Part shown: positions 1 through 64,000 of the stretch, in pieces
Layout: every line of letters begins with the position of its first letter
How positions within the stretch are numbered: position 1 is the first letter of the stretch
NCBI RefSeq assembly: GCF_018831625.1
Contig: NZ_CP065193.1
Coordinates: 62,001 to 126,000 of the forward strand
DNA: 64,000 bases
Direction of reading: 5' to 3'
DNA from: Spiroplasma endosymbiont of 'Nebria riversi'
Lineage (GTDB): Bacteria > Bacillota_I > Bacilli_A > Mycoplasmatales > Nriv7
Made by a program: the position numbers and the translations under genes
The notes under the pieces: generated by a model
Databases searched by the model: none
What the model saw: the letters and a program-made list of their open reading frames with translations, nothing else
What the model was told of the DNA's origin: nothing

Positions 1-2088
1 GTTGAAAAGTTAACTGTTGCTTTTGCAATGATTGCTAACGGGCGTAAAATTGTAATGATTTGTGACGCTGTAAGCATTCAGTTTAGCATTTTAATACCAG
101 CATTTTGAATGGTAGGACCAGTATCATTAAATGTTGGTATTCATCGTCCGGAATATTTGCAATTTGGCGGTGGAATTAGGTCATCCCATTCTGAATTGGT
201 GGAACCATCAGGGATAAATGCCGTTGAATTAAGCACATTAAAGTCATAAATTTTAAAATTATATTTAGAAGTATTATCTTTGTGATAAAGTGGAAAAGTT
301 AAGGTAAAAATATTAATACCATAACAAATATCAATGTCGGTGTTAAGATAATTAATATTATTATCAGTGTTGCTGGCTGACAATTTAATCATTTTATTGT
401 CATAAGATTTAAGAACATTAAAATCAATTTGATAAATGCTATTGTTGTTTTTAATGGCATTATAATTATCTTGGTGCGTTTTTTTGTCAAAAGTAAAAAA
501 ATAACTTCTTAGTAGTAATTCTGAATTACCAGTAACATTGATTAAATATTTTTTTGGATAAAAGGTAATTAACGAGCGGTAAAAGAAACCAATTTGAATA
601 AAGTGGTTCTTTTTATAGTTATCTACGCCTTTAAAATCGATTTTGGTATGAGTTTTTTCATCCATATCAAAAGTAGCATAAAATAAACTGGCAAAGAAGT
701 TACCAAGGATTTCATAGATTTCGTCAAAAACATTTTTGTAATCGCTGTTGTTAATGCTAGGAATGTTGTTTTTAAAATAAAGGTAAATGTCATTTCGTAA
801 TTCAGGGTCGTATCTCAAAAAACTAAATTTAACATTAAGATAATTTAAGGTACCAAAAAGATACTTAATTAGGTAATAATCGTTAGCATTTGCAGTGTCA
901 TATTTTCAGATTTCACTTTCACCGTGTAGTAATTTGTAAATAATTATTTCCAGCAATTAGGGTTTTGTTAAAAGCTTTAATTTTAAGGACATTATCCTTG
1001 GTATCCTCTTGTTTCGGAATGACCATTTTAATCGTATTTGTTCCTTGCAATTGTGTACTTTGTTTCAATTGCAATAAATTTAACGGTAAATGTTCTGTCG
1101 GCGACATTGTCTGTTGTTAAATTAAAAGTAGCCCTATCATCTAAGTAATTGTTGTCGTTATCTTTAATTTCTGTATTATAGTCGATGCCTTCAATTGCAT
1201 TATTTACACCAGCAAGATTGTTGATTGTTTCATTAAGTCTTTTTTTAATTTTTTTATAACTTCAATTTTGGTTGCATTTGTAGGGTCGATTATTTCTGAG
1301 TTTGGTAAAATAGTTGAATTTTTTTGATAAAAATAGCTTTCATTTTTAAAACCATAATTTTTAATCGTAAATTCTTTGTAATAACCTTTTTCTAAAGTAT
1401 CAATGAAATTAAATATTGCTGTTCAATAGAGATAAGAGTAATTAAATTTATCAAAATCACCACGATGAATCATTAAATAGTCAAGATTATCAATAACATC
1501 GTCGTATTTATGGTTACCGTCAAAATTAGTGGTTGTTGCTGGTAAGTTAATGTCGGTACTATCTTTTTTAATTTCAATTTCAAAATTATTTGTTTTATTT
1601 AATCTATAATTGTTAGTATTACCATGTTCAAAAGTTAGTAATTCTGTTCCTTGTGCTTTAATTCTTATTGTTTTATTGGGTATTTTAATCATTCAGGTAT
1701 AAAAATTTAAACCCGAAGTATCTATTTTTGTTCCATAAGTATTTGTTATTTTTTGAAAGTCTTTTTGTTTAATTCTGTTATTTACAAGCTCTGCATTAAA
1801 CTCTAAACTAAAAATTTTTACATTTTTTAAATTTGATAATTGTTTATCTATATTTGCTTTTATATTATCTTCTGTTGTTATCTCAACTTTTAAAAGGTCG
1901 TGGTCTTGCCTTTCCGTTAAAAATCTTATTTTTTCTAAGTTTCTGATTTCAAAATCATAAACTTTATTGTTTTGTCTTTTATTTCTAATTAGTGATTGTA
2001 CTATTGTTTTGTCATTGTTAATGTTTTGGGGAATGGTAAAAATGTTATTGAAACCAATAATTAAAACGGTAAATATTTTCATAAACAT
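1..2088 (-). pseudogene. Plectrovirus adsorption protein (pIII/G3P-like), frameshifted, runs off the window
   Basis: The start ATG at 2086-2088 follows an AAGGAG site and encodes a signal peptide (MFMKIFTVLIIGFNNIF). The N-terminal domain (about residues 20-165) differs from copy 2, while everything from the motif TNFDGNH onward is closely similar to copy 2. The reading frame is broken at least three times: in an A-rich run near 1238-1256, between about 1030 and 1110, and by an extra A near 930. The 3' part reaches the left edge and still encodes the C-terminal region ahead of the membrane anchor. By analogy with filamentous phage pIII the protein would bind the host receptor and sit at the virion tip; this role is inferred from architecture. 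Confidence 0.75.
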
Positions 2089-2103
2089 TTTTACCACTCC
2101 TTT

Positions 2104-2376
2104 TTAAAATATTTTATTTTTCGTTGTTCTTTTAGTTTTGATTTTTTTAATAAGTCACTCAATGCTACAGTTTATAACTACCGATATTGTAATGCATATA
2201 TCTAAATATACTAGTATCATAAGTGAAATTAATGCTTCAAATTTTTCATATAATAATTTCAAATCATTAATTTCCAATTTTAAAAATGGGATGAAAAAGA
2301 TAGTAATCATAAAAATGTAAGGTAAAATTTTCCATCAATATTTTTTTAAAGAATTAATGAGTTTTTTTGATTTCAT
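2104..2376 (-). CDS. Plectrovirus small membrane protein (copy 1)
   Basis: A 90-residue protein that uses TGA as Trp, with two hydrophobic segments (about residues 18-33 and 49-72) and a Lys-rich C-terminus. It overlaps the end of the preceding gene by 3 bases and ends 15 bases before the adsorption gene, with AAGGAG just after its stop. The counterpart in copy 2 (25039-25302, 87 residues) shares the first 15 residues and the basic tail but differs strongly in between. Function is unknown; position beside the pIII-like gene suggests virion tip or assembly. Confidence 0.6.
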
Positions 2377-2746
2377 TTTTTAAGGCTCTTTTTGCTTTAA
2401 TTTTCTGAATAATAAAGCGGACTAATTTTTCAAATTTAATTGCAAAATATATTGCTCCGCCTCATCAAAAAACAAATATTCCTGCCAGCATAATATCGCT
2501 ATTGAACTTGCCGAAGAAATCAACCATCTGTTTATTCATAAAATTATTAAATTCGTTACTTGTTCCAGTTATTCATTTAGTATCGATTGCTGTTAATGCA
2601 CAAATTAATAAGCTTATAAAGATGAAAATGATACTTAATGATACTTTTAACCACTGCTTTTTAAAAGAATTTTTAATTTTTAATCTTAATGGTGTTTTTT
2701 CTTTTGAATTATCTTTTTTGAATAATTTTCCTAAAAGTTTTTTCAT
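2354..2746 (-). CDS. Plectrovirus membrane protein, intact copy
   Basis: A 130-residue protein with a basic N-terminus, a hydrophobic segment near residues 38-52 and a second near 82-100, ending in a Lys-rich tail. It is intact here; the copy at 24669-25061 has the same length but carries TAA where this one has TGA (Trp58). It overlaps the downstream gene and is preceded by GGAAAATTAAA. It is probably a minor virion or assembly protein, but no family assignment can be made from sequence alone. Confidence 0.6.
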
Positions 2747-2830
2747 TTTAATTTTCCTTTCGTGTTTAAAAATTTTTAATTTTTCATTTTTAATTATTAA
2801 TTCTGATATTTGATTAACATGAATAATATT

Positions 2831-2974
2831 TTACTTTTCTAGTTTTAAAATTTCTTTATTTTTTTCCATTATTATGTATTTAAGATTATTAACACTATCT
2901 TCTAATATGACATTAGCAATTTTTAATTTGTTATTTTCTATTTCTAATTCTTGGTTTTTAGTTCGTTTTTCCAT
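2831..2974 (-). CDS. Small coiled-coil ORF present only in copy 1
   Basis: A 47-codon ORF starting with MEKRTKNQELEIENNKLKI, rich in Glu, Lys, Asn and Leu with heptad-like spacing, so probably coiled coil. It starts 4 bases after the stop of the upstream gene, with AGGT as a weak ribosome site. Copy 2 has only 23 bases at this place, so the segment was gained in copy 1 or lost in copy 2. After its stop the same frame continues open into the next gene, suggesting the ORF was once longer. Confidence 0.4.
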   Translation of the reverse strand: MEKRTKNQELEIENNKLKIANVILEDSVNNLKYIIMEKNKEILKLEK

Positions 2975-2977
2975 TTT

Positions 2978-3226
2978 TTACCTATCTTTAATCACAATAA
3001 ATAAAGCAATAAGTACACAAGTTAAACCAAGAATGTTAAAAATTGGGTGTTGTGAAAATGTTCGGGCCATTGGTTTAAAAAGTTCTAAAATTGTTAAATT
3101 GCTAGTAATAAAATTTTTAAAATTGGCAAGACCCTCGCTAATATAGTTCGTTAAAGTTTCAAAATGACTACTAGCTAAAAGTCCAAGAACAGCTATTAAG
3201 ATAAAAATAATAATTAGTTTAAACAT
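2978..3226 (-). CDS. Plectrovirus small membrane protein (copy 1)
   Basis: An 82-residue protein nearly identical to 24397-24645. It starts with a hydrophobic segment (FKLIIIFILIAVLGLLA) and ends with a second one (about residues 62-79) before a short basic tail. It lies 2 bases after the preceding viral gene. The bitopic layout resembles minor coat proteins of filamentous phages; the role is inferred. Confidence 0.65.
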   Translation of the reverse strand: MFKLIIIFILIAVLGLLASSHFETLTNYISEGLANFKNFITSNLTILELFKPMARTFSQHPIFNILGLTCVLIALFIVIKDR

Positions 3227-3228
3227 TT

Positions 3229-3513
3229 TTATTTACCTTGTTTTGTTTTTATTGGTTTTATTTGTTTTTTAGCTTTTCCTCACGCACTTAACCGCCCTTT
3301 ATTTTTAACCGCATATTGGCGTTGTTTTTCTAAATTAACTTGTTGACTACCAAATCCAAGAATAATTGCCATAAGAAATTCTACAGCCAGCGTTAAGAAT
3401 AAAGGAAATATTAATTGAATATTCGTTCCCGGCACTTCTAAACTTCAAATTAAGTCAAAAACCTTATAAAGCATTTGACCCAGAAAGTCGGCCATTTTTG
3501 CGAGATTTTCCAT
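3229..3513 (-). CDS. Plectrovirus membrane protein (copy 1)
   Basis: A 94-residue protein matching 24110-24394. It has an amphipathic N-terminal half, a membrane segment around residues 32-52 (KLIFPLFLTLAVEFLMAIIL in copy 2) and a strongly basic C-terminus. It follows the Zot-like gene closely and precedes another small membrane gene by 2 bases. It is likely part of the virion or of the assembly/extrusion apparatus; no specific family could be recognised. Confidence 0.6.
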
Positions 3514-3519
3514 TTTTTA

Positions 3520-4418
3520 TTATTCCTTTTCTTTCATTTTTCTTAAAAATTTGCTAAATTTATCCATTTTTAAATATTCTAAGTCTTCTAAATCAATTGC
3601 GGTGTCATTATAGTATTTGTCTTCATAGTCAGGATTTACTTTTGAATTTAAGTAATCTCTTAAAAATGCTAGGTAAAAAGAATTGTAAGTGTTTAATATT
3701 GGTAGAGGGATTTTTAGTTTAAAAAAATAAATATCAAGTTCAGGAATATCAAGGTATTTAATGCGACGACCCTTTTTACTATTTTTAGCATCAATTAAAG
3801 TGTTTCGTAAGCGTTCATATTCTTCAATGCCCGTAAAGGTACCATAGATGACTTTTAAGTAAGGGCGGAAAATATTAACTGGTTTTTTGCGAATCCCCAC
3901 AATCACATTATTAGCAATATCACGAACTTTAACTCATATATGTTTATCTCTTTGCCCACTAGCGAAAACAATATGACCAAAATGGCGTGCCAGAGAGAAA
4001 TATTCTTGGATACCGGTTTCCTCGTTTTTGGTATTATTTTTTTCTCAATCAGTTCCTTCTAAAAATAAATTGGTTTCATCTCATAAAAGTAAGGTTTTGT
4101 CTGGCAATACCGGATAATCAAAGTCTAATAATCCCATATGCCCTAAACTTAATTTTTGGGTTTCTAGTAATGGGAAAGTTGATGCGATATGATATTTCTT
4201 CTTTTTTAGTAATTTTGATGCGTATACTAGAAAAGCGGTTTTTCCAGTTCCTAATGAACCAATAACGATGTTTAATGGTGAATTTTTTAAAAAATTAATA
4301 ACTTTGTTAATTTGTGTTAAATTACTGATTTTAAAAAGGAAAATTAAAATACGACCCGCTAAAAATAAATAACTTACAATGTTTTTAAAATAACCGTTGT
4401 AAATATATCAAATTCCGC
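3520..4418 (-). pseudogene. Zot/G1P-like assembly ATPase, 5' end deleted
   Basis: The remnant encodes the P-loop region (Walker A GSLGTGKT) and the C-terminal part ending in KFLRKMKEKE, almost identical to the intact gene at 23120-24106. A deletion of roughly 120 bases relative to copy 2 joins the end of the coat-like gene directly to the interior of this gene at about 4413-4418, removing the start codon and first membrane-proximal residues. No alternative start lies upstream of the P-loop, so it is probably not functional. Confidence 0.75.
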
Positions 4419-4656
4419 TCCAAGTAATTTTTCAAACATTTTAAAGCAAATAAAGAATATTGCCAAAATAAATGGAAAAATGAAGATTCAGTAATCAGCA
4501 AAGAAGTTACCGACTTATGGCATATTAACAGCAATAATTTCTCACATTTTAGTAAAAGCCGTTATAATTGCATTTCATAATTTAGTCATCGCGTCACTAG
4601 CTGTTATTTTTTCTACTGTTGCTGGTGCTTCTCCTGCTAAGAAAGTTCCAAACCAT
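4418..4656 (-). pseudogene. Plectrovirus major coat-like protein, broken
   Basis: It corresponds to the intact 81-residue gene at 22850-23095. Here an extra G after the start codon shifts the frame, a CAA codon has become TAA at 4515-4517, and the 3' end is fused to the truncated ATPase gene by deletion. Residues matching the coat protein helix and its C-terminal membrane span remain recognisable. Confidence 0.75.
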
Positions 4657-4675
4657 ATAATCACCCCCTTTCTTT

Positions 4676-4810
4676 TTAAAACATTCATCATTTATATTCA
4701 AAGTTTTTCTTAAATTTGTTAAAACCACGATTAACCTTAACACGATTATATTTTTTCCTAATTAATTTTGAATTTCTTTGGGAATGCATCACAATGTAAC
4801 TTCTTGACAT
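4676..4810 (-). CDS. Small basic plectrovirus protein (copy 1)
   Basis: A 44-residue, very basic peptide beginning MSRSYIVMHSQRNSKLIRKK and ending KWWMF (both W from TGA). Copy 2 (22711-22830) has 39 residues, lacking a five-residue insertion. It lies directly before the coat-like gene. Its charge suggests DNA contact, for example in packaging, but this is inference only. Confidence 0.55.
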
Positions 4811-4821
4811 TAATTTTTTCC

Positions 4822-5052
4822 CTATCTAAATACTGATATGGTTTTTCAAAGTAGCATTAGAATAAATCACACCATAATCGCTGTTAAGAATCAAAAAGCA
4901 ATGTTTGCTATTAAAAGTCAAAGTGTTTCTTGAGTTAAATCAATTTCTTTACCACCACTAATATGAGCCGGAATAGTTGTAATTTGAATAAATAAATCCC
5001 AAAAATACACTTTTATTTGTTCTCAATTAATTTATTTTAAATTTACTTTCAT
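4822..5052 (-). pseudogene. Plectrovirus membrane protein with premature stop
   Basis: Same length as the intact 76-codon gene at 22469-22699, but codon 7 is TAA (Glu in copy 2). The rest still encodes a strongly hydrophobic C-terminal half with several TGA-encoded Trp residues. The start follows the preceding gene by 3 bases. Confidence 0.7.
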
Positions 5053-5055
5053 TTT

Positions 5056-5217
5056 TTATCTACCAAAAATAATTTTTATTGTTAAATACATAATTGAAAT
5101 TAATGCGAAAAGAAACGTGATGATAATAATTAATCCGGCAATAAAAGCAACTTGTGCAGGCATTTTTTCTATCGGAATAAACAGTTCTAAGAATTCCATG
5201 ATAATTTTTCAAAACAT
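5056..5217 (-). CDS. Plectrovirus small membrane protein (copy 1)
   Basis: A 53-residue protein starting MFWKIIMEFLELFIPIEK, followed by a membrane segment (about residues 24-48). Its start codon overlaps the stop of the upstream gene (TAATG), as in copy 2 at 22304-22465. The size and single span resemble filamentous-phage minor coat proteins. Confidence 0.6.
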
Positions 5218-5438
5218 TATTTTTTATCCGCGTTATTTTCTTTTGAATTAGGAGCTTTAACTCATTCCTCAAAGCGGGCAATAAATACTTTTTCGTCTTT
5301 CGTGAAATTACCAGTATTATTTTTAATGGCGTTTTTATATTTAATTCTAATTTTTATTTTGACATAAATTTTATAAGCAAAATATGCCAATAGCATGATG
5401 CTGATAATAATAAATATTAATCCAGTCGCAATATTCAT
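5217..5438 (-). CDS. Plectrovirus small membrane protein (copy 1)
   Basis: A 73-residue protein with an N-terminal membrane segment (residues 5-25) followed by a charged cytoplasmic tail. It is nearly identical to 22083-22304. It starts 2 bases after the preceding stop, with AAAGGAG inside the end of that gene, and overlaps the next gene by one base. Confidence 0.6.
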
Positions 5439-5440
5439 TT

Positions 5441-5767
5441 TTAAACTCCTTTAAAATAGTTATAATTTATATCTTTTTTGTTTTCTTCTTTTTTGGCAAT
5501 GAAGAAGCTTAATAATTCTTGTTCTTTAATTAATTTGGTTTCATTTTCTTTTTGATTAATTGAAATTATTTGATATTTACTATCCTTGATTATTCCGACA
5601 CAAATAGAATTTTCATATTTTCCTTTATAAACAAATCGTTTTGGAAACCAAATACCGATTTGTTCATTAAATCATGGAATTTTTGGCGCTTTAATAAGCA
5701 TTGCGTTTTGTGTTTCTTTTAAAAGATATTTCTTAGTATTTAAGAAAATGTTTTCAATGTTTTTCAT
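5441..5767 (-). CDS. First gene of the plectrovirus array, intact (108 residues)
   Basis: This is the promoter-proximal viral gene, starting after an AAGGTAATT site. The protein lacks membrane segments, is beta-strand-prone and rich in Lys and aromatic residues (KAPKIPWFNEQIGIWFPKRF). Copy 2 carries a TAG at codon 54 and copy 3 has it fused to the adsorption gene. A soluble, basic product encoded first could be a single-stranded-DNA-binding or replication accessory protein, but nothing in the sequence proves this. Confidence 0.55.
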
Positions 5768-5783
5768 AATAAATTACCTTTCT

Positions 5784-5868
5784 TATAGATAAACTAAGTT
5801 ATATTAACTAAGTTAGTTAACTTAGTTTTTTAAACACTTAAATCTGCGATATATAAGTGTTTAACAAG
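5784..5868 (-). promoter_or_regulatory. Conserved palindromes upstream of the viral gene array (copy 1)
   Basis: Two inverted repeats are conserved in all three viral copies: ACTAAGTTA/TAACTTAGT, and TTAAACACTT/AAGTGTTTAA around a 15-base loop. They lie directly upstream of the first viral gene. They could be a promoter-operator, a replication origin hairpin or a packaging signal. Confidence 0.45.
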
Positions 5869-5957
5869 CTTTGTTATTAAATTTTGTTTTTTTATTATTA
5901 TTAGATAAAGATTTTAATAATTTTAAACTTAGCGTACCCCTATATATAGAAATTTCT

Positions 5958-7102
5958 TTTAATTTTGTCGAAAACTCTTGATAAAATAAAAAAAATCATC
6001 AACTTGATAATTTTAAAAGGCTTTTATGTAAAATTACTATTTTTACTTTAATTTTTTATACATTAAAATATAATACCGCTGTTTGTTGGTTTGGAGCTAA
6101 ACCCTTATGTTGGTATTTTCATTTTCAGAGATTTAAATAATTTTGAATATTAGTAAAACCTAAACCGTGATAATGAGTTAAGGCTTCTTTAAGGCTAGAT
6201 TGTAATTTACTGATTTTATTTAAGTTACGATAACTAGCTTCAGGATTAATTGTTGTTTTAGTTGCACATAAAGTAGAATTTGTTTGTTTTGCTACTAAAA
6301 AATATAATTTTTGCATATCAGAAGTAATAATTGAATTTTGGTTAATTAATTCTTTGTTCATATTTTCAATAACTCATTGTTTTTGTAAACGTTTGGTGTT
6401 TGTGTATTTAACATAAATATTGTTATTATTATCAACTGCCATTTGAATACAGCATTTAGTATTAGTTGCGAATGGGTCAAGGTGAATTCTTCGTGGATCA
6501 GTTTTATGTTTGAAATTTCCTTTATGAATTTCTTTAATAAATGTTTCATCGATTTGGATTTTACCAGATAATTTTTTAAATTTTAATTGGGTATTTTCTA
6601 ATTGTTTTGATTTCATTAATTTTTGACGATTATATCAAGCAGTTTTTAATTTAGTTTTAATAAAACGAGAAATTGTTTTACTAGATTGCCCCAGCAATGA
6701 AATTTGAATCAATAAATTTCATTGTTCATAATTTAAATGACTTCAATAAATAAAATGATTACGAAAATCGTCAAAACTTGCACGGCAATTTTTACATAAA
6801 TATTTTTGTTTTCCTTCTGAATTATGTCCATTTTTAACGCAATGGTAAGATTCACATTTATGGCATTTAATACCTTGTGCTCTAAATTTTTGATCAATTT
6901 CATTTAAACGTTTTTGTTTTTTTTTATTAATTCTGCTTGTTGTTTGACTTTTTCATAAAATTCTAAAAATTGATCATCTGTTAAAGTATTTACTAGTTAT
7001 TGAATTATTTTTTCCATAATTATTATCCACCTCTATCATATTAAAAATATACCTAAAATTAAGTATATTCAATAAATATCAAGAGTTTTCGACAAAATTA
7101 AA
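5958..7102 (-). mobile_element. IS1595-like element, copy a, inside plectrovirus copy 1
   Basis: The element has near-perfect terminal inverted repeats (TTTAATTTTGTCGAAAACTC at the left, its complement at the right). It is flanked by the 10-base duplication AGAAATTTCT (5948-5957 and 7103-7112), which is itself palindromic. The uninterrupted site is seen in copy 2 near 21568-21577. The insertion splits only viral non-coding DNA. Confidence 0.85.
6056..7017 (-). pseudogene. IS1595-like transposase, broken
   Basis: Homologous along its whole length to the intact 319-residue transposase at 13706-14665. Codon 7 is TAA, and two extra bases in a homopolymer near 6910-6920 shift the frame. The zinc-ribbon cysteines (CxxC pairs) and the QIDETF motif are still recognisable. 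Confidence 0.85.
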
Positions 7103-7112
7103 AGAAATTTCT

Positions 7113-7436
7113 ACACTTTAATGTCCGCATCCTACCCTTGGAACTAATTTAATAGCGTGTATATTTTTAGGAAATCCACCCATTCATTTTTTTATTGCAA
7201 AACGAAACAAATTGCTATAGCTAATAGGGTATTGTCTATTAACTGGTAAACTTCTTTTGGTTATGGCGACCACCCACAATTTATCGTGCTTTAATACATA
7301 CCAACATTATTAATTCACTTGTATTTCATTTTCAAAGAACAAATTTTTAACAACTTATAAAATAAAAAGACAATCATTGCTGACTGCCTTAATACTTATT
7401 CAAATATTTTCCTACCTAACAAAACTTTATGCGTCC
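7113..7436 (-). other. Plectrovirus non-coding region, outer part (copy 1)
   Basis: There is no plausible ORF. The sequence is conserved with 21246-21570 and 57010-57340, including the stretch GGGTGGTCGCCATAACC read on the minus strand. A hairpin near 7366-7391 (AAGGCAGTCA, GCAA loop, TGATTGTCTT on the minus strand) is followed by T residues and looks like a terminator. Conservation without coding suggests replication or packaging signals. Confidence 0.5.
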
Positions 7437-7479
7437 AAATTGTTGCTTTTTTATTTTGTTAAAATAGAAAGGAGAAAAA

Positions 7480-7734
7480 ATGAAAAGTTGTTTAGTTATT
7501 AAGAATAAAAAGGGTTGCCATACCAAAGCATTGTTGAAATTATTAAAAAATACGGGGTTTCAAAATCAGCCATATATCAGTGAATTGAAAATTTTAATAA
7601 TTTTGGATCATTTAAAGTGCAAGATAATCGCACTGTCGAAGAAAATGAATTAATTTACTTGCGAAAAGAAAACCAACAATTACGAATGGAAAATGACATT
7701 TTAAAGCAAGCAGCACTGATAATTGGCAAAAAAT
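7480..7734 (+). pseudogene. IS3 OrfA, frameshifted
   Basis: The start ATG follows GAAAGGAG. After about 12 codons the frame is lost, and the homologous sequence QSIVEIIKKYGVSKSAIYQW continues in another frame to a leucine-zipper-like C-terminus ([19 protein letters not shown]). The helix-turn-helix would bind the IS ends. The end overlaps OrfB, as expected for programmed frameshifting in IS3 elements. Confidence 0.7.
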
Positions 7735-8571
7735 AGGAATTATATTAACAATAATAAAGAAAAATATCCCGCGCTAAAAATGTGTCAAATATTAAAAATA
7801 GCAAAATCAACATATTATTATCAAACTAATAATTGTGTTAAGTATGATGTTAATAATTATGAAGAAGAAGTTATCAGTGCATTTAATAAAAGTCGTAAAA
7901 TTTATGGTGCTCGTAAAATTAAAGCTGTTTTAATGAGAAAAGATATTATCTTATCACGTCTAAAAATCAGATTCCTTATGATCAAAAATAATTTGGTTTC
8001 TAAATACACCAAATTAAAATATCGTAATCATAAAACAATGGTTAATAATGACCAAATTAGTAATGTTTTAAATCGTCAATTTAATAACAAAAAACCTAAT
8101 TAAGTTGTTGTTAGTGATTTAACATATGTGCAAGTTGGAGGAAAATGACATTATATTTGTTTATTAATTGACTTGTTTAATCGAGAAATAATTGGCTATA
8201 GTGCCGGACCAAACAAAACCGCTGAACTAGTTCAACAAGCTTTTCATAAAATAACACGACCATTAAATAAAATAACTTTATTTCATACTGATCGTGGTAA
8301 TGAGTTCAAAAATAAAATCATTGATGAAATTTTAATAACCTTTAATATTAAAAGATCATTGAGTGCGAAGGGTTGTCCTTATGACAATGCTGTGGCTGAA
8401 ACAACTTACAAAACTTTTAAAACGGAATTTATCAAGGGTAAAAAATTTGAAAATTTAACACAATTAAAATGCGAATTATTTGATTTTGTTAATTGATACA
8501 ATAATCTTATAATACATGGCAGTTTAAATTATTTAACGCCTGTTGAATTTAGAAAATGACAGTCTACATAA
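7723..8571 (+). pseudogene. IS3 OrfB transposase with internal stop
   Basis: The frame encodes an IS150-type integrase with an HTH_21-like start and the DDE core: SDLTYV (D), FHTDRGNEF (D), AKGCPYDNAVAETTYKTFK (E). A TAA at 8101-8103 (after NNKKPN) interrupts it immediately before the first catalytic Asp, so a full-length transposase cannot be made. Confidence 0.8.
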
Positions 8572-8589
8572 AAAGCTGTCCAAAAATGG

Positions 8590-9172
8590 GTTGCCATACC
8601 ATTATTAGGAATCTTAGGAACAATAACAATAGCAGGGGAGCGGAATGCGGGGTATTGTTGGCAATGCTCCAATAAATAAACAAAAACAACAAACTTATAA
8701 TATTGATACAAATGAAATTAATCAAAATATGATAGTTATAGATACAAATATTAATATTCGTGCTTCAGTTGGGATAACTGGAGATAAAACTGAACATGTT
8801 TTTTCCAATTTAGGAAGTACAGAAGACTATAATTTTAAATGACAAGATATTAAAAAAAATTTAAATTTTATCTTATTAAAAGGTTCTTTTGAATGGAATG
8901 ATTATTCATCCTCCTATCGATCAGTAGAAATATTTTTGGATAAAAAAGAAGAAACTGATCAAGTGATTACTTATTGAAAATCTGAACCTCATGGTTCAAA
9001 AACAGGTTGAGATCATCAAAATGGAACAATAATATTAGAATTTAATATTTTAAAAAGAAATGATGGTTTTGCTGATTTAAATTTAAAAATTTTGGTTAGT
9101 GCGGATTCTTATGGTGCTGTGCATGAAAATAATACTTATGCACTATTTTCAACGATTGAATTAAAAAATTAA
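8590..9172 (+). pseudogene. Secreted Spiroplasma protein, 5' end cut by IS3 and frameshifted
   Basis: From 8645 an open frame runs to TAA at 9170-9172. In a second frame just upstream lies a signal-peptide core (LLGILGTITIAG) that would join the mature part if one G near 8637 were removed. The restored segment (ITIAGSGMRGIVGNAP) matches the signal region of the beta-propeller protein at 29836. The start codon is missing because the IS3 element lies at 8580. The mature domain (about 160 residues, Asn/Asp-rich, beta-prone) is unrecognised. Confidence 0.6.
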
Positions 9173-9290
9173 ATTCTGATAAAAATATTTTGCTATTATT
9201 ATAAATTTAAATTTTTATATACTTAATAAATTTTTATGCGGTTTTAATTTTTTAAAAACTCTTGTAATTTTTGAAATGGTGATTTTTTTT

Positions 9291-10437
9291 TTTAATTTTG
9301 TATAAAACTCTTGATATTTATTGAATATACTTAATTTTAGGTATATTTTTAATATGATAGGGGTGGGTAATAATTATGGAAAAAATAATTCAAGAACTAG
9401 TAAATACTTTAACAGATGATCAATTTTTAGAATTTTATGAAAAAGTCAAACAACAAGCAGAATTAATAAAAAAAAACAAAAACGTTTAAATGAAATTGAT
9501 CAAAAATTTAGAGCACAAGGTATTAAATGCCCTAAATGTGAATCTTACCATTGCGTTAAAAATGGACATAATTCAGAAGGAAAACAAAAATATTTATGTA
9601 AAAATTGCCGTGCAAGTTTTGACGCTTTTCGTAATCATTTTATTTATTGAAGTCATTTAAATTATTAACAATGAAATTTATTGATTCAAATTTCATTGTT
9701 GGGGCAATCTAGTAAAACAATTTCTCGTTTTATTAAAACTATATTAAAAACCGCTTGATATAATCGTCAAAAATTAATGAAATCAAAACAATTAGAAAAT
9801 ACCCAATTAAAATTTAAAAAATTATCTGGTAAAATCCAAATCGATGAAACATTTATTAAAGAAATTCATAAAGGAAATTTCAAACATAAAACTGATCCAC
9901 GAAGAATTCACCTTGACCCATTCGCAACTAATACTAAATGCTGTATTCAAATGGCGGTTGATAATAATAACAATATTTATGTTAAATCCACAAACACCAA
10001 ACGTTTACAAAAACAATGAGTTATTGAAAATATGAACAAAGAATTAATTAACCAAAATTCAATTATTACTTCTGATATGCAAAAATTATATTTTTTATTA
10101 GCAAAACAAAAACAAATTCTACTTTATGTGTAACTAAAACAACAATTAATCCTGAAGCTATTTATCGTAACTTAAATAAAATCAGTAAATTACAATCTAG
10201 TCTTGAAGAAGCCTTAATTCATTATCAAGGCTTAGGTTTTACTAATATTCAAAATTATTTAAATCTCTGAAAATTAAAATACCAACATAAGGGTTTAACT
10301 CCAAACCAACAAACAGTGGTATTATATTTTAATGTATAAAAAATTAAAGTAAAAATAGTAATTTTACATAAAAGCCTTTTAAAATTATCAAGTTGATGAT
10401 TTTTTTTATTTTATCAAGAGTTTTCGACAAAATTAAA
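9291..10437 (+). mobile_element. IS1595-like element, copy c
   Basis: Same terminal repeats as copy a (TTTAATTTTGT... and ...ACAAAATTAAA). No clear target duplication is visible; the left flank is a T-run and the right flank begins ATATAAT. The element is nearly full length. Confidence 0.8.
9376..10339 (+). pseudogene. IS1595-like transposase, broken
   Basis: Two additional A residues near 9470 shift the frame. A Glu codon has become TAA in the segment HLNYEQW (near 9664), and a further indel occurs near 10105. Zinc-ribbon and QIDETF regions remain. Confidence 0.85.
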
Positions 10438-10508
10438 ATATAATAATGCAAAAATAAACATAAAATTTGCTAGATGAATAAAAAATACATAGCTTTTACC
10501 ATTTTTTT

Positions 10509-10847
10509 TCATTTTATTTTTGCAACATAAGTTAAACAATTATAAATATGAAAAATACTATCGTTATAATAATCACTAGTTTTAATATTAACTTCTTGTT
10601 TATAATATTTAAAATTAAAATAACGCGTCGTTACTTTAGTTATTTTAATTTTAAAATGATATTTTTCTTGACGAAAAATAGCTTCTAAATATTCACCACC
10701 ATCACGATTTTTACTATTACCTTTTTTAATAAAAGAAAATATCAATCACAATAAAGATAAAGTCAGATAAGCAACAAAAATAATCCCTAATAAAAAACTA
10801 ATAAGAATAAATAAATCTTGATTAACAATTTCTAAATGATTTCACAT
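10509..10847 (-). CDS. Small membrane protein of unknown function after folD
   Basis: A 112-residue protein that needs TGA as Trp. The N-terminal third has two membrane segments (about residues 10-28 and 30-40), and the remainder is hydrophilic and beta-prone (GEYLEAIFRQEKYHFKIKI). It starts 6 bases after the folD stop, so it is very likely co-transcribed with it. I do not recognise a family. Confidence 0.6.
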
Positions 10848-10853
10848 AAATTA

Positions 10854-11759
10854 CTACTCCACAATTAAAGTTTTATTATTCATATTAACAACATTCAAAT
10901 TTTTCTTATTCATATTAATAACATACAAGTCATAAACATTAGTTACTAACATTGCAATTGTCATTGGCCCAATACCACCAGGAACCGGAGTAATATAACT
11001 AACTTTTTCTTTAACCATATCAAACTTAATATCACCACAAATCCGATTTGTTTCCAAATTACGAACAATAGCCGCATCAACTACAATCGTATTAGCTTTA
11101 ACCATTGTTTCATCAATTAAATTAGCAACACCAACAGCACTAATAACAATATCGCTACCAATCGTATGCTTTTTTAAATCAACAGTATTTTCATTACATA
11201 ATGTAACTGTTGCTCCTAAATGGTGCAACATAATAGCCAAAGGTTTACCAACAAGATTACTTGTCCCCACCATTGTAACCGTTTTTTTAAAAACATCAAT
11301 ATTATATGCTTCTAACAGTTTAATTACTCCTAATGGGGTACAAGGAGCAATCGTTTTTAACCCTTGAAATAACTTACCTGCATTAATATAATGTAAACCA
11401 TCAGCATCTTTACGAGCATTAATATGATCTAAAATCCGATTTTTATTAAGATGTTTAGGTAATGGTAACTGCACCAAAATCGCATCAACCGTATCATCAT
11501 TATTTACTTTATTAATTACTGTTAATAAATCCTGCTCACTAACATTTTCATTAAACGTTTTTAAACTAACTTGAATTTCTAACTTTTCACAAACTTTTAT
11601 TTTGTGATTAACATATACTTTTGATGCTTCTTCTGTTCCCACCAAAAATACTACTAAATGCGGTTTTCGTAAATTTTTTTCTAAATAATTACTAATATTG
11701 TTTTTCAAATTATTTTGAATATCATTAGCAATCACTTTTCCATCCATTATAACTGCCAT
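10854..11759 (-). CDS. folD: Methylene-tetrahydrofolate dehydrogenase / methenyl-THF cyclohydrolase
   Basis: FolD interconverts 5,10-methylene-THF, methenyl-THF and 10-formyl-THF in the cytoplasm. The 301 residues contain the family signatures YVNHKIKVCEKL, VQLPLPKH, DGLHYINAGKLF, PCTPLGVIKLL and TPVPGGIGPMTIAML. The dinucleotide loop reads GTSNLVGKP, with T in place of the usual R. The protein is about 15 residues longer than usual because of an Asn/Lys-rich tail (after residue 283) containing a short repeated motif. A GGAG site precedes the ATG. It pairs functionally with the 5-formyl-THF cyclo-ligase at 36163. It lies 11 bases after the ktrB stop on the same strand. Confidence 0.93.
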   Translation of the reverse strand: MAVIMDGKVIANDIQNNLKNNISNYLEKNLRKPHLVVFLVGTEEASKVYVNHKIKVCEKLEIQVSLKTFNENVSEQDLLTVINKVNNDDTVDAILVQLPLPKHLNKNRILDHINARKDADGLHYINAGKLFQGLKTIAPCTPLGVIKLLEAYNIDVFKKTVTMVGTSNLVGKPLAIMLHHLGATVTLCNENTVDLKKHTIGSDIVISAVGVANLIDETMVKANTIVVDAAIVRNLETNRICGDIKFDMVKEKVSYITPVPGGIGPMTIAMLVTNVYDLYVINMNKKNLNVVNMNNKTLIVE

Positions 11760-11770
11760 TATATTTTCTC

Positions 11771-13522
11771 CTAACCAATAGGCACATCTTGTTCTAAATA
11801 TGCAAATCGTTCAATTTCATTTTTTCTTGCTGCTAATAATAAAGTATTTGATACTCCTAATTGACCAATAAACATTAAACTAATTAAAAATAATTTACTT
11901 ATAACACTATAATCAGAAAAACTTAGGCCAAAATCAGGAATCATTGTTAAACCTGCCGTTCCAAATGCCGATGAAGATATAAACAAAGCCTCAACAATCG
12001 GCACCTGCACATTTTCGCTAATAATAATTAAAGACGCCAAAAAGACAATTAAAATCGCCATAATAAAAACTGCTGTTGCGCGTTTTGCTGTCTCATTAGG
12101 AACTTTAGCCTTAAACATATTAATATTATTTTTTCGTGTCGCACTAGCAATAATACTCACCATAACTAATGCTAGCGTTGTCGTTCTAATTCCACCACCA
12201 GTAGAACTAGGTGACGCTCCAATTCACATCAAAATCGAAAAAATAAACTTTGAGGGCGATTTAAAATAACTAATATCAATCGTGCTATATCCAGCACTTC
12301 TTGTTGAAAAAGTATTAAAAATAATCGCCATTAAAGTTTCAGCATTAGTATTAGTAACATTTCTAATACCACCATTAATAAAAGTATTACTAAGCTTTGT
12401 TGGCACAAAATATTCAACCAAAATTACTGCTAAAATACCAATAAAAGAAATTGAAAAATAGTATATCACACTTATTTTAGTAAATAATGAAAAATTAACT
12501 TTAATACCACGATAACGCGCCACTGATTTTTGCTTTAAATCATAAAAAACAGGATAACCAATACCACCAATAATCAGTTGAACTAAAAAAACTACTTGAA
12601 CAAAATATTGTGTCCGATAGGGACTTAAAGAATTAGGACCAATAATATCAAAACCAGCATTATTAGTAGCTGAAACCGAATGAAAAATTCCTGATCAAAA
12701 ACTACTACCAAAATTTCGATAGGTAACATTAAAATTCTTAGTAATTAATTGTTGCAAATAATCATTATCAATTATTTGTAAAAATCCTACAACATTATTA
12801 TTATATTTATTAGTAACACCATTAATAATTCGTGCTAATTCATTAGGAAATTCCTTGCCCGCAGTAACAAAATTTTCTCAATCAGAAACCTTAGTAATTA
12901 ACATTTCTTTAAATTTATCTGGCGTGTTAAACGATTTTCCTAATAGTTCAATAATCGAATTAATTGATTGTGATTTTAAAGAATCTAAATAATCAATCGG
13001 TGTAAAATAAAAATAAAAAAATAACATCACGCCACCAGTAATTTCCACAATTGCTAAAACATAAAAAGCATTTTTAATTAACTGGACAGTGCCACCAAGT
13101 TTAGTATTACCTCTTTCTGATTGCAAAAGCATTCTTTCTTCAATACTAATGTTTTTTCCAATTACAATAAACAAAATAATCTTTAAAGTCATAATTCCAA
13201 TACCACCAATTTGAATTAGCAACAATAAAACAATTTGACCAAAAAAAGTTAAGTCTTTAGCTGGCGATATTAAACTTAATCCAGTATCAGAAAATGCACT
13301 TGAAGCAGTAAACAATGCTGTTAAAAAATTTCATTGATAAGTCTTACTAACAGCTCAAGGTGTCATTAATAAAATTGTTCCCACCAAAACAGCATATAAA
13401 TAATTTCGCAAAATTTTCTTATTAACAGTATTACCAATAAAAATATTTTTAAAAACTTGACCAAGTTTTTTAAATCAAGTAAGATATTTTTTATTATTAG
13501 AAAATTTATCAATATCTTTCAT
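11771..13522 (-). CDS. ktrB: Potassium channel subunit of the Ktr/Trk uptake system
   Basis: KtrB forms the K+-conducting membrane dimer gated by KtrA. The 583-residue frame depends on TGA=Trp. Four pore loops are visible with their selectivity glycines: SSAFSDTGLS, SATNNAGFD, FSTRSAGYS and SSAFGTAGLT, each preceded and followed by membrane helices. At 583 residues it is longer than typical KtrB (about 450), owing to a hydrophilic insertion around residues 160-225. The start ATG is chosen for GAGGG 7 bases upstream. A -10-like TATAAT lies at 13561-13566, immediately next to tandem IS tips. The partner ktrA is divergent on the other side of an IS element. Confidence 0.92.
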
Positions 13523-13560
13523 TCTGACCCTCGCGATGCCGATTACTTGTTTATTACCCA

Positions 13561-13566
13561 ATTATA
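13561..13566 (-). promoter_or_regulatory. -10 element of the ktrB promoter
   Basis: TATAAT on the minus strand, 39 bases before the ktrB start. The -35 position falls in tandem IS-tip sequence and reads ACAAAA, so the original -35 may have been lost or replaced. Confidence 0.45.
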
Positions 13567-13577
13567 CTATACTTAGA

Positions 13578-13640
13578 TTTTAATTTTGTAGAAAACTCTT
13601 TTAATTTTGTAGAAAACTCTTTTAATTTTGTAAAAAACTC
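13578..13640 (+). repeat. Three tandem 21-base copies of the IS1595-like tip
   Basis: Units at 13578-13598, 13599-13619 and 13620-13640 all begin TTTTAATTTTGTA and end AAAACTC or AAAAACTC. The third is the true left end of the IS at 13621. The extra tips probably arose from repeated insertion or slippage at the element end. Confidence 0.85.
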
Positions 13641-14763
13641 TTGATATTTATTGAATATACCTAATTTTAGGTATATTTTTAATATGATAGAGGTGGATAA
13701 TAATTATGGAAAAAATAATTCAAGAACTAGTAAATACTTTAACAGATGATCAATTTTTAGAATTTTATGAAAAAGTAAAACAACAAGCAGAATTAATAAA
13801 AAAACAAAAACGTTTAAATGAAATTGATCAAAAATTTAGAGCGCGAGGTATTAAATGCCCTAAATGTGAATCTTACCATTGCGTTAAAAATGGACATAAT
13901 TCAGAAGGAAAACAAAAATATTTATGTAAAAATTGCCATGCAAGTTTTGACGCTTTTCGTAATCATTTTATTTATTGAAGTCATTTAAATTATGAACAAT
14001 GAAATTTATTGATTCAAATTTCATTGTTGGGGCAATCTAGTAAAACAATTTCTCGTTTTATTAAAACTACATTAAAAACTGCTTGATATAATCGTCAAAA
14101 ATTAATGAAATCAAAACAATTAGAAAATACCCAATTAAAATTTAAAAAATTATCTGGTAAAATCCAAATCGATGAAACATTTATTAAAGAAATTCATAAA
14201 GGAAATTTCAAACATAAAACTGATCCACGAAGAATTCACCTTGACCCATTTGCGAATAATACTAAATGCTGTATTCAAATAGCAGTTGATAATAATAACA
14301 ATATTTATGTTAAATCCACAAACACCAAACGTTTACAAAAACAATGAGTTATTGAAAATATGAACAAAGAATTAATTAACCAAAATTCAATTATTACTTC
14401 TGATATGCAAAAATTATATTTTTTAGTAGCAAAACAAACAAATTCTACTTTATGTGTAACTAAAACAACAATTAATCCTGAAGCTAGTTATCGTAACTTA
14501 AATAAAATCAGTAAATTACAATCTAGTCTTAAAGAAGCCTTAATTCATTATCATGGTTTAGGTTTTACTAATATTCAAAATTATTTAAATCTCTGAAAAT
14601 GAAAATACCAACATAAGGGTTTAACTCCAAACCAACAAACAGCGGTATTATATTTTAATGTATAAAAAATTAAAGTAAAAACAGTAATTTTACATAAAAG
14701 CCTTTTAAAATTATCAAGTTGATGATTTTTTTTATTTTATCAAGAGTTTTCTACAAAATTAAA
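13621..14763 (+). mobile_element. IS1595-like element, copy d, apparently complete
   Basis: It has both terminal repeats and an uninterrupted transposase. It is the only one of the seven copies here with both ends and an intact gene, so it is the candidate autonomous element. It sits in the ktrB-ktrA intergenic region. Confidence 0.85.
13706..14665 (+). CDS. IS1595/ISXO2-like transposase, intact
   Basis: A 319-residue frame open under code 4, starting after GAGGTGGATAATAATT. Residues 48-75 form a zinc ribbon (CPKCESYHCVKNG, then CKNC). Residues 30-48 are Lys-rich, and the DDE-type core begins at QIDETF, with TSDMQKLYF as the likely second acidic motif. It would cut and join the element ends. 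The zinc ribbon followed by an RNase H-like core is typical of the IS1/IS1595 group; the family name is from memory of this architecture. Confidence 0.8.
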
Positions 14764-14769
14764 AATTTT

Positions 14770-14911
14770 TCATTGTGTAAAAATTCAATAATATGATAAC
14801 GAATAAAAATGACAATAACAAGAAAGGCAGGGTTAGTTTAGTAATTAAATAATATAATTAGCTGATTGTTTTATTTCTTCAAAGCAATACCTAAGAAAAC
14901 TAAACACAACC
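14770..14911 (+). repeat. Solo right end of an ISLre2 element
   Basis: The sequence from AAAAATTCAATAATATGATAA through GGCAGGGTTAGTTTAG to CTAAACACAACC matches the 3' ends of the ISLre2 elements (for example 31502-31655). No transposase is attached, because IS1595-like copy d lies immediately upstream. Confidence 0.75.
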
Positions 14912-14950
14912 ATTAAAATACTTAGATTATTATTTTAAGATAAAATATAG

Positions 14951-14956
14951 TATAAT
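14951..14956 (+). promoter_or_regulatory. -10 element of the ktrA promoter
   Basis: TATAAT 41 bases before the ktrA start. No good -35 is visible at 17-18 bases. The upstream DNA is the ISLre2 end, so the promoter has been brought close to mobile sequence. Confidence 0.45.
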
Positions 14957-14996
14957 TTTGTGGTAATAGTTTCAAATATATAAGAGGTGTTAAATA

Positions 14997-15686
14997 ATGG
15001 CGGCAAAAGAATTTTGTATAATTGGTTTAGGTAATTTCGGCACAGCAGTTGCAGAAACATTAGCATCAATGAACCACAATGTCATTGTTATTGATCAAGA
15101 TAATAGTAAAATCAGAAAAATTACGGGAAATTTTGCTAACATTAACGGCTACGAATTAGATGCCACTGACTTAGAAGCATTAGAAAGTATTGGAATTAAA
15201 AATATTAATGACATTATTATTGCTATCGGTAGCAATATTCAATCATCAGTTCTAGTAGCTGTTAACCTAAAAGAATTAGAAACCACCAATATCATTGCTA
15301 AAGCTATTAACAATCCTCATGAAAAGATTTTACGAGCAATTGGGATTAATCAAATTGTCAAACCCGATATTTCATCAGGAAGACAAACTGCTCTAAAAGC
15401 CCTATGAGGTCTAGAGGTTGACATTAAAGATGTTGATGGTGAATTTAGCATTAGTTTAGTTGAAGCCACAAATAAAATTATCTTAGGGAAACCCCTTGAA
15501 GAAATCAAACTAATTAACAACAAAAGAGTTAACATTATTCACATTAAACACAACAAAAAAATTATCTTGCCCGATGCTGATACCATTCTTAGATATGGCG
15601 ACGAAGTTCTATTCATTGCTAAAAACAAATACATCCAAGAAATTCACGAATACATTACGGGAACAAAAGAAACCGAAGATATTTAA
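14997..15686 (+). CDS. ktrA: Ktr/Trk potassium uptake regulatory subunit
   Basis: KtrA is the cytoplasmic RCK ring that gates KtrB in response to nucleotide. The 229 residues begin with a Rossmann fold (IIGLGNFGTAVAE, GxGxxG), followed by the acidic ribose-binding VIDQD. A C-terminal RCK_C/TrkA-C domain covers about residues 140-220. One Trp is encoded by TGA at 15407-15409. The start follows AGAGG. A terminator shared with the convergent gatB lies right after the stop. It is normally adjacent to ktrB; here an IS element and an ISLre2 end separate them. Confidence 0.92.
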
Positions 15687-15714
15687 AAAAACAGCACATT
15701 GTGCTGTTTTTTTG
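15685..15714. terminator. Bidirectional terminator between ktrA and gatB
   Basis: AAAAACAGCAC-ATT-GTGCTGTTTTTTT forms a perfect stem flanked by A and T runs on the two sides, so it can stop transcription from both convergent genes. Confidence 0.85.
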
Positions 15715-15723
15715 TAAACTTAA

Positions 15724-17163
15724 TTATTTACTAATATTTTCAGAAATAATTTCTTCAATAATCCTTTGTCCTATTTCAGGATTAACTTGTCCCTTAGTAA
15801 CTTTCATTAAGTATCCCATATAAAACTTTAACACTCTCTCAGGACGAGAAGGATAATCTTTCAATATTTGTAAGTTTTCCAAAATAAACGGTTTAATTAA
15901 ACTCCTAATTATCTTTTCATCATTTATTTGTTGTAAGTTAAGTTGCTTACTACTCTGCTCAACACTCACATTATTTTCTAGTAAATGTAATAACAATGTC
16001 TTGGCTTGTCTTTGCGATATTTCCTTTCGTTGTAAAATATTAACCATCTGGGCCAAATTAATCGGTGTTAACTGAGTATCTAATAAAGAAGCATCTTTTT
16101 GTTTCAAATAAGCACTAATATCACCAATAAGCATATTTAACACCAAACGATAATATTTAGTATGTTCAATTGTCTTTTCAAAAAAATTAGTTAATTCAAT
16201 ATCTTGTAACAAAACATTAACTTCATTAATATGCAAACCATATGTTTCTACATAACGAATTTGTTTTTGGGGATACGATTCTGGACTAGTATTAATAACC
16301 TCTTCAATTCAATGCTGTTCTAAAATAATCGGAACTATATTTGATTCGGGAAAATACTTATAATCAACCGTTGACTCTTTAGAACGCATTAAAATTGTTG
16401 TTTTTGTTTTTTCATCAAATCTGCGTGTTTCATTACTCTTTAAAGGCGTTCCTTGATTAATTAAATTAGTTTGTCGTTTAATTTCAAATTCAATCGCTCT
16501 TTTAACATTATTTAAAGAATTTAAATTTTTAACTTCCACGCGTTTAAAAAAATCCTTACTTTCTATCGGTCGTAAAGAAATATTAATATCACAACGAAAT
16601 GAACCTTCACTCATTTTAGCATTACTAACCCCTAAATGTAATAATGTCTTACGCAATGTTTCAATATAATTAATTGCCGTCTCAACATCATAAATAACAG
16701 GTTCACTAACAATCTCAATTAAACCAATTCCCGCCCGATTATAATCTAACAAAGTAATATTATCTAAATGAATTTGTTTAGCGGTATCTTCTTCTAAATG
16801 CAACCGCGTAATCAAAATATCTTGTTGCACATTGTTAGTAGTAATCGTTAATTTACCATTACTACCAATCGGATTATTTTGTTGGGTTATTTGATATCCT
16901 TTAGGTAAATCCGGATAAAAATAATTCTTACGATCAAATGATAATACTGGATTAATTGTCATATTTAACGCTTGACACGCTCTAATAGCTAATACTACTG
17001 CTTGTTTATTAATAGAAGGTAAGCTTCCCGGATAGCCCAAATCAATTTCATTTACTTGACTATTAGGAATACTAGCAAACGTCACCGGACTATTAGAAAA
17101 CATTTTTGTTTTTGTTTTTAACTCAATATGAATTTCAATTCCAATAACAGGTTGTAATTTCAT
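15724..17163 (-). CDS. gatB: Aspartyl/glutamyl-tRNA amidotransferase subunit B
   Basis: GatB is the tRNA-binding kinase subunit that activates Glu-tRNA(Gln) for amidation by GatA. The 479 residues show the family start (VIGIEIHIELKTKTKMF), the motif DLGYPGSLP, SFDRKNYFYPDLPKGYQI and SEGSFRCDINISLRP. The C-terminal tail domain (Yqey-like) follows after about residue 300. It starts 3 bases after the gatA stop, so gatC-gatA-gatB is one operon. The order C-A-B is the usual Firmicute/Mollicute one. Confidence 0.95.
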
Positions 17164-17166
17164 TAT

Positions 17167-18633
17167 TTATTTTTCCTTTCGATGATGACAAGAATTTTCA
17201 AAGTTAATAATTTTTTCAATTCCATAAGCAATATTTAATGCCTTTTGATCAGCAAATGGTAAACAATTAATTGTCATTCCAAATGGCAATTCATTTACTA
17301 AACCAATAGGAATTGTGATTGAAGGCGCACCCGAAAAATTAGCTAATAACAATGCATCATTTGTTAAGTTATTAACATCACTTAACTCTAATTTATGATT
17401 AATAGTTTTCTCAATTGTCGGAGCATCACCACCAGATGCTGACAATAACAGTCCATCATAATCAGTAAAAATTTTTTCAAAGTGATCAACAATTTTTCGT
17501 CGCACCTTTTTTGCTTGCAAAAATAATTCCTGTTGATTTGCTTGTGCCAAAGCATATGCCCCAATAACATATCTTCTTTTAACTGTCTTTCCCAATACAC
17601 TACGACTTTTAATCATAATATTTTGATAAGAATCATCATCTTTACTAATTCGTTTCCCAAAATTAATTGCTGTTAAATTACTTTGCGAACTAGTAGCTTC
17701 CGCAAACGAAATAACCATATAAACTGGTAATAATGACTTTAATAAATCAAGGGGAAAATCAATATCCTCAATAAGTAAACCTTGCTCTTTTAATTTACTA
17801 ATTACCGAAGACCACAAAACTCCCGTTAACGGTCGCAAACCATCATTAACCGACTTAATAGTCGCCAAACGATATTTTTTAATATCAGGACTAAGATTTT
17901 GCAAATAATCTTTTTCCTTTGCTTGCTGACTAGTCAAATCATTCGCATCAAACTTAACTGTCGCATCCATAACAATTGCACAATCACGAACAGTATTAGC
18001 GAGCACACCAACAGTATCTAAAGACGGTGCATAGGGGAATAACCCATAGCGAGAAATAAGTCCATAAGTCGGTTTAATACCAACAATCCCTGTATACGAT
18101 GCTGGTTTTCTAATCGAATCACCCGTATCACTTGCCAAGGCAAACGGAACAACACCCAAAGCAACCAACGCCGCGCTTCCTGATGAACTACCTCCCGTAA
18201 TATGATTTTTATTTCACGGATTATAAACAAAACCCGTAAAACTATCCAAACCAGTACCACCCATTCCTAATTCATCAAGCGTTGCTTTAGCAATATTAAC
18301 AGCTTGATAATCATTAATATCTTTAACTACTTTACTATCAAATGTTGGCACAAAATTTTCTAAAATTTTTGTTCCTCCACTAGTTACAATGTTCTTAGTT
18401 GCTAAATTATCTTTAACGGCATAAGGTATAGCAAATAAATAATTATCTTCAGGAATTGGCATTGATTCCAAACGCTTAGCAATGACCATCGCTTCTTCTT
18501 CTAATAATTTAACAACACCGTTATAATGTTCATATTTTTTTGCCTTAGCAATCGCATCACGAACAATTTTAATCGGTGATGTTTTCTTCTGTAATAATTG
18601 CTGATGCAATAATTCAATTGTCATTTTCATCAT
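17167..18633 (-). CDS. gatA: Aspartyl/glutamyl-tRNA amidotransferase subunit A
   Basis: GatA releases ammonia from glutamine and transfers it to Glu-tRNA(Gln). The 488-residue amidase-signature protein contains the catalytic triad region: Lys74 (AVKDN), the Ser-rich loop GGSSSGSAA near residues 147-154 and the nucleophile segment SDTGDSIRKP (Ser173). Two TGA codons encode Trp. The start overlaps the gatC stop by one base (TAATG-like junction at 18633). MKMT two codons later is an alternative start. Confidence 0.95.
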
Positions 18634-18926
18634 TATTCAACCACCCTATTAATAACAATATAATCATCTTTTACTTCTCACGCATTTTGTAAAACAAGTG
18701 ATTGTTCATTAATCATTATATTATCATCTTCGCGTAATAAATGTTGCGAATTTAAAAATGGATAATGCATTGGTTCATAACCCTCCACATCAATTGTCTG
18801 TACTAACTTCATTTGTTCTAAAACAATATAAAACTCTTCTGCTAATAACTTATACTCTTCTTCTTCCAACTCTAGCATTAAATTATTAGTAATTTCTCGT
18901 AATAATCCCGAAGTAATATTTTCCAC
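18633..18926 (-). CDS. gatC: Aspartyl/glutamyl-tRNA amidotransferase subunit C
   Basis: A 97-residue protein that stabilises the GatAB complex. It is recognised by size, position, and a C-terminal part typical of GatC (YEPMHYPFLN..HLLREDD). The frame needs TGA at Trp83, without which it would look 15 residues too short. It lies 6 bases after the ligA stop and overlaps gatA by one base. Confidence 0.88.
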
Positions 18927-18932
18927 TACTAC

Positions 18933-20939
<2,007 letters not shown>

Positions 20940-20963
20940 TCGAGCCACCCCATAATATTTCAC

Positions 20964-20969
20964 CATTAA
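20964..20969 (-). promoter_or_regulatory. Putative -10 of the ligA promoter
   Basis: A TATAAT-like hexamer in the context ATGTTATAATTTAATGG, read on the minus strand about 25-30 bases before the ligA ATG. No convincing -35 was found, so only the -10 is proposed. Confidence 0.35.
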
Positions 20970-21015
20970 ATTATAACATATATTAATTATGACTAATTAC
21001 TTCATAATTTTTTAA

Positions 21016-21241
21016 GGTCGCGTTTAGTTTTCTTAGGTATTGCTTTAAAGAAGTAAAACAATCAGCTAATTATATTATTTAATTACTAAACTAACCATAC
21101 CTTTCTTGTTATTGTCATTTACTACTATTTTATCATATTATTGAATTTTTACACAATGAAAAATTATTAATTTTATTAAATTTTAACTAATATTTTTACT
21201 TACTTAAATCTATTATATTTATTTGTTACAGCATTACCTTT
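21016..21241 (-). repeat. Solo ISLre2 3' end next to prophage copy 2
   Basis: GGTCGCGTTTAGTTTTC through to TTACAGCATTACCTTT matches the last codons and 3' non-coding end of the ISLre2 transposase copies at 51498 and 63246. It stops abruptly where the plectrovirus boundary begins, so the rest of the element was lost or replaced by the viral integration. Confidence 0.8.
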
Positions 21242-21288
21242 AGGGCACATAAAGTTTTGTTAGGTGGGGGAAGATTTGAATAAGTATT

Positions 21289-21320
21289 AAGACAGTCAGC
21301 AATGATTGTCTTTTTATTTT
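21289..21320 (+). terminator. Terminator-like hairpin in the viral control region
   Basis: AAGACAGTCA, loop GCAA, TGATTGTCTT, then TTTATTTT: a 10-base-pair stem (one G-T pair) with a GNRA-type loop and T-rich tail. In the circular viral genome it would lie downstream of the adsorption and lipoprotein genes. Confidence 0.65.
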
Positions 21321-21656
21321 ATAAGGTGTTAAAAATTTGTTCTTTGAAAATTAAATACAAGTGAATTAATAATGTTGGTATGTATTAAAGCACGATAAAT
21401 TGTGGGTGGTCGCCATAACCAAAAGAAGTTTACCAGTTAATAGATAACACCCTATTAGCTATAGCAATTTGTTTCGTTTTGCAATAAAAAAATGAATGGG
21501 TGGATTTCCTAAAAATATACACGCTATTAAATTAGTTCCAAGGGTAGGATGCGGATGTTAAAGTGTAGAAATTTCTATATAGGGGTATTTTAAGTTTAAA
21601 ATTATTAAAATCTTTATTCTTAATAATAAAAAAATAAAATTTACTAGCAAAGCTTG

Positions 21657-21729
21657 TTAAACACTTATATATCGCAGATTTAAGTGTTTAAAAAACTAAG
21701 TTAACTAACTTAGTTAATATAACTTAGTT
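21657..21729 (+). promoter_or_regulatory. Conserved palindromes before the first viral gene (copy 2)
   Basis: TTAAACACTT (21657-21666) pairs with AAGTGTTTAA (21682-21691). ACTAAGTTA (21695-21703) pairs with TAACTTAGT (21706-21714), and a third AACTTAGTT follows at 21721. The array ends about 12 bases before the ribosome site. It could be an operator or origin hairpin. Confidence 0.5.
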
Positions 21730-21753
21730 TATCTATAAGAAAGGTAATTTATT

Positions 21754-22080
21754 ATGAAAAACATTGAAAACATTTTCTTAAATACTAAGAAATATCTTTT
21801 AAAAGAAACACAAAACGCAATGCTTATTAAAGCGCCAAAAATTCCATGATTTAATGAACAAATCGGTATTTGGTTTCCAAAGCGATTTGTTCATAAAGGA
21901 AAATATGAAAATTAGATTTGTGTCAGAATAATCAAGGATAGTAAATATCAAGTAATTTCAATTAATCAAAAAGAAAATGAAACCAAATTAATTAAGGGAC
22001 AAGAATTATTAAGCTTCTTCATTGCCGAAAAAGAAAACAACAAAAAAGATATAAATTATAACTATTTTAAAGGAGTTTAA
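21754..22080 (+). pseudogene. First plectrovirus gene with nonsense codon (copy 2)
   Basis: Same 108-codon length as 5441-5767, but codon 54 is TAG (21913-21915), in the segment GKYEN. All other differences are substitutions. The truncated 53-residue product probably lacks function. Confidence 0.8.
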
Positions 22081-22082
22081 AA

Positions 22083-22304
22083 ATGAATATTGCGATTGGA
22101 ATAATATTTATTATCATTTGCATAATGCTATTGGCATATTTTGCTTATAAAATTTATGCCAAAATAAAAATTAGAATTAAATATAAAAATGCCATTAAAA
22201 ATAATACTGGTAATTTCAAGAAAGACGAAAAAGTATTTATTGCTCGCTTTGAGGAATGAGTTAAAGCTCCTGATTCAAAAGAAAATAACGCGGATAAAAA
22301 ATAA
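22083..22304 (+). CDS. Plectrovirus small membrane protein (copy 2)
   Basis: 73 residues, with an N-terminal span of about residues 4-25 (IGIIFIIICIMLLAYFAY) and a charged C-terminal tail with TGA-encoded Trp60. Intact in both copies 1 and 2. It starts 2 bases after the preceding stop and overlaps the next start (TAATG). Confidence 0.65.
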
Positions 22305-22465
22305 TGTTTTGAAAAATTATCACGGAATTCTTAGAACTGTTTATTCCGATAGAGAAAATGCCTGCACAAGTTGCGTTTATTGCCGGATTAATTATTATCA
22401 TTACTTTTCTTTTCGCATTAATTTCAATTATGTATTTACCAATAAAAATGATTTTTGGGAGATAA
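22304..22465 (+). CDS. Plectrovirus small membrane protein (copy 2)
   Basis: 53 residues: an amphipathic start (FWKIITEFLELFIPIEK) and one membrane span (AGLIIIITFLFALISIMYL). Translationally coupled to the upstream gene by a one-base overlap. The layout resembles the tiny tip proteins of filamentous phages; function is not established. Confidence 0.6.
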
Positions 22466-22468
22466 AAA

Positions 22469-22699
22469 ATGACGGTAAATTTAAAAGAATTTAATTGAGA
22501 ACAAATTAAACAAACTTTCTGAGATTTATTTATTCAAATTACAACTATTCCGGTTCATATTAGTGGTGGAAAAGAAATTGATTTAACTCAAGAAACACTT
22601 TGACTTTTAATGGCAAACATTGCTTTTTGATTTTTAACAGCAATTATGGTGTGATTTATTCTAATGCTCCTTTGAAAAACCATATCAGTATTTAGATAG
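22469..22699 (+). CDS. Plectrovirus membrane protein, intact copy
   Basis: 76 residues, with an amphipathic N-terminal half and a long hydrophobic C-terminal segment (about residues 45-70) rich in TGA-encoded Trp. The copy 1 homologue has a stop at codon 7. Preceded by GGGAGAT as a weak ribosome site. Confidence 0.6.
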
Positions 22700-22710
22700 G
22701 GGAAAAATTA

Positions 22711-22830
22711 ATGTCAAGAAGTTACATTGTGATGCATTCCCAAAGAAATTCAAAATTAATTAGGAAAAAATATAATCGTGGTTTTAACAAATTTAAGAAA
22801 AAATTTGAATATAAATGATGAATGTTTTAA
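22711..22830 (+). CDS. Small basic plectrovirus protein (copy 2)
   Basis: 39 residues with about one third Arg/Lys, ending KWWMF. It lies just before the coat-like gene after GGGGAAAAATTA. It is intact in both copies despite its small size, which argues that it is a real gene. Nucleic-acid contact is a guess from charge. Confidence 0.55.
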
Positions 22831-22849
22831 AAAGAAAGGGGGTGATTAT

Positions 22850-23095
22850 ATGTTTGGAACTTTCTTGGCCGATGCATCTGCAACAGTAGAAAAAATAACA
22901 GCTAGTGACGCGATGACTAAATTATGAAATGCAATTATAACGGCTTTTACTAAAATGTGAGAAATTATTGCTGTTAATATGCCGCAAGTCGGTAACTTCT
23001 TTGCTGACTACTGAATCTTCATTTTTCCATTTATTTTGGCAATATTCTTTATTTGCTTTAAAATGTTTGAAAAATTACTTGGAGCGGTACGCTAA
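22850..23095 (+). CDS. Plectrovirus major coat-like protein (G8P-like)
   Basis: 81 residues preceded by a strong AAAGGGGGTG site. The first about 50 residues are amphipathic (SATVEKITASDAMTKLWNAI) and are followed by a single membrane span (YWIFIFPFILAIFFICF) and a short basic end (KMFEKLLGAVR). This layout, position before the Zot-like gene and strong ribosome site fit the major coat protein of a filamentous virus. The copy 1 version is broken. A hairpin over the next gene start may limit read-through. Confidence 0.65.
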
Positions 23096-23097
23096 CA

Positions 23098-23187
23098 AAA
23101 AAATGAAGTGAGGTGCAAGATGAAATTTTGCAAATGAATAATAGAAAAAAATAACCATTTTATTGAATTGAATCGCACCTCATTTTT
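23098..23187 (+). promoter_or_regulatory. Hairpin spanning the Zot-like gene start
   Basis: GAGGTGC (23110-23116) pairs with GCACCTC (23175-23181). The flanking AAAAATG and CATTTTT can extend the stem with a 4-base bulge. The loop holds the ATPase start codon, and T-rich DNA follows. It may be an attenuator after the coat gene or a translational control element. Confidence 0.4.
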
Positions 23188-24106
23188 AATTTTATGACAT
23201 TGCGGAGCAATTTGATATATTTACAACGGTTATTTTAAAAACATTGTAAGCTATTTATTTTTAGCAGGTTGTATTTTAATTTTTCTTTTTAAAATCGGTA
23301 ATTTAACACAAATTAACAAAGTTATTAATTTCTTAAAAAATTCACCATTAAATATTGTGATTGGTTCATTAGGAACTGGAAAAACTGCTTTTCTAGCATA
23401 CGCATCAAAATTACTAAAAAAGAAAAAATATCATATAGCATCAACATTCCCATTACTAGAAACTCAAAAATTAAGTTTAGGACATATGGGATTATTAGAT
23501 TTTGATTATCCGGTATTGTCAGACAAAACCTTACTTTTATGAGATGAAACCAATTTATTTCTTGAAGGTACTGATTGAGAAAAAAATAATACCAAAAACG
23601 AAGAAACCGGTATCCAAGAATATTTCGCTCTGGCACGCCATTTTGGTCATATTGTGTTAGCTAGCGGTCAAAGAGATAAACATATTTGAGTTAAAGTTCG
23701 CGATATTGCTAATAATGTGATTGTGGGCATTCGCAAAAAACCTGTTAATATTTTTCGCCCCTACTTAAAAGTCATCTATGGTACCTTTAATAGTATTGAA
23801 GAATATGAACGCTGACGAAACACCTTAATTGATGCTAAAAATAGCAAAAAGGGTCGTCGCATTAAATATCGTGATATTCCTGAACTTGATATTTATTTTT
23901 TTAAACTAAAAATTCCTTTACCAATACTTAACACTTACAATTCTTTTTACCTAGCATTTTTAAGAGATTACTTAAATTCAAAAGTTAATCCTGACTATGA
24001 AGACAAATACTATAATGACACAGCAATTGATTTAGAAGACTTAGAATACTTAAAAATGGATAAATTTAGCAAATTTTTAAGAAAAATGAAAGAAAAGGAA
24101 CAATAA
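23120..24106 (+). CDS. Zot-like (G1P-like) assembly ATPase, intact
   Basis: 328 residues. Two hydrophobic segments near residues 20-34 and 40-58 precede the P-loop GSLGTGKT (about residues 81-88). A DETNLFLEG motif follows as the likely Walker B, and later HFGHIVLASGQRDKHIWVKVRD resembles the sensor region of Zot/gpI ATPases. Such proteins energise assembly and extrusion of filamentous virions through the membrane. The start ATG lies in the loop of a hairpin after GAGGTGCAAG. Copy 1 lacks the 5' end, so this is the only complete copy in the window. Confidence 0.8.
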
Positions 24107-24109
24107 AAA

Positions 24110-24394
24110 ATGGAAAATCTCGCAAAAATGGCCGACTTTCTCGCCCAAATGCTTTATAAAGTTTTTGATTTAATTTGAAGTCTTGAAGTACCGGGAACAA
24201 AAATTAAACTAATATTTCCTTTATTCTTAACGCTTGCTGTAGAATTTCTTATGGCAATTATTCTTGGATTTGGTAGTCAACAAGTTAATTTAGAAAAACA
24301 ACGCCAATATGCCGTTAAAAATAAGGGTCGTTTAAGTGTATGAGGAAAAGCTAAAAAACAAATAAAACCAATAAAAACAAAACAAGGTAACTAA
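24110..24394 (+). CDS. Plectrovirus membrane protein (copy 2)
   Basis: 94 residues: amphipathic N-terminus, one membrane span near residues 32-53, and a basic C-terminal tail (KAKKQIKPIKTKQGN). It starts 3 bases after the ATPase stop. The copy 1 version is also intact. Likely a virion or export protein; no family recognised. Confidence 0.6.
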
Positions 24395-24396
24395 AA

Positions 24397-24645
24397 ATGT
24401 TTAAATTAATTATTATTTTTATCTTAATAACTGTTCTTGGATTATTAGCTGGTAGTCATTTTGAAACTTTAACAAACTATATTAGTGAAGGGCTTGCCAA
24501 TTTCCAAAAGTTTATTACTAGCAATTTAACAATTTTAGAACTATTTAAACCAATGGCTCGGACATTTTCTCAACATCCAATCTTTACCATTCTTGGCGTC
24601 GCTTGTGTACTTATTGCTTTATTTATTGTGATTAAAGGACGATAA
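24397..24645 (+). CDS. Plectrovirus small membrane protein (copy 2)
   Basis: 82 residues with hydrophobic N- and C-terminal segments (residues 2-19 and 62-79) separated by an amphipathic middle (FETLTNYISEGLANFQKF). It starts 2 bases after the preceding stop. Intact in both copies. Confidence 0.65.
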   Translation: MFKLIIIFILITVLGLLAGSHFETLTNYISEGLANFQKFITSNLTILELFKPMARTFSQHPIFTILGVACVLIALFIVIKGR

Positions 24646-24668
24646 AAAAACATGAAAGGAGAGTTAAA

Positions 24669-25061
24669 ATGAAAAAACTTTTAGGCAAATTATTTAAAAA
24701 AGATAATTCAAAAGAAAAAATGCCATTAAAATTAAGAATTAAAAATTCTTTTAAAAAGCAGTGGTTAAAAATAGTGTTAAGTATCATTTTCATTTTTATA
24801 AGCTTATTAATTCGTGCATTAACAGTAATCGATACTAAATAAATAACTGGAACAAGCGACGAATTTAATAATTTTATGAATAAACAGATGGTTGATTTCT
24901 TTGGTAAGTTCAATAGCAGTATTATGCTCGCAGGAATATTTGTTTTTTGATGAGGCGGAGCAATATATTTTACAATTAAATTTGAAAAATTAATCCGCTT
25001 GATTATTCAGAAAATTAAAGCAAAAAGAGCCTTGAAAAATGAAATCAAACAAACTCATTAA
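24669..25061 (+). pseudogene. Plectrovirus membrane protein with TGA-to-TAA nonsense change
   Basis: The 131-codon frame matches the intact gene at 2354-2746, but the Trp58 codon TGA has become TAA (24840-24842), a single transition that stops translation. A GAAAGGAG ribosome site is retained. Confidence 0.8.
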
Positions 25062-25302
25062 TTCTTTAAAAAAATATTGATGAATAATACTTAATTACAT
25101 TATATTCATATCTTTAAGTATAGTTTTATTATTACATACAGATATTGAAAATTTGCAACAATTTATTAAAAATTTTGGAGCAATTGGTAGGTTAATGATT
25201 ATAGGTTACTCGTTAGTGTGAGTAACCATAATAGAAATAGTAAACTTCTTAATTCGTTTTATATTAAAAAAGATTAAAACTAAAAAGAACAATGAAAAAT
25301 AA
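25039..25302 (+). CDS. Plectrovirus small membrane protein (copy 2)
   Basis: 87 residues, two hydrophobic segments (about 17-36 and 52-74) and a Lys-rich end. It shares its first 15 residues and basic tail with the copy 1 gene at 2104-2376 but is otherwise strongly divergent, in contrast to the near-identical neighbours. It lies directly before the adsorption gene, which is also mosaic. Confidence 0.6.
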
Positions 25303-25327
25303 AATATTTTAAAAAGGAGTGATAAAA

Positions 25328-27049
25328 ATGTTTATGAAAATATTTACCGTGTTAATTATTAGTTTCAATAACATTTTTACTATTCCCCAAAACATTAACA
25401 ATGATGAACTAACAACACAATCACTAATTAGAAATAAAAGAGAAAGTGAAGAAACTTATGAATTAAACTTAAAAAAAGGATTTGTTTACTTAGTAAAAAA
25501 TAGATGAAAAAAACCTAATACTGATATAAAATGAGATTTATATATACATACACAACAATGACCAATAAATATGCCAAACTGAATAAAAATTGATAAGGTA
25601 TCTCCAATTAACGAAAAGACAATACATAGCATAATAGATAATTACCACGCAAAAAACGAAAATATTCTTGATGAACTTACAAAACTCAACTTTAATATCA
25701 AGTATGAAGAAATTGAAAACGGTAATATTCAAAAAAAGGAAATCGTTAATCTAAAAGTGACAATATTAAAAAACCCTACTTGAACACAAATAATAACAAA
25801 AATTGAAGGTCAAATAAGACCATCAACTGATATTGAATTACCCACAACAATAACTAATTTTGACGGTAACCATAACTATAGTGATGTTATCGATAACCTT
25901 GATTATTTAATGATTCGCCGTGGTGATTTTGATAAATTTAATTACTCGTATCTCTATTGAACACCCGTATTTAATTTCATTGACACCTTAGAAAAAGGTT
26001 ACTATAAAGAATTTATGATTAAAAATAACGGATTTAAAAATGACAGCTATTTTTATCACAAGACTTCTAGTGATAAAAATGTAGTAAATGAGAATATTTT
26101 GAAAATTAAGGCATTTAACAAGACCTTAATTGTGGGTAATAACTATTTACAATTATTACATGGTGAAAGTGAGATCTGAAAATATGACACCACGAGCGCT
26201 AACGATTATCACCTAATTAAGTATCTTTTTGGGACCTTAAATTATCTTAATGTTAGATTTAGTTTTCTACGCTATGACCCCGATTTAAAAAATGATATTT
26301 ACCTATATTTTAAAAATAACATTCCTAGTATTAACAACAATGATTATAAAAATGTTTTTGATGAAATCTACGAAATCCTTGGCAATTTCTTTGCTAGTTT
26401 ATTTTATGCGACTTTTGACATGGACGAAAAAACTCATACCGAAATTGATTTTAAGAGCGTAAAAAACTATAACAAGGGCTACTTTATTCAAATTGGATTT
26501 TTTTATCGCTCGTTAATTACTTTTTATCCCAAAAAATACTTAATAAATGTTATAGGAAATTCAGAATTATTACTAAGAAGTTATTTTTTTAATTTTGATA
26601 AAAAAACGCACCAAGAAAATTTTAATGCCATTAAAAACAACAATAGCATTTATCAAATTGATTTTAATGTCCTTAAATCCTATGACAATAAACTGATCAC
26701 ATTGCCAACCAGCAAGACTACTAACAGTATTAATTATCTCAATACCGATATTGATATTCGTTATGGTATTAATATTTTTACCTTAACTTTTCCCTTGTAT
26801 CATAAGGCAAATACTTCTAACTACAATTTTAAACTCTATGACTTTAATGTCTTAAGTTCCGTGGCGTTTATCCCTGATGGTTCCACCAATTCAGAATGGG
26901 ATGACCTAATTCCGCCACCAAATTGCAAATATTCCGGACGCTGAATACCAACATTTAATGATATTGGTTGTGCCATTCAAAATGCTGGTATTAAAATGCT
27001 AAACTGAATGCTGACAGCTTCACAAATCATTACAATTTACGCCCGTTAG
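25328..27049 (+). CDS. Plectrovirus adsorption protein (pIII/G3P-like), C-terminally frameshifted
   Basis: A 573-residue frame with many TGA Trp codons. The ATG is chosen for AAGGAG 9 bases upstream; a GTG at 25319 is inside the ribosome site. It starts with a signal peptide (MFMKIFTVLIISFNNIF). Residues about 38-165 form an N-terminal domain also found in the lipoprotein at 27238. Residues from about 175 on (TNFDGNH onward) are conserved with copy 1. A T missing from TTTT near 27035 shifts the frame so that translation ends at 27047-27049. The original frame continues to 27186 and encodes a membrane anchor (FQFLIGFAIFLMILRIFV). Signal, variable head and C-terminal anchor are the layout of filamentous-phage pIII. 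Confidence 0.7.
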
Positions 27050-27186
27050 CAACTATTGCAAAAGCGACAGTTAACTTTTCAACCGCCATTTTTCCAGTTT
27101 TTAAAACGGTACCAGATTTTTACTATACCTTTCAATTTTTAATCGGTTTTGCCATTTTTCTAATGATATTAAGGATTTTCGTATAA
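27050..27186 (+). pseudogene. Out-of-frame C-terminal anchor of the adsorption gene
   Basis: The frame lost at the one-base deletion continues here as ATIAKATVNFSTAIFPVFKTV and the terminal membrane span, ending at TAA 27184-27186. Without it the truncated protein would not be anchored. Confidence 0.75.
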
Positions 27187-27205
27187 TATATATATATATA
27201 TATAT
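27186..27205 (+). repeat. (AT)10 dinucleotide tract before the viral lipoprotein gene
   Basis: Twenty uninterrupted alternating A/T bases directly after TATAAT (27182-27187) and 33 bases before the lipoprotein ATG. The corresponding place in copy 3 (55770-55792) has a different, interrupted TA tract, so the length varies. Confidence 0.85.
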
Positions 27206-27237
27206 CGAAAAAATAAAGTAATAAAGGAATTAAAATA

Positions 27238-27708
27238 ATGAAAATTTTAAATGCAATAGTTCTTCGAGGGCTAATAACATTGCCAGTAGTTGGATGTTCT
27301 AAAAAAGAAAATAAAATAATATTATCTAATAAAAATGAAACTCATGAATTAAACTTAAAAAAAGGATTTGTTTGCTTAGTAAAAAATAGATGAAAAAAAC
27401 CTAATACTGATATAAAATGAGATTTATATATACATATACAACAATGACCAATAAATATGCCAAACTGAATAAAAATTGATAAGGTATCTCCAATTAACGA
27501 AAAGGCAATACATAGCATAATAGATAATTACCACGCAAAAAACGAAAGTATTCTTGATGAACTTACAAAACTCAACTTTAATATCAAGTATGAAGAAATT
27601 GAAAACGGTAATATTCAAAAAAAGGAAATCGTTAATCTAAAATTAACAATATTAAAAAATTCTACTTGAACACAAATAATAACAAAGATTGAAGGTCGAG
27701 ACCTTTAA
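27238..27708 (+). CDS. Viral lipoprotein carrying the adsorption protein's N-terminal domain
   Basis: 156 residues after an AAAGGA site. The N-terminus is a lipoprotein signal (MKILNAIVLRGLITLPVVGC, lipobox PVVGC). From residue 41 to the end the protein is almost identical to residues about 38-160 of the adjacent adsorption protein (HELNLKKGFVCLVKNRWKKP...TWTQIITKIEG), then ends at GRDL. It would display the adsorption domain on the cell surface. The copy 3 gene at 55359-55739 has the same signal with a different domain. A receptor-blocking or superinfection-exclusion role is my inference. Confidence 0.7.
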
Positions 27709-27770
27709 TAACCAAATTTAAAAACTGTTATAATTATTACCCAAGGAAGGTGGTTGTCTATGATGACAAG

Positions 27771-27812
27771 CCCCTTAAATAACTAAACAACTTTTTCATT
27801 TTTTCTATTTTA
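27771..27812 (-). repeat. IS3 left-end remnant
   Basis: On the minus strand, TTGTTAAAATAGAAAAAATG followed by AAAAGTTGTTTAGTTATT matches the start of the IS3 OrfA at 7457-7500. Nothing of the transposase body remains. Confidence 0.6.
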
Positions 27813-27819
27813 ACAAAAT

Positions 27820-27852
27820 AAGAAACCAGTAATTAATTAAAATTACTGGTTT
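27820..27852. terminator. Hairpin terminator
   Basis: GAAACCAGTAATT, loop, AATTACTGGTTT is a perfect 12-base stem bordered by A/T runs, suitable as a terminator in either direction between the viral lipoprotein and the propeller gene. Confidence 0.7.
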
Positions 27853-27999
27853 GAATATTTTTTTATTTTTCACAAGAAATTTAAACTTGTTGTGCTTTTT
27901 TCAATTAAAGTTATTGTTCTAAATAGCTAATATCGTTTTTATAAAACCTTATACTATAGTAGTAACTGTATTTGTTCTTACCGGCCATTCTCTTTCTGA

Positions 28000-29836
28000 T
28001 TAAAAAAATGTTTCGCCGTTAAATGTTATTTTATCATTGTTTTTATCTATAGTAATTTCATTGGGTAATAAACTATATTTTTTTAAAATTTGCATTACTT
28101 CTGTAATTGATAATGTAACTATTTGTTCTTTATTGTTGTCATCAATTATTTTGGCAGTAATATTTCCTGTAATTTTTTGTTTTAAATTTAATATAATTTC
28201 AGATTCAATTATTCTTACTGGATAAGTAATTTTTAATTTTTCATTAGGATTGAGTTCAAATTTATAAGTGGGTTCCTTAAAAATACTTAAAATCATTTCT
28301 TGTTCTTGTTTATTTGTGTTTGATAAATCAAATTCATTTGATAATACATTAATGATTCCAGAATTTTTATTATTTATATTTGTAAAATCTGTTAATTTCA
28401 TTTCATCATCAGAATTTATGTTTCAACCATTTAATTTATTTTCTTGTTTTGTTTTAGTTAATCCTGTTGTAATTTGAAATACTAATTTTGATTTTGAATT
28501 ATATTCACAAGCAGGTACATTAAATGATCTTGTATTTGGGGTTTTATTGATAATTTCTCTATCGGAACATACATTTTTAGGAACATTAGATCATAAAAAT
28601 GAATTTTCTTGTTTTGTTATTTCAGTATTTGAAAAATTTAAATTATTAGTATCAATATAATTTATTTCCTTAAATTTTAAATTAGGATTTTCATCTCTAA
28701 ACTTAAAAAATATTGCATTTTTAATTAATTCATTTAAATTAATAATTTTATTTTGTTCATTTTTAATTAAATAATATATATTTATAATATCATCATTTAA
28801 ATTATCTTTTATCTTTACTATAGCGGAATTATTTGTTTTACTAATAATTTCTAATTGTGAAATATCTAAATCAGGATTTAAATAATTTAATTCATTTAAA
28901 ATTGCATTATCAGAATTATCATTAATTTGCCCTAAATTTGAATCTAAATAGTACTTCACTATATTCATAAATATTACCATCTGCCGACCCAAAATATAAT
29001 TTGTTATTTAACACCACACCAGAAGATTCATTTCATGAACCTGTTGTGGGGATAACTCTTTGTTGTTCTGTGGATGGATCATATTCATAAACATTTTTAT
29101 CTCCTGAACCAAAATATATTTTATTGTTGAAAATTACACCCGAGGATCTTATACTTTGAGAATTATTTGTTTTAATAACAATTTTTTGTTGTCCTGTAGC
29201 GGGATCATATTCATAGACTTTATTATCATCAGAACCAAAATATAATTTGTTGTTTAAAACCAATCCAGAAGATTTTATAGGATTATTACTATTTGTTGTT
29301 CTTAGAACAATTTTTTGTTGTCCTGTGGCTGGATCATATTCATAAATATTACCATCATCTGAACCAATATATAATTTATTGTTAAAAATTACACCAGAAG
29401 ATCAAATAAAACCATTTGTTTTAATGACAATTTTTTGTTGTCCTGTGACTGGATCATATTCATAAACTTTGTAGTCTCATGAACCGAAATATACTTTGTG
29501 GTTTAAAACCACGCCCGAAGACCAAACATTACCATTTGTTCTTAGAACAATTTTTTGTTGTCCTGTGGCTGGATCATATTCGTATACTTTGTTGTCTGCT
29601 GAACCAAAATATACTTTATTATTTAATATTATCCCATCAGATCGAACTATTCCATTTGTTGTAATTACAATCTTTGTTATATTTATTTTATTATTTTCAT
29701 TATTGCTTCGTTTTTGTCTTTTATAATTTATATTTTCTAATTGCTCTTGTTTTTGATAAGGACTATTGGCAACAATTCCTGACATTCCGCTTCCCGCTAT
29801 TGTTATTGCACTTAATAAACTAAGCAACTTTTTCAT
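28000..29836 (-). pseudogene. Secreted PQQ-like beta-propeller protein, frameshifted (six blades)
   Basis: The start at 29834-29836 encodes a signal peptide (MKKLLSLLSAITIAGSGMSG). About six repeats of roughly 38-43 residues follow, each with the core LNNKLYFGSDDNKVYEYDPATGQQ (spelled here in pieces: LNNKLYFGS, VYEYDPATG), as in PQQ-type propeller proteins. The propeller frame ends at 28922-28924 because of an indel near 28950. The downstream domain (LNYLNPDLDISQLEI...) continues in another frame to TAA at 28000-28002. It was probably one surface protein of about 600 residues. A second decayed copy with three blades lies at 53312. Confidence 0.75.
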
Positions 29837-30036
29837 GTTAATCAAATCATTTTCGTGAATTTTTAATAAATTAATAAAATTTACCAAACAATCAACATCC
29901 TTTCTCAAATTTTTACAGTCTAATTAATACAAATTAATTATAAACTATCAAATAATAATTTCTATTATTTTTTCAAAATATTGAATACTAATTTTAGAAA
30001 AACATTTATCTTTAAAAAAGAAAAAATAAGCATGAC

Positions 30037-31655
30037 TAAATTTAACTTTGTTAAAATTATTCTACCAAGAAAGGTGATTTTTTATGTTAAAAATTAATAA
30101 TAATGTAAAAACTTTAGAAAACAAGCATTGATTAAGTCTATTTACAACCCATAAAAATATGTACACCAATAAATGTGAACAATTAGCTAATGAATATGAA
30201 AAATTAGATGAATACTTATATAAATATCATTATCGATTAAAACAAGGTTATAAAGTAGTTCATTTTGCAACAAGAACAATTATTACAATTTTTGGTGAAG
30301 TTATTTTTAAACGACGCCGATATAAATATTGAAATCAAAAATCAGGTAAATTTGAATATGTATGTTTGTTAGATAAAGAAATTGGTTTATTGCCCAAACA
30401 ACGCATTTATTTTGATGTCCAATTTAAAGTTTTAAGTCTTCTAGGTGATGGCAAACGGTATCGTGATGTTTTAGATGCTCTAAATCATTGTTATATTTCA
30501 AAAGCTAGTATTTCAAGTATTTTAAATAAATACGATATTGCTGAATATTTTCAACTAGCAGAAAAAGAAACTAAAACTAGAATTGATGTCAAAAATAAGA
30601 ATTTATATATTCAACTAGATGAGACATTTTTAGCGACATTAGATAATAAAATTAAACAAGACCAAAGAATTCGTTTAGTTACTTTTCATACCGGACATAA
30701 AGAAAAAAATTACAAAAATGCTCGTAGAGAATTAGAAAACAAACGGGGTCATTTTCTAATGTTAAAAGTTGGTAAACGAATAAATACGATGGATTATCGT
30801 GATTTATTAATTAGAGAATTACAAAAACATTATGTAAATATTAATTATGACAAAATAATTGTTTGTGGTGATGGTGATACTTGAATTAGAGAAATTGCCA
30901 ATAGTTTTGGTAATGTTAGATATATTTTAGATGGTTATCATGCTATTAAAAAATTAAAACAAACTGCATTTAATATTATTTTTGAAAATCGCAAAGTAAC
31001 ATTAAATAGTTGAATTAAATTATATAAGGATGGCAATCATCAAGAATTAATCAAAACCATTCGTAATATTGCTAAAAATGAATTAAATAAAGATATTAAA
31101 ACAAATTTAAGGAAGGCGAGTAATTATTTCAGTAATAATAAGCATGGCATTCATCATTAAAATTTAGAATGAAATATTGATTGTAACATTGAAATTGATG
31201 TATCTCATTTAGTAAAACAACAATTAGGATATGGGGCAAAAATATATAATCATAAGAATTTAAATAACCTATTACATTTAAGAATGGCAAATTTAAACAA
31301 ATTAAATGTATTACATTACATTAATGAAAATATTAATTCAGAAATAGAAATCAGAAAAGAAATATATAAAAATTCATTATGAAATAAATATAATAGTAAA
31401 AATGATGATAGTTGAATTAATTATAAAGGTAATGCTGTAACAAATAAATATAATAAATTTAAGTAAGTAAAAATATTAGTTAAAATTTAATAAAATTAAT
31501 AATTTTTGTTGTGTAAAAATTCAATAATATAATAAAATTAAAAATAATAAAAATGACAATAACAAGAAAGGCAGGGTTAGTTTAGTAATTAAATAATATA
31601 ATTAGCTGATTGTTTTACTTCTTCAAAGCAATACCTAAGAAAACTAAACGCGACC
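30037..31655 (+). mobile_element. ISLre2 (UPF0236) element A
   Basis: It contains a UPF0236-type transposase and the characteristic 3' end (GGCAGGGTTAGTTTAG...CTAAACGCGACC). The left limit is approximate, judged from the shared start TTTAACTTTGTTAAAAT. A truncated IS1595-like copy begins at the next base on the right. Confidence 0.65.
30084..31466 (+). pseudogene. ISLre2/UPF0236 transposase with one nonsense codon
   Basis: A 460-codon frame (TGA=Trp) interrupted only by TAA at codon 359 (31158-31160), where the related copy at 32778 has CAA. Recognisable motifs are QLDETFLATLD, VCGDGDTW and ILDGYHAIKKLKQ, matching the acidic core of this family. The start follows AGAAAGGTGATTTTTT. Preceded divergently by the propeller gene. 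Confidence 0.75.
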
Positions 31656-32730
31656 ATGTAAAATTACTATTTTTACTTTAATTTTTTATACATTAAAATA
31701 TAATACCGCTGTTTGTTGGTTTGGAGTTAAACCCTTATGTTGGTATTTTCATTTTCAGAGATTTAAATAATTTTTAATATTAGTAAAACCTAAACCATGA
31801 TAATGAATTAAGGCTTCTTTAAGAATAGATTGTAATTTACTGATTTTATTTAAGTTACGATAACTAGCTTCAGGATTAATTGTTGTTTTAGTTACACATA
31901 AAGTAGAATTTGTTTGTTTTGCTACTAAAAAATATAATTTTTGCATATCAGAAGTAATAATTGAATTTTGGTTAATTAATTCTTTGTTCATATTTTCAAT
32001 AACTCATTGTTTTTGTAAACGTTTGGTGTTTGTGGATTTAACATAAATATTGTTATTATTATCAACTGCCATTTGAATACAGCATTTAGTATTAGTTGCG
32101 AATGGGTCAAGGTGAATTCTTCGTGGATCAGTTTTATGTTTGAAATTTCCTTTATGAATTTCTTTAATAAATGTTTCATCGATTTGGATTTTACCAGATA
32201 ATTTTTTAAATTTTAATTGGTTATTTTCTAATTGTTTTGATTTCATTAATTTTTGACGATTATATCAAGCAGTTTTTAATGTAGTTTTAATAAAACGAGA
32301 AATTGTTTTACTAGATTGCCCCAGCAATGAAATTTGAATCAATAAATTTCATTGTTCATAATTTAAATGACTTCAATAAATAAAATGATTACGAGAAGCG
32401 TCAAAACTTGCACGGCAATTTTTACATAAATATTTTTGTTTTCCTTCTGAATTATGTCCATTTTTAACGCAATGGTAAGATTCACATTTAGGGCATTTAA
32501 TACCATGCGCTCTAAATTTTTGATCAATTTCATTTAAACGTTTTTGTTTTTTTATTAATTCTGCTTGTTTTTTGACTTTTTCATAAAATTCTAAAAATTG
32601 ATCATCTGTTAAACTATTTACTAGTTCTTGAATTATTTTTTCCATAATTATTATCCACCTCTATCATATTAAAAATATACCTAAAATTAAGTATATTCAA
32701 TAAATATCAAGAGTTTTCGACAAAATTAAA
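31656..32730 (-). mobile_element. IS1595-like element, copy e, lacking one terminal repeat
   Basis: The right terminal repeat ends at 32730, but the left side starts within the element (ATGTAAAATTACT), exactly at the ISLre2 end. The transposase is intact but the element cannot move by itself. Confidence 0.8.
31686..32645 (-). CDS. IS1595-like transposase, intact frame
   Basis: Same 319-residue length as the copy at 13706, open throughout under code 4, with zinc ribbon and QIDETF core. It could still supply transposase in trans. A few substitutions relative to 13706, such as QTNS and NQLKF. Confidence 0.85.
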
Positions 32731-34279
32731 AACAAAATTTAACTTTGTTAAAATTGCTACCAAGAAAAGCGATTTTTATGTTAGAAATTAATAATAATTT
32801 AAAAACCCCAGAAAATAAGCATTGATTCATTTTATTTACAACCCATAAAAATATGTACGCCAGTAAATGTAAACAATTAGCTAACGAATATGAGAAATTA
32901 GATGAATACTTATATAAATATCATTATCGGTTAAAACAAGGTTATAAAGTAGTTCATTTTGCTTTAAGAACAATTATTGCAATTTTTGGTAATGTTACTT
33001 TTAAACGACGCCAATATAAATATTGAAATCAAAAATCAGGTAAATTTGAATATGTATGTTTATTAGATAAAGAAATGAGCTATCGTGATGTTTTAGATGC
33101 TCTAAATCATTGTTATATTTCAAAAGCTAGTATTTCAAGTATTTTAAATAAATATGATATTGCTGAATATTTTCAACTCGCAGAAAAAGAAACTAAAACT
33201 AGAATTGATGTTAAAAATAAGGATTTATATATTCAACTAGATGAGACCTTTTTAGCGACATTAGATCATAAAGTTAAACAAGACCAAAGAATTCGTTTAG
33301 TTACTTTTCATACCGGACATAAAGAAAAAAATTATAAAAATGCTCGTAGAGAGTTAGAAAACAAACGAGGTCATTTTCTAATGTTAAAAGTTGGCAAACG
33401 AATAAATACGATGGATTATCGTGATTTATTAATTAAGGAATTACAAAAACATTATGTAAATATTAATTATGATAAAATAATTGTTTGTGGCGAAGGCGCT
33501 ACTTGAATTAGAGAAATTGCCAATAGTTTTGGTAATGTTAGATATATTTTAGATGGTTATCATGCTATTAAAAAATTAAAACAAACGGAATTTAATATTA
33601 TTTTTGAAAATCGCAAAGTAACACTAAATAGTTGAATTAAATTATATAAGGGTGGCAAAATCATCAAGAATTAATCAAAACCATTCGTAATGTTGCTAAA
33701 AATGAATTAAATAAAGATATTAAAACAAATTTAAGGAAAGCGAGTAATTATTTCAGTAATAATAAGCATGGCATTCATCATCAAAATTTAGAATGAAATA
33801 TCGGTTGTAGCATTGAAAGTGATGTATCTCATTTAGTAAAACAACAATTAAGATATGGGGCAAAAATATATAATCATAATAATTTAAATAACCTATTACA
33901 TTTAAGAATGGCAAATTTAAACAAATTAAATGTACTACATTACATTAATGAAAATATTAATTCAGAAATAGAAATCAGAAAAGAAATATATAAAAATTCA
34001 TTATGAAATAAATATAATAATAAAAATGATGATAGTTGAATTAATTATAAAGGTAATGCTGTAACAAATAAATATAATAAATTTAAGTAAGTAAAAATAT
34101 TAGTTAAAATTTAATAAAATTAATAATTTTTTTTGTGTAAAAATTCAATAATATGATAAAATGAAAAAGAATAAAAATGACAATAACAAGAAAGGCAGGG
34201 TTAGTTTAGTAATTAAATAATATAATTAGCTGATTGTTTTACTTCTTCAAAGCAATACCCAATAAAACTAAACGCGACC
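32731..34279 (+). mobile_element. ISLre2 element B
   Basis: It begins right after the IS1595-like copy and ends at CTAAACGCGACC. Same 3' end as elements A, C and D. The transposase is internally deleted and frameshifted. Confidence 0.65.
32778..34090 (+). pseudogene. ISLre2 transposase with internal deletion and frameshift
   Basis: Compared with the copy at 30084, about 26 codons are missing in frame after LLDKE (near 33075). Two extra bases near 33657 shift the frame to a stop. The remaining motifs (QLDETFLATLD, GYHAIKKLKQ) are conserved. Confidence 0.8.
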
Positions 34280-34519
34280 TTTTTTAAAAAACTGATTGTG
34301 CTTGTCATAAGTCTGTGGTTATACTACATAGAAAACTAAGCGCGACCCACTTTATGTTAAAGATAGCAATTATCGCCTAAATTAGGTAAAATATACTAGT
34401 GGTTAATTAAATAATAATTTCTTAAAGTTATTAAAAATTCTTATATCTAATATTTGTAGATAGATAATAATTAAATAAATTATTAAAATAGTTAAAGATA
34501 GAAAGGAAGAAATTAATTA
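34280..34519 (+). other. Intergenic DNA before sufS
   Basis: It contains a further ISLre2-end-like scrap (GAAAACTAAGCGCGACCC near 34331-34348) and a TATACT hexamer at 34392 that could be the -10 of sufS. I see no gene. Confidence 0.4.
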
Positions 34520-35740
34520 ATGACAGATATAAAAAATATTAAGAAAGATTTTCCCTTTTTTCATAAAAATAAAAATATTGTTTATTTAGATAATAGTGCT
34601 ACTAGTTTAAAGCCACAATGTGTTATTGATAATATTATTAATTATTATTTAAAATATTCTACTAATCCTCATAATAATGATTTTTTACTAGCCCATGATT
34701 GTAATGAGAACATTCAAAAAATTCGTAAACTAGTTGCTGAATTTATTAATGGTAAGGATAGTGAGATTATCTTTATTCCTTCAACTACTTTTGGATTAAA
34801 TCAATTGGCTTTAGGGTTAGAAGCATTAATTTCTAAGGATGATGAGATTTTATTAACAATGGCTGAACATAGTTCTAATTTATTACCTTGGTATCGTTTA
34901 GCAAAGACTAAACAAGCAAAGATTAAATATATTGGTTTGGAAGATTTAACGATTACTATTACTAATATTAAAAAATTATTAACACCGAAAACTAAAATTG
35001 TTAGTTTTGCAAATATAAGTAATGTTTTAGGAACTGTTAATGACACTAAAGCGATTTGTCAAGCAATTAAACAATATAATCCTAACATTATTGTTATTAT
35101 TGATGGTGCTCAATCAGTTGGTCATATTAAAACTGATGTTCAAGATTGAGATATTGATTTTTTAGTATTTTCTGGTCATAAGATGTTAGGGCCAACGGGT
35201 ATTGGTATTTTATGAGGAAAAAATATGATGTTATCTAAATTAGCACCAATGTTATTAGGCGGCGGTAATAATGCTATTATTAATGATAACGGAACATATT
35301 CTTTACTACAAGGATATATGAGTTTTGAATCAGGGACGCAAAATATTGCTGGTATTTTTGGTTTACAAGAAGCGATTAAGTATTTACAGAATATTGGTTT
35401 AGAAACAATTCATAATCATATTACTAGTTTAAAAGATTATGCTGTTAATGAAATACGAAGGGAAAATTTAAATGTAACAATTTATAATCCTAATGCTAAA
35501 AGTGGCATTTTAGTTTTTAATGTTAATAATGTTGCCGCCCACGATGTATCAGTTAATTTAGCTAATAACTACAATATTTGTCTTCGTAGTGGTAGCCATT
35601 GTGCTAGTTTAATTGATCAAGTACTTGGTGTTAAAAGTTCATTACGAGCTAGTTTTTATATTTATAATACTAAAGAAGATGTTGATAAATTAATTATCGC
35701 ATTAAAAACAGGAGGCAATTTTATTGATGATTTCTTATAA
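34520..35740 (+). CDS. sufS: Cysteine desulfurase (SufS type)
   Basis: A PLP enzyme that takes sulfur from cysteine for Fe-S assembly. 406 residues. The PLP lysine is Lys221 (FSGHKMLGPTG), preceded by VIIDGAQSVGH, and the persulfide cysteine is Cys361 in RSGSHCAS. This Cys context fits the group II (SufS/CsdA) class. The start ATG follows GAAAGGAAGAAATT. The end overlaps sufU by 14 bases, so the two are coupled, as is usual for the SufS-SufU pair of Gram-positive relatives. Confidence 0.93.
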
Positions 35741-36140
35741 TGAATGAAGAAAGATAATTATTAATCATTATCAAAATCCTCAGTATCAAGGTTTTATTAA
35801 ACATAACCAAGCAATTGAGCGATTGCAATCTAATTTAAGTTGCGCTGATCAGTTAAATTTACAGTTAGTAGTTATCAATGATGTTATTGTTTCAGCTCGG
35901 TTTATGGGTTATGCTTGTGCAATTGCAACTTCTAGTGCTGACTTGATTTGTCAAACCATTACTAATAAATCAAAATATCAAGCACTAGCAATTTTAAATA
36001 ATTATTCATTAATGATTAATGTTAAAGATTATGATAGTGATATTTTAGAAGACTTAATTGTATTTACTCATACTAAAAAGCAACCAAATCGTAAGCAATG
36101 TTCATTATTAGCAAGTAGTGGGTTTTTAATGATGTTATAA
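35727..36140 (+). CDS. sufU: Fe-S assembly / zinc sulfurtransferase protein SufU
   Basis: 137 residues. The ATG at 35727 follows AGGAGG and needs TGA as Trp at codon 7. The three cysteines and an Asp of SufU are present: SCADQ, GYACAIA and RKQCSLL. In Gram-positive bacteria SufU accepts sulfur from SufS through its zinc site. It overlaps sufS and lies 22 bases before the next gene. Confidence 0.88.
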
Positions 36141-36162
36141 TAAGTTATAAGGATGTGCTTAG

Positions 36163-36726
36163 ATGTTTGATAAACATTTATTACGAAAATCAGCTTTAAA
36201 AGTAAGATTAGCAATGGTAAAAGATGATAAAGAACAATATGATCAAAAAATTATTAATTTTATTACTAATAACGACGATTTTCAAAAAGCAAAAATAATT
36301 GGTTTATTTTCACCCATTAGGGGAGAAGTTAATGTTAATCTTTTAATTAGTTTTTGTTTTAATAATGACAAGATTGTTGCGTTACCAAGAATGCAAGATG
36401 ATAATTCTTTATTATTTTATCAAATTACTAGTTTTGATGATTTAGTAATTGATAATAATTACAATATTTTACAACCTAATTTGCAATGTAAAATGTTAAT
36501 GACTTCGGAAATTAATATTTGTTTCTTACCGTTTTTAGCGTATGATAGTAACGGCACTAGAGTTGGATATGGGAAAGGATATTATGACCGAACTTTAGTA
36601 GATTTTAAAAATCCAATTATTGGAATTGGTTATAGTTGACAAAAAACTATAGAAGAAATAACAGTTGATAAAAATGATATTTTAATGCATCAAGTAATAA
36701 CGAAAATTGGAATTGAAAAATTTTAA
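36163..36726 (+). CDS. 5-formyltetrahydrofolate cyclo-ligase
   Basis: 187 residues converting 5-formyl-THF to methenyl-THF with ATP. The hallmark GTRVGYGKGYYDR is present near residue 140, with a basic N-terminus (LLRKSALKVRL) for ATP. One TGA Trp lies after GIGYS. It probably belongs to the sufS-sufU transcript. It works in the same folate pool as FolD at 10854. Confidence 0.92.
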
Positions 36727-36802
36727 TTTTTAAAGATATTTATATTTTTTATAAAAAGTAAATTTTTTGCAAATAAAAATGAATATTTATTTTTCTCAAT
36801 GT

Positions 36803-36808
36803 TATAAT
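36803..36808 (+). promoter_or_regulatory. -10 of the S1-protein/pgi promoter
   Basis: TATAAT in the context TGTTATAATTAAG, 54 bases before the S1-domain gene. No good -35 at the normal distance. Confidence 0.45.
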
Positions 36809-36861
36809 TAAGTATCATGTGAATATATGAAAATATTTACTGAAATCAAAGGAGAGATTTT

Positions 36862-37266
36862 ATGTATAAAAAAGGTGACATTGTTGAAGCAAAGTGTACT
36901 GCTGTTTTACCCTGAGGTGTATTTTATGTTATTGAAAACATCGTTGATAACGCTAATGAAAACAGTACTTCTTCACAGTCAAAGCCAGAGCGAATAACTG
37001 GGATGTGTCATATTAGTCAGTTTTCTGATGGATATGTTAAAGATATTAATGAATTTGCAGAAGTTGAAAAAGTCTATCGCTTAGAAGTGTTAAATTTTGA
37101 TGTTGATAAAAAGCAACTAAGTTTAAGTCATAAAGCACTTCATAAAGAAGAACAAAATCGTGGGTCCGTACATATTAAAGAATCAGGATCAGGATTTGAA
37201 GATTTATCTAATAACTTATCGCAATGAATTGATAATAGCGGGCATATCAGTGAAAGTGACGAATAA
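36862..37266 (+). CDS. S1 RNA-binding domain protein
   Basis: 134 residues. Residues 1-80 form an S1 domain (KKGDIVEAKCTAVLPWGVFYV ... GMCHISQFSDGYVKDI...), interrupted by a Ser/Asn-rich loop near residues 28-42. A charged, disordered tail follows. It resembles the small S1 proteins of Firmicutes (YugI/GSP13 type) that bind ribosomes or RNA. The start follows AAAGGAGAG. It is followed by pgi after 3 bases, suggesting one operon. Confidence 0.8.
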
Positions 37267-37269
37267 TAG

Positions 37270-38544
37270 ATGATTAAAACAAATATTAGTTATACACACT
37301 TAACAAATCAAGAACTTAATAAATATCAAAATAAAATTCATTCAATTCATAAAACAATGATTACTGAAAGGAAAGGTCTTGGCAGTAATTTTTTAGGTTG
37401 AGTTGATTTGCCAAAAAATTATAATAAAACTGAATGAGAAGCGATGAAAATCATTGCTAAACGATTAATTCCTGAAATTCAAGTTTTAATTGTTATTGGT
37501 ATTGGTGGTTCTTATTTAGGCGCTAAAGCAGCTATTGATATGATTAAAGGATTATATTCCCAAGATTCATTAGAAATAATATTTGTTGGTAATACATTAT
37601 CATCAACATATACTAATCAAGTTTTAGAATATGTTAAGGATAAAGAATTTGCTATTAATGTTATTTCTAAATCAGGAAGTACAACCGAACCAGCGATTGC
37701 TTTTCGTCTTTTTAGAGATTTATTAGAGCAACAAAAAGGTAAAGCAATTTCTAAAACAAGGATTATTGCTACTACTGATGCTAAAAATGGGATTTTAAAA
37801 AACTTAGCAGATCAAGAAGGTTATGAAACTTTAGTTATTCCTGATGATATTGGTGGTAGATTTTCAGTATTAACGCCTGTTGGTATTTTTGTAATGGCAA
37901 TGGCCGGAATTGATATTGATAGGGTTATTCTGGGAGCTAATCAAGCATATACAGATTTAAGTAATGATACTTTAGAAAATCAAGCATATAAATATGCTGT
38001 TGTGCGAACAATATTACATCAAGAAAAGCAATATCCTGTAGAGATGTTAGTTAGTTATGAAATTCAGATGTCTAGTTTGGCTGAATGATGAAAACAGTTA
38101 TTTGGTGAATCAGAAGGAAAAGATAGTAAAGGAATTTTGCCTGCTAGTGTTAATTTTTCTACTGATTTACATTCCTTAGGACAATTTATTCAAGAGGGAA
38201 GCAAAGTTTTATTTGAAACAGTTTTACAAGTTAAAAAGCCCTCTTTGGATGTTAAAATTGCTACTAATAGTGATGATGTAGATCAATTGAATTATTTAAC
38301 TAATTATTCTTTACATCAAATTAATGCTTTAGCTTTAGAAGGAACAATTGATGCGCATAGTAATGAGGGGAAAGTTCCTAATATTATTTTAGAGTTAGAA
38401 ACAATGGATGAAATAATGTTTGGTTACTTAGTGTACTTTTTCTTTAAAGCTTGCGCAATGAGTGCTTATTTACTAGAAGTTAATCCTTTTAATCAACCGG
38501 GTGTTGAAGTATATAAGAAAAAAATGTTTAAGGTTATTAGGTAA
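37270..38544 (+). CDS. pgi: Glucose-6-phosphate isomerase
   Basis: Interconverts glucose-6-phosphate and fructose-6-phosphate in glycolysis. 424 residues, typical of the short Gram-positive form. Signatures include [41 protein letters not shown] and the C-terminal [16 protein letters not shown] codes Trp at several places. Its ATG lies 3 bases after the S1-protein stop. Confidence 0.96.
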
Positions 38545-38607
38545 GAGTTAATAATTAATACTTTAAAATTATTATTATATTTAGGATTTTTAAAGATAAA
38601 ATAATTT

Positions 38608-39751
38608 TTTAATTTTGTCGAAAACTATTGATAAAATAAAAAAAATCATCAACTTGATAATTTTAAAAGGCTTTTATGTAAAATTACTATTTTTACTTTA
38701 ATTTTTTATACATTAAAATATAATACCGCTGTTTGTTGGTTTGGAGTTAAACCCTTATGTTGGTATTTTCATTTTCGGAGATTTAAATAATTTTGAATAT
38801 TAGTAAAACCTAAAACATGATAATGAATTAAGACTTCTTTAAGACTAGATTGTAATTTACTGATTTTATTTAAGTTACGATAACTAGCTTCAGGATTAAT
38901 TGTTGTTTTAGTTACACATAAAGTAGAATTTGTTTTTTTTTGCTACTAAAAAATATAATTTTTGCATATCAGAAGTAATAATTGAATTTTGGTTAATTAA
39001 TTCTTTGTTCATATTTTCAATAACTCATTGTTTTTGTAAACGTTTGGTGTTTGTGGATTTAACATAAATATTGTTATTATTATCAACTGCCATTTGAATA
39101 CAGCATTTAGTATTAGTTGCGAATGGGTCAAGGTGAATTCTTTGTGGATCAGTTTTATGTTTGAAATTTCCTTTATGAATTTCTTTAATAAATGTTTCAT
39201 CGATTTGGATTTTACCAGATAATTTTTTAAATTTTAATTGGGTATTTTCTAATTGTTTTGATTTCATTAATTTTTGACGATTATGTCAAGCGGTTTTTAA
39301 TGTAGTTTTAATAAAACGAGAAATTTTTTTACTAGATTGCCCCAGCAATGAAATTTGAATCAATAAATTTCATTGTTCATAATTTAAATGACTTCAATAA
39401 ATAAAATGATTACGAAAAGCGTCAAAACTTGCACGGCAATTTTTACATAAATATTTTTGTTTTCCTTCTGAATTATGTCCATTTTTAACGCGATGGTAAG
39501 ATTCACATTTAGGGCATTTAATACCTTGTGCTCTAAATTTTTGATCAATTTCATTTAAACGTTTTTGTTTTTTTATTAATTCTGCTTGTTGTTTGACTTT
39601 TTCATAAAATTCTAAAAATTGATCATCTGTTAAATTATTTACTAGTTCTTGAATTATTTTTTCCATAATTATTATCCGCCTCTATCATATTAAAAATATA
39701 CCTAAAATTAAGTATATTCAATAAATATCAAGAGTTTTCTACAAAATTAAA
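38608..39751 (-). mobile_element. IS1595-like element, copy f
   Basis: Both terminal repeats are present (TTTAATTTTGTCGAAAACTA on the left, CTACAAAATTAAA on the right). It lies between convergent pgi and pgk. Target duplication is unclear in the AT-rich flanks. Confidence 0.8.
38706..39666 (-). pseudogene. IS1595-like transposase, frameshifted near the end
   Basis: The frame is intact for about 240 codons, then a one-base gain in a T-run near 38935-38945 (normally encoding AKQTNS) shifts it. The zinc ribbon and the catalytic core start are preserved. Confidence 0.85.
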
Positions 39752-39773
39752 ACAATTTTTATATTTTAACAAT

Positions 39774-39803
39774 AAAAATGTATCGTTTAAATAAACGATA
39801 CAT
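39774..39803 (-). terminator. pgk terminator
   Basis: On the minus strand ATGTATCGTTTA pairs with TAAACGATACAT, followed by TTTTTATT. It lies 16 bases after the pgk stop. Confidence 0.85.
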
Positions 39804-39818
39804 CATTAATAACATTAA

Positions 39819-41006
39819 CTATTTATCTTGAATAACTTCAATAGCGGGTAGCGGTTTGCCTTCTAATAATTCCAAACTAGCGCCGCCACCAGTTGAAATA
39901 TAACTAAACTTATCTTTAAAACCTGACTGAATGGCTGCTGCTGCTGAATCACCACCACCAACAATACTAAAAACATTATTTAAATGAGCAATTGTTTCAC
40001 AAATTGCTAGTGTTCCCTTATTAAAATTTTTCATCTCAAAAACGCCAACCGGACCATTTCAAATAATAGTTTTAGCTTCTTTAATATAGTTATTAAATAA
40101 TGTTATTGTTTTCGCACCAATATCCATTCCTATATAATCATCAGCAATATTAGCATCGGTACTATTAATTCCAGACTGATCAACAAACTCTTTACTCATC
40201 AAATGATCAATTGGTAAAATTATTTTACCAATTGCTTTTTGTAAATACTGTTTAGCTAATTCTATTTTATCTTCTTCAATTAAAGACTTGCCAATATTAA
40301 ATTCTTGCGCTTTTAAAAAAGTAAAACTCATTGCTCCACCAATAATTATTTTATCAGCTACCTTTAAAAGATGATCAATAACACCAATCTTATCAGATAC
40401 TTTTGCTCCTCCTAAAATCACAACAACAGGTCGCTCAGGATTAATAATCGCTTTATTTAACATTGCTAACTCTTTTTCCACTAACAAGCCAATACACGAT
40501 TCATTAATATTAGTTGCGATACCAACATTAGAAGCATGCTCACGATGGGCTGTGCCAAAAGCATCATTAACAAAAACATCACCTAAACTTGCTCAATATT
40601 TACCTAAAATAGCATCATTATTAGATTCCCTTTTATTTTCTAAATCAGCAAAACGCGTATTTTCCATTAATAAAACTTGTTTATTTTCTAAACTATTAAT
40701 TGCTGTTTGCAATGTTACCCTACTAATTTCATCAACAAAGTTTACTTCAGTACCTAATAACTCTGCTAACCGCTTTGCTACTGGTTTTAATGAATATTTT
40801 TTTAAATCTTCTGACCGTTTTATTCTTCCCAAATGTGATAATAAAATAACTTTAGCGTCGTGGTCTAATAAATATTGAATTGTTGGGATGGCACTAATAA
40901 TACGATTATCATCACTAATAACATCATCAACTAATGGCACATTAAAATCGGCTCGGACTAATACTTTTTTATCTTTAAAATTAATATCTGCCAATGTTTT
41001 TTTCAT
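39819..41006 (-). CDS. pgk: Phosphoglycerate kinase
   Basis: Makes ATP from 1,3-bisphosphoglycerate in glycolysis. 395 residues with the family patterns [45 protein letters not shown] and a C-terminal VGGGDSAAA ... [13 protein letters not shown]. Two TGA Trp codons. It follows gap by 57 bases on the same strand with a hairpin between, so the two are probably partly co-transcribed. Confidence 0.96.
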
Positions 41007-41033
41007 ATGAATTTAATTTTCCTTTCCAATAAT

Positions 41034-41057
41034 AAAAACTAAGGTGGACGCCTTAGC
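41034..41057 (-). terminator. Hairpin between gap and pgk
   Basis: On the minus strand CTAAGG, loop CGTCCA, CCTTAG is followed by TTTTTATTATT. It could be a partial terminator or an RNA processing/stability element giving different gap and pgk mRNA levels. Confidence 0.6.
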
Positions 41058-41063
41058 CATTAT

Positions 41064-42074
<1,011 letters not shown>

Positions 42075-42103
42075 TCTGTTTTCCTCCTATATGCACTGCA
42101 ATA

Positions 42104-42132
42104 ATTATACAAATAACTCATTTATTTTACAA
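42104..42132 (-). promoter_or_regulatory. gap promoter
   Basis: On the minus strand TTGTAA (-35, 42127-42132), a 17-base spacer and TATAAT (-10, 42104-42109), about 30 bases before the gap ATG. IS1595-like copy g starts at 42140, only 8 bases upstream of the -35. Confidence 0.75.
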
Positions 42133-42139
42133 TTAAATT

Positions 42140-43272
42140 TTTAATTTTGTAGAAAACTCTTGATATTTATTGAATATACTTAATTTTAGGTATATTTTTA
42201 ATATGATAGAGGTGGATAATAATTATGGAAAGAATAATTCAAGAACTAGTAAACACTTTAACAGATGATCAATTTTTAGAATTTTATGAAAAAGTCAAAC
42301 AACAAGCAGAATTAATAAAAAAACAAACACGTTAAAATGAAATTAATCAAAAATTTAGAGCACAAGGTATTAAATGCCCTAAATGTGAATCTTACCATTG
42401 CGTTAAAAATGGACATAATTCAGAAGGAAAACAAAAATATTTATGTAAAAATTACCGTGCAAGTTTTGACGCTTTTTGTAATCATTTTATTTATTGAAGT
42501 CATTTAAATTATGAACAATGAAATTTATTGATTCAAATTTCATTGCCGGGGCAATCTAGTAAAACAATTTCTCGTTTTATTAAAACTACATTAAAAACTG
42601 CTTGATATAATCGTCAAAAATTAATGAAATCAAAACAATTAGAAAATACCCAATTAAAATTTAAAAAATTATCTGGTAAAATCCAAATCGATGAAACATT
42701 TATTAAAGAAATTCATAAAGGAAATTTCAAACATAAAACTGATCCACGAAGAATTCGCCTTGACCCATTCGCAACTAATACTAAATGCTGTATTCAAATG
42801 GCAGTTGATAATAATAACAATATTTATGTTAAATCCACAAGCACCAAAAGTTTACAAAAACAATGAGTTATTGAAAATATGAACAAAGAATTAATTAACC
42901 AAAATTCAATTATTACTTCTGATATGCAAAAATTATATTTTTTAGTAGCAAAACAAACAAATTCTACTTTATGTGTAACTAAAACAACAATTAATCCTGA
43001 AGCTAGTTATCGTAACTTAAAATAAAATCAGTAAATTACAATCTAGCCTTAATTCATTATCATGGTTTAGGTTTTACTAATATTCAAAATTATTTAAATC
43101 TCTGAAAATGAAAATACCAACATAAGGGTTTAACTCCAAACCAACAAACAGCGATATTATATTTTAATGTATAAAAAATTAAAGTAAAAATAGTAATTTT
43201 ACATAAAAGCCTTTTAAAATTATCAAGTTGATGATTTTTTTTATTTTATCAAGAGTTTTCGACAAAATTAAA
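42140..43272 (+). mobile_element. IS1595-like element, copy g
   Basis: Both terminal repeats are present. The flanks share AATTAAATT (42131-42139 and 43274-43282), a probable 9-base target duplication. Transposase decayed. Confidence 0.8.
42225..43174 (+). pseudogene. IS1595-like transposase, broken
   Basis: A TAA stands after KKQTR (near 42333), a zinc-ribbon Cys is changed to Tyr (CKNYRA), an extra A near 43020 shifts the frame and about 12 bases are missing in the segment before LIHYHG. Confidence 0.85.
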
Positions 43273-43343
43273 AAATTAAATTAGTAATTTTCTTCTAAAA
43301 CACTATCTAGAAATTACCAAAGACATTGCAAATCATTGCCAAT

Positions 43344-44228
43344 TTATTGGGCATATTTCCGAAGCACATCGCCTTCTAATAATACTGGTTTTGCCAAGTA
43401 TCTAATTCTTTCTACTAACCGAATTGATTTCACAATATCAATATTTTTATATTTAGCATTACGACTATAATATTCTTGTAAGTTTCCCATATCATAATTA
43501 GAATTAAAAAATGTTGATAAATTATGTTGCATCCGATAATTTAAAATACTAAATAAAATCTCATCACGAGTTCACTCCGATACGGGTTCACCAGCTAAAT
43601 CATCTAAGAATAGCACATCACAAGTTTGGAGCTTATAAATATCACTAGATAATGAATTAGTTGCTTTCGAAATCGCTTGTTTTAATTGACTCATTAATTG
43701 GGGAACAAAAACAAAACATACTTTATAATCATTCCGAACTAAACTATTAGCTAATAAAATAGAAATATAAGTTTTACCAATACCAGGAGCACCATAAATA
43801 TATAATCCTGTTGTTTGCTCTTTTTTAAGGAAATTAATAAAATATTCTTTTAATTTTATGCGAATAAAATCATTTTCTGGTAAATGAAAATCAGTTTCTA
43901 ATGATAAATTAATCATTGATAAAGGAAAATGACAAATTAAATAATTATTACGAATTTTATCATTAGCTCGCAAATATTGACGATGTAAACAATCTTGCAT
44001 TTCTAAATAAATGCGTTGATTTTCATAAACTAATTCTAACCGATATCCAGGAATTAATTGTTGACATTCATTTCAATTCAAACCATCCAAACATTCAACA
44101 AAATTATTTAAATATTTTTCTAAAATATCATTATTTCGTAATAAATCTTTTTTTAGTAATTGATGTTCAGCAATAAATTTCTGCAAAGCAACAATCTTAT
44201 TTTTTTGAATCCGATGATAAATATCCAT
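43344..44228 (-). CDS. dnaI: Primosomal protein DnaI (helicase loader)
   Basis: 294-residue AAA+ protein that helps load the replicative helicase. Walker A is GAPGIGKT near residue 163, with Walker B-like VLFLDDLAGE. The N-terminal region is helical and basic. It follows dnaB by 21 bases with a GGAAGGAAG site. The dnaB-dnaI pair is the usual Firmicute primosome operon. Confidence 0.88.
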
Positions 44229-44249
44229 AACAATCACTTCCTTCCATAA

Positions 44250-45254
44250 TTATGTTTGACAAAGGGGGTCTTCTTGTAACCATTTTGGAATAATACCCAT
44301 ATTTCATTTAATTTCATAATCAAATTTTGATTTTTTTACAATTTTATTAGATTTTATTTTTTCCTTATTAAAACTTTGAACATATGCAGTTCTTAAATAT
44401 ATCATTGCTTGTTCAACAGTAGTAATCTGCTTTTGTTGTAATGTGCTCGCAATTTTTTCTAAATAAGCCACAACTAAAAGTTTATTATTTTTATATCACA
44501 CATATTCAATTAAACAATTAGTAACTTCTGGTGACAAAGTGTAAGTAACTAATAACTTAGCCAATAACTGTAAATCTTTCGCTTGTAAAGGAAAATTTTG
44601 TAATAATGTTAAATATTTATATGGTGATATTGTTTGCATCTCATAAATTTTTTTTTGTAAAGGATTTTTCATATCTTCATTAGCAACTTCTAATGATTGT
44701 TTATTAGTTTCTGACAAATGATTGGTTTGGAAAATAAAATCAGCACTAGAAGCATCTGCTTTTACTATTGATAAAGAAAATACTTCATTAAAGCATTTCG
44801 TAATTTTTTTATAACTTGATAGATCTTCTTGATATTGCATAAATAAAAACTTTGTTCGTTCATAATCATTAAGAGAAAGATTATCAATTAGCAATTGATT
44901 AAATTGTTGATGATTAAAAAAGTCTTGTGGTGCCATCGGAGCAAATAATTCATAGTAATAAGTAACACCAATATTAGTATTATTACGATAAACATCAAAT
45001 AAATTTATTGCTTCTAACCGATTTCTCGCAACTTCAATTTCCAGTAATGATAATTGTAATAAATTTTGCAAGCGTAAATGCGAATTATCTAAATTTAAAA
45101 CTTTCATTGATAATTGTTCATTTAATAAAGCAAAATATAGCGAAACAGCATTAACACCAATAATTGGTTGATATAAATGTTGAACTATCTTTTGCGTTTC
45201 ACTACAAATATGAGAATTAATAATTATTTGAAATTTTTCTTCTGATTGTAACAT
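44250..45254 (-). CDS. dnaB: Replication initiation/membrane attachment protein DnaB
   Basis: 334 residues. This is the Gram-positive DnaB/DnaD-type helicase-loading protein, not the helicase. The N-terminal winged-helix part resembles family members (LYQPIIGVNAVSLYFALLNEQ), and a DnaD-like helical domain lies in the C-terminal half (SPYKYLTLLQNFPLQAKDLQLLAKLLVTY, cited in pieces: SPYKYLTLLQ, LLAKLLVTY). ATG at 45252-45254 is chosen over an upstream GTG because the GTG lies inside the AGGTGGAG ribosome site. Two DnaA boxes lie upstream. Confidence 0.8.
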
Positions 45255-45343
45255 TTTTATCTCCACCTTATTGTCTTATTTATTCTATGACAGAATAATA
45301 GCGATGTAAATAATAAACAATAAAAAAATAATTACCCACTAAG

Positions 45344-45405
45344 TTATCCACAACTTAGTCCTAAAAATATCTTATAAATAAGATGCTTTAATTTACTTAT
45401 CCACA
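45344..45405 (+). promoter_or_regulatory. Two perfect DnaA boxes upstream of dnaB-dnaI
   Basis: TTATCCACA occurs at 45344-45352 and again at 45397-45405, same orientation, 53 bases apart, in the gap between mutM and dnaB. Both equal the TTATNCACA consensus. They may let DnaA regulate the primosome operon or act as a minor DnaA-binding cluster. Confidence 0.7.
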
Positions 45406-45416
45406 TAATTCACAAC

Positions 45417-46247
45417 TTATAATTTATTCTGACATTGACAGCAAAAATATGTACCACGACCATTAAGCTTAATTTTTTCAATTATTGAAGAACAAACATA
45501 ACACGCTAATGCTTCTCTTGTATGCACTTTCAATAATTGCTGATATGTCCCTTTAACACCAACATTAGAAGTATAACTAGCAATTGTTGTTCCTTTTAAG
45601 TTAATCGCTTGTGTTAAAATTTGTTTCGCATTATTTAAAATTGCTTTTAAATGCTCGGTTTGTAATTTATTACATCTAGTAACAGGATGAATTTTACTAG
45701 CAAATAATACCTCATCAACATAAATATTTCCTAAACCACTAATAATACTTTGATCTAACAGCATTGTTTTAATAGCTCGGTTCTTATTTTTAAATTTCTT
45801 TTGTAAATAATCAACAGTAGCCCTTGATTCAAAAGGTTCTGGGCCTACTTTGATTAATGGTGCTAATTGTTCATATTCATCCTTTTTTTGCAAATGAAAA
45901 GAACCAAATCTTCTTGTATCATGATATCTTAATTCACAACCATTACTTAATTCTAAAACTAATAAAACATGTTTTCATTCAATATCATCATTAAGATTTT
46001 GATAATAATATTTACCTTCCATTCGTAAATGACTAATTAACACAAAATCTTCTAATTCAAAAATTAAATGTTTTGCTTTTCTTTTTAAATCAAGAATTTT
46101 TTGACCAACAATCAATTTTCGAAATGATACTAAGTCGGGTTGTTTAATTACTGAACTTCAATAAATTCTAATTCCTGTAATAACTTGATTGCAAACAAAA
46201 GGTTGTAAACTGGCACGAACAGTTTCTACTTCTGGTAATTCTGGCAT
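45417..46247 (-). CDS. mutM: Formamidopyrimidine-DNA glycosylase
   Basis: Excises 8-oxoguanine and formamidopyrimidines. 276 residues: catalytic MPELPEVET at the start (Pro2, Glu3), SGLGNIYVDE, and a C-terminal zinc finger with CYVC ... FCCQC. Length is normal. It starts 15 bases after the polA stop after a GGAG site, forming a polA-mutM repair operon. Confidence 0.95.
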
Positions 46248-46261
46248 TAACTTAATCTCCT

Positions 46262-48877
46262 TTATACTTCATATCAATTATTTCCTGTATTAATATCAAC
46301 CGTTAAGGGCACCTGCAATTTTGTTGCTAAATTCATTGCTGAATTAACAATTTTTTTAACAATTTCTAATTCATTTTCATATACTTCAACAATCAACTCA
46401 TCATGAACTTGAGCAACAAGATACGATTTTAAATTATTTTGTTCTAATTGCTGATCAATTTTAATTAGAGCTAATTTAATTATATCAGCTGCTGTTCCTT
46501 GAATCGGAGCATTAATTGCTACGCGTTCTGCTACTTGTTTAGCTACTCAATTCCGATCATTAATTGTTGGAATGTATCGGATCCGATTGAATAAAGTTTT
46601 AACAAATTTATGTTCTTGACAAAATTTAATTGTATTATCCATATAATGACGAATTTCAGGAAAAACAGCAAAATATTGTTCAATAAATTTTTTTGCTTCG
46701 CTAATAGAAATCATTAATTGTTTACTTAAACCAAAATCAGAAATACCATATACAATCCCAAAATTAACAGTTTTCGCAACTCTTCGTTGCTGTTCACTAA
46801 CTTCAGCTTGATTAATAGAAAATATTTTACTAGCAGTTAATGAATGAATATCTTCATTATTTTTAAATGCTTTAATTAATTCTTTAACATTAGCCATATG
46901 TGCTAAAACTTTTAATTCAATTTGCGAGTAATCACTAGATAACACTACTTGTGTGCCAGAATCATTAGGAACAAACACCTTACGAACTAATTTTTGATGA
47001 ACATCATGAATACTAATATTTTGCATATTAGGTTCTTGTGAAGATAACCTTCCTGTTGTTGTATTAGTTTGATTATAAATCGTATGCACCTTACCATCTG
47101 CAAAAATATATTTTTCTAAACCTTTTAAATAAGTTGAATAAGTTTTTTGATATTTACGATATTCCAAAATTTTATCAATAATTGGATGTAATTGTTGCAT
47201 TTGTAATTGGATTAATACTTCTTGTGCCGTACTACCTTTTTGTAAATCAGGTAATTTTAACACATCAAATAATAATTCTTTTAATTGTTTAGGAGAATTA
47301 GGATTAACATCTTGTTGCGCTAAACTATTAATTTCTTCATTTAATTGGGTGACAATTTTTAATACTTCTTTTGTTAACTGTTCTAATTGTTTAATATTAA
47401 CACGAATACCGTGAAACTCCATTTTTGCCAATACAAAAGCACAAGGAAACTCAATATTTTTATACAACTCTAATTGTTGTTGTTGTTCTAATTTCTTACT
47501 AAGAAGCGGTTTTAAATGTAAAATTCATCAAGCTTTTCTAGTAATAAAACCAGCAACTTCTTGTAATTCTCGTACAACTTTTTTTTGATTTTTACCATAA
47601 AACATTTCATCATTCATAAAAGTTTGTTCAGCAAAATAATTAATAACATTATCAATCGTTACTTTCATATTCGCATTTAAAATATAACCTGCTAATTGTA
47701 AATCAAAAGCAATACCTTTAACTTCAATATGATGTCATTTACAACCATTAATAACTTTCTTCAAATCAAAAACATCTTTTAGACATTTTTCATCTTTTAA
47801 AAATGCTAAAAATAATTCATCAGTACTAGCAACAAGATAATCTAAATAAAATGTTCCTTTATCGTTAACAACACCAAAGCCAATAATGTCTGAAGTATAA
47901 TAATTATCACCACTCATTTCAACAAATAACGCATTTTCAACACAATTATAATTAGCATCTCACTTACTTAAAATTTTACCTTGATCTTTATTATTATCTT
48001 GTGAAGGATTATTTGTCTCTAAACGATTAACTAATGACTTCAAATTATATTTTAAATAAAATTCTTTTAAGCGATTTAAATCTCTATTAATTGTTAACGA
48101 AGATAAATCCTTAGGAAAAGGAACATCATATCTTAAAGATGCCATTTCTTTACATAATAAGCCGATATTAGCATTATTCACAATTTTTTCTTTAACCGCT
48201 GTTTTTAATTCCTCTTGGTGCGTAATAATATTTTCTAATGTTCCAAATTGATGTAACAATGATAAAGCAGTTTTCTCGCCAATGCCTTTAATACCTGGAA
48301 GATTATCACTGGCATCACCTTTTAATCCTTTTAAATCAGGTATTTGGTTTGGAGTTATATCTCATCTTGCTTTTAATGAATCAACATTAATAATTTCTAC
48401 TTGTGATAATCCCTGCTTCGGTTTAACAATTACCGTATTAGCAGATAATAACTGTTCTAAATCACCATCCGATGACAAAATTTCAATTTCTCAATTTAAA
48501 TCAATTGCCTTTTTATTAATCGTAGCAATAATATCATCAGCTTCAAAATCAGGATGTTCATATCATTGAATTCCATAAGCATCTAAAAACTCACGAACTA
48601 ATGGTAATTGCTGTAATAATTCTTGTGGGGTTTTAACGCGTTTTTCTTTATAACTAGGTAATATTCCATAACGAAAATTTTTAGGTCCCTCATCAAAAGC
48701 AACCAAAACTAAATCATAATTTTGTTTTAAAATCTTTTCTAACATTGTAATAAAACCTAACAAAGCATTAGTTGGTGTCCCATTATTTGCTCGTAAAGTT
48801 ATGGAATTACTATATGCGGTTGCGTAATATGCCCGAAAAACTAAACCATTACCATCAACTAATAATATTTTCTTCAT
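46262..48877 (-). CDS. polA: DNA polymerase I
   Basis: 871 residues for Okazaki fragment processing and gap filling. The 5' nuclease domain covers about residues 1-290 (LLVDGNGLVFRAYY, DFEADDIIAT, LKGDASDNLPGIKGIG). A degenerate 3'-5' exonuclease-like domain follows in which the usual DxE motif is replaced (FVEMSGDNYY), so proofreading is probably absent as in B. subtilis. The polymerase domain has motifs A (SSDYSQIELKVLAH), B (RRVAKTVNFGIVYG) and C (VHDE). The frame requires many TGA Trp codons. Start after AGGTG. Confidence 0.96.
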
Positions 48878-48941
48878 TAAAAAATTTTCACCTAATCCTA
48901 TTTCATTTCTTAAATTATTATAACAAATAAACTTGTTAAAA

Positions 48942-48972
48942 ATAAAAACAGCAAAATCCTTGCTGTTTTTTT
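48942..48972. terminator. Bidirectional-looking terminator upstream of polA
   Basis: AAAAACAGCAA, loop, TTGCTGTTTTT forms a perfect stem with flanking A/T runs. On the minus strand it ends the lipoprotein-membrane protein transcript just before polA. Confidence 0.85.
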
Positions 48973-48974
48973 AA

Positions 48975-49445
48975 CTATACAGTACTGGCAGACTTATTTT
49001 TCTCTCAAAATTTTCAATTATTAGCAACAATCTCTTTATTTTTCATTCGATAGGCGACTAGTAATAAAAATCCCGCCCCAATCATTAATAGTAAAGAAAT
49101 AACTAATCCAATTGCCATTCTCTCGCCATTATCAGTATTATCAATAATTGTAAAGATAAATGTTAAAAAAGCAATAATTATATAAATACTACCAATTATT
49201 CAAAAGAAAATCCTTCTTTTTAAACCTCAAATATTTGTAATAACAAATGTAAAAAAAGCAATAATAATTAATATATTTCATAATGTTTGAGCAAAATTAC
49301 TAGTTCAAAAATTTAGTTTTAAAACAACAGTATCATAAATAACAAATTTAGACTTAACTAACTCTACAAAACCATAAACAATCATTAAAAAAAATGCTAA
49401 TAAAATTACTATTCGTCCAATTAATGCCCATTTTGTATTTTTCAT
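48975..49445 (-). CDS. Four-helix membrane protein of unknown function
   Basis: 156 residues with four hydrophobic segments (about 8-27, 48-70, 76-95, 109-127) and a charged C-terminus (KFWEKNKSASTV). Its ATG is one base after the stop of the upstream lipoprotein, with GGAG inside that gene's end, so translation is coupled. I recognise no family. A terminator follows. Confidence 0.65.
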
Positions 49446-49446
49446 T

Positions 49447-51414
49447 TTATTTAATCTCCTTATTTCTAAATGCTATAATTTTAAAATTATTGCTAGCAAG
49501 ACTATTGTAATAGTTTTTTGTTTTTCATTTAATTGAATAAACATTATTCATCTTACCTTGGGAAAAACTAATATCATATGATACTTCTAATGAATTATCA
49601 ATATCATTATACTGCATTTTCGTATTAGTAATCCTTCAATAATTACTATCTTGATAAAATCTCCGATATTTCATATTAATAGTGCCATTATTATCATTAA
49701 TAATGCGATCTAAAATTCCGTTTTCGCTTGTTAACAATGTTAACAACTTAGCAACCTCGGTTATACAATTGGGATCATCATCTTCTTTACAAGAGCTAAT
49801 AGTCGTAATAAGAGTGTCCAATACTCCATTCGGTATTAATTCACCTTTTTGAACATTATATCCAAGGATTTCTAATAATGCCACTTTTGCATGCTCGTTG
49901 TCAATTTCAATGGCAGCAAGAATCTTGTTAATCTTTGCTTCTGTTAACACCTCATCTTGAATTACGCCGACTAACTTATTAATTGCGGTTAAAACATCAT
50001 TTAAATTAATATTTGTATCATTAGGAAGGAAATTTAAATATTTTTTAACAGTTCCAAAAATGGGATCTAATATTTCTTTAATTTTAGGAAATGCTTTTGG
50101 GAAAAAATCAATATTTTTACAAAGAAAACTATTAAATCCCACACAAACACCACCGGCTGAAACCACATCAATTAATGGGTAATCAAAAGACCTTAAGAGA
50201 GTTATGAAATTTATGTTAATTTTCTTAACTAATTCATTTAATTGTGGGGTTAATCTAATAATTAATAATAACTTTCGTAAACTTAATCCGCCATCATTTA
50301 AAGAAAATACTTTTGTTAACTTATTTTTTAAATTACTAATTACTGATTGATCAAAACCAACATATATCGCACTTAACTGATCATTAATAGCTTGTTGAAT
50401 TTCTTCAGGAATTTTACTAACTTCGTACCAAATCTTATTGGGATCACCAAAAGGAAGACTAGCATAAATTTTCATTACATAAGAAATAACTGATAAAATT
50501 GGTACTAATAATGAAATAATATTTTTTAAATCTTTAAATCCATTTTGAAAATTTTCTAATATATATTTATTAGTTTTTATTGAAAAATTATTATCATTAA
50601 TATTATCTACTTCAATACCAAATGTTGCCATCATTGTATCATAAGCAGCTTCTACTTCGGCATCATCTTTACTATCATATCCTTTACAAGAACTTTCAGC
50701 TTTTTCTTTCTCTTCATCATTTTCTTTCTTACAACCAATTTGAACAATTATTTTTTTAATTCTTTTTTGTGACCACTGTAGTGCTTCAGCATATGTTACT
50801 TTGCCAACAAAATTATCATTATGTTCAGTAAGATTATTTCGTAATTCAGTAATAATATAAGCATTATAATCATTTCAAAAACTTTCAATATTACTTTTAG
50901 TTAAAAAATTCATAATGGGATCTAAAACGGACCCACTATTAAAAATTTCTTTTAATGTATCAACAGTTAAAGTGTTAAAAATTGAACCATATGTTCGAAT
51001 TTTACCTAAAATATTATTTTGACTAATTAAATTAGCATAGGGTTTTACATATTTATCATTAGAGTTAATAACTTTATTAGCTAGATCTTGCGAAGAAAAA
51101 AACTCTTGATGACGAGGGAATCAATTATTATTATTGGTTTGTCCAAAATACGAATAAGAAATATTTTTAAAAATTAAATTATCAACTTTATTTTCTAAAA
51201 TATCATTAATAACTTTCGAAGCATCTCATTTTTTTTCTCTACTTAATATTAGTGCTTTAGTAATTTCGCCAGTAACTGCCGAAAAATCATTTAATTTAGC
51301 AGCGATGCCTTCATCAATCTTAGTTTGATAACGGAAAGTACAAGCAGCTAAGGTTAAAATTTGAGAAACTGATAATAATAACACTACTCAATATTTCATT
51401 ATTTTTCTTTTCAT
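49447..51414 (-). CDS. Large surface lipoprotein, unknown function
   Basis: 655 residues. The N-terminus is a lipoprotein signal with lipobox LAAC (MKRKIMKYWVVLLLSVSQ, then ILTLAAC). The mature protein is mostly helical and Asn/Lys/Glu-rich, with further Cys pairs near residues 200-215 and in SSCKEDDDPNC. No catalytic motif is visible. The frame needs TGA=Trp. It is coupled to a four-helix membrane protein, so the two may form a surface complex. Similar large lipoproteins are common in spiroplasmas. Confidence 0.65.
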
Positions 51415-51497
51415 AAATTAAACCTCAACTTTTATAAAACAATGCAAGACAATTTTAAACTTTTTTTAAAAAAAAAAGCAAATTCAAATTATGAAAA

Positions 51498-53120
51498 GGT
51501 CGCGTTTAGTTTTCTTAGGTATTGTTTTGAAAAAGTAAAACAATCAGCTAATTATATTATTTAATTACTAAACTAACCCCGCCTTTCTTGTTGTTGTCAT
51601 TTTTATTCATTACCATTTTATCATATTATTGAATTTTTACACAATAAAAATTATTAATTATTATTAAATTTTCACTAATATTTTTACTTACTTAAATCTA
51701 TTATATTTATTTGTTACAGCATTACCTTTATAATTAATTCAACTATCATCATTTTTATTATTATATTTATTTCATAATGAATTTTTATATATTTCTTTTC
51801 TGATTTCTATTTCTGAATTAATATTTTCATTAATGTAATGTAATACATTTAATTTGTTTAAATTTGCCATTCTTAAATGTAATAAGTTATTTAAATTCTT
51901 ATGATTATATATTTTCGCCCCATATCCTAATTGTTGTTTTACCAAATGTGACACATCACTTTCAATGCTACAACCAATATTTCATTCTAAATTTTGATTA
52001 TGAATACCTTGCTTATTATTACTGAAATAATTACTAGCCTTTCTTAAATTTGTTTTAATATCTTTATTTAATTCATTTTTCGCAACATTACGAATGTTTT
52101 TGATTAATTCTTGAGGATTTCCATCCTTATATAATTTAATTCAAATATTTATTGCTACTTTGCGATTTTCAAAAATAATATTAAATGCGGTTTGTTTTAA
52201 TTTTTTAATAGCGTGATAACCATCTAAAATATATCTAACATTACCGAAACTATTGGCAATTTCTCTAATTCAAGTAACCCCGTCGCCACAAACAATTATT
52301 TTGTCATAATTAACATTCACATAATGTTTTTGTAATTCTCTAATTAATAAATCACGATAATCCGTCGTATTTATTCGTTTACCAACTTTTAACATTAGAA
52401 AATGACCTCGTTTATTTTCTAATTCTCTACGAGCATTTTTATAATTTTTTTCTTTATTTCCGGTATGAAAAGTAACCAAACGAATTCTCTGGTCTTGTTT
52501 AACTTTCTGATCTAATGTCGCTAAAAATGTCTCATCTAGTTAAATATATAAATCCTTATTTTTAACATCAATTCTAGTTTTAGTTTCTTTTTCTGCTAGT
52601 TGAAAATATTCAGCAATATCGTATTTATTTAAAATATTTGAAATACTACCTTTTGAAATATAACAATGATTTAGAGCATCTAAAACATCACGATAGCGTT
52701 TACCATCACCCAAAAGACTTAAAACTTTAAATTGAACATCAAAATAAATGCGTTGTTTAGGTAATAAACCAATTTCTTTATCTAATAAACATACATATTC
52801 AAATTTACCTGATTTTTGATTTCAATATTTATATTGGCGTCGTTTAAAAGTAACATCACCAAAAATTGTAATAATTGTTCTTGATGCAAAATGAACTACT
52901 TTATAACCTTGTTTTAAGCGATAATGATATTTATATAAGTATTCATCTAATTTTTCATATTCATTAGCTAATTGTTCACATTTGTTGGTGTACATATTTT
53001 TATGGGTTATAAATAAACTGAATCAATGCTTGTTTTCTAAGGTTTTTACATTATTATTAATTTCTAACATAAAAAATAACCTTTCTTGGTAGAGTAATTT
53101 TAACAAAGTTAAATTTAGTT
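51498..53120 (-). mobile_element. ISLre2 element C
   Basis: Minus-strand copy of element A, with the same 3' end (GGTCGCGTTTAG when read on the plus strand) and the same upstream sequence leading into a divergent propeller gene. The left limit is approximate. Confidence 0.65.
51688..53070 (-). pseudogene. ISLre2 transposase with nonsense codon
   Basis: 461 codons like element A. The Gln of QLDETF is TAA here (near 52540), so translation stops immediately before the first catalytic Asp. Codon 359 is open in this copy, unlike element A. Confidence 0.8.
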
Positions 53121-53311
53121 AACTTATTTTTCTTTTTTAAAGATAAATGTTTTTCTAGAATTAGTATTCAATATTCTGAAAAAATGATAAAAATTCTTAT
53201 TTGATGATTTATAATCAATTTGTAATAATTAGACTCTAAAAATTTAAGGAAGGGTGTTTATTGTTCAACAAATTTATTAATTAGTAAAAATTCATAAAAA
53301 GGATTTAATAA

Positions 53312-54805
53312 ATGAAAAAATTACTTAGTTTATTAAGTACAATAACAACAGCAAGTAGTGGAGTAGCGGTTTTTGTTGCCAATAGTCCTTATCCAACAAA
53401 AGAACAACAAATTAAATTAGAAAAAATAAATTATAAAAGACAAAAACGAAGCAATGATGAAAATAATAAAATAAATAGAACAAAAATTATTATTAAAACA
53501 AATGGAATAATTTATTCTTCAGGTCTTTTTTTTAATGATAAACTTTAATTTGGTTCAGAAGATTATAATGTTTATGAATACAACCCAGCGACAGGCCAAC
53601 AAAAAACTGTTATTAAAACAAATGTTTGAATTGAATCTTCTGGAGTTGTTTTAAATAATAAATTGTATTTTGGTTCAGATGATAATAATGTTTATGAATA
53701 TAATCCGGTAACAGGAAAACAAAAAATTGTTATGACAACAAATGCGCGAACCGCTTCTTCGGGGGCTATTTTAAATAATAAATTATATATTGGTTCATCA
53801 GATAAAAATGTTTATGAATACAGTAATTATGATTTAAATTCTAATTTAGGAAAAATTAGTAATAATTTTGATAATATAATTTTAAGTGAATTAAATTATT
53901 TAAATCCTGATTTAGATATTTCACAATTAGAAATTATTAGCAAAACAAATAATTTAGCTATAGTAAAGATAAAAGATAATTTAAATAATGATAATAATAT
54001 AAAAATACATTATTCAATTGATAATCAACAAAATAAAATTATTAATTTAAATGAATTTCTTAAAAAAGCATTATTTTTTAAATTTCAAGATGAAAATCCA
54101 AATTTAAAATTTAAAGAAATAAAATATATTGATACTAATAATTTAAATTTTTCAAATACTGAAATAACAAAACAAGAAAATTCATTTTTATGATCTAATG
54201 TTCCTAAAAATGTATGTTCTGATAGAGAAATCATAAATAAAACTCCAAATACAAGATCATTTAATGTATCTGCTTGTGAATATAATTCAAAATCAAAATT
54301 AGTATTTCAAATTACAACAGGATTAACTAAAACAAAACAAGAAAATAAATTAAATGGTTGAAACATAAATTCTGATGATGAAATGAAATTAACAGATTTT
54401 ACAAATATAAATAATAAAAATTCTGAAATCATTAATACATTATCAAATTAATTTGATTTATCAAACACAAATAAACAAGAACAAGAAATAATTTTAAGTA
54501 TTTTTAAGGAACACGCTGATAAATTTGAACTTAATCCCAATGAAAAATTAAAAATTACTTATCCAGCAAGAATAATTACATCTAAAGTTATATTAAATTT
54601 AAAACAAAAAATTACAGGAAATATTACTGCCAAAATAATTGATGATAACAATAAAGAACAAATAGTTATATTATCAATTACAGAAGTAATGCAAATTTTA
54701 CAAAAATATAGTTTATTATCCAATGAAATTATTATAGATAAAAACAATGATAACATAACATTTAATGGGAAAGCATTTTTTCATCAGAAAGAGAAGGGCC
54801 AGTAA
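53312..54805 (+). pseudogene. Secreted PQQ-like beta-propeller protein, second copy (three blades)
   Basis: Preceded by AAAAGGATTT. Signal peptide MKKLLSLLSTITTASSGVAV. About three propeller repeats, against six in the copy at 29836, then the same C-terminal domain (YLNPDLDISQLEIISKTNN). TAA at codon 79 (53546-53548) and at codon 380 (54449-54451) break it; a one-base loss near the end also alters the terminal residues. Divergent from ISLre2 element C. Confidence 0.75.
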
Positions 54806-54950
54806 GAACAAATACAGTTACTACTATAGTATAAGGTTTTATAAAAACGATATTAGCTATTTAAAATAATAACTTTAATTGGAACAAGTACAACTATTTT
54901 AGTTGCTTGTGAAAATAAAAATTAAGGAAGTGTAATATAAATAAATTTTA

Positions 54951-54980
54951 GAAGCAACAATTTAATATTGTTGCTTTTTT
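54951..54980 (+). terminator. Hairpin terminator
   Basis: GAAGCAACAAT, short loop, ATTGTTGCTTTTTT forms a stem followed by T residues, downstream of the propeller pseudogene. Confidence 0.75.
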
Positions 54981-55022
54981 ATTTTGTTAAAATAGAAAGG
55001 AGAAAAAATGAAAAGTTGCTTA
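54969..55022 (+). repeat. IS3 left-end remnant
   Basis: TTGTTGCTTTTTTATTTTG and the following AAAGGAGAAAAAATG, then AAAAGTTGCTTAGTTGTT, match the left end and OrfA start at 7440-7500. The remaining IS3 sequence is absent. Confidence 0.7.
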
Positions 55023-55358
55023 GTTGTTCAAAGGTGTTGTTATCGTAAAAAGCCATCTTTCTTTGGGTAGTTACAGTTTTTAAAATATGCTATTTAGCAT
55101 TTCAAAATATGGTTAAGAAATGAACGATGCCAATTCAAAATTGTGGTAGTGCGATTTCACATTAATTTTTTTTAGGGGGGCCACAGAGTGAATTTAAGTT
55201 AATTACTTGGAGACACAGTTAATTGTACTACAGTCCCATTATTTTTTTAATTCGGCTTTAAATTCTAGTTTTTTTCACCAGTTTCATATTACGCCGGCAA
55301 AAGTATCTTTTTAATATTCAAATTTTATTTTAATCTTTTTTATTTTGATATTTTGTTT

Positions 55359-55739
55359 TTATTCTTTTCCAACTTCTGTTCATTTTGTATTTATTTGTAA
55401 TTCGTTAAGTTTTTTAATAATATTAATTTGATTTTGATTAATATAACTTTGAATTCGTCCTTTATTGTCTCATAACTCTTCTACAGGATTTATTGGGTTT
55501 ATTCCTGATTGCTTCTCTATATCATTTAATGAAAATTGCACTTCGGTTTTTCACGCTGGTGCAGGCTTATAAGGGGTTTCATTTTTTCATATTGTAAATT
55601 CCGCTTCTGTTAAGTTAATTTCAGATACTTGATTACTTTTTTTTAATTTAGGTATTATTATTTCATTTGTTTTTTTGGAACATCCAACTATTGGCAATAT
55701 TGTTAATTCTCAAAGAGCAATTATATTTAAAATTTTCAT
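55359..55739 (-). CDS. Viral lipoprotein with a different surface domain (copy 3)
   Basis: 126 residues. The signal (MKILNIIALWELTILPIVGC) matches that of 27238, but the mature part (EAEFTIWKNETPYKPAPAW...) is different in sequence. After the TAA stop the homologous-looking frame continues to about 55250 with another TAA, so the domain may have been longer. Preceded by AAGGGAATTAAAATA. It lies directly downstream of the adsorption gene, as in copy 2. Confidence 0.5.
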
Positions 55740-55925
55740 TATTTTAATTCCCTTATTACTTTATTTTTCAATATATATTATATATATAATACACGAAAAT
55801 CCTTAAAATCATTAGAAAGATGGCAAAACCAATTAAAAATTGAAAAGTATAGTAAAAGGCCGGTACTGTTTTAAAAACCGGAAAAATCGCAGTTGAAAAA
55901 TTAACTGTTGCTTTTGCAATAATTG

Positions 55926-56834
55926 CTAATGGTCGTAAAATCGTAATGATTTGTGATGCCGTCAGCAGTTTAACATTTTGATACTAGCATTCTGAATGGC
56001 ACAACCAATATCGTTAAAAGTAGGTATTCATCGTCCAGAATATTTGCAATTTGCTGGCGGAATTAAATCATCTCATTCTGAATTGGCGGAACCATCAGGG
56101 GTAAAGGTCGTGGAATTTAATACATTAAAGTCATAGATTTTAAAATTGTAGTTAGAGTTGTTTCCTTTATGATAAAGCGGAAATGTTAAGGCAAAAATGT
56201 TACTACCATAACGAATATCAATGTCCATATTAAGGTAATTGATGCTGTTAGCAGTCTTGCTGGTTGGCAAGGTAATCAGTTTATTATCATAGGATTTTAA
56301 AACATTAAAATCAATTTGGTAGATACTATTGTTGTTGTTAATGGCATTATAATTTTCTTGGTGCGTTTTTTTATCAAAAGTAAAAAAATGACTTCTTAGT
56401 AATAATTCTGAATTACCAGTAACATTAATTAAGTATTTTTTTGGATAAAAAGTAATTACCAAGCGATAAAAGAAACCAATTTGAATAAAATAATCTTTGT
56501 TATAGTTGTCTACTCCTTTAAAATAGTTATAATTTATATCTTTTTTGTTGTTTTCTTTTTCGGCAATGAAGAAGCTTAATAATTCTTGTCCCTTAATTAA
56601 TTTGGTTTCATTTTCTTTTTGATTAATTGAAATTACTTGATATTTATTATCTTTTATTTTTCCAATGCAAATTGAATTTTCATATTTTCCTTTATAAACA
56701 AATCGCCTTGGAAACCAAATACCGATTTGTTTATTAAATCACGGAATTTTTGGCGCTTTAATAAGCATTGCGTTTTGTGTTTCTTTTAAAAGATATTTCT
56801 TAGTATTTAAGAAAATGTTTTCAATGTTTTTCAT
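55926..56834 (-). CDS. Hybrid ORF: first viral gene fused in frame to the adsorption protein C-terminal half
   Basis: A 302-codon open frame. Residues 1-107 equal the first viral protein (MKNIENIFLNTKKYLLKETQ ... NYNYFKGV). They continue without a break into the adsorption protein interior (DNYNKDYFIQIGFFYR ... NCKYSGRWIPTFND). The joint lies at TCCTTTAAAAT, short homology between the two parent genes. A 4-base loss near 55977 then shifts the frame, ending at TAG 55926-55928 and removing the membrane anchor. It keeps the first gene's ribosome site. Whether it is expressed is unknown; it may simply be decaying. Confidence 0.6.
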
Positions 56835-56847
56835 AGTAAGTTACCTT

Positions 56848-57340
56848 TCTTATAGATAAACTAAGTTATATTAACTAAGTTAGTTAACTTAGTTTTTTAA
56901 ACACTTATATATCGCAGATTTAAGTGTTTAATAAGCTTTGTTATTAAATTTTGTTTTTTAATTAGATAAATATTTGAATAATTTTAAACTTAAAATACCC
57001 CTATATAGGAATTTCTACACTTTAATATCCGCGCCCTACCCTTGGAACTAATTTAATAGCGTGTATATTTTTAGGAAATCCACCCATTCATTTTTTTATT
57101 GCAAAATGAAACAAATTGCTATAGCTAATAGGGCATTATCTATCAACTGGTAAACTTCTTTTGGTTATGGCGACCACCCACAATTTATCGTGCTTTAATA
57201 CATACCAACATTATTAATTCACTTGTATTTAATTTTCAAAGAACAAAATTTTAACACCTCATAAAATAAAAAGACAATCATTGCTGACTGCCTTAATACT
57301 TATTCAAATCTTTACCTACCTAACAAAAATTTATGCGTCC
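56848..57340 (-). other. Plectrovirus control region (copy 3)
   Basis: Conserved with copies 1 and 2, including the TTAAACACTT/AAGTGTTTAA and ACTAAGTTA/TAACTTAGT palindromes (56862-56932) and the terminator-like hairpin near 57268-57295. No ORF is evident. Confidence 0.55.
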
Positions 57341-57863
57341 TTTAAAATTATCTGGTAAAATCCAAATCGATGAAACATTTATTAAAGAAATTCATAAAGG
57401 AAATTTCAAACATAAAACTGATCCACGAAGAATTCACCTTGATCCATTCGCAACTAATACTAAATGCTGTATTCAAATGGCAGTTGATAATAATAACAAT
57501 ATTTATGTTAAATCCACAAACACCAAACGTTTACAAAAACAATGAGTTATTGAAAATATGAACAAAGAATTAATTAACCAAAATTCAATTATTACTTCTG
57601 ATATGCAAAAATTATATTTTTTAGTAGCAAAACAAAAAAATTCTACTTTATGTGTAACTAAAACAACAATTAATCCTGAAGCTAGTTATCGTAACTTAAA
57701 TAAAATCAGTAAATTACAATCTAGTCTTAAAGAAGCCTTAATTCATTATCATGTTTTAGGTTTTACTAATATTAAAAATTATTTAAATCTCTGAAAATGA
57801 AAATACCAACATAAGGGTTTAACTCCAAACCAACAAACAGCGGTATTATATTTTAATGTATAA
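57341..57863 (+). pseudogene. IS1595-like transposase, 5'-truncated
   Basis: The frame from KLSGKIQIDETF to LYFNV is open, but the zinc ribbon and N-terminal third are missing. Confidence 0.85.
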
Positions 57864-57961
57864 AAAATTAAAGTAAAAATAGTAATTTTACATAAAAGCC
57901 TTTTAAAATTATCAAGTTGATGATTTTTTTTATTTTATCAAGAGTTTTCGACAAAATTAAA
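57341..57961 (+). mobile_element. IS1595-like fragment, copy h
   Basis: The 3' two thirds of the element and its right terminal repeat (GAGTTTTCGACAAAATTAAA). The left part is replaced by the plectrovirus boundary. Confidence 0.8.
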
Positions 57962-57994
57962 ACTTTTTTTGCTGTTTAAAAATACTTTTTAGGT

Positions 57995-58000
57995 TATAAT
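57995..58000 (+). promoter_or_regulatory. -10 element before the candidate small RNA
   Basis: TATAAT in the context GGTTATAATTATTTTGTG. The best -35-like hexamer (TTGCTG, 57969) is 20 bases upstream, longer than ideal. Confidence 0.45.
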
Positions 58001-58005
58001 TATTT

Positions 58006-58166
58006 TGTGAAAAGAAAAGTCTGATGAGTTCCGTACTCATAGTTGCAATTAATTCTTATATTTAAGAATTAATTTTCAAAACATAATCTAATAACCCCAA
58101 TAAACTTTACTCCATCTTTTATTTAAAATAATTGCAGTTTAAAGCTAATAATGTTATTATTTTTTA
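58006..58166 (+). ncRNA. Candidate structured small RNA upstream of tRNA-Arg
   Basis: No ORF. It begins after a TATAAT and contains ATGAGT-TCCGT-ACTCAT, a strong stem AATTAATTCTT/AAGAATTAATT, a longer-range pair TGCAATTA/TAATTGCA, and ends at AATAATGTTATTATTTTTT, which could be a weak terminator. A separate TATAAA lies just before the tRNA. It matches no RNA family I recognise; it may instead be a tRNA leader. Confidence 0.35.
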
Positions 58167-58181
58167 TGTAGTATAAAATGT

Positions 58182-58258
58182 GCCCATGTAGCTCAGTTGG
58201 ATAGAGCATGCGCCTTCTAAGCGCAGGGTCAAGAGTTCAAGTCTCTTCATGGGCGCCA
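58182..58258 (+). tRNA. tRNA-Arg (anticodon TCT)
   Basis: Full cloverleaf: acceptor GCCCATG/CATGGGC, D arm GCTC...GAGC, anticodon stem TGCGC/GCGCA with loop CTTCTAA (anticodon TCT, reads AGA), T arm AAGAG-TTCAAGT-CTCTT, and encoded CCA at 58256-58258. Confidence 0.96.
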
Positions 58259-58289
58259 TTTAAAATAAAAATGTTGGTGAATAAGTTTA

Positions 58290-59042
58290 ATGAATAATAA
58301 ATATTATACTTTTTTTATTAAAAAAATTGAACAGTTAATTGCTAATGAAAACTATGAACAAGCGAAAGTTAAGTTAAAATTTGAATTAGATTTACCTTAT
58401 ATACCAAAAAAATATGAACAACAAATTATTAAACTTTATGATGAAATTCAACAGTTAACAAAAGAAAAACCAAATATTAAGCAATGAGATTTAGAGACAA
58501 TTAAAGAAATTATTAATAATCCGTTTGATGAAGAAATTCATTTAGTAGCGTTTAATTTTTTAGAAGAGCAAAATGCTAGAAAAATATTATCAACATTACG
58601 AGATTATCTAAAAAATTCATTGTTTAGAAATGAAAATAAAACGCATTTGTTAATAGTTTTAAAAAGACAAGATATTGATGAGGTGTTTATTGTTCAAAAA
58701 ACACATGGTCAGTATTTTGTTAATCCGATATTGATTTCTGAATTTCATCTTGATGAATGTACTAAAAAAGTTAAAACTATTTTAAGTAATTTTGTTTATA
58801 ATGATAATCCTAGTTTAGAACAGGTTTGTTGATACTTATGAGAAAATTATTGATATAGTCAATATCCTAATTTGCCATTAATGGCGGATCTTCCTGCGGT
58901 AGTTAGTGCTATTTTTTATAAAGCACAAATTATGCAAGGTGATGATGAATGTAAGCTAAAACAGATTTGTCAAAATTTAAAAACTGATGTTGTTCTTACT
59001 GAAAGATTTTTATTACAAATTGAGAAAGAACAAATTTTTTAA
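58290..59042 (+). CDS. DUF3196-like protein
   Basis: 250 residues, predominantly helical and charged, cytoplasmic, with TGA-coded Trp at several positions. It starts with a helical repeat-like region (FFIKKIEQLIANENYEQAKVKL) and has LPLMADLPAVVSAIFYKAQIMQ in the C-terminal third. Size, helical repeats and Mollicute setting fit the DUF3196 (MPN330-like) family; this is a recognition by pattern, not by search. No biochemical role is known to me. Confidence 0.55.
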
Positions 59043-59073
59043 GATTTATTATTGGATATTTGTTAAAGTTTAA

Positions 59074-59103
59074 TTGCATTTAGTAATTAATCAAGGGTAT
59101 AAT
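59074..59103 (+). promoter_or_regulatory. tig promoter
   Basis: TTGCAT (59074-59079), 18-base spacer, TATAAT (59098-59103), 29 bases before the trigger factor ATG. Confidence 0.65.
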
Positions 59104-59132
59104 TAAATCATTGAAATATAGGAGGATATTTG

Positions 59133-60413
59133 ATGAAATTTACAAGTAAAAAAAATATTGAAGAAAATAAAGGAAAGTATATTATTGAATTTGAAAAAGA
59201 AGAATGAGAAGATACTATTGAAAAGGTAACAAATAAGTTGAAAGGCCGTTTACAAATACCAGGTTTTCGTAAAGGCAAAGCGCCAGAAGCGATGGTACAA
59301 AAATATTTAAGTGAAGCACAAATTTTGAATGAAGCTCATGATATTGCAGCTGATAAAGCGTGAAAATTTGCTTTATTAAAAGATGATCCATTGAAACCTT
59401 TTAATCAGCCAAGTTGAAATATTGATGTTTTGTCAATGGAAAAATATACTATTTCTTTTGAATTTGATTTAAAGCCGGAAGTTAAAGTTGAAAAATATAC
59501 AAATATAAAAATTGAGAAAATGGCAAATATTGTTAATAATGAGGATATTAATCAGGCACTTAGTCAGTTACAAGAAAAATCAGTTATTTTAGAAATTAAA
59601 GAAGATAAGATTACTAATGGTGATGTTGTTATTTTTGATTTTGAAGGGTTTAAAGATGGTAAGTCTTTTGCTGGTGGAAAAGCAGAAAATTTTAGTTTAG
59701 AAATTGGTTCAAAAAAGTTTATTCCTGGTTTTGAAGAACAAATGATTGGATTGATGGCTGGTGAAGAAAAGGATTTACTTGTATCGTTTCCTAAAGATTA
59801 TTTACAACCAGATTTAGCAGGGAAAGAAGTAACTTTTAAAGTTAAGATTAAAGAAATTAAAAATAAGATTGTTCCAGAAATTAATGATGAGTTAGCAAAA
59901 GATGCTAATATTGATGGTATTGAAGATTTAGCACAATTAAAAAATTTTATTAAAGAAAATTTGATCAGGAAAAATGAAGAAGAAATTAAAGATGAGTTTA
60001 TTAATAATTTATTATTAGAAATTTCTAAAACAGCAACGATTCATATTCCTCAATCAATTATTGATAAAGAAGTATTAAATCTTCAAGGTGAATTTGAGCA
60101 GAAGTTAAAAGAACAAAATATTGATTTAAAAGAATATTTGAAGTTAACTAAATTAACTGAATTAGATATTAAAAAGGAGTTACGCGGCGACGCTAAAACA
60201 AAAATTAGTAATTATTTAATTTTACAAGAAATTATGAAGCAAGAAAAAATTCAAGTTAGTAACGATGAGGTAGAACAAGAAATTATTGAGTTTGCTAAGT
60301 TTTATAAGATGACACCAGAAGAAGCTAAAGAAAAAATTATGGATACTAGTATTGTTGAAGAAGGTTTAAAACATCGTAGGTTATTAAATTTTCTTTATGA
60401 GAATAATGGATAA
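59133..60413 (+). CDS. tig: Trigger factor (ribosome-associated chaperone, PPIase)
   Basis: 426 residues. The N-terminal ribosome-binding domain includes the signature GFRKGKAP (about residues 45-52). The FKBP-like prolyl isomerase domain covers about residues 150-245 (NGDVVIFDFEGFKDGKSFAGG, cited as DVVIFDFEGF and DGKSF), and a long helical C-terminal chaperone domain follows. ATG follows a perfect AGGAGG. The N-terminal part contains several TGA Trp codons. It is followed by lon. Confidence 0.95.
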
Positions 60414-60420
60414 AATAGAT

Positions 60421-60447
60421 TTAGCACTTTAATATTGCAAGTGCTAA
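60421..60447 (+). promoter_or_regulatory. CIRCE operator (HrcA-binding) at the lon promoter
   Basis: TTAGCACTT, nine bases, AAGTGCTAA: a perfect inverted repeat with the spacing of CIRCE (TTAGCACTC-N9-GAGTGCTAA), differing only at the innermost base of each arm. It overlaps the lon -35. Followed by T-rich DNA, it could also act as a tig terminator. Confidence 0.85.
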
Positions 60448-60463
60448 ATTTTTATTATATAAT
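60435..60463 (+). promoter_or_regulatory. lon promoter
   Basis: TTGCAA (-35, 60435-60440), 17-base spacer, TATAAT (-10, 60458-60463). The -35 lies inside the CIRCE repeat, so HrcA binding would block RNA polymerase. Confidence 0.8.
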
Positions 60464-60493
60464 TAAGTAAATCTGTTTTATGGAGGTATCATA

Positions 60494-62881
60494 ATGATAG
60501 ATAAAGAACAAATAAAGTCTTTGGAAAATATTCCTGTTTTGGTTACACGAGGTAGTTATATTTATCCCGGATTTGAGCAGGTTTTAGAAATTGGTCGTAA
60601 TAAATCATTAAAGACTATTGAAGTGGCTAAGGGTAATTTTAATAATCAAGTTATTTTAGTGTCACAAAAAAAACCTTTAGATGATGAACCAACAATTGAT
60701 GAAATATTTGATGTTGGAGTTATTGCTAAGTTAAAAATAAAAAAAGTTTGAGAAGAAGGTTCGTTTACGGTTAATTTTAAGTCACTCAATCGGGTTAAAT
60801 TGCTGAATTTAAAAGATAATGGCGCTTATTATGAAAGTGATATTGAGGTTTTAGAATCAAATCATGAAGGTAGTGTTGAAGAATTAGTCCAAAAAATTAC
60901 TAATAATTTAACAGGATTATTGGAAATGCAAGAAGGTCTTCCTGAAGATATCTTACAAGAGATTAAGGTAAATATTAATAGTAGTCCTGGAGAAGTAATT
61001 GATACATTAGCACAGTTTTTACCTTTTTTACCGTTAAATAAAAAACAAGCTATTTTAGAAGAGTTAAATGTTGAGCAACGCTTGAATCTTTTAGTTGATA
61101 ATGTTAATAGTCACAAGCAAACTGGTGAAATTGATCAAAATATTTCTGAAAGAATTAAAGTTAGAATTGATGAACAGCAAAAGAAATTTTATTTACGAGA
61201 AAAACTTGAAGCAATTAAAGAAGAATTAGGTGAAATTGATGACGATAGTAACGAGATGAAGAAATATTTAGATCGTCTTCAAAAAGAACCATTTCCTGAG
61301 AATATTAAAGTTCGTGTTAAGGAAGAAATTAATCGTTATGAAATGATGCCGCAAGCATCAAGTGAAGCTAATATTATTAGAACATACATTGATTGGGTAA
61401 TGGCAATTCCTTGACATGAAGAAAAGGAAGAAATTGAGGATTTACCATTTGCTTTACAAACTTTAGATAAATATCATTATGGTTTGGAAAAAGTTAAAGA
61501 ACGAATTATTGAACATTTAGCTGTTAAACAAATGACTAAATCATTAAAAGGACAAATTATTTGTTTAGTAGGTCCTCCCGGAGTAGGAAAAACATCACTT
61601 GCTAAGTCAATTGCTGAAGCAACAGGAAGAAATTTTGTGAAGTTATCATTAGGTGGTGTTCGTGATGAATCAGAAATTCGTGGTCATCGAAAAACATATA
61701 TTGGTTCAATGCCAGGAAGAATAATCCAATCAATGAAACGAGCTAAAAGTATTAATCCTTTATTTTTGCTTGATGAGATTGATAAGATGGCTAATGATTA
61801 TCGCGGTGACCCCGCTAGTGCAATGTTGGAAGTATTAGACCCAGAACAAAATTTTGAGTTTTCTGATCATTACTTAGAAGAAAATTATGATTTATCAAAA
61901 GTAATGTTTATTGCTACGGCTAATTATATGGAAGATATTCCCGAACCATTATTAGACCGAATGGAACTTATTCAATTATCATCTTACACAGAAATTGAAA
62001 AAATGGAAATTGCTAAAAATCATTTAATTGCTAAAGTATTGCAAGGTAATGGTTTAAATCAGCAGTTATTAAAATTTGAAGATGGTGCAATTAAAAAAAT
62101 TATTAAATATTATACTCGTGAAGCTGGTGTACGACAGTTAGAGCGATGTTTGCATCAAATTGCGAGAAAGTTTATTGTTCGTTATTTAGCTAAACATTTA
62201 AGTGATGAATTAGTGAATATTGAAAAGGTTAAACAATATCTAGGTAAACATAAGTTTGAATATACTGAAAAAGAAGGAACAGCCCAAATTGGTGTTGCTA
62301 CTGGTTTAGCATATACTGCTTTTGGTGGCGATATTCTCTCAATGGAAGTAAATTTCTTTTCAGGTAAAGGACAGTTGGTTTTAACAGGAACTTTAGGTGA
62401 CGTTATGAAGGAATCAGCAAATATTGCTTTGGATTATTTAAAAGCTAATAGTAAGAAGTTTAATATTGATTCCAAGTTTTTTAGTAATAATGATATTCAT
62501 ATTCATGTTCCTGAAGGGGCAGTACCTAAAGACGGACCTTCAGCGGGGATTACAATAACAACAGCAATAATTTCTGCTTTAACTAAAAGACCTGTATCTA
62601 GTGATGTTGGAATGACCGGGGAAATAACTTTACGAGGGAATGTTTTACCAATTGGTGGTTTAAAAGAAAAATCAATTTCTGCTCATCGCAGTGGGATTAG
62701 TACAATTTTAATACCTGATAAAAATATGAAAGATTTAGATGATATTCCTAACGAGGTGTTAAATGAATTAAAAATTATTCCGATTAAACATTATGAAGAA
62801 GTATATGACTTTATTTTTAATTCTAATTCAACAATAACATCCACTGATGTTATTACTGATGCTGTAGCAGTTGCTGCTTAA
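60494..62881 (+). CDS. lon: ATP-dependent protease Lon
   Basis: 795 residues that degrade misfolded proteins. An N-terminal LAN domain ([20 protein letters not shown]) is followed by the AAA+ module with Walker A GPPGVGKT (residues 360-367) and FLLDEIDKM. The C-terminal protease domain has the catalytic Ser683 (PKDGPSAG) and Lys726 (GGLKEKS). TGA encodes Trp in the N-terminal half. The ATG follows GGAGG. Heat-shock control through the upstream CIRCE is expected. A terminator follows. Confidence 0.96.
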
Positions 62882-62895
62882 TTACGAAGATAATT

Positions 62896-62929
62896 AATAC
62901 TATGAAGAAATTCTTTATAGTATTTTTTA
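62896..62929 (+). terminator. lon terminator
   Basis: TAATACTATGAAG, loop, CTTTATAGTATT and TTTTA: a stem with one mismatch and T-rich tail 15 bases after the lon stop. Confidence 0.75.
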
Positions 62930-63028
62930 TATTCTGATTATTTTATTTTTAAAAAATATTTTAAAAATAAATGTGAGTTAGTTATTTTTATTGTAAGGTT
63001 ATTTTATAAATAAATAAAAATATTTTTT
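62930..63028 (+). other. AT-rich leader before the riboswitch
   Basis: No ORF and no clear promoter; it should contain the promoter for the riboswitch transcript. Nothing else is evident. Confidence 0.4.
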
Positions 63029-63213
63029 ATAAGGTTAATTGCATTTAATGTAATTATTAAAAGGGAATTTAGTGTGATTCTAAAACTGTACCAGCAACTG
63101 TAATATTGACATTAATTATATAAGTAATTGAAAAGTTATTTTTGAGAAGGCATAATTAGTGGTTGAAATTAAGTCAGGAGACCTACCTTAGAAAAAATTA
63201 TTTAATTCTCCTG
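63029..63213 (+). ncRNA. Cobalamin (B12) riboswitch without its gene
   Basis: The sequence follows the cobalamin aptamer consensus in order: TAAGGTTAATTGC (P1 start), AAAAGGGAATTTAGTGTGATT, CTGTACCAGCAACTGTAA, then AAGTCAGGAGACCTACCTTA. TAAGGT (63030-63035) pairs with ACCTTA (63185-63190) as P1. CAGGAGA (63175-63181) is complementary to TCTCCTG (63207-63213), a possible expression-platform switch. The usual CCGCAAC core reads CCAGCAAC here. Downstream, an ISLre2 element begins at 63246, so the regulated gene is displaced. Confidence 0.85.
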
Positions 63214-63245
63214 GGGGTGTGTGTTATTAAAAAATGATTTTAATT

Positions 63246-64000
63246 GGTCGCGTTTAGTTTTCTTAGGTATTGCTTTGAAGAAGCAAAACAATCAACTAAT
63301 TATATTATTTAATTACTAAACTAACCATACCTTTCTTGTTATTTTCATTTTTATTCATTACCATTTTATCATATTATTGAATTTTTAAACAATAAAAAAT
63401 TATTAATTTTATTAAATTTTAACTAATATTTTTACTTACTTAAATCTATTATATTTATTTGTTACAGCATTACCTTTATAATTAATTCAACTATCATCAT
63501 TTTTATTATTATATTTATTTCATAATGAATTTTTATATATTTCTTTTCTGATTTCTATTTCTGAATTAATATTTTCATTAATATAATGTAATACATTTAA
63601 TTTGTTTAAATTTGCCATTCTTAAATGTAATAGATTATTTAAATTCTTATGATTATATATTTTCGCTCCATATCCTAATTGTTGTTTTACCAAATGTGAT
63701 ACATCACTTTCAATGCTACAACCGATATTTCACTCTAAATTTTGATGATGAATACCTTGCTTATTATTACTGAAATAATTACTCGCTTCCCTTAAATTTG
63801 TTTCTTATATAATTTAATTCAACTATTTAGTGTTACTTTACGATTTTCAAAAATAATATTAAATGCAGTTTGTTTTAATTTTTTAATATCATGATAACCA
63901 TCTAAAATATATCTAACATTACCAAAACTATTGGAAATTTCTCTAATTCAAGTAGCGCCTTCGCCGCAAACAATTATTCTGTCATAATTAATATTCACAT
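63246..64000 (-). mobile_element. ISLre2 element D (partial at window end)
   Basis: It starts with GGTCGCGTTTAGTTTTC as in elements B and C and runs past the window end. Its right end lies 33 bases after the riboswitch platform. Confidence 0.8.
63436..64000 (-). pseudogene. ISLre2 transposase, internally deleted and cut by window edge
   Basis: The C-terminal codons match element C, but about 75 bases are missing near 63800 (after NYFSNN...KHGIHH toward the N-terminus). The visible part has RYILDGYHDIKKLKQ. The N-terminal half lies outside the window. Confidence 0.75.

Follow-up and report, generated by a model that had tools for sequence, protein, structure and literature searches.

The gap between mutM and dnaB in the Spiroplasma endosymbiont of 'Nebria riversi' carries two copies of the nonamer TTATCCACA, which have the look of genuine DnaA boxes associated with the dnaB-dnaI operon. 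By comparison across related genomes the pair is real, conserved, and probably functional. We consider it likely that the gap is a DnaA-binding operator tuning dnaB-dnaI transcription. The two copies lie on the same (plus) strand with a start-to-start distance of 53 bp, in a gap of 162 bp (45255-45416) between the mutM end at 45417 and the dnaB ATG at 45254. Coordinates refer to the window, the whole 64,000-nucleotide stretch of DNA that was analyzed (Table 1). This bears out the first-pass annotation, which had reported two exact nonamers 53 bases apart in one short intergenic gap; no further exact TTATCCACA occurs in the 64-kb window. Read toward dnaB, the proximal box is TGTGGATAA. The distal box lies 11 bp from the mutM stop codon and is abutted by a degenerate third box, which reads TAATCCACA (one mismatch) in genome G001.

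Table 1. Features in and around the mutM-dnaB gap, in window coordinates.
Feature	Position	Strand	Remark
dnaI helicase loader	43344..44237	-	Starts 12 bp after dnaB
dnaB (DnaB_2 helicase-loading/remodelling protein)	44250..45254	-	334 aa, translation table 4
Candidate dnaB promoter TTTACA-17-TAGAAT	45282..45310	-	Downstream of both boxes
Perfect 8-bp inverted repeat around proximal box	45338..45359	.	U-rich stretch starts about 8 nt later, - strand
Proximal DnaA box TTATCCACA	45344..45352	+	98 bp upstream of dnaB ATG
Distal DnaA box TTATCCACA	45397..45405	+	151 bp upstream of dnaB ATG
Degenerate third box TAATTCACA	45406..45414	+	Abuts distal box
mutM/fpg	45417..46277	-	Upstream neighbor; ORF overlaps end of polA

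The genes polA and mutM, the gap, dnaB, and dnaI follow one another in that order on the minus strand, and dnaB and dnaI are probably in one operon. The upstream neighbor was identified by Pfam matches to Fapy_DNA_glyco/H2TH and dnaB by a match to DnaB_2, while the DnaI_N match of dnaI falls just under its cut-off; the NCBIfam DnaB and DnaI equivalogs gave E values of 2e-31 and 4e-57, both under the curated cut-offs. The dnaB-dnaI neighborhood is disturbed by mobile elements. Transposase-like ORFs lie between dnaI and the glycolytic genes gap/pgk and upstream of polA, and we take the stretches at 42528-43025 and 51688-52479 to be such ORFs.

How unusual the pair is depends on the scale at which it is counted. 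Within the window, two copies of TTATCCACA were observed against 0.77 expected, and 17 of 100 shuffles held at least two copies, so rarity inside the window was dropped as proof of a signal. A genome-wide count, which the first-pass annotation had proposed as a check, found the exact nonamer 13 times across 1.44 Mb (2 for the reversed, uncomplemented control pattern), so the nonamer is not frequent. With so few copies, two in one gap are not expected by chance, simple arithmetic giving about 0.006 chance pairs within 53 bp. The earlier statement that two boxes in one gap are unlikely by chance holds; two copies per 64-kb window are within chance. Six of the 13 genomic copies are intergenic: two before dnaB, two flanking dnaA, and two near transposase-like ORFs, of which one presumably has a transposase-like ORF on one side and a probable rplJ on the other, while the second, as we read the region, is flanked by transposase-like ORFs.

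The nonamer in the dnaB gap has the same letters as the oriC boxes in most lineages. In the window genome, exact TTATCCACA stands before dnaB and flanks dnaA on either side. Boxes at oriC were compared in 31 genomes, many of whose contigs begin at dnaA, showing the downstream side only. Wherever a box was seen, family f1 and genus f6g13 carry TTATCCACA at both dnaB and oriC, while TTTTCCACA stands at both places in all four genomes examined of f6g6 and in G051 (f6g16); family f5 uses both forms. The exception is f6g25: of four genomes examined, three combine TTATCCACA at dnaB with TTTTCCACA downstream of dnaA. The protein that would read these boxes is also recognizable. DnaA of the window genome matches PF08299 above cut-off, aligns over nearly its full length with the solved Bacillus subtilis DnaA, and in that alignment keeps the recognition residues, namely, the minor-groove arginine and the DH-S/T-T motif, which contact the DnaA box in Escherichia coli.

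Two genomes of the same genus as the window showed additional sequences of oriC type. Contig C1 of G004 has three DnaA C-terminal domain matches (17486-17692, 2039625-2039834, and 2042666-2042872), whose open frames measure 120, 313, and 312 aa. Its boxes at 2038457-2045626 form three oriC-type inverted pairs, all in some 7 kb at the end of the contig; it looks as if dnaA-oriC had been duplicated in tandem or an oriC element had integrated. On contig C1 of G003, the stretch 1302238-1304305, some 10-11 kb ahead of the main oriC boxes, holds an extra oriC-type box triplet and a DnaA C-terminal domain split across two frames.

If the boxes matter, they should recur in other spiroplasmas, as the first-pass annotation had pointed out, and they do, in all five genomes of the genus and in 60 of 73 genomes across three families. 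Within the genus, the gap can be aligned in all five genomes, and both boxes and their 53-bp spacing are invariant. When the 85 exact boxes of these five genomes were clustered by flanking sequence, the dnaB pair was the only intergenic, non-oriC site present in every genome; the box downstream of dnaA is present in four of five. Three coding boxes are likewise kept in all five, so conservation within the genus says little by itself.

The order was searched first using the dnaB protein and next using a 13-row alignment, which gave matches in 167 and 215 of 248 genomes, and upstream regions were read in 115 of them: 59 of the 60 f6 genomes with a match (G194, whose listed match begins mid-protein, was left out), 9/9 of f5, 5/5 of f1, and 42 hand-chosen from the other matching genomes listed. 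Matches inside upstream ORFs were removed, and the claim is limited to the 73 genomes of f1, f5, and f6. The motif TT(A/T)TCCACA (gene strand TGTGGA(A/T)AA, counted as TGTGGATAA or TGTGGAAAA) is present in the dnaB gap of 5/5 f1, 9/9 f5, and 46/59 f6 genomes. Dinucleotide shuffles of the same 73 gaps gave a mean of 0.35 and a maximum of 3 (100 shuffles), and the best of 300 sampled nonamer permutations reached 7 gaps, against 60 for the box. An unsupervised ranking of every 9-mer placed the two box variants at the top, and control intervals 450-870 bp upstream held a box in 2/115 and 0/115 genomes. The exact TTATCCACA form occurs in 41 of the 73 gaps, and 20 hold two or more boxes; the opposite orientation was seen once, as an extra inverted box. 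An exact box was not found in 13 of the 73 gaps, 12 of which hold a one-mismatch copy; copies with at most one mismatch are thus present in 72/73 gaps, a count that carries little weight by itself. At the named loci, nine of nine have a box variant and eight of nine the exact TTATCCACA, the carriers including Spiroplasma ixodetis SHM, S. platyhelix PALS-1, S. poulsonii MSRO, and S. phoeniceum P40.

Beyond these three families the picture changes. No box was found upstream of dnaB in f8 (0/18) or in six other families (0/9), and the box is thus dispensable in other mollicutes. In f3, an apparently intergenic TTTTCCACA was found in 4 of 15 genomes (f3g3 and f3g32), in which the upstream gene calls are uncertain. 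A headline count of 71/115 was dropped, since the matches in f3g29 belong to the 3'-terminal part of the upstream ORF, which we take to be coaE. At the f3g29 loci L151, L153, and L174, about 134-159 bp upstream of dnaB, a V-D/E-N peptide spells a DnaA box, and a coding mimic of this kind can mislead box counts.

In many genomes the distal box directly borders the mutM end, so that it could have belonged to mutM rather than to dnaB. Clade f6g25, recognized as the S. phoeniceum and S. poulsonii group by matching upstream sequences, separates the two genes, with mutM located elsewhere, away from dnaB. In this clade, the box is present at 14/14 dnaB genes and at 0/13 mutM 3' flanks (13 of the 14 genomes, G197 not included). 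Upstream of S. phoeniceum dnaB there are presumably folC-like and membrane-protein ORFs. Judged by these counts, the box travels with dnaB, not with mutM.

The layout of the gap offers some clues to function. Paired boxes are mostly separated by 51-53 or 61-63 bp, close to five or six turns of the helix, with one exception at 80 bp and one at 11 bp; a Rayleigh test at 10.5 bp gave a p of about 0.005, on about 10 lineage-level, non-independent distances. The extended gene-strand consensus is (A/T)TGTGGA(T/A)AA(C/G)T. Both hexamers of the candidate dnaB promoter are identical in 5/5 genus genomes, and the promoter scan gave no clear excess over shuffles for this candidate.

We propose that DnaA would bind the two same-orientation, high-affinity boxes upstream of the operon promoter, which lie on roughly the same helix face (53 bp, about five turns), and that bound DnaA would change dnaB-dnaI transcription, so that the supply of helicase loader would follow free or ATP-bound DnaA. 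We infer both the binding of DnaA in the cell and its effect on dnaB-dnaI transcription. Activation or tuning stands at about an even chance and repression appears somewhat less probable, the remainder falling to no strong transcriptional effect; the slight lean toward activation or tuning comes from the position of the boxes, upstream of the candidate -35 and clear of the core promoter. Such an arrangement suggests that DnaA adjusts the supply of its own partners via sites before the helicase-loading genes. It is doubtful, although conceivable, that the site goes further and acts as a feedback switch: DnaA on phased boxes could recruit DnaB (with DnaD, if present) to dnaB's own promoter, so that the cell gauges free helicase loader there, which would make the gap, in these small-genome bacteria, the only conserved place of DnaA control besides oriC.

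The main rival is titration, in which DnaA is bound here but has no direct role in dnaB-dnaI transcription. It has a precedent in B. subtilis, in which six DnaA-box clusters (DBC) outside oriC are described whose joint loss leads to early initiation (passages of PMC5295017 and PMC13220808); like our boxes, these lie outside oriC, but the role given to them in parts of PMC5295017 and PMC11019786 is to capture DnaA and thereby restrain initiation, unlike the one proposed here. A titrating site in the dnaB gap would resemble these clusters or the E. coli locus datA, and in several genomes dnaB lies 100-260 kb from dnaA. Sites of the DBC/datA type have, by definition, many boxes and a position set by oriC and not by a gene. 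The dnaB gap, however, holds only 1-3 boxes per site, their orientation and distance to the dnaB start are fixed, the site follows dnaB when the neighbors change, and the distance to dnaA is not constant in the genus (105-784 kb). We therefore regard titration as unlikely.

That the site serves another protein, or is an RNA element of the dnaB leader, and resembles a DnaA box by accident is quite improbable. The idea draws on the inverted repeat of this genus, which encloses the proximal box and is followed about 8 nt downstream by a U-rich stretch, forming a weak terminator-like hairpin. Its hairpin (-8 kcal/mol) is not exceptional, as 14 of 200 shuffles were as good; a terminator scan found none, and Rfam gave no match in the dnaB leader. 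The repeat was seen only in this genus and not in the sequences of other genera, and is treated as incidental because those genera are without it. Moreover, the nonamer has the letters of the oriC boxes and for the most part changes along with them, and the flanks drift while the box stays, although the search pattern itself fixes all but one position. Coincidence, or a side effect of coding sequence or of the mutM 3' end, at which the position of the distal box beside the mutM stop and the coding matches of f3g29 might hint, has a very faint prospect and is largely refuted for f1, f5, and f6 by the shuffle counts, the separated mutM 3' flanks, and the control intervals given above.

An operator of DnaA at dnaB-dnaI would fit a known kind of regulation. 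In B. subtilis, the DnaA-regulated promoters include the autoregulated dnaA-dnaN, sda, ywlC, ywcI-sacT, yydA, and the trmE operon (sections of PMC4447404 and PMC8203912), and DnaA both activates and represses, at different promoters (a section of PMC4447404). As at the dnaB gap, multiple TTATNCACA boxes stand in the promoter region there, with DnaA acting as a transcription factor (PMC4447404 and PMC8203912, in part), whereas the target here is the dnaB-dnaI helicase-loader operon, and the two boxes compare with 4-12 sites in the eight strongest B. subtilis regions (data excerpted from PMC4447404). The boxes share their nonamer variants with the Mollicutes oriC, described in an excerpt of PMC10884336 as having boxes in two gaps flanking dnaA, but they precede dnaB, about 490 kb from dnaA in the window genome. 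Predicted DnaA boxes also precede a replication gene named dnaB in Caulobacter crescentus (a passage of PMC8203912); that gene encodes the replicative helicase, unrelated to the DnaB_2 helicase-loading protein.

The first-pass annotation had held that DnaA control of dnaB-dnaI was described in Bacillus and so might be conserved in a minimal genome. The first part could not be confirmed, as the direct-target lists in the available portions of PMC8203912 and PMC4447404 (including Table 1) omit dnaB-dnaI. The second finds no support in the other orders of the class, in which none of 30 loci had a box within 1300 bp upstream of dnaB; these were the best 30 of 141 matching genomes, with no Bacillus locus among them, and the simple NrdR motif was likewise absent upstream of dnaB in all 30. 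Because of the absence of the box from these loci (none from Bacillus), the arrangement seems to have been gained in this lineage, not kept from a Bacillus-like ancestor, and on present evidence the site appears restricted to the part of the Mollicutes comprising Spiroplasma and its nearest kin. No earlier description of the dnaB-gap site was found in the open-licence literature, and dnaB-dnaI would seem to be a new, lineage-conserved target of DnaA.

Mollicutes have few transcription factors, which makes a conserved operator in front of a replication operon noteworthy. Relatives such as Mesoplasma florum permit a direct test. If DnaA controls dnaB-dnaI, helicase loading and initiation would be linked via gene expression in these small-genome bacteria.

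Follow-up and report, generated by a model that had tools for sequence, protein, structure and literature searches.

A truncated phage lipoprotein gene of a Spiroplasma endosymbiont appears to duplicate the adsorption head of its phage, with a probable role in type-specific superinfection exclusion

We analyzed a window of 64,000 nucleotides from the Spiroplasma endosymbiont of 'Nebria riversi' (NZ_CP065193.1, positions 62,001 to 126,000), to which all coordinates refer unless another record is named. From sequence comparison, the short gene at 55359..55739 (-), in the third phage copy, appears to be a truncated member of a family of phage lipoproteins whose mature part duplicates the variable adsorption head of the phage. 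The matching of head and lipoprotein is a general rule, with some exceptions. By analogy with known systems, the lipoprotein probably displays the receptor-binding head of its phage, thereby occupying the receptor and shutting out phages that carry that head.

The copy 3 reading frame is real, as an earlier note on this DNA had assumed. It starts with ATG, encodes 126 aa under translation table 4 (the mollicute code, in which TGA reads as Trp) and begins MKILNIIALWELTILPIVGCSKK. The signal lies at 55683-55739, the lipid-acceptor Cys codon at 55680-55682 and the mature domain at 55362-55679 (all -). That note had also claimed a common signal with a different mature domain, and both observations hold: the signal (MKILN..LPIVGCSKK) is that of the 27238-27708 reading frame, which reads MKILNAIVLRGLITLPVVGCSKK, and the mature domains belong to head type B in copy 3 and head type A in copy 2. 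Profiles of the two types aligned with an hhalign probability of 8.6%, a value on which we claim no shared ancestry for the head types. Comparison with intact 167-aa relatives placed the remainder of the gene at 55239..55361 (-), where recognisable homology continues in unchanged frame beyond the stop at 55359-55361 and across a second stop at 55311-55313 to an end near 55239. Since intact relatives measure 167-169 aa and the window copy has two in-frame stops, we regard it as a truncated gene of head type B (assigned from the reading frame and its relatives, cluster 5). A frameshift was ruled out, as both stops are in frame. The copy 3 adsorption gene (55926..56834, -) retains its constant tail and is headless, as previously noted; its N-terminus, joined by fusion, belongs to another phage gene (compare 21754-21915). 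A TA-rich tract remnant is found between the two copy 3 genes (55765..55795).

The copy 2 adsorption gene (25319..27049, +) has a type A head at about residues 42-165 and a shortened C-terminus (576 aa versus 619-630 aa in relatives). The copy 2 lipoprotein (27238..27708, +) has a type A mature domain that shares 93% identity with the preceding adsorption head. In copy 1 the adsorption gene is interrupted; it has a third head type (KVYDFEIRNLEKIRF; 1204..2097, -) and a constant tail at 1..956 (-), and the matched lipoprotein lies just beyond the window edge (G000:C1:61853, -). Upstream of the copy 2 adsorption gene at 25319 we found a Zot-like ATPase related to SpV1 ORF2 (23108), the reading frames at 24110 and 24397 and three further small ORFs. 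This resembles the ORF2-ORF5-ORF9-ORF1 order of Plectroviridae (SpV1), in which the Zot-like ATPase and two small ORFs precede the gene for the adhesion protein (ORF1, CoaA). Profile comparison of the adsorption tail with the Plectroviridae adhesion protein gave an hhalign probability of 82% (E 1e-5, 262 columns), and neither lineage I nor lineage II adsorption proteins (the two lineages described below) matched DUF3688.

A basic (R/K)xKR motif resembling a processing site follows the adsorption-protein signal peptide in several phage lineages. Instances are 25319-25441 in the window (signal end IRNKRE), L136 (KREKRATN) and L178 and L180 (RTKRS). The motif is also present in a window repeat protein (YKRQKRSN, 53312-53548). 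The repeat protein, built of units like LNNKLYFGSDDNNVYEYDPATGQQKIV, occurs in two copies, 53312-54900 (+) and 28000-29908 (-), each near a plectrovirus copy, and the former is interrupted by stops.

Relatives of the copy 3 lipoprotein were numerous in the window genome and in four others from its genus. Several were paired about 1.9 kb apart, and in these pairs the upstream member is an adsorption gene head. Loci were fetched by the constant adsorption tail (70 of a first lineage and 10 of a second), with 18 more retrieved via the lipoprotein; heads and lipoprotein domains were then cut out by their constant flanks and clustered. The earlier note had proposed a search for an adsorption head matching the copy 3 domain, holding that its reading would fall if none existed. 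Such heads were found in the intact 630-aa adsorption genes of L047 and L048, both with a downstream 167-aa lipoprotein 79-80% identical to the window reading frame, and also in the broken adsorption genes of L049, L050, L053 and L046. Within this type, own pairs share 93% identity over 130 aa. Pairing, which was beyond reach in copy 3 itself, is therefore found in other copies, and the parallel once drawn between the constant signal with its variable domain and the adsorption gene mosaic is borne out: the head of the lipoprotein is that of its neighbour in 45 of the 47 classifiable pairs from the five same-genus genomes, across 11 head clusters. The two remaining pairs (L123, L051) have disrupted adsorption genes. 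Identity averaged 92.8% within own pairs versus 25.8% in other pairs (36 non-redundant pairs). None of 20000 permutations reached the observed identity, and the same was true when lipoproteins were shuffled within clusters only. Since related loci cannot be counted as independent, we place more weight on how many types are involved: 11 clusters, several of them containing sub-types, all hold matched pairs. In lineage I the distance from the adsorption start to the lipoprotein is usually 1.87-2.25 kb. The search pattern for this lineage included the lipobox, whose frequency here is accordingly not independent evidence. We also considered whether lipoproteins outlive their phage and found no support for the idea, as by eye an intact lipoprotein with a broken adsorption gene was about as common as the reverse. 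Separately, adsorption reading frames of about 720-735 aa (L061, L127, L128 and others) contain a central insertion of about 100 aa, which occurs with more than one head type.

The same arrangement was found in a second adsorption-gene lineage of the genus (class II; L055:12128-13984 and L133-L142), with tails about 46% identical to those of the first and present in the same genomes. All 10 sampled class II loci have a downstream lipoprotein carrying the matching head, 91-98% identical to their own. Its signal is unrelated to that of lineage I (MRKFLSALNLVCIMFISGCS and variants) and it begins about 35 bp past the adsorption stop in most loci, at nearly constant spacing. Among SpV1-like phages of the citri clade, head types match in 27 of the 30 loci with a recognisable ORF1. 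Here ORF1 contains the variable segment, flanked by DNWKLI and GEITDW, a domain position different from that in lineage I, and the lipoprotein gene, on the other strand, is convergent with ORF1 and has yet another signal. The G176 and G146 loci likewise hold intact matched pairs. In SkV1_CR2-3x the lipoprotein is encoded at 6521-6042 and its variable part is identical over 71 residues; in SpV1-C74 it matches in type and its reading frame is broken. The gene is unannotated in both. The annotated inverted repeats of SpV1-C74 (1668-1913 / 3300-3543) and SkV1_CR2-3x (4386-4676 / 6197-6487) correspond to the ORF1 copy of the head and the copy in the lipoprotein region. These records give the repeat alone, and the lipoprotein gene and its covariation with ORF1 are missing from the annotation.

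Matching is not absolute and the lipoprotein gene is not indispensable, as indicated by intact-looking adsorption genes that have no lipoprotein and by a mismatch in an isolated phage. Such adsorption genes without an adjoining lipoprotein were found in L063, L083, L085, L098, L105, L114 and L119, and with a broken one in L073 and L075. The three mismatched SpV1-like loci (L146, L167, L173) are the isolated phage R8A2B and two proviruses. These cases bear on the idea that the lipoprotein is part of the virion or of its assembly site, where its head would pair with the identical adsorption head in a same-domain oligomer during extrusion through the membrane. An oligomer of both heads would likewise need a matched pair, and both proteins have export signals, but phages lacking the lipoprotein beside an intact adsorption gene, and the mismatched R8A2B, would then be non-viable. 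Gene order and orientation also vary between lineages, and we consider a structural role unlikely.

Heads and tails recombine, and the lipoprotein tracks the head regardless. Among 34 non-redundant tails, only 18 had a nearest tail bearing a head of their own cluster and 16 had one bearing a head of another cluster, and tails with different head clusters are sometimes 97-98% identical. Synonymous divergence (dS) was 0.047 within own pairs, 0.171 between two heads of one type and 0.187 between a head and the lipoprotein of another locus. Similarly, 123 of 185 head nucleotides private to a single locus were also present in its own lipoprotein, versus 12.7 expected from other lipoproteins. The low own-pair dS and the common private nucleotides mean that the pair is kept alike by conversion within the locus or by repeated re-duplication, and are compatible with either. 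The lipoprotein is under only moderate selection (dN/dS 0.57 in the mature part and 0.61 in the signal). Homogenisation of own pairs at synonymous sites, with private nucleotides common to both, is also what might be expected of a DNA reserve, that is, a cassette from which the adsorption head is rewritten or repaired by gene conversion. However, a cassette that is always of the expressed gene's type cannot switch it, nor would it have any need of a signal peptide, lipobox or ribosome-binding site, although all of these occur in three lineages whose signals are unrelated. We find such a cassette very unlikely.

In most lineage I loci, the interval from the adsorption stop to the lipoprotein ribosome-binding site holds a (TA)n tract, 8-40 nt long; in copy 2 the tract lies immediately 5' of that site (27180..27206). 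Its length varies among near-identical copies (L091/L092/L093; L106/L107; L089/L090/L097), as in phase-variable promoters. The tract might mediate phase variation, but such tracts mutate easily, and this one was found in lineage I only. Spiroplasma surface lipoproteins are often variable, which together with a tract of varying length 5' of the gene in lineage I could point to a surface adhesin or variable antigen directed towards the arthropod host, its head match reflecting shared ancestry and conversion. This reading has a low probability in our view, for it leaves unexplained why, across three lineages, each of many head types should be a copy of that in the adjacent adsorption gene, and neither the near-constant spacing of class II nor the convergent SpV1-like layout has room for the tract.

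We favour exclusion by receptor occupation. Sequence establishes four points: a lipoprotein signal, adjacent genes, matching heads, and homogenisation of both copies locus by locus. A phage lipoprotein with predicted signal and lipobox is found in three lineages, in all of which its gene adjoins that of the receptor-binding protein, and the SkV1 signal matches the NCBIfam mollicute model LP_plasma above cut-off. Spiroplasmas have a single membrane and no wall, and their lipoproteins are for that reason normally at the cell surface. The phage lipoprotein would be exported to the outer face of this membrane and anchored there, and its head would occupy the receptor to which the virion would otherwise attach on the host. 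Adsorption would be blocked for phages sharing that head but not for those with other heads, amounting to type-specific superinfection exclusion. A change of head would require a change of lipoprotein to retain exclusion, such that the pair would stay matched and rare head types would be favoured. Matched pairs would be required as well if heads bound themselves and the lipoprotein were a phage-made receptor marking cells for phages of the same type. Phages would then be confined to cells already infected, and we know of no precedent for such a receptor; we give this possibility hardly any weight. No head-matched lipoprotein gene was found in the genomes of SVTS2 and SVGII3, so the resistance of S. 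citri to SVTS2 associated with integrated SVTS2 DNA (PMC8140453) has another basis.

We see the case as evenly poised for a wider proposal, in which plectroviruses form serotype-like exclusion groups through a lipid-anchored head copy maintained by conversion or re-duplication, with same-type exclusion driving head diversity, and in which at least three lineages acquired or rebuilt the arrangement, using unrelated signals. Type-specific exclusion would give a likely role to a gene left unannotated even in the reference phages SkV1 and SpV1-C74. With exclusion predicted from head type, it would also provide a readable code of which phage should exclude which, and a possible reason for the extreme head diversity and the many plectrovirus copies per spiroplasma genome.

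Comparison with described exclusion and defence families returned no convincing match in Pfam, NCBIfam (the signal aside), PADLOC or named PHROGs, and we thus do not assign the lipoprotein to Llp or Cor. PDB sequence searches gave no convincing relative, and no matches were obtained for the window lipoprotein and adsorption queries in IMG/VR and GTDB contig scans or INPHARED tblastn. AlphaFold confidence was low (pLDDT 44.5 for the lipoprotein head and 27.5 for the whole adsorption protein), owing to shallow alignments. No description of a head-matched lipoprotein was found in the family libraries or in the open-access literature covered.

The closest parallels are functional. Llp of phage T5 is a lipoprotein encoded directly 3' of the receptor-binding protein gene and excludes superinfection (PMC9586334); like Cor of T1-like phages, it resembles the spiroplasma proteins in being a small phage lipoprotein whose gene adjoins that of the receptor-binding protein. 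In contrast, Llp acts from the periplasm of a Gram-negative host and reshapes the receptor (PMC9586334). It is not described there as a copy of pb5, whereas the mature domain of the spiroplasma-phage lipoprotein appears to duplicate the head of its phage and varies along with it. In the Ff phages, of the same order Tubulavirales, the adsorption protein pIII made in the cell saturates its receptor TolA and blocks superinfection (PMC7070036). There the structural pIII itself excludes, whereas the spiroplasma phages would use a separate gene with the variable head only and a lipid anchor. Spiralin-like mollicute lipoproteins are alike in signal only (SkV1, LP_plasma), the mature domain being phage ORF1 sequence.
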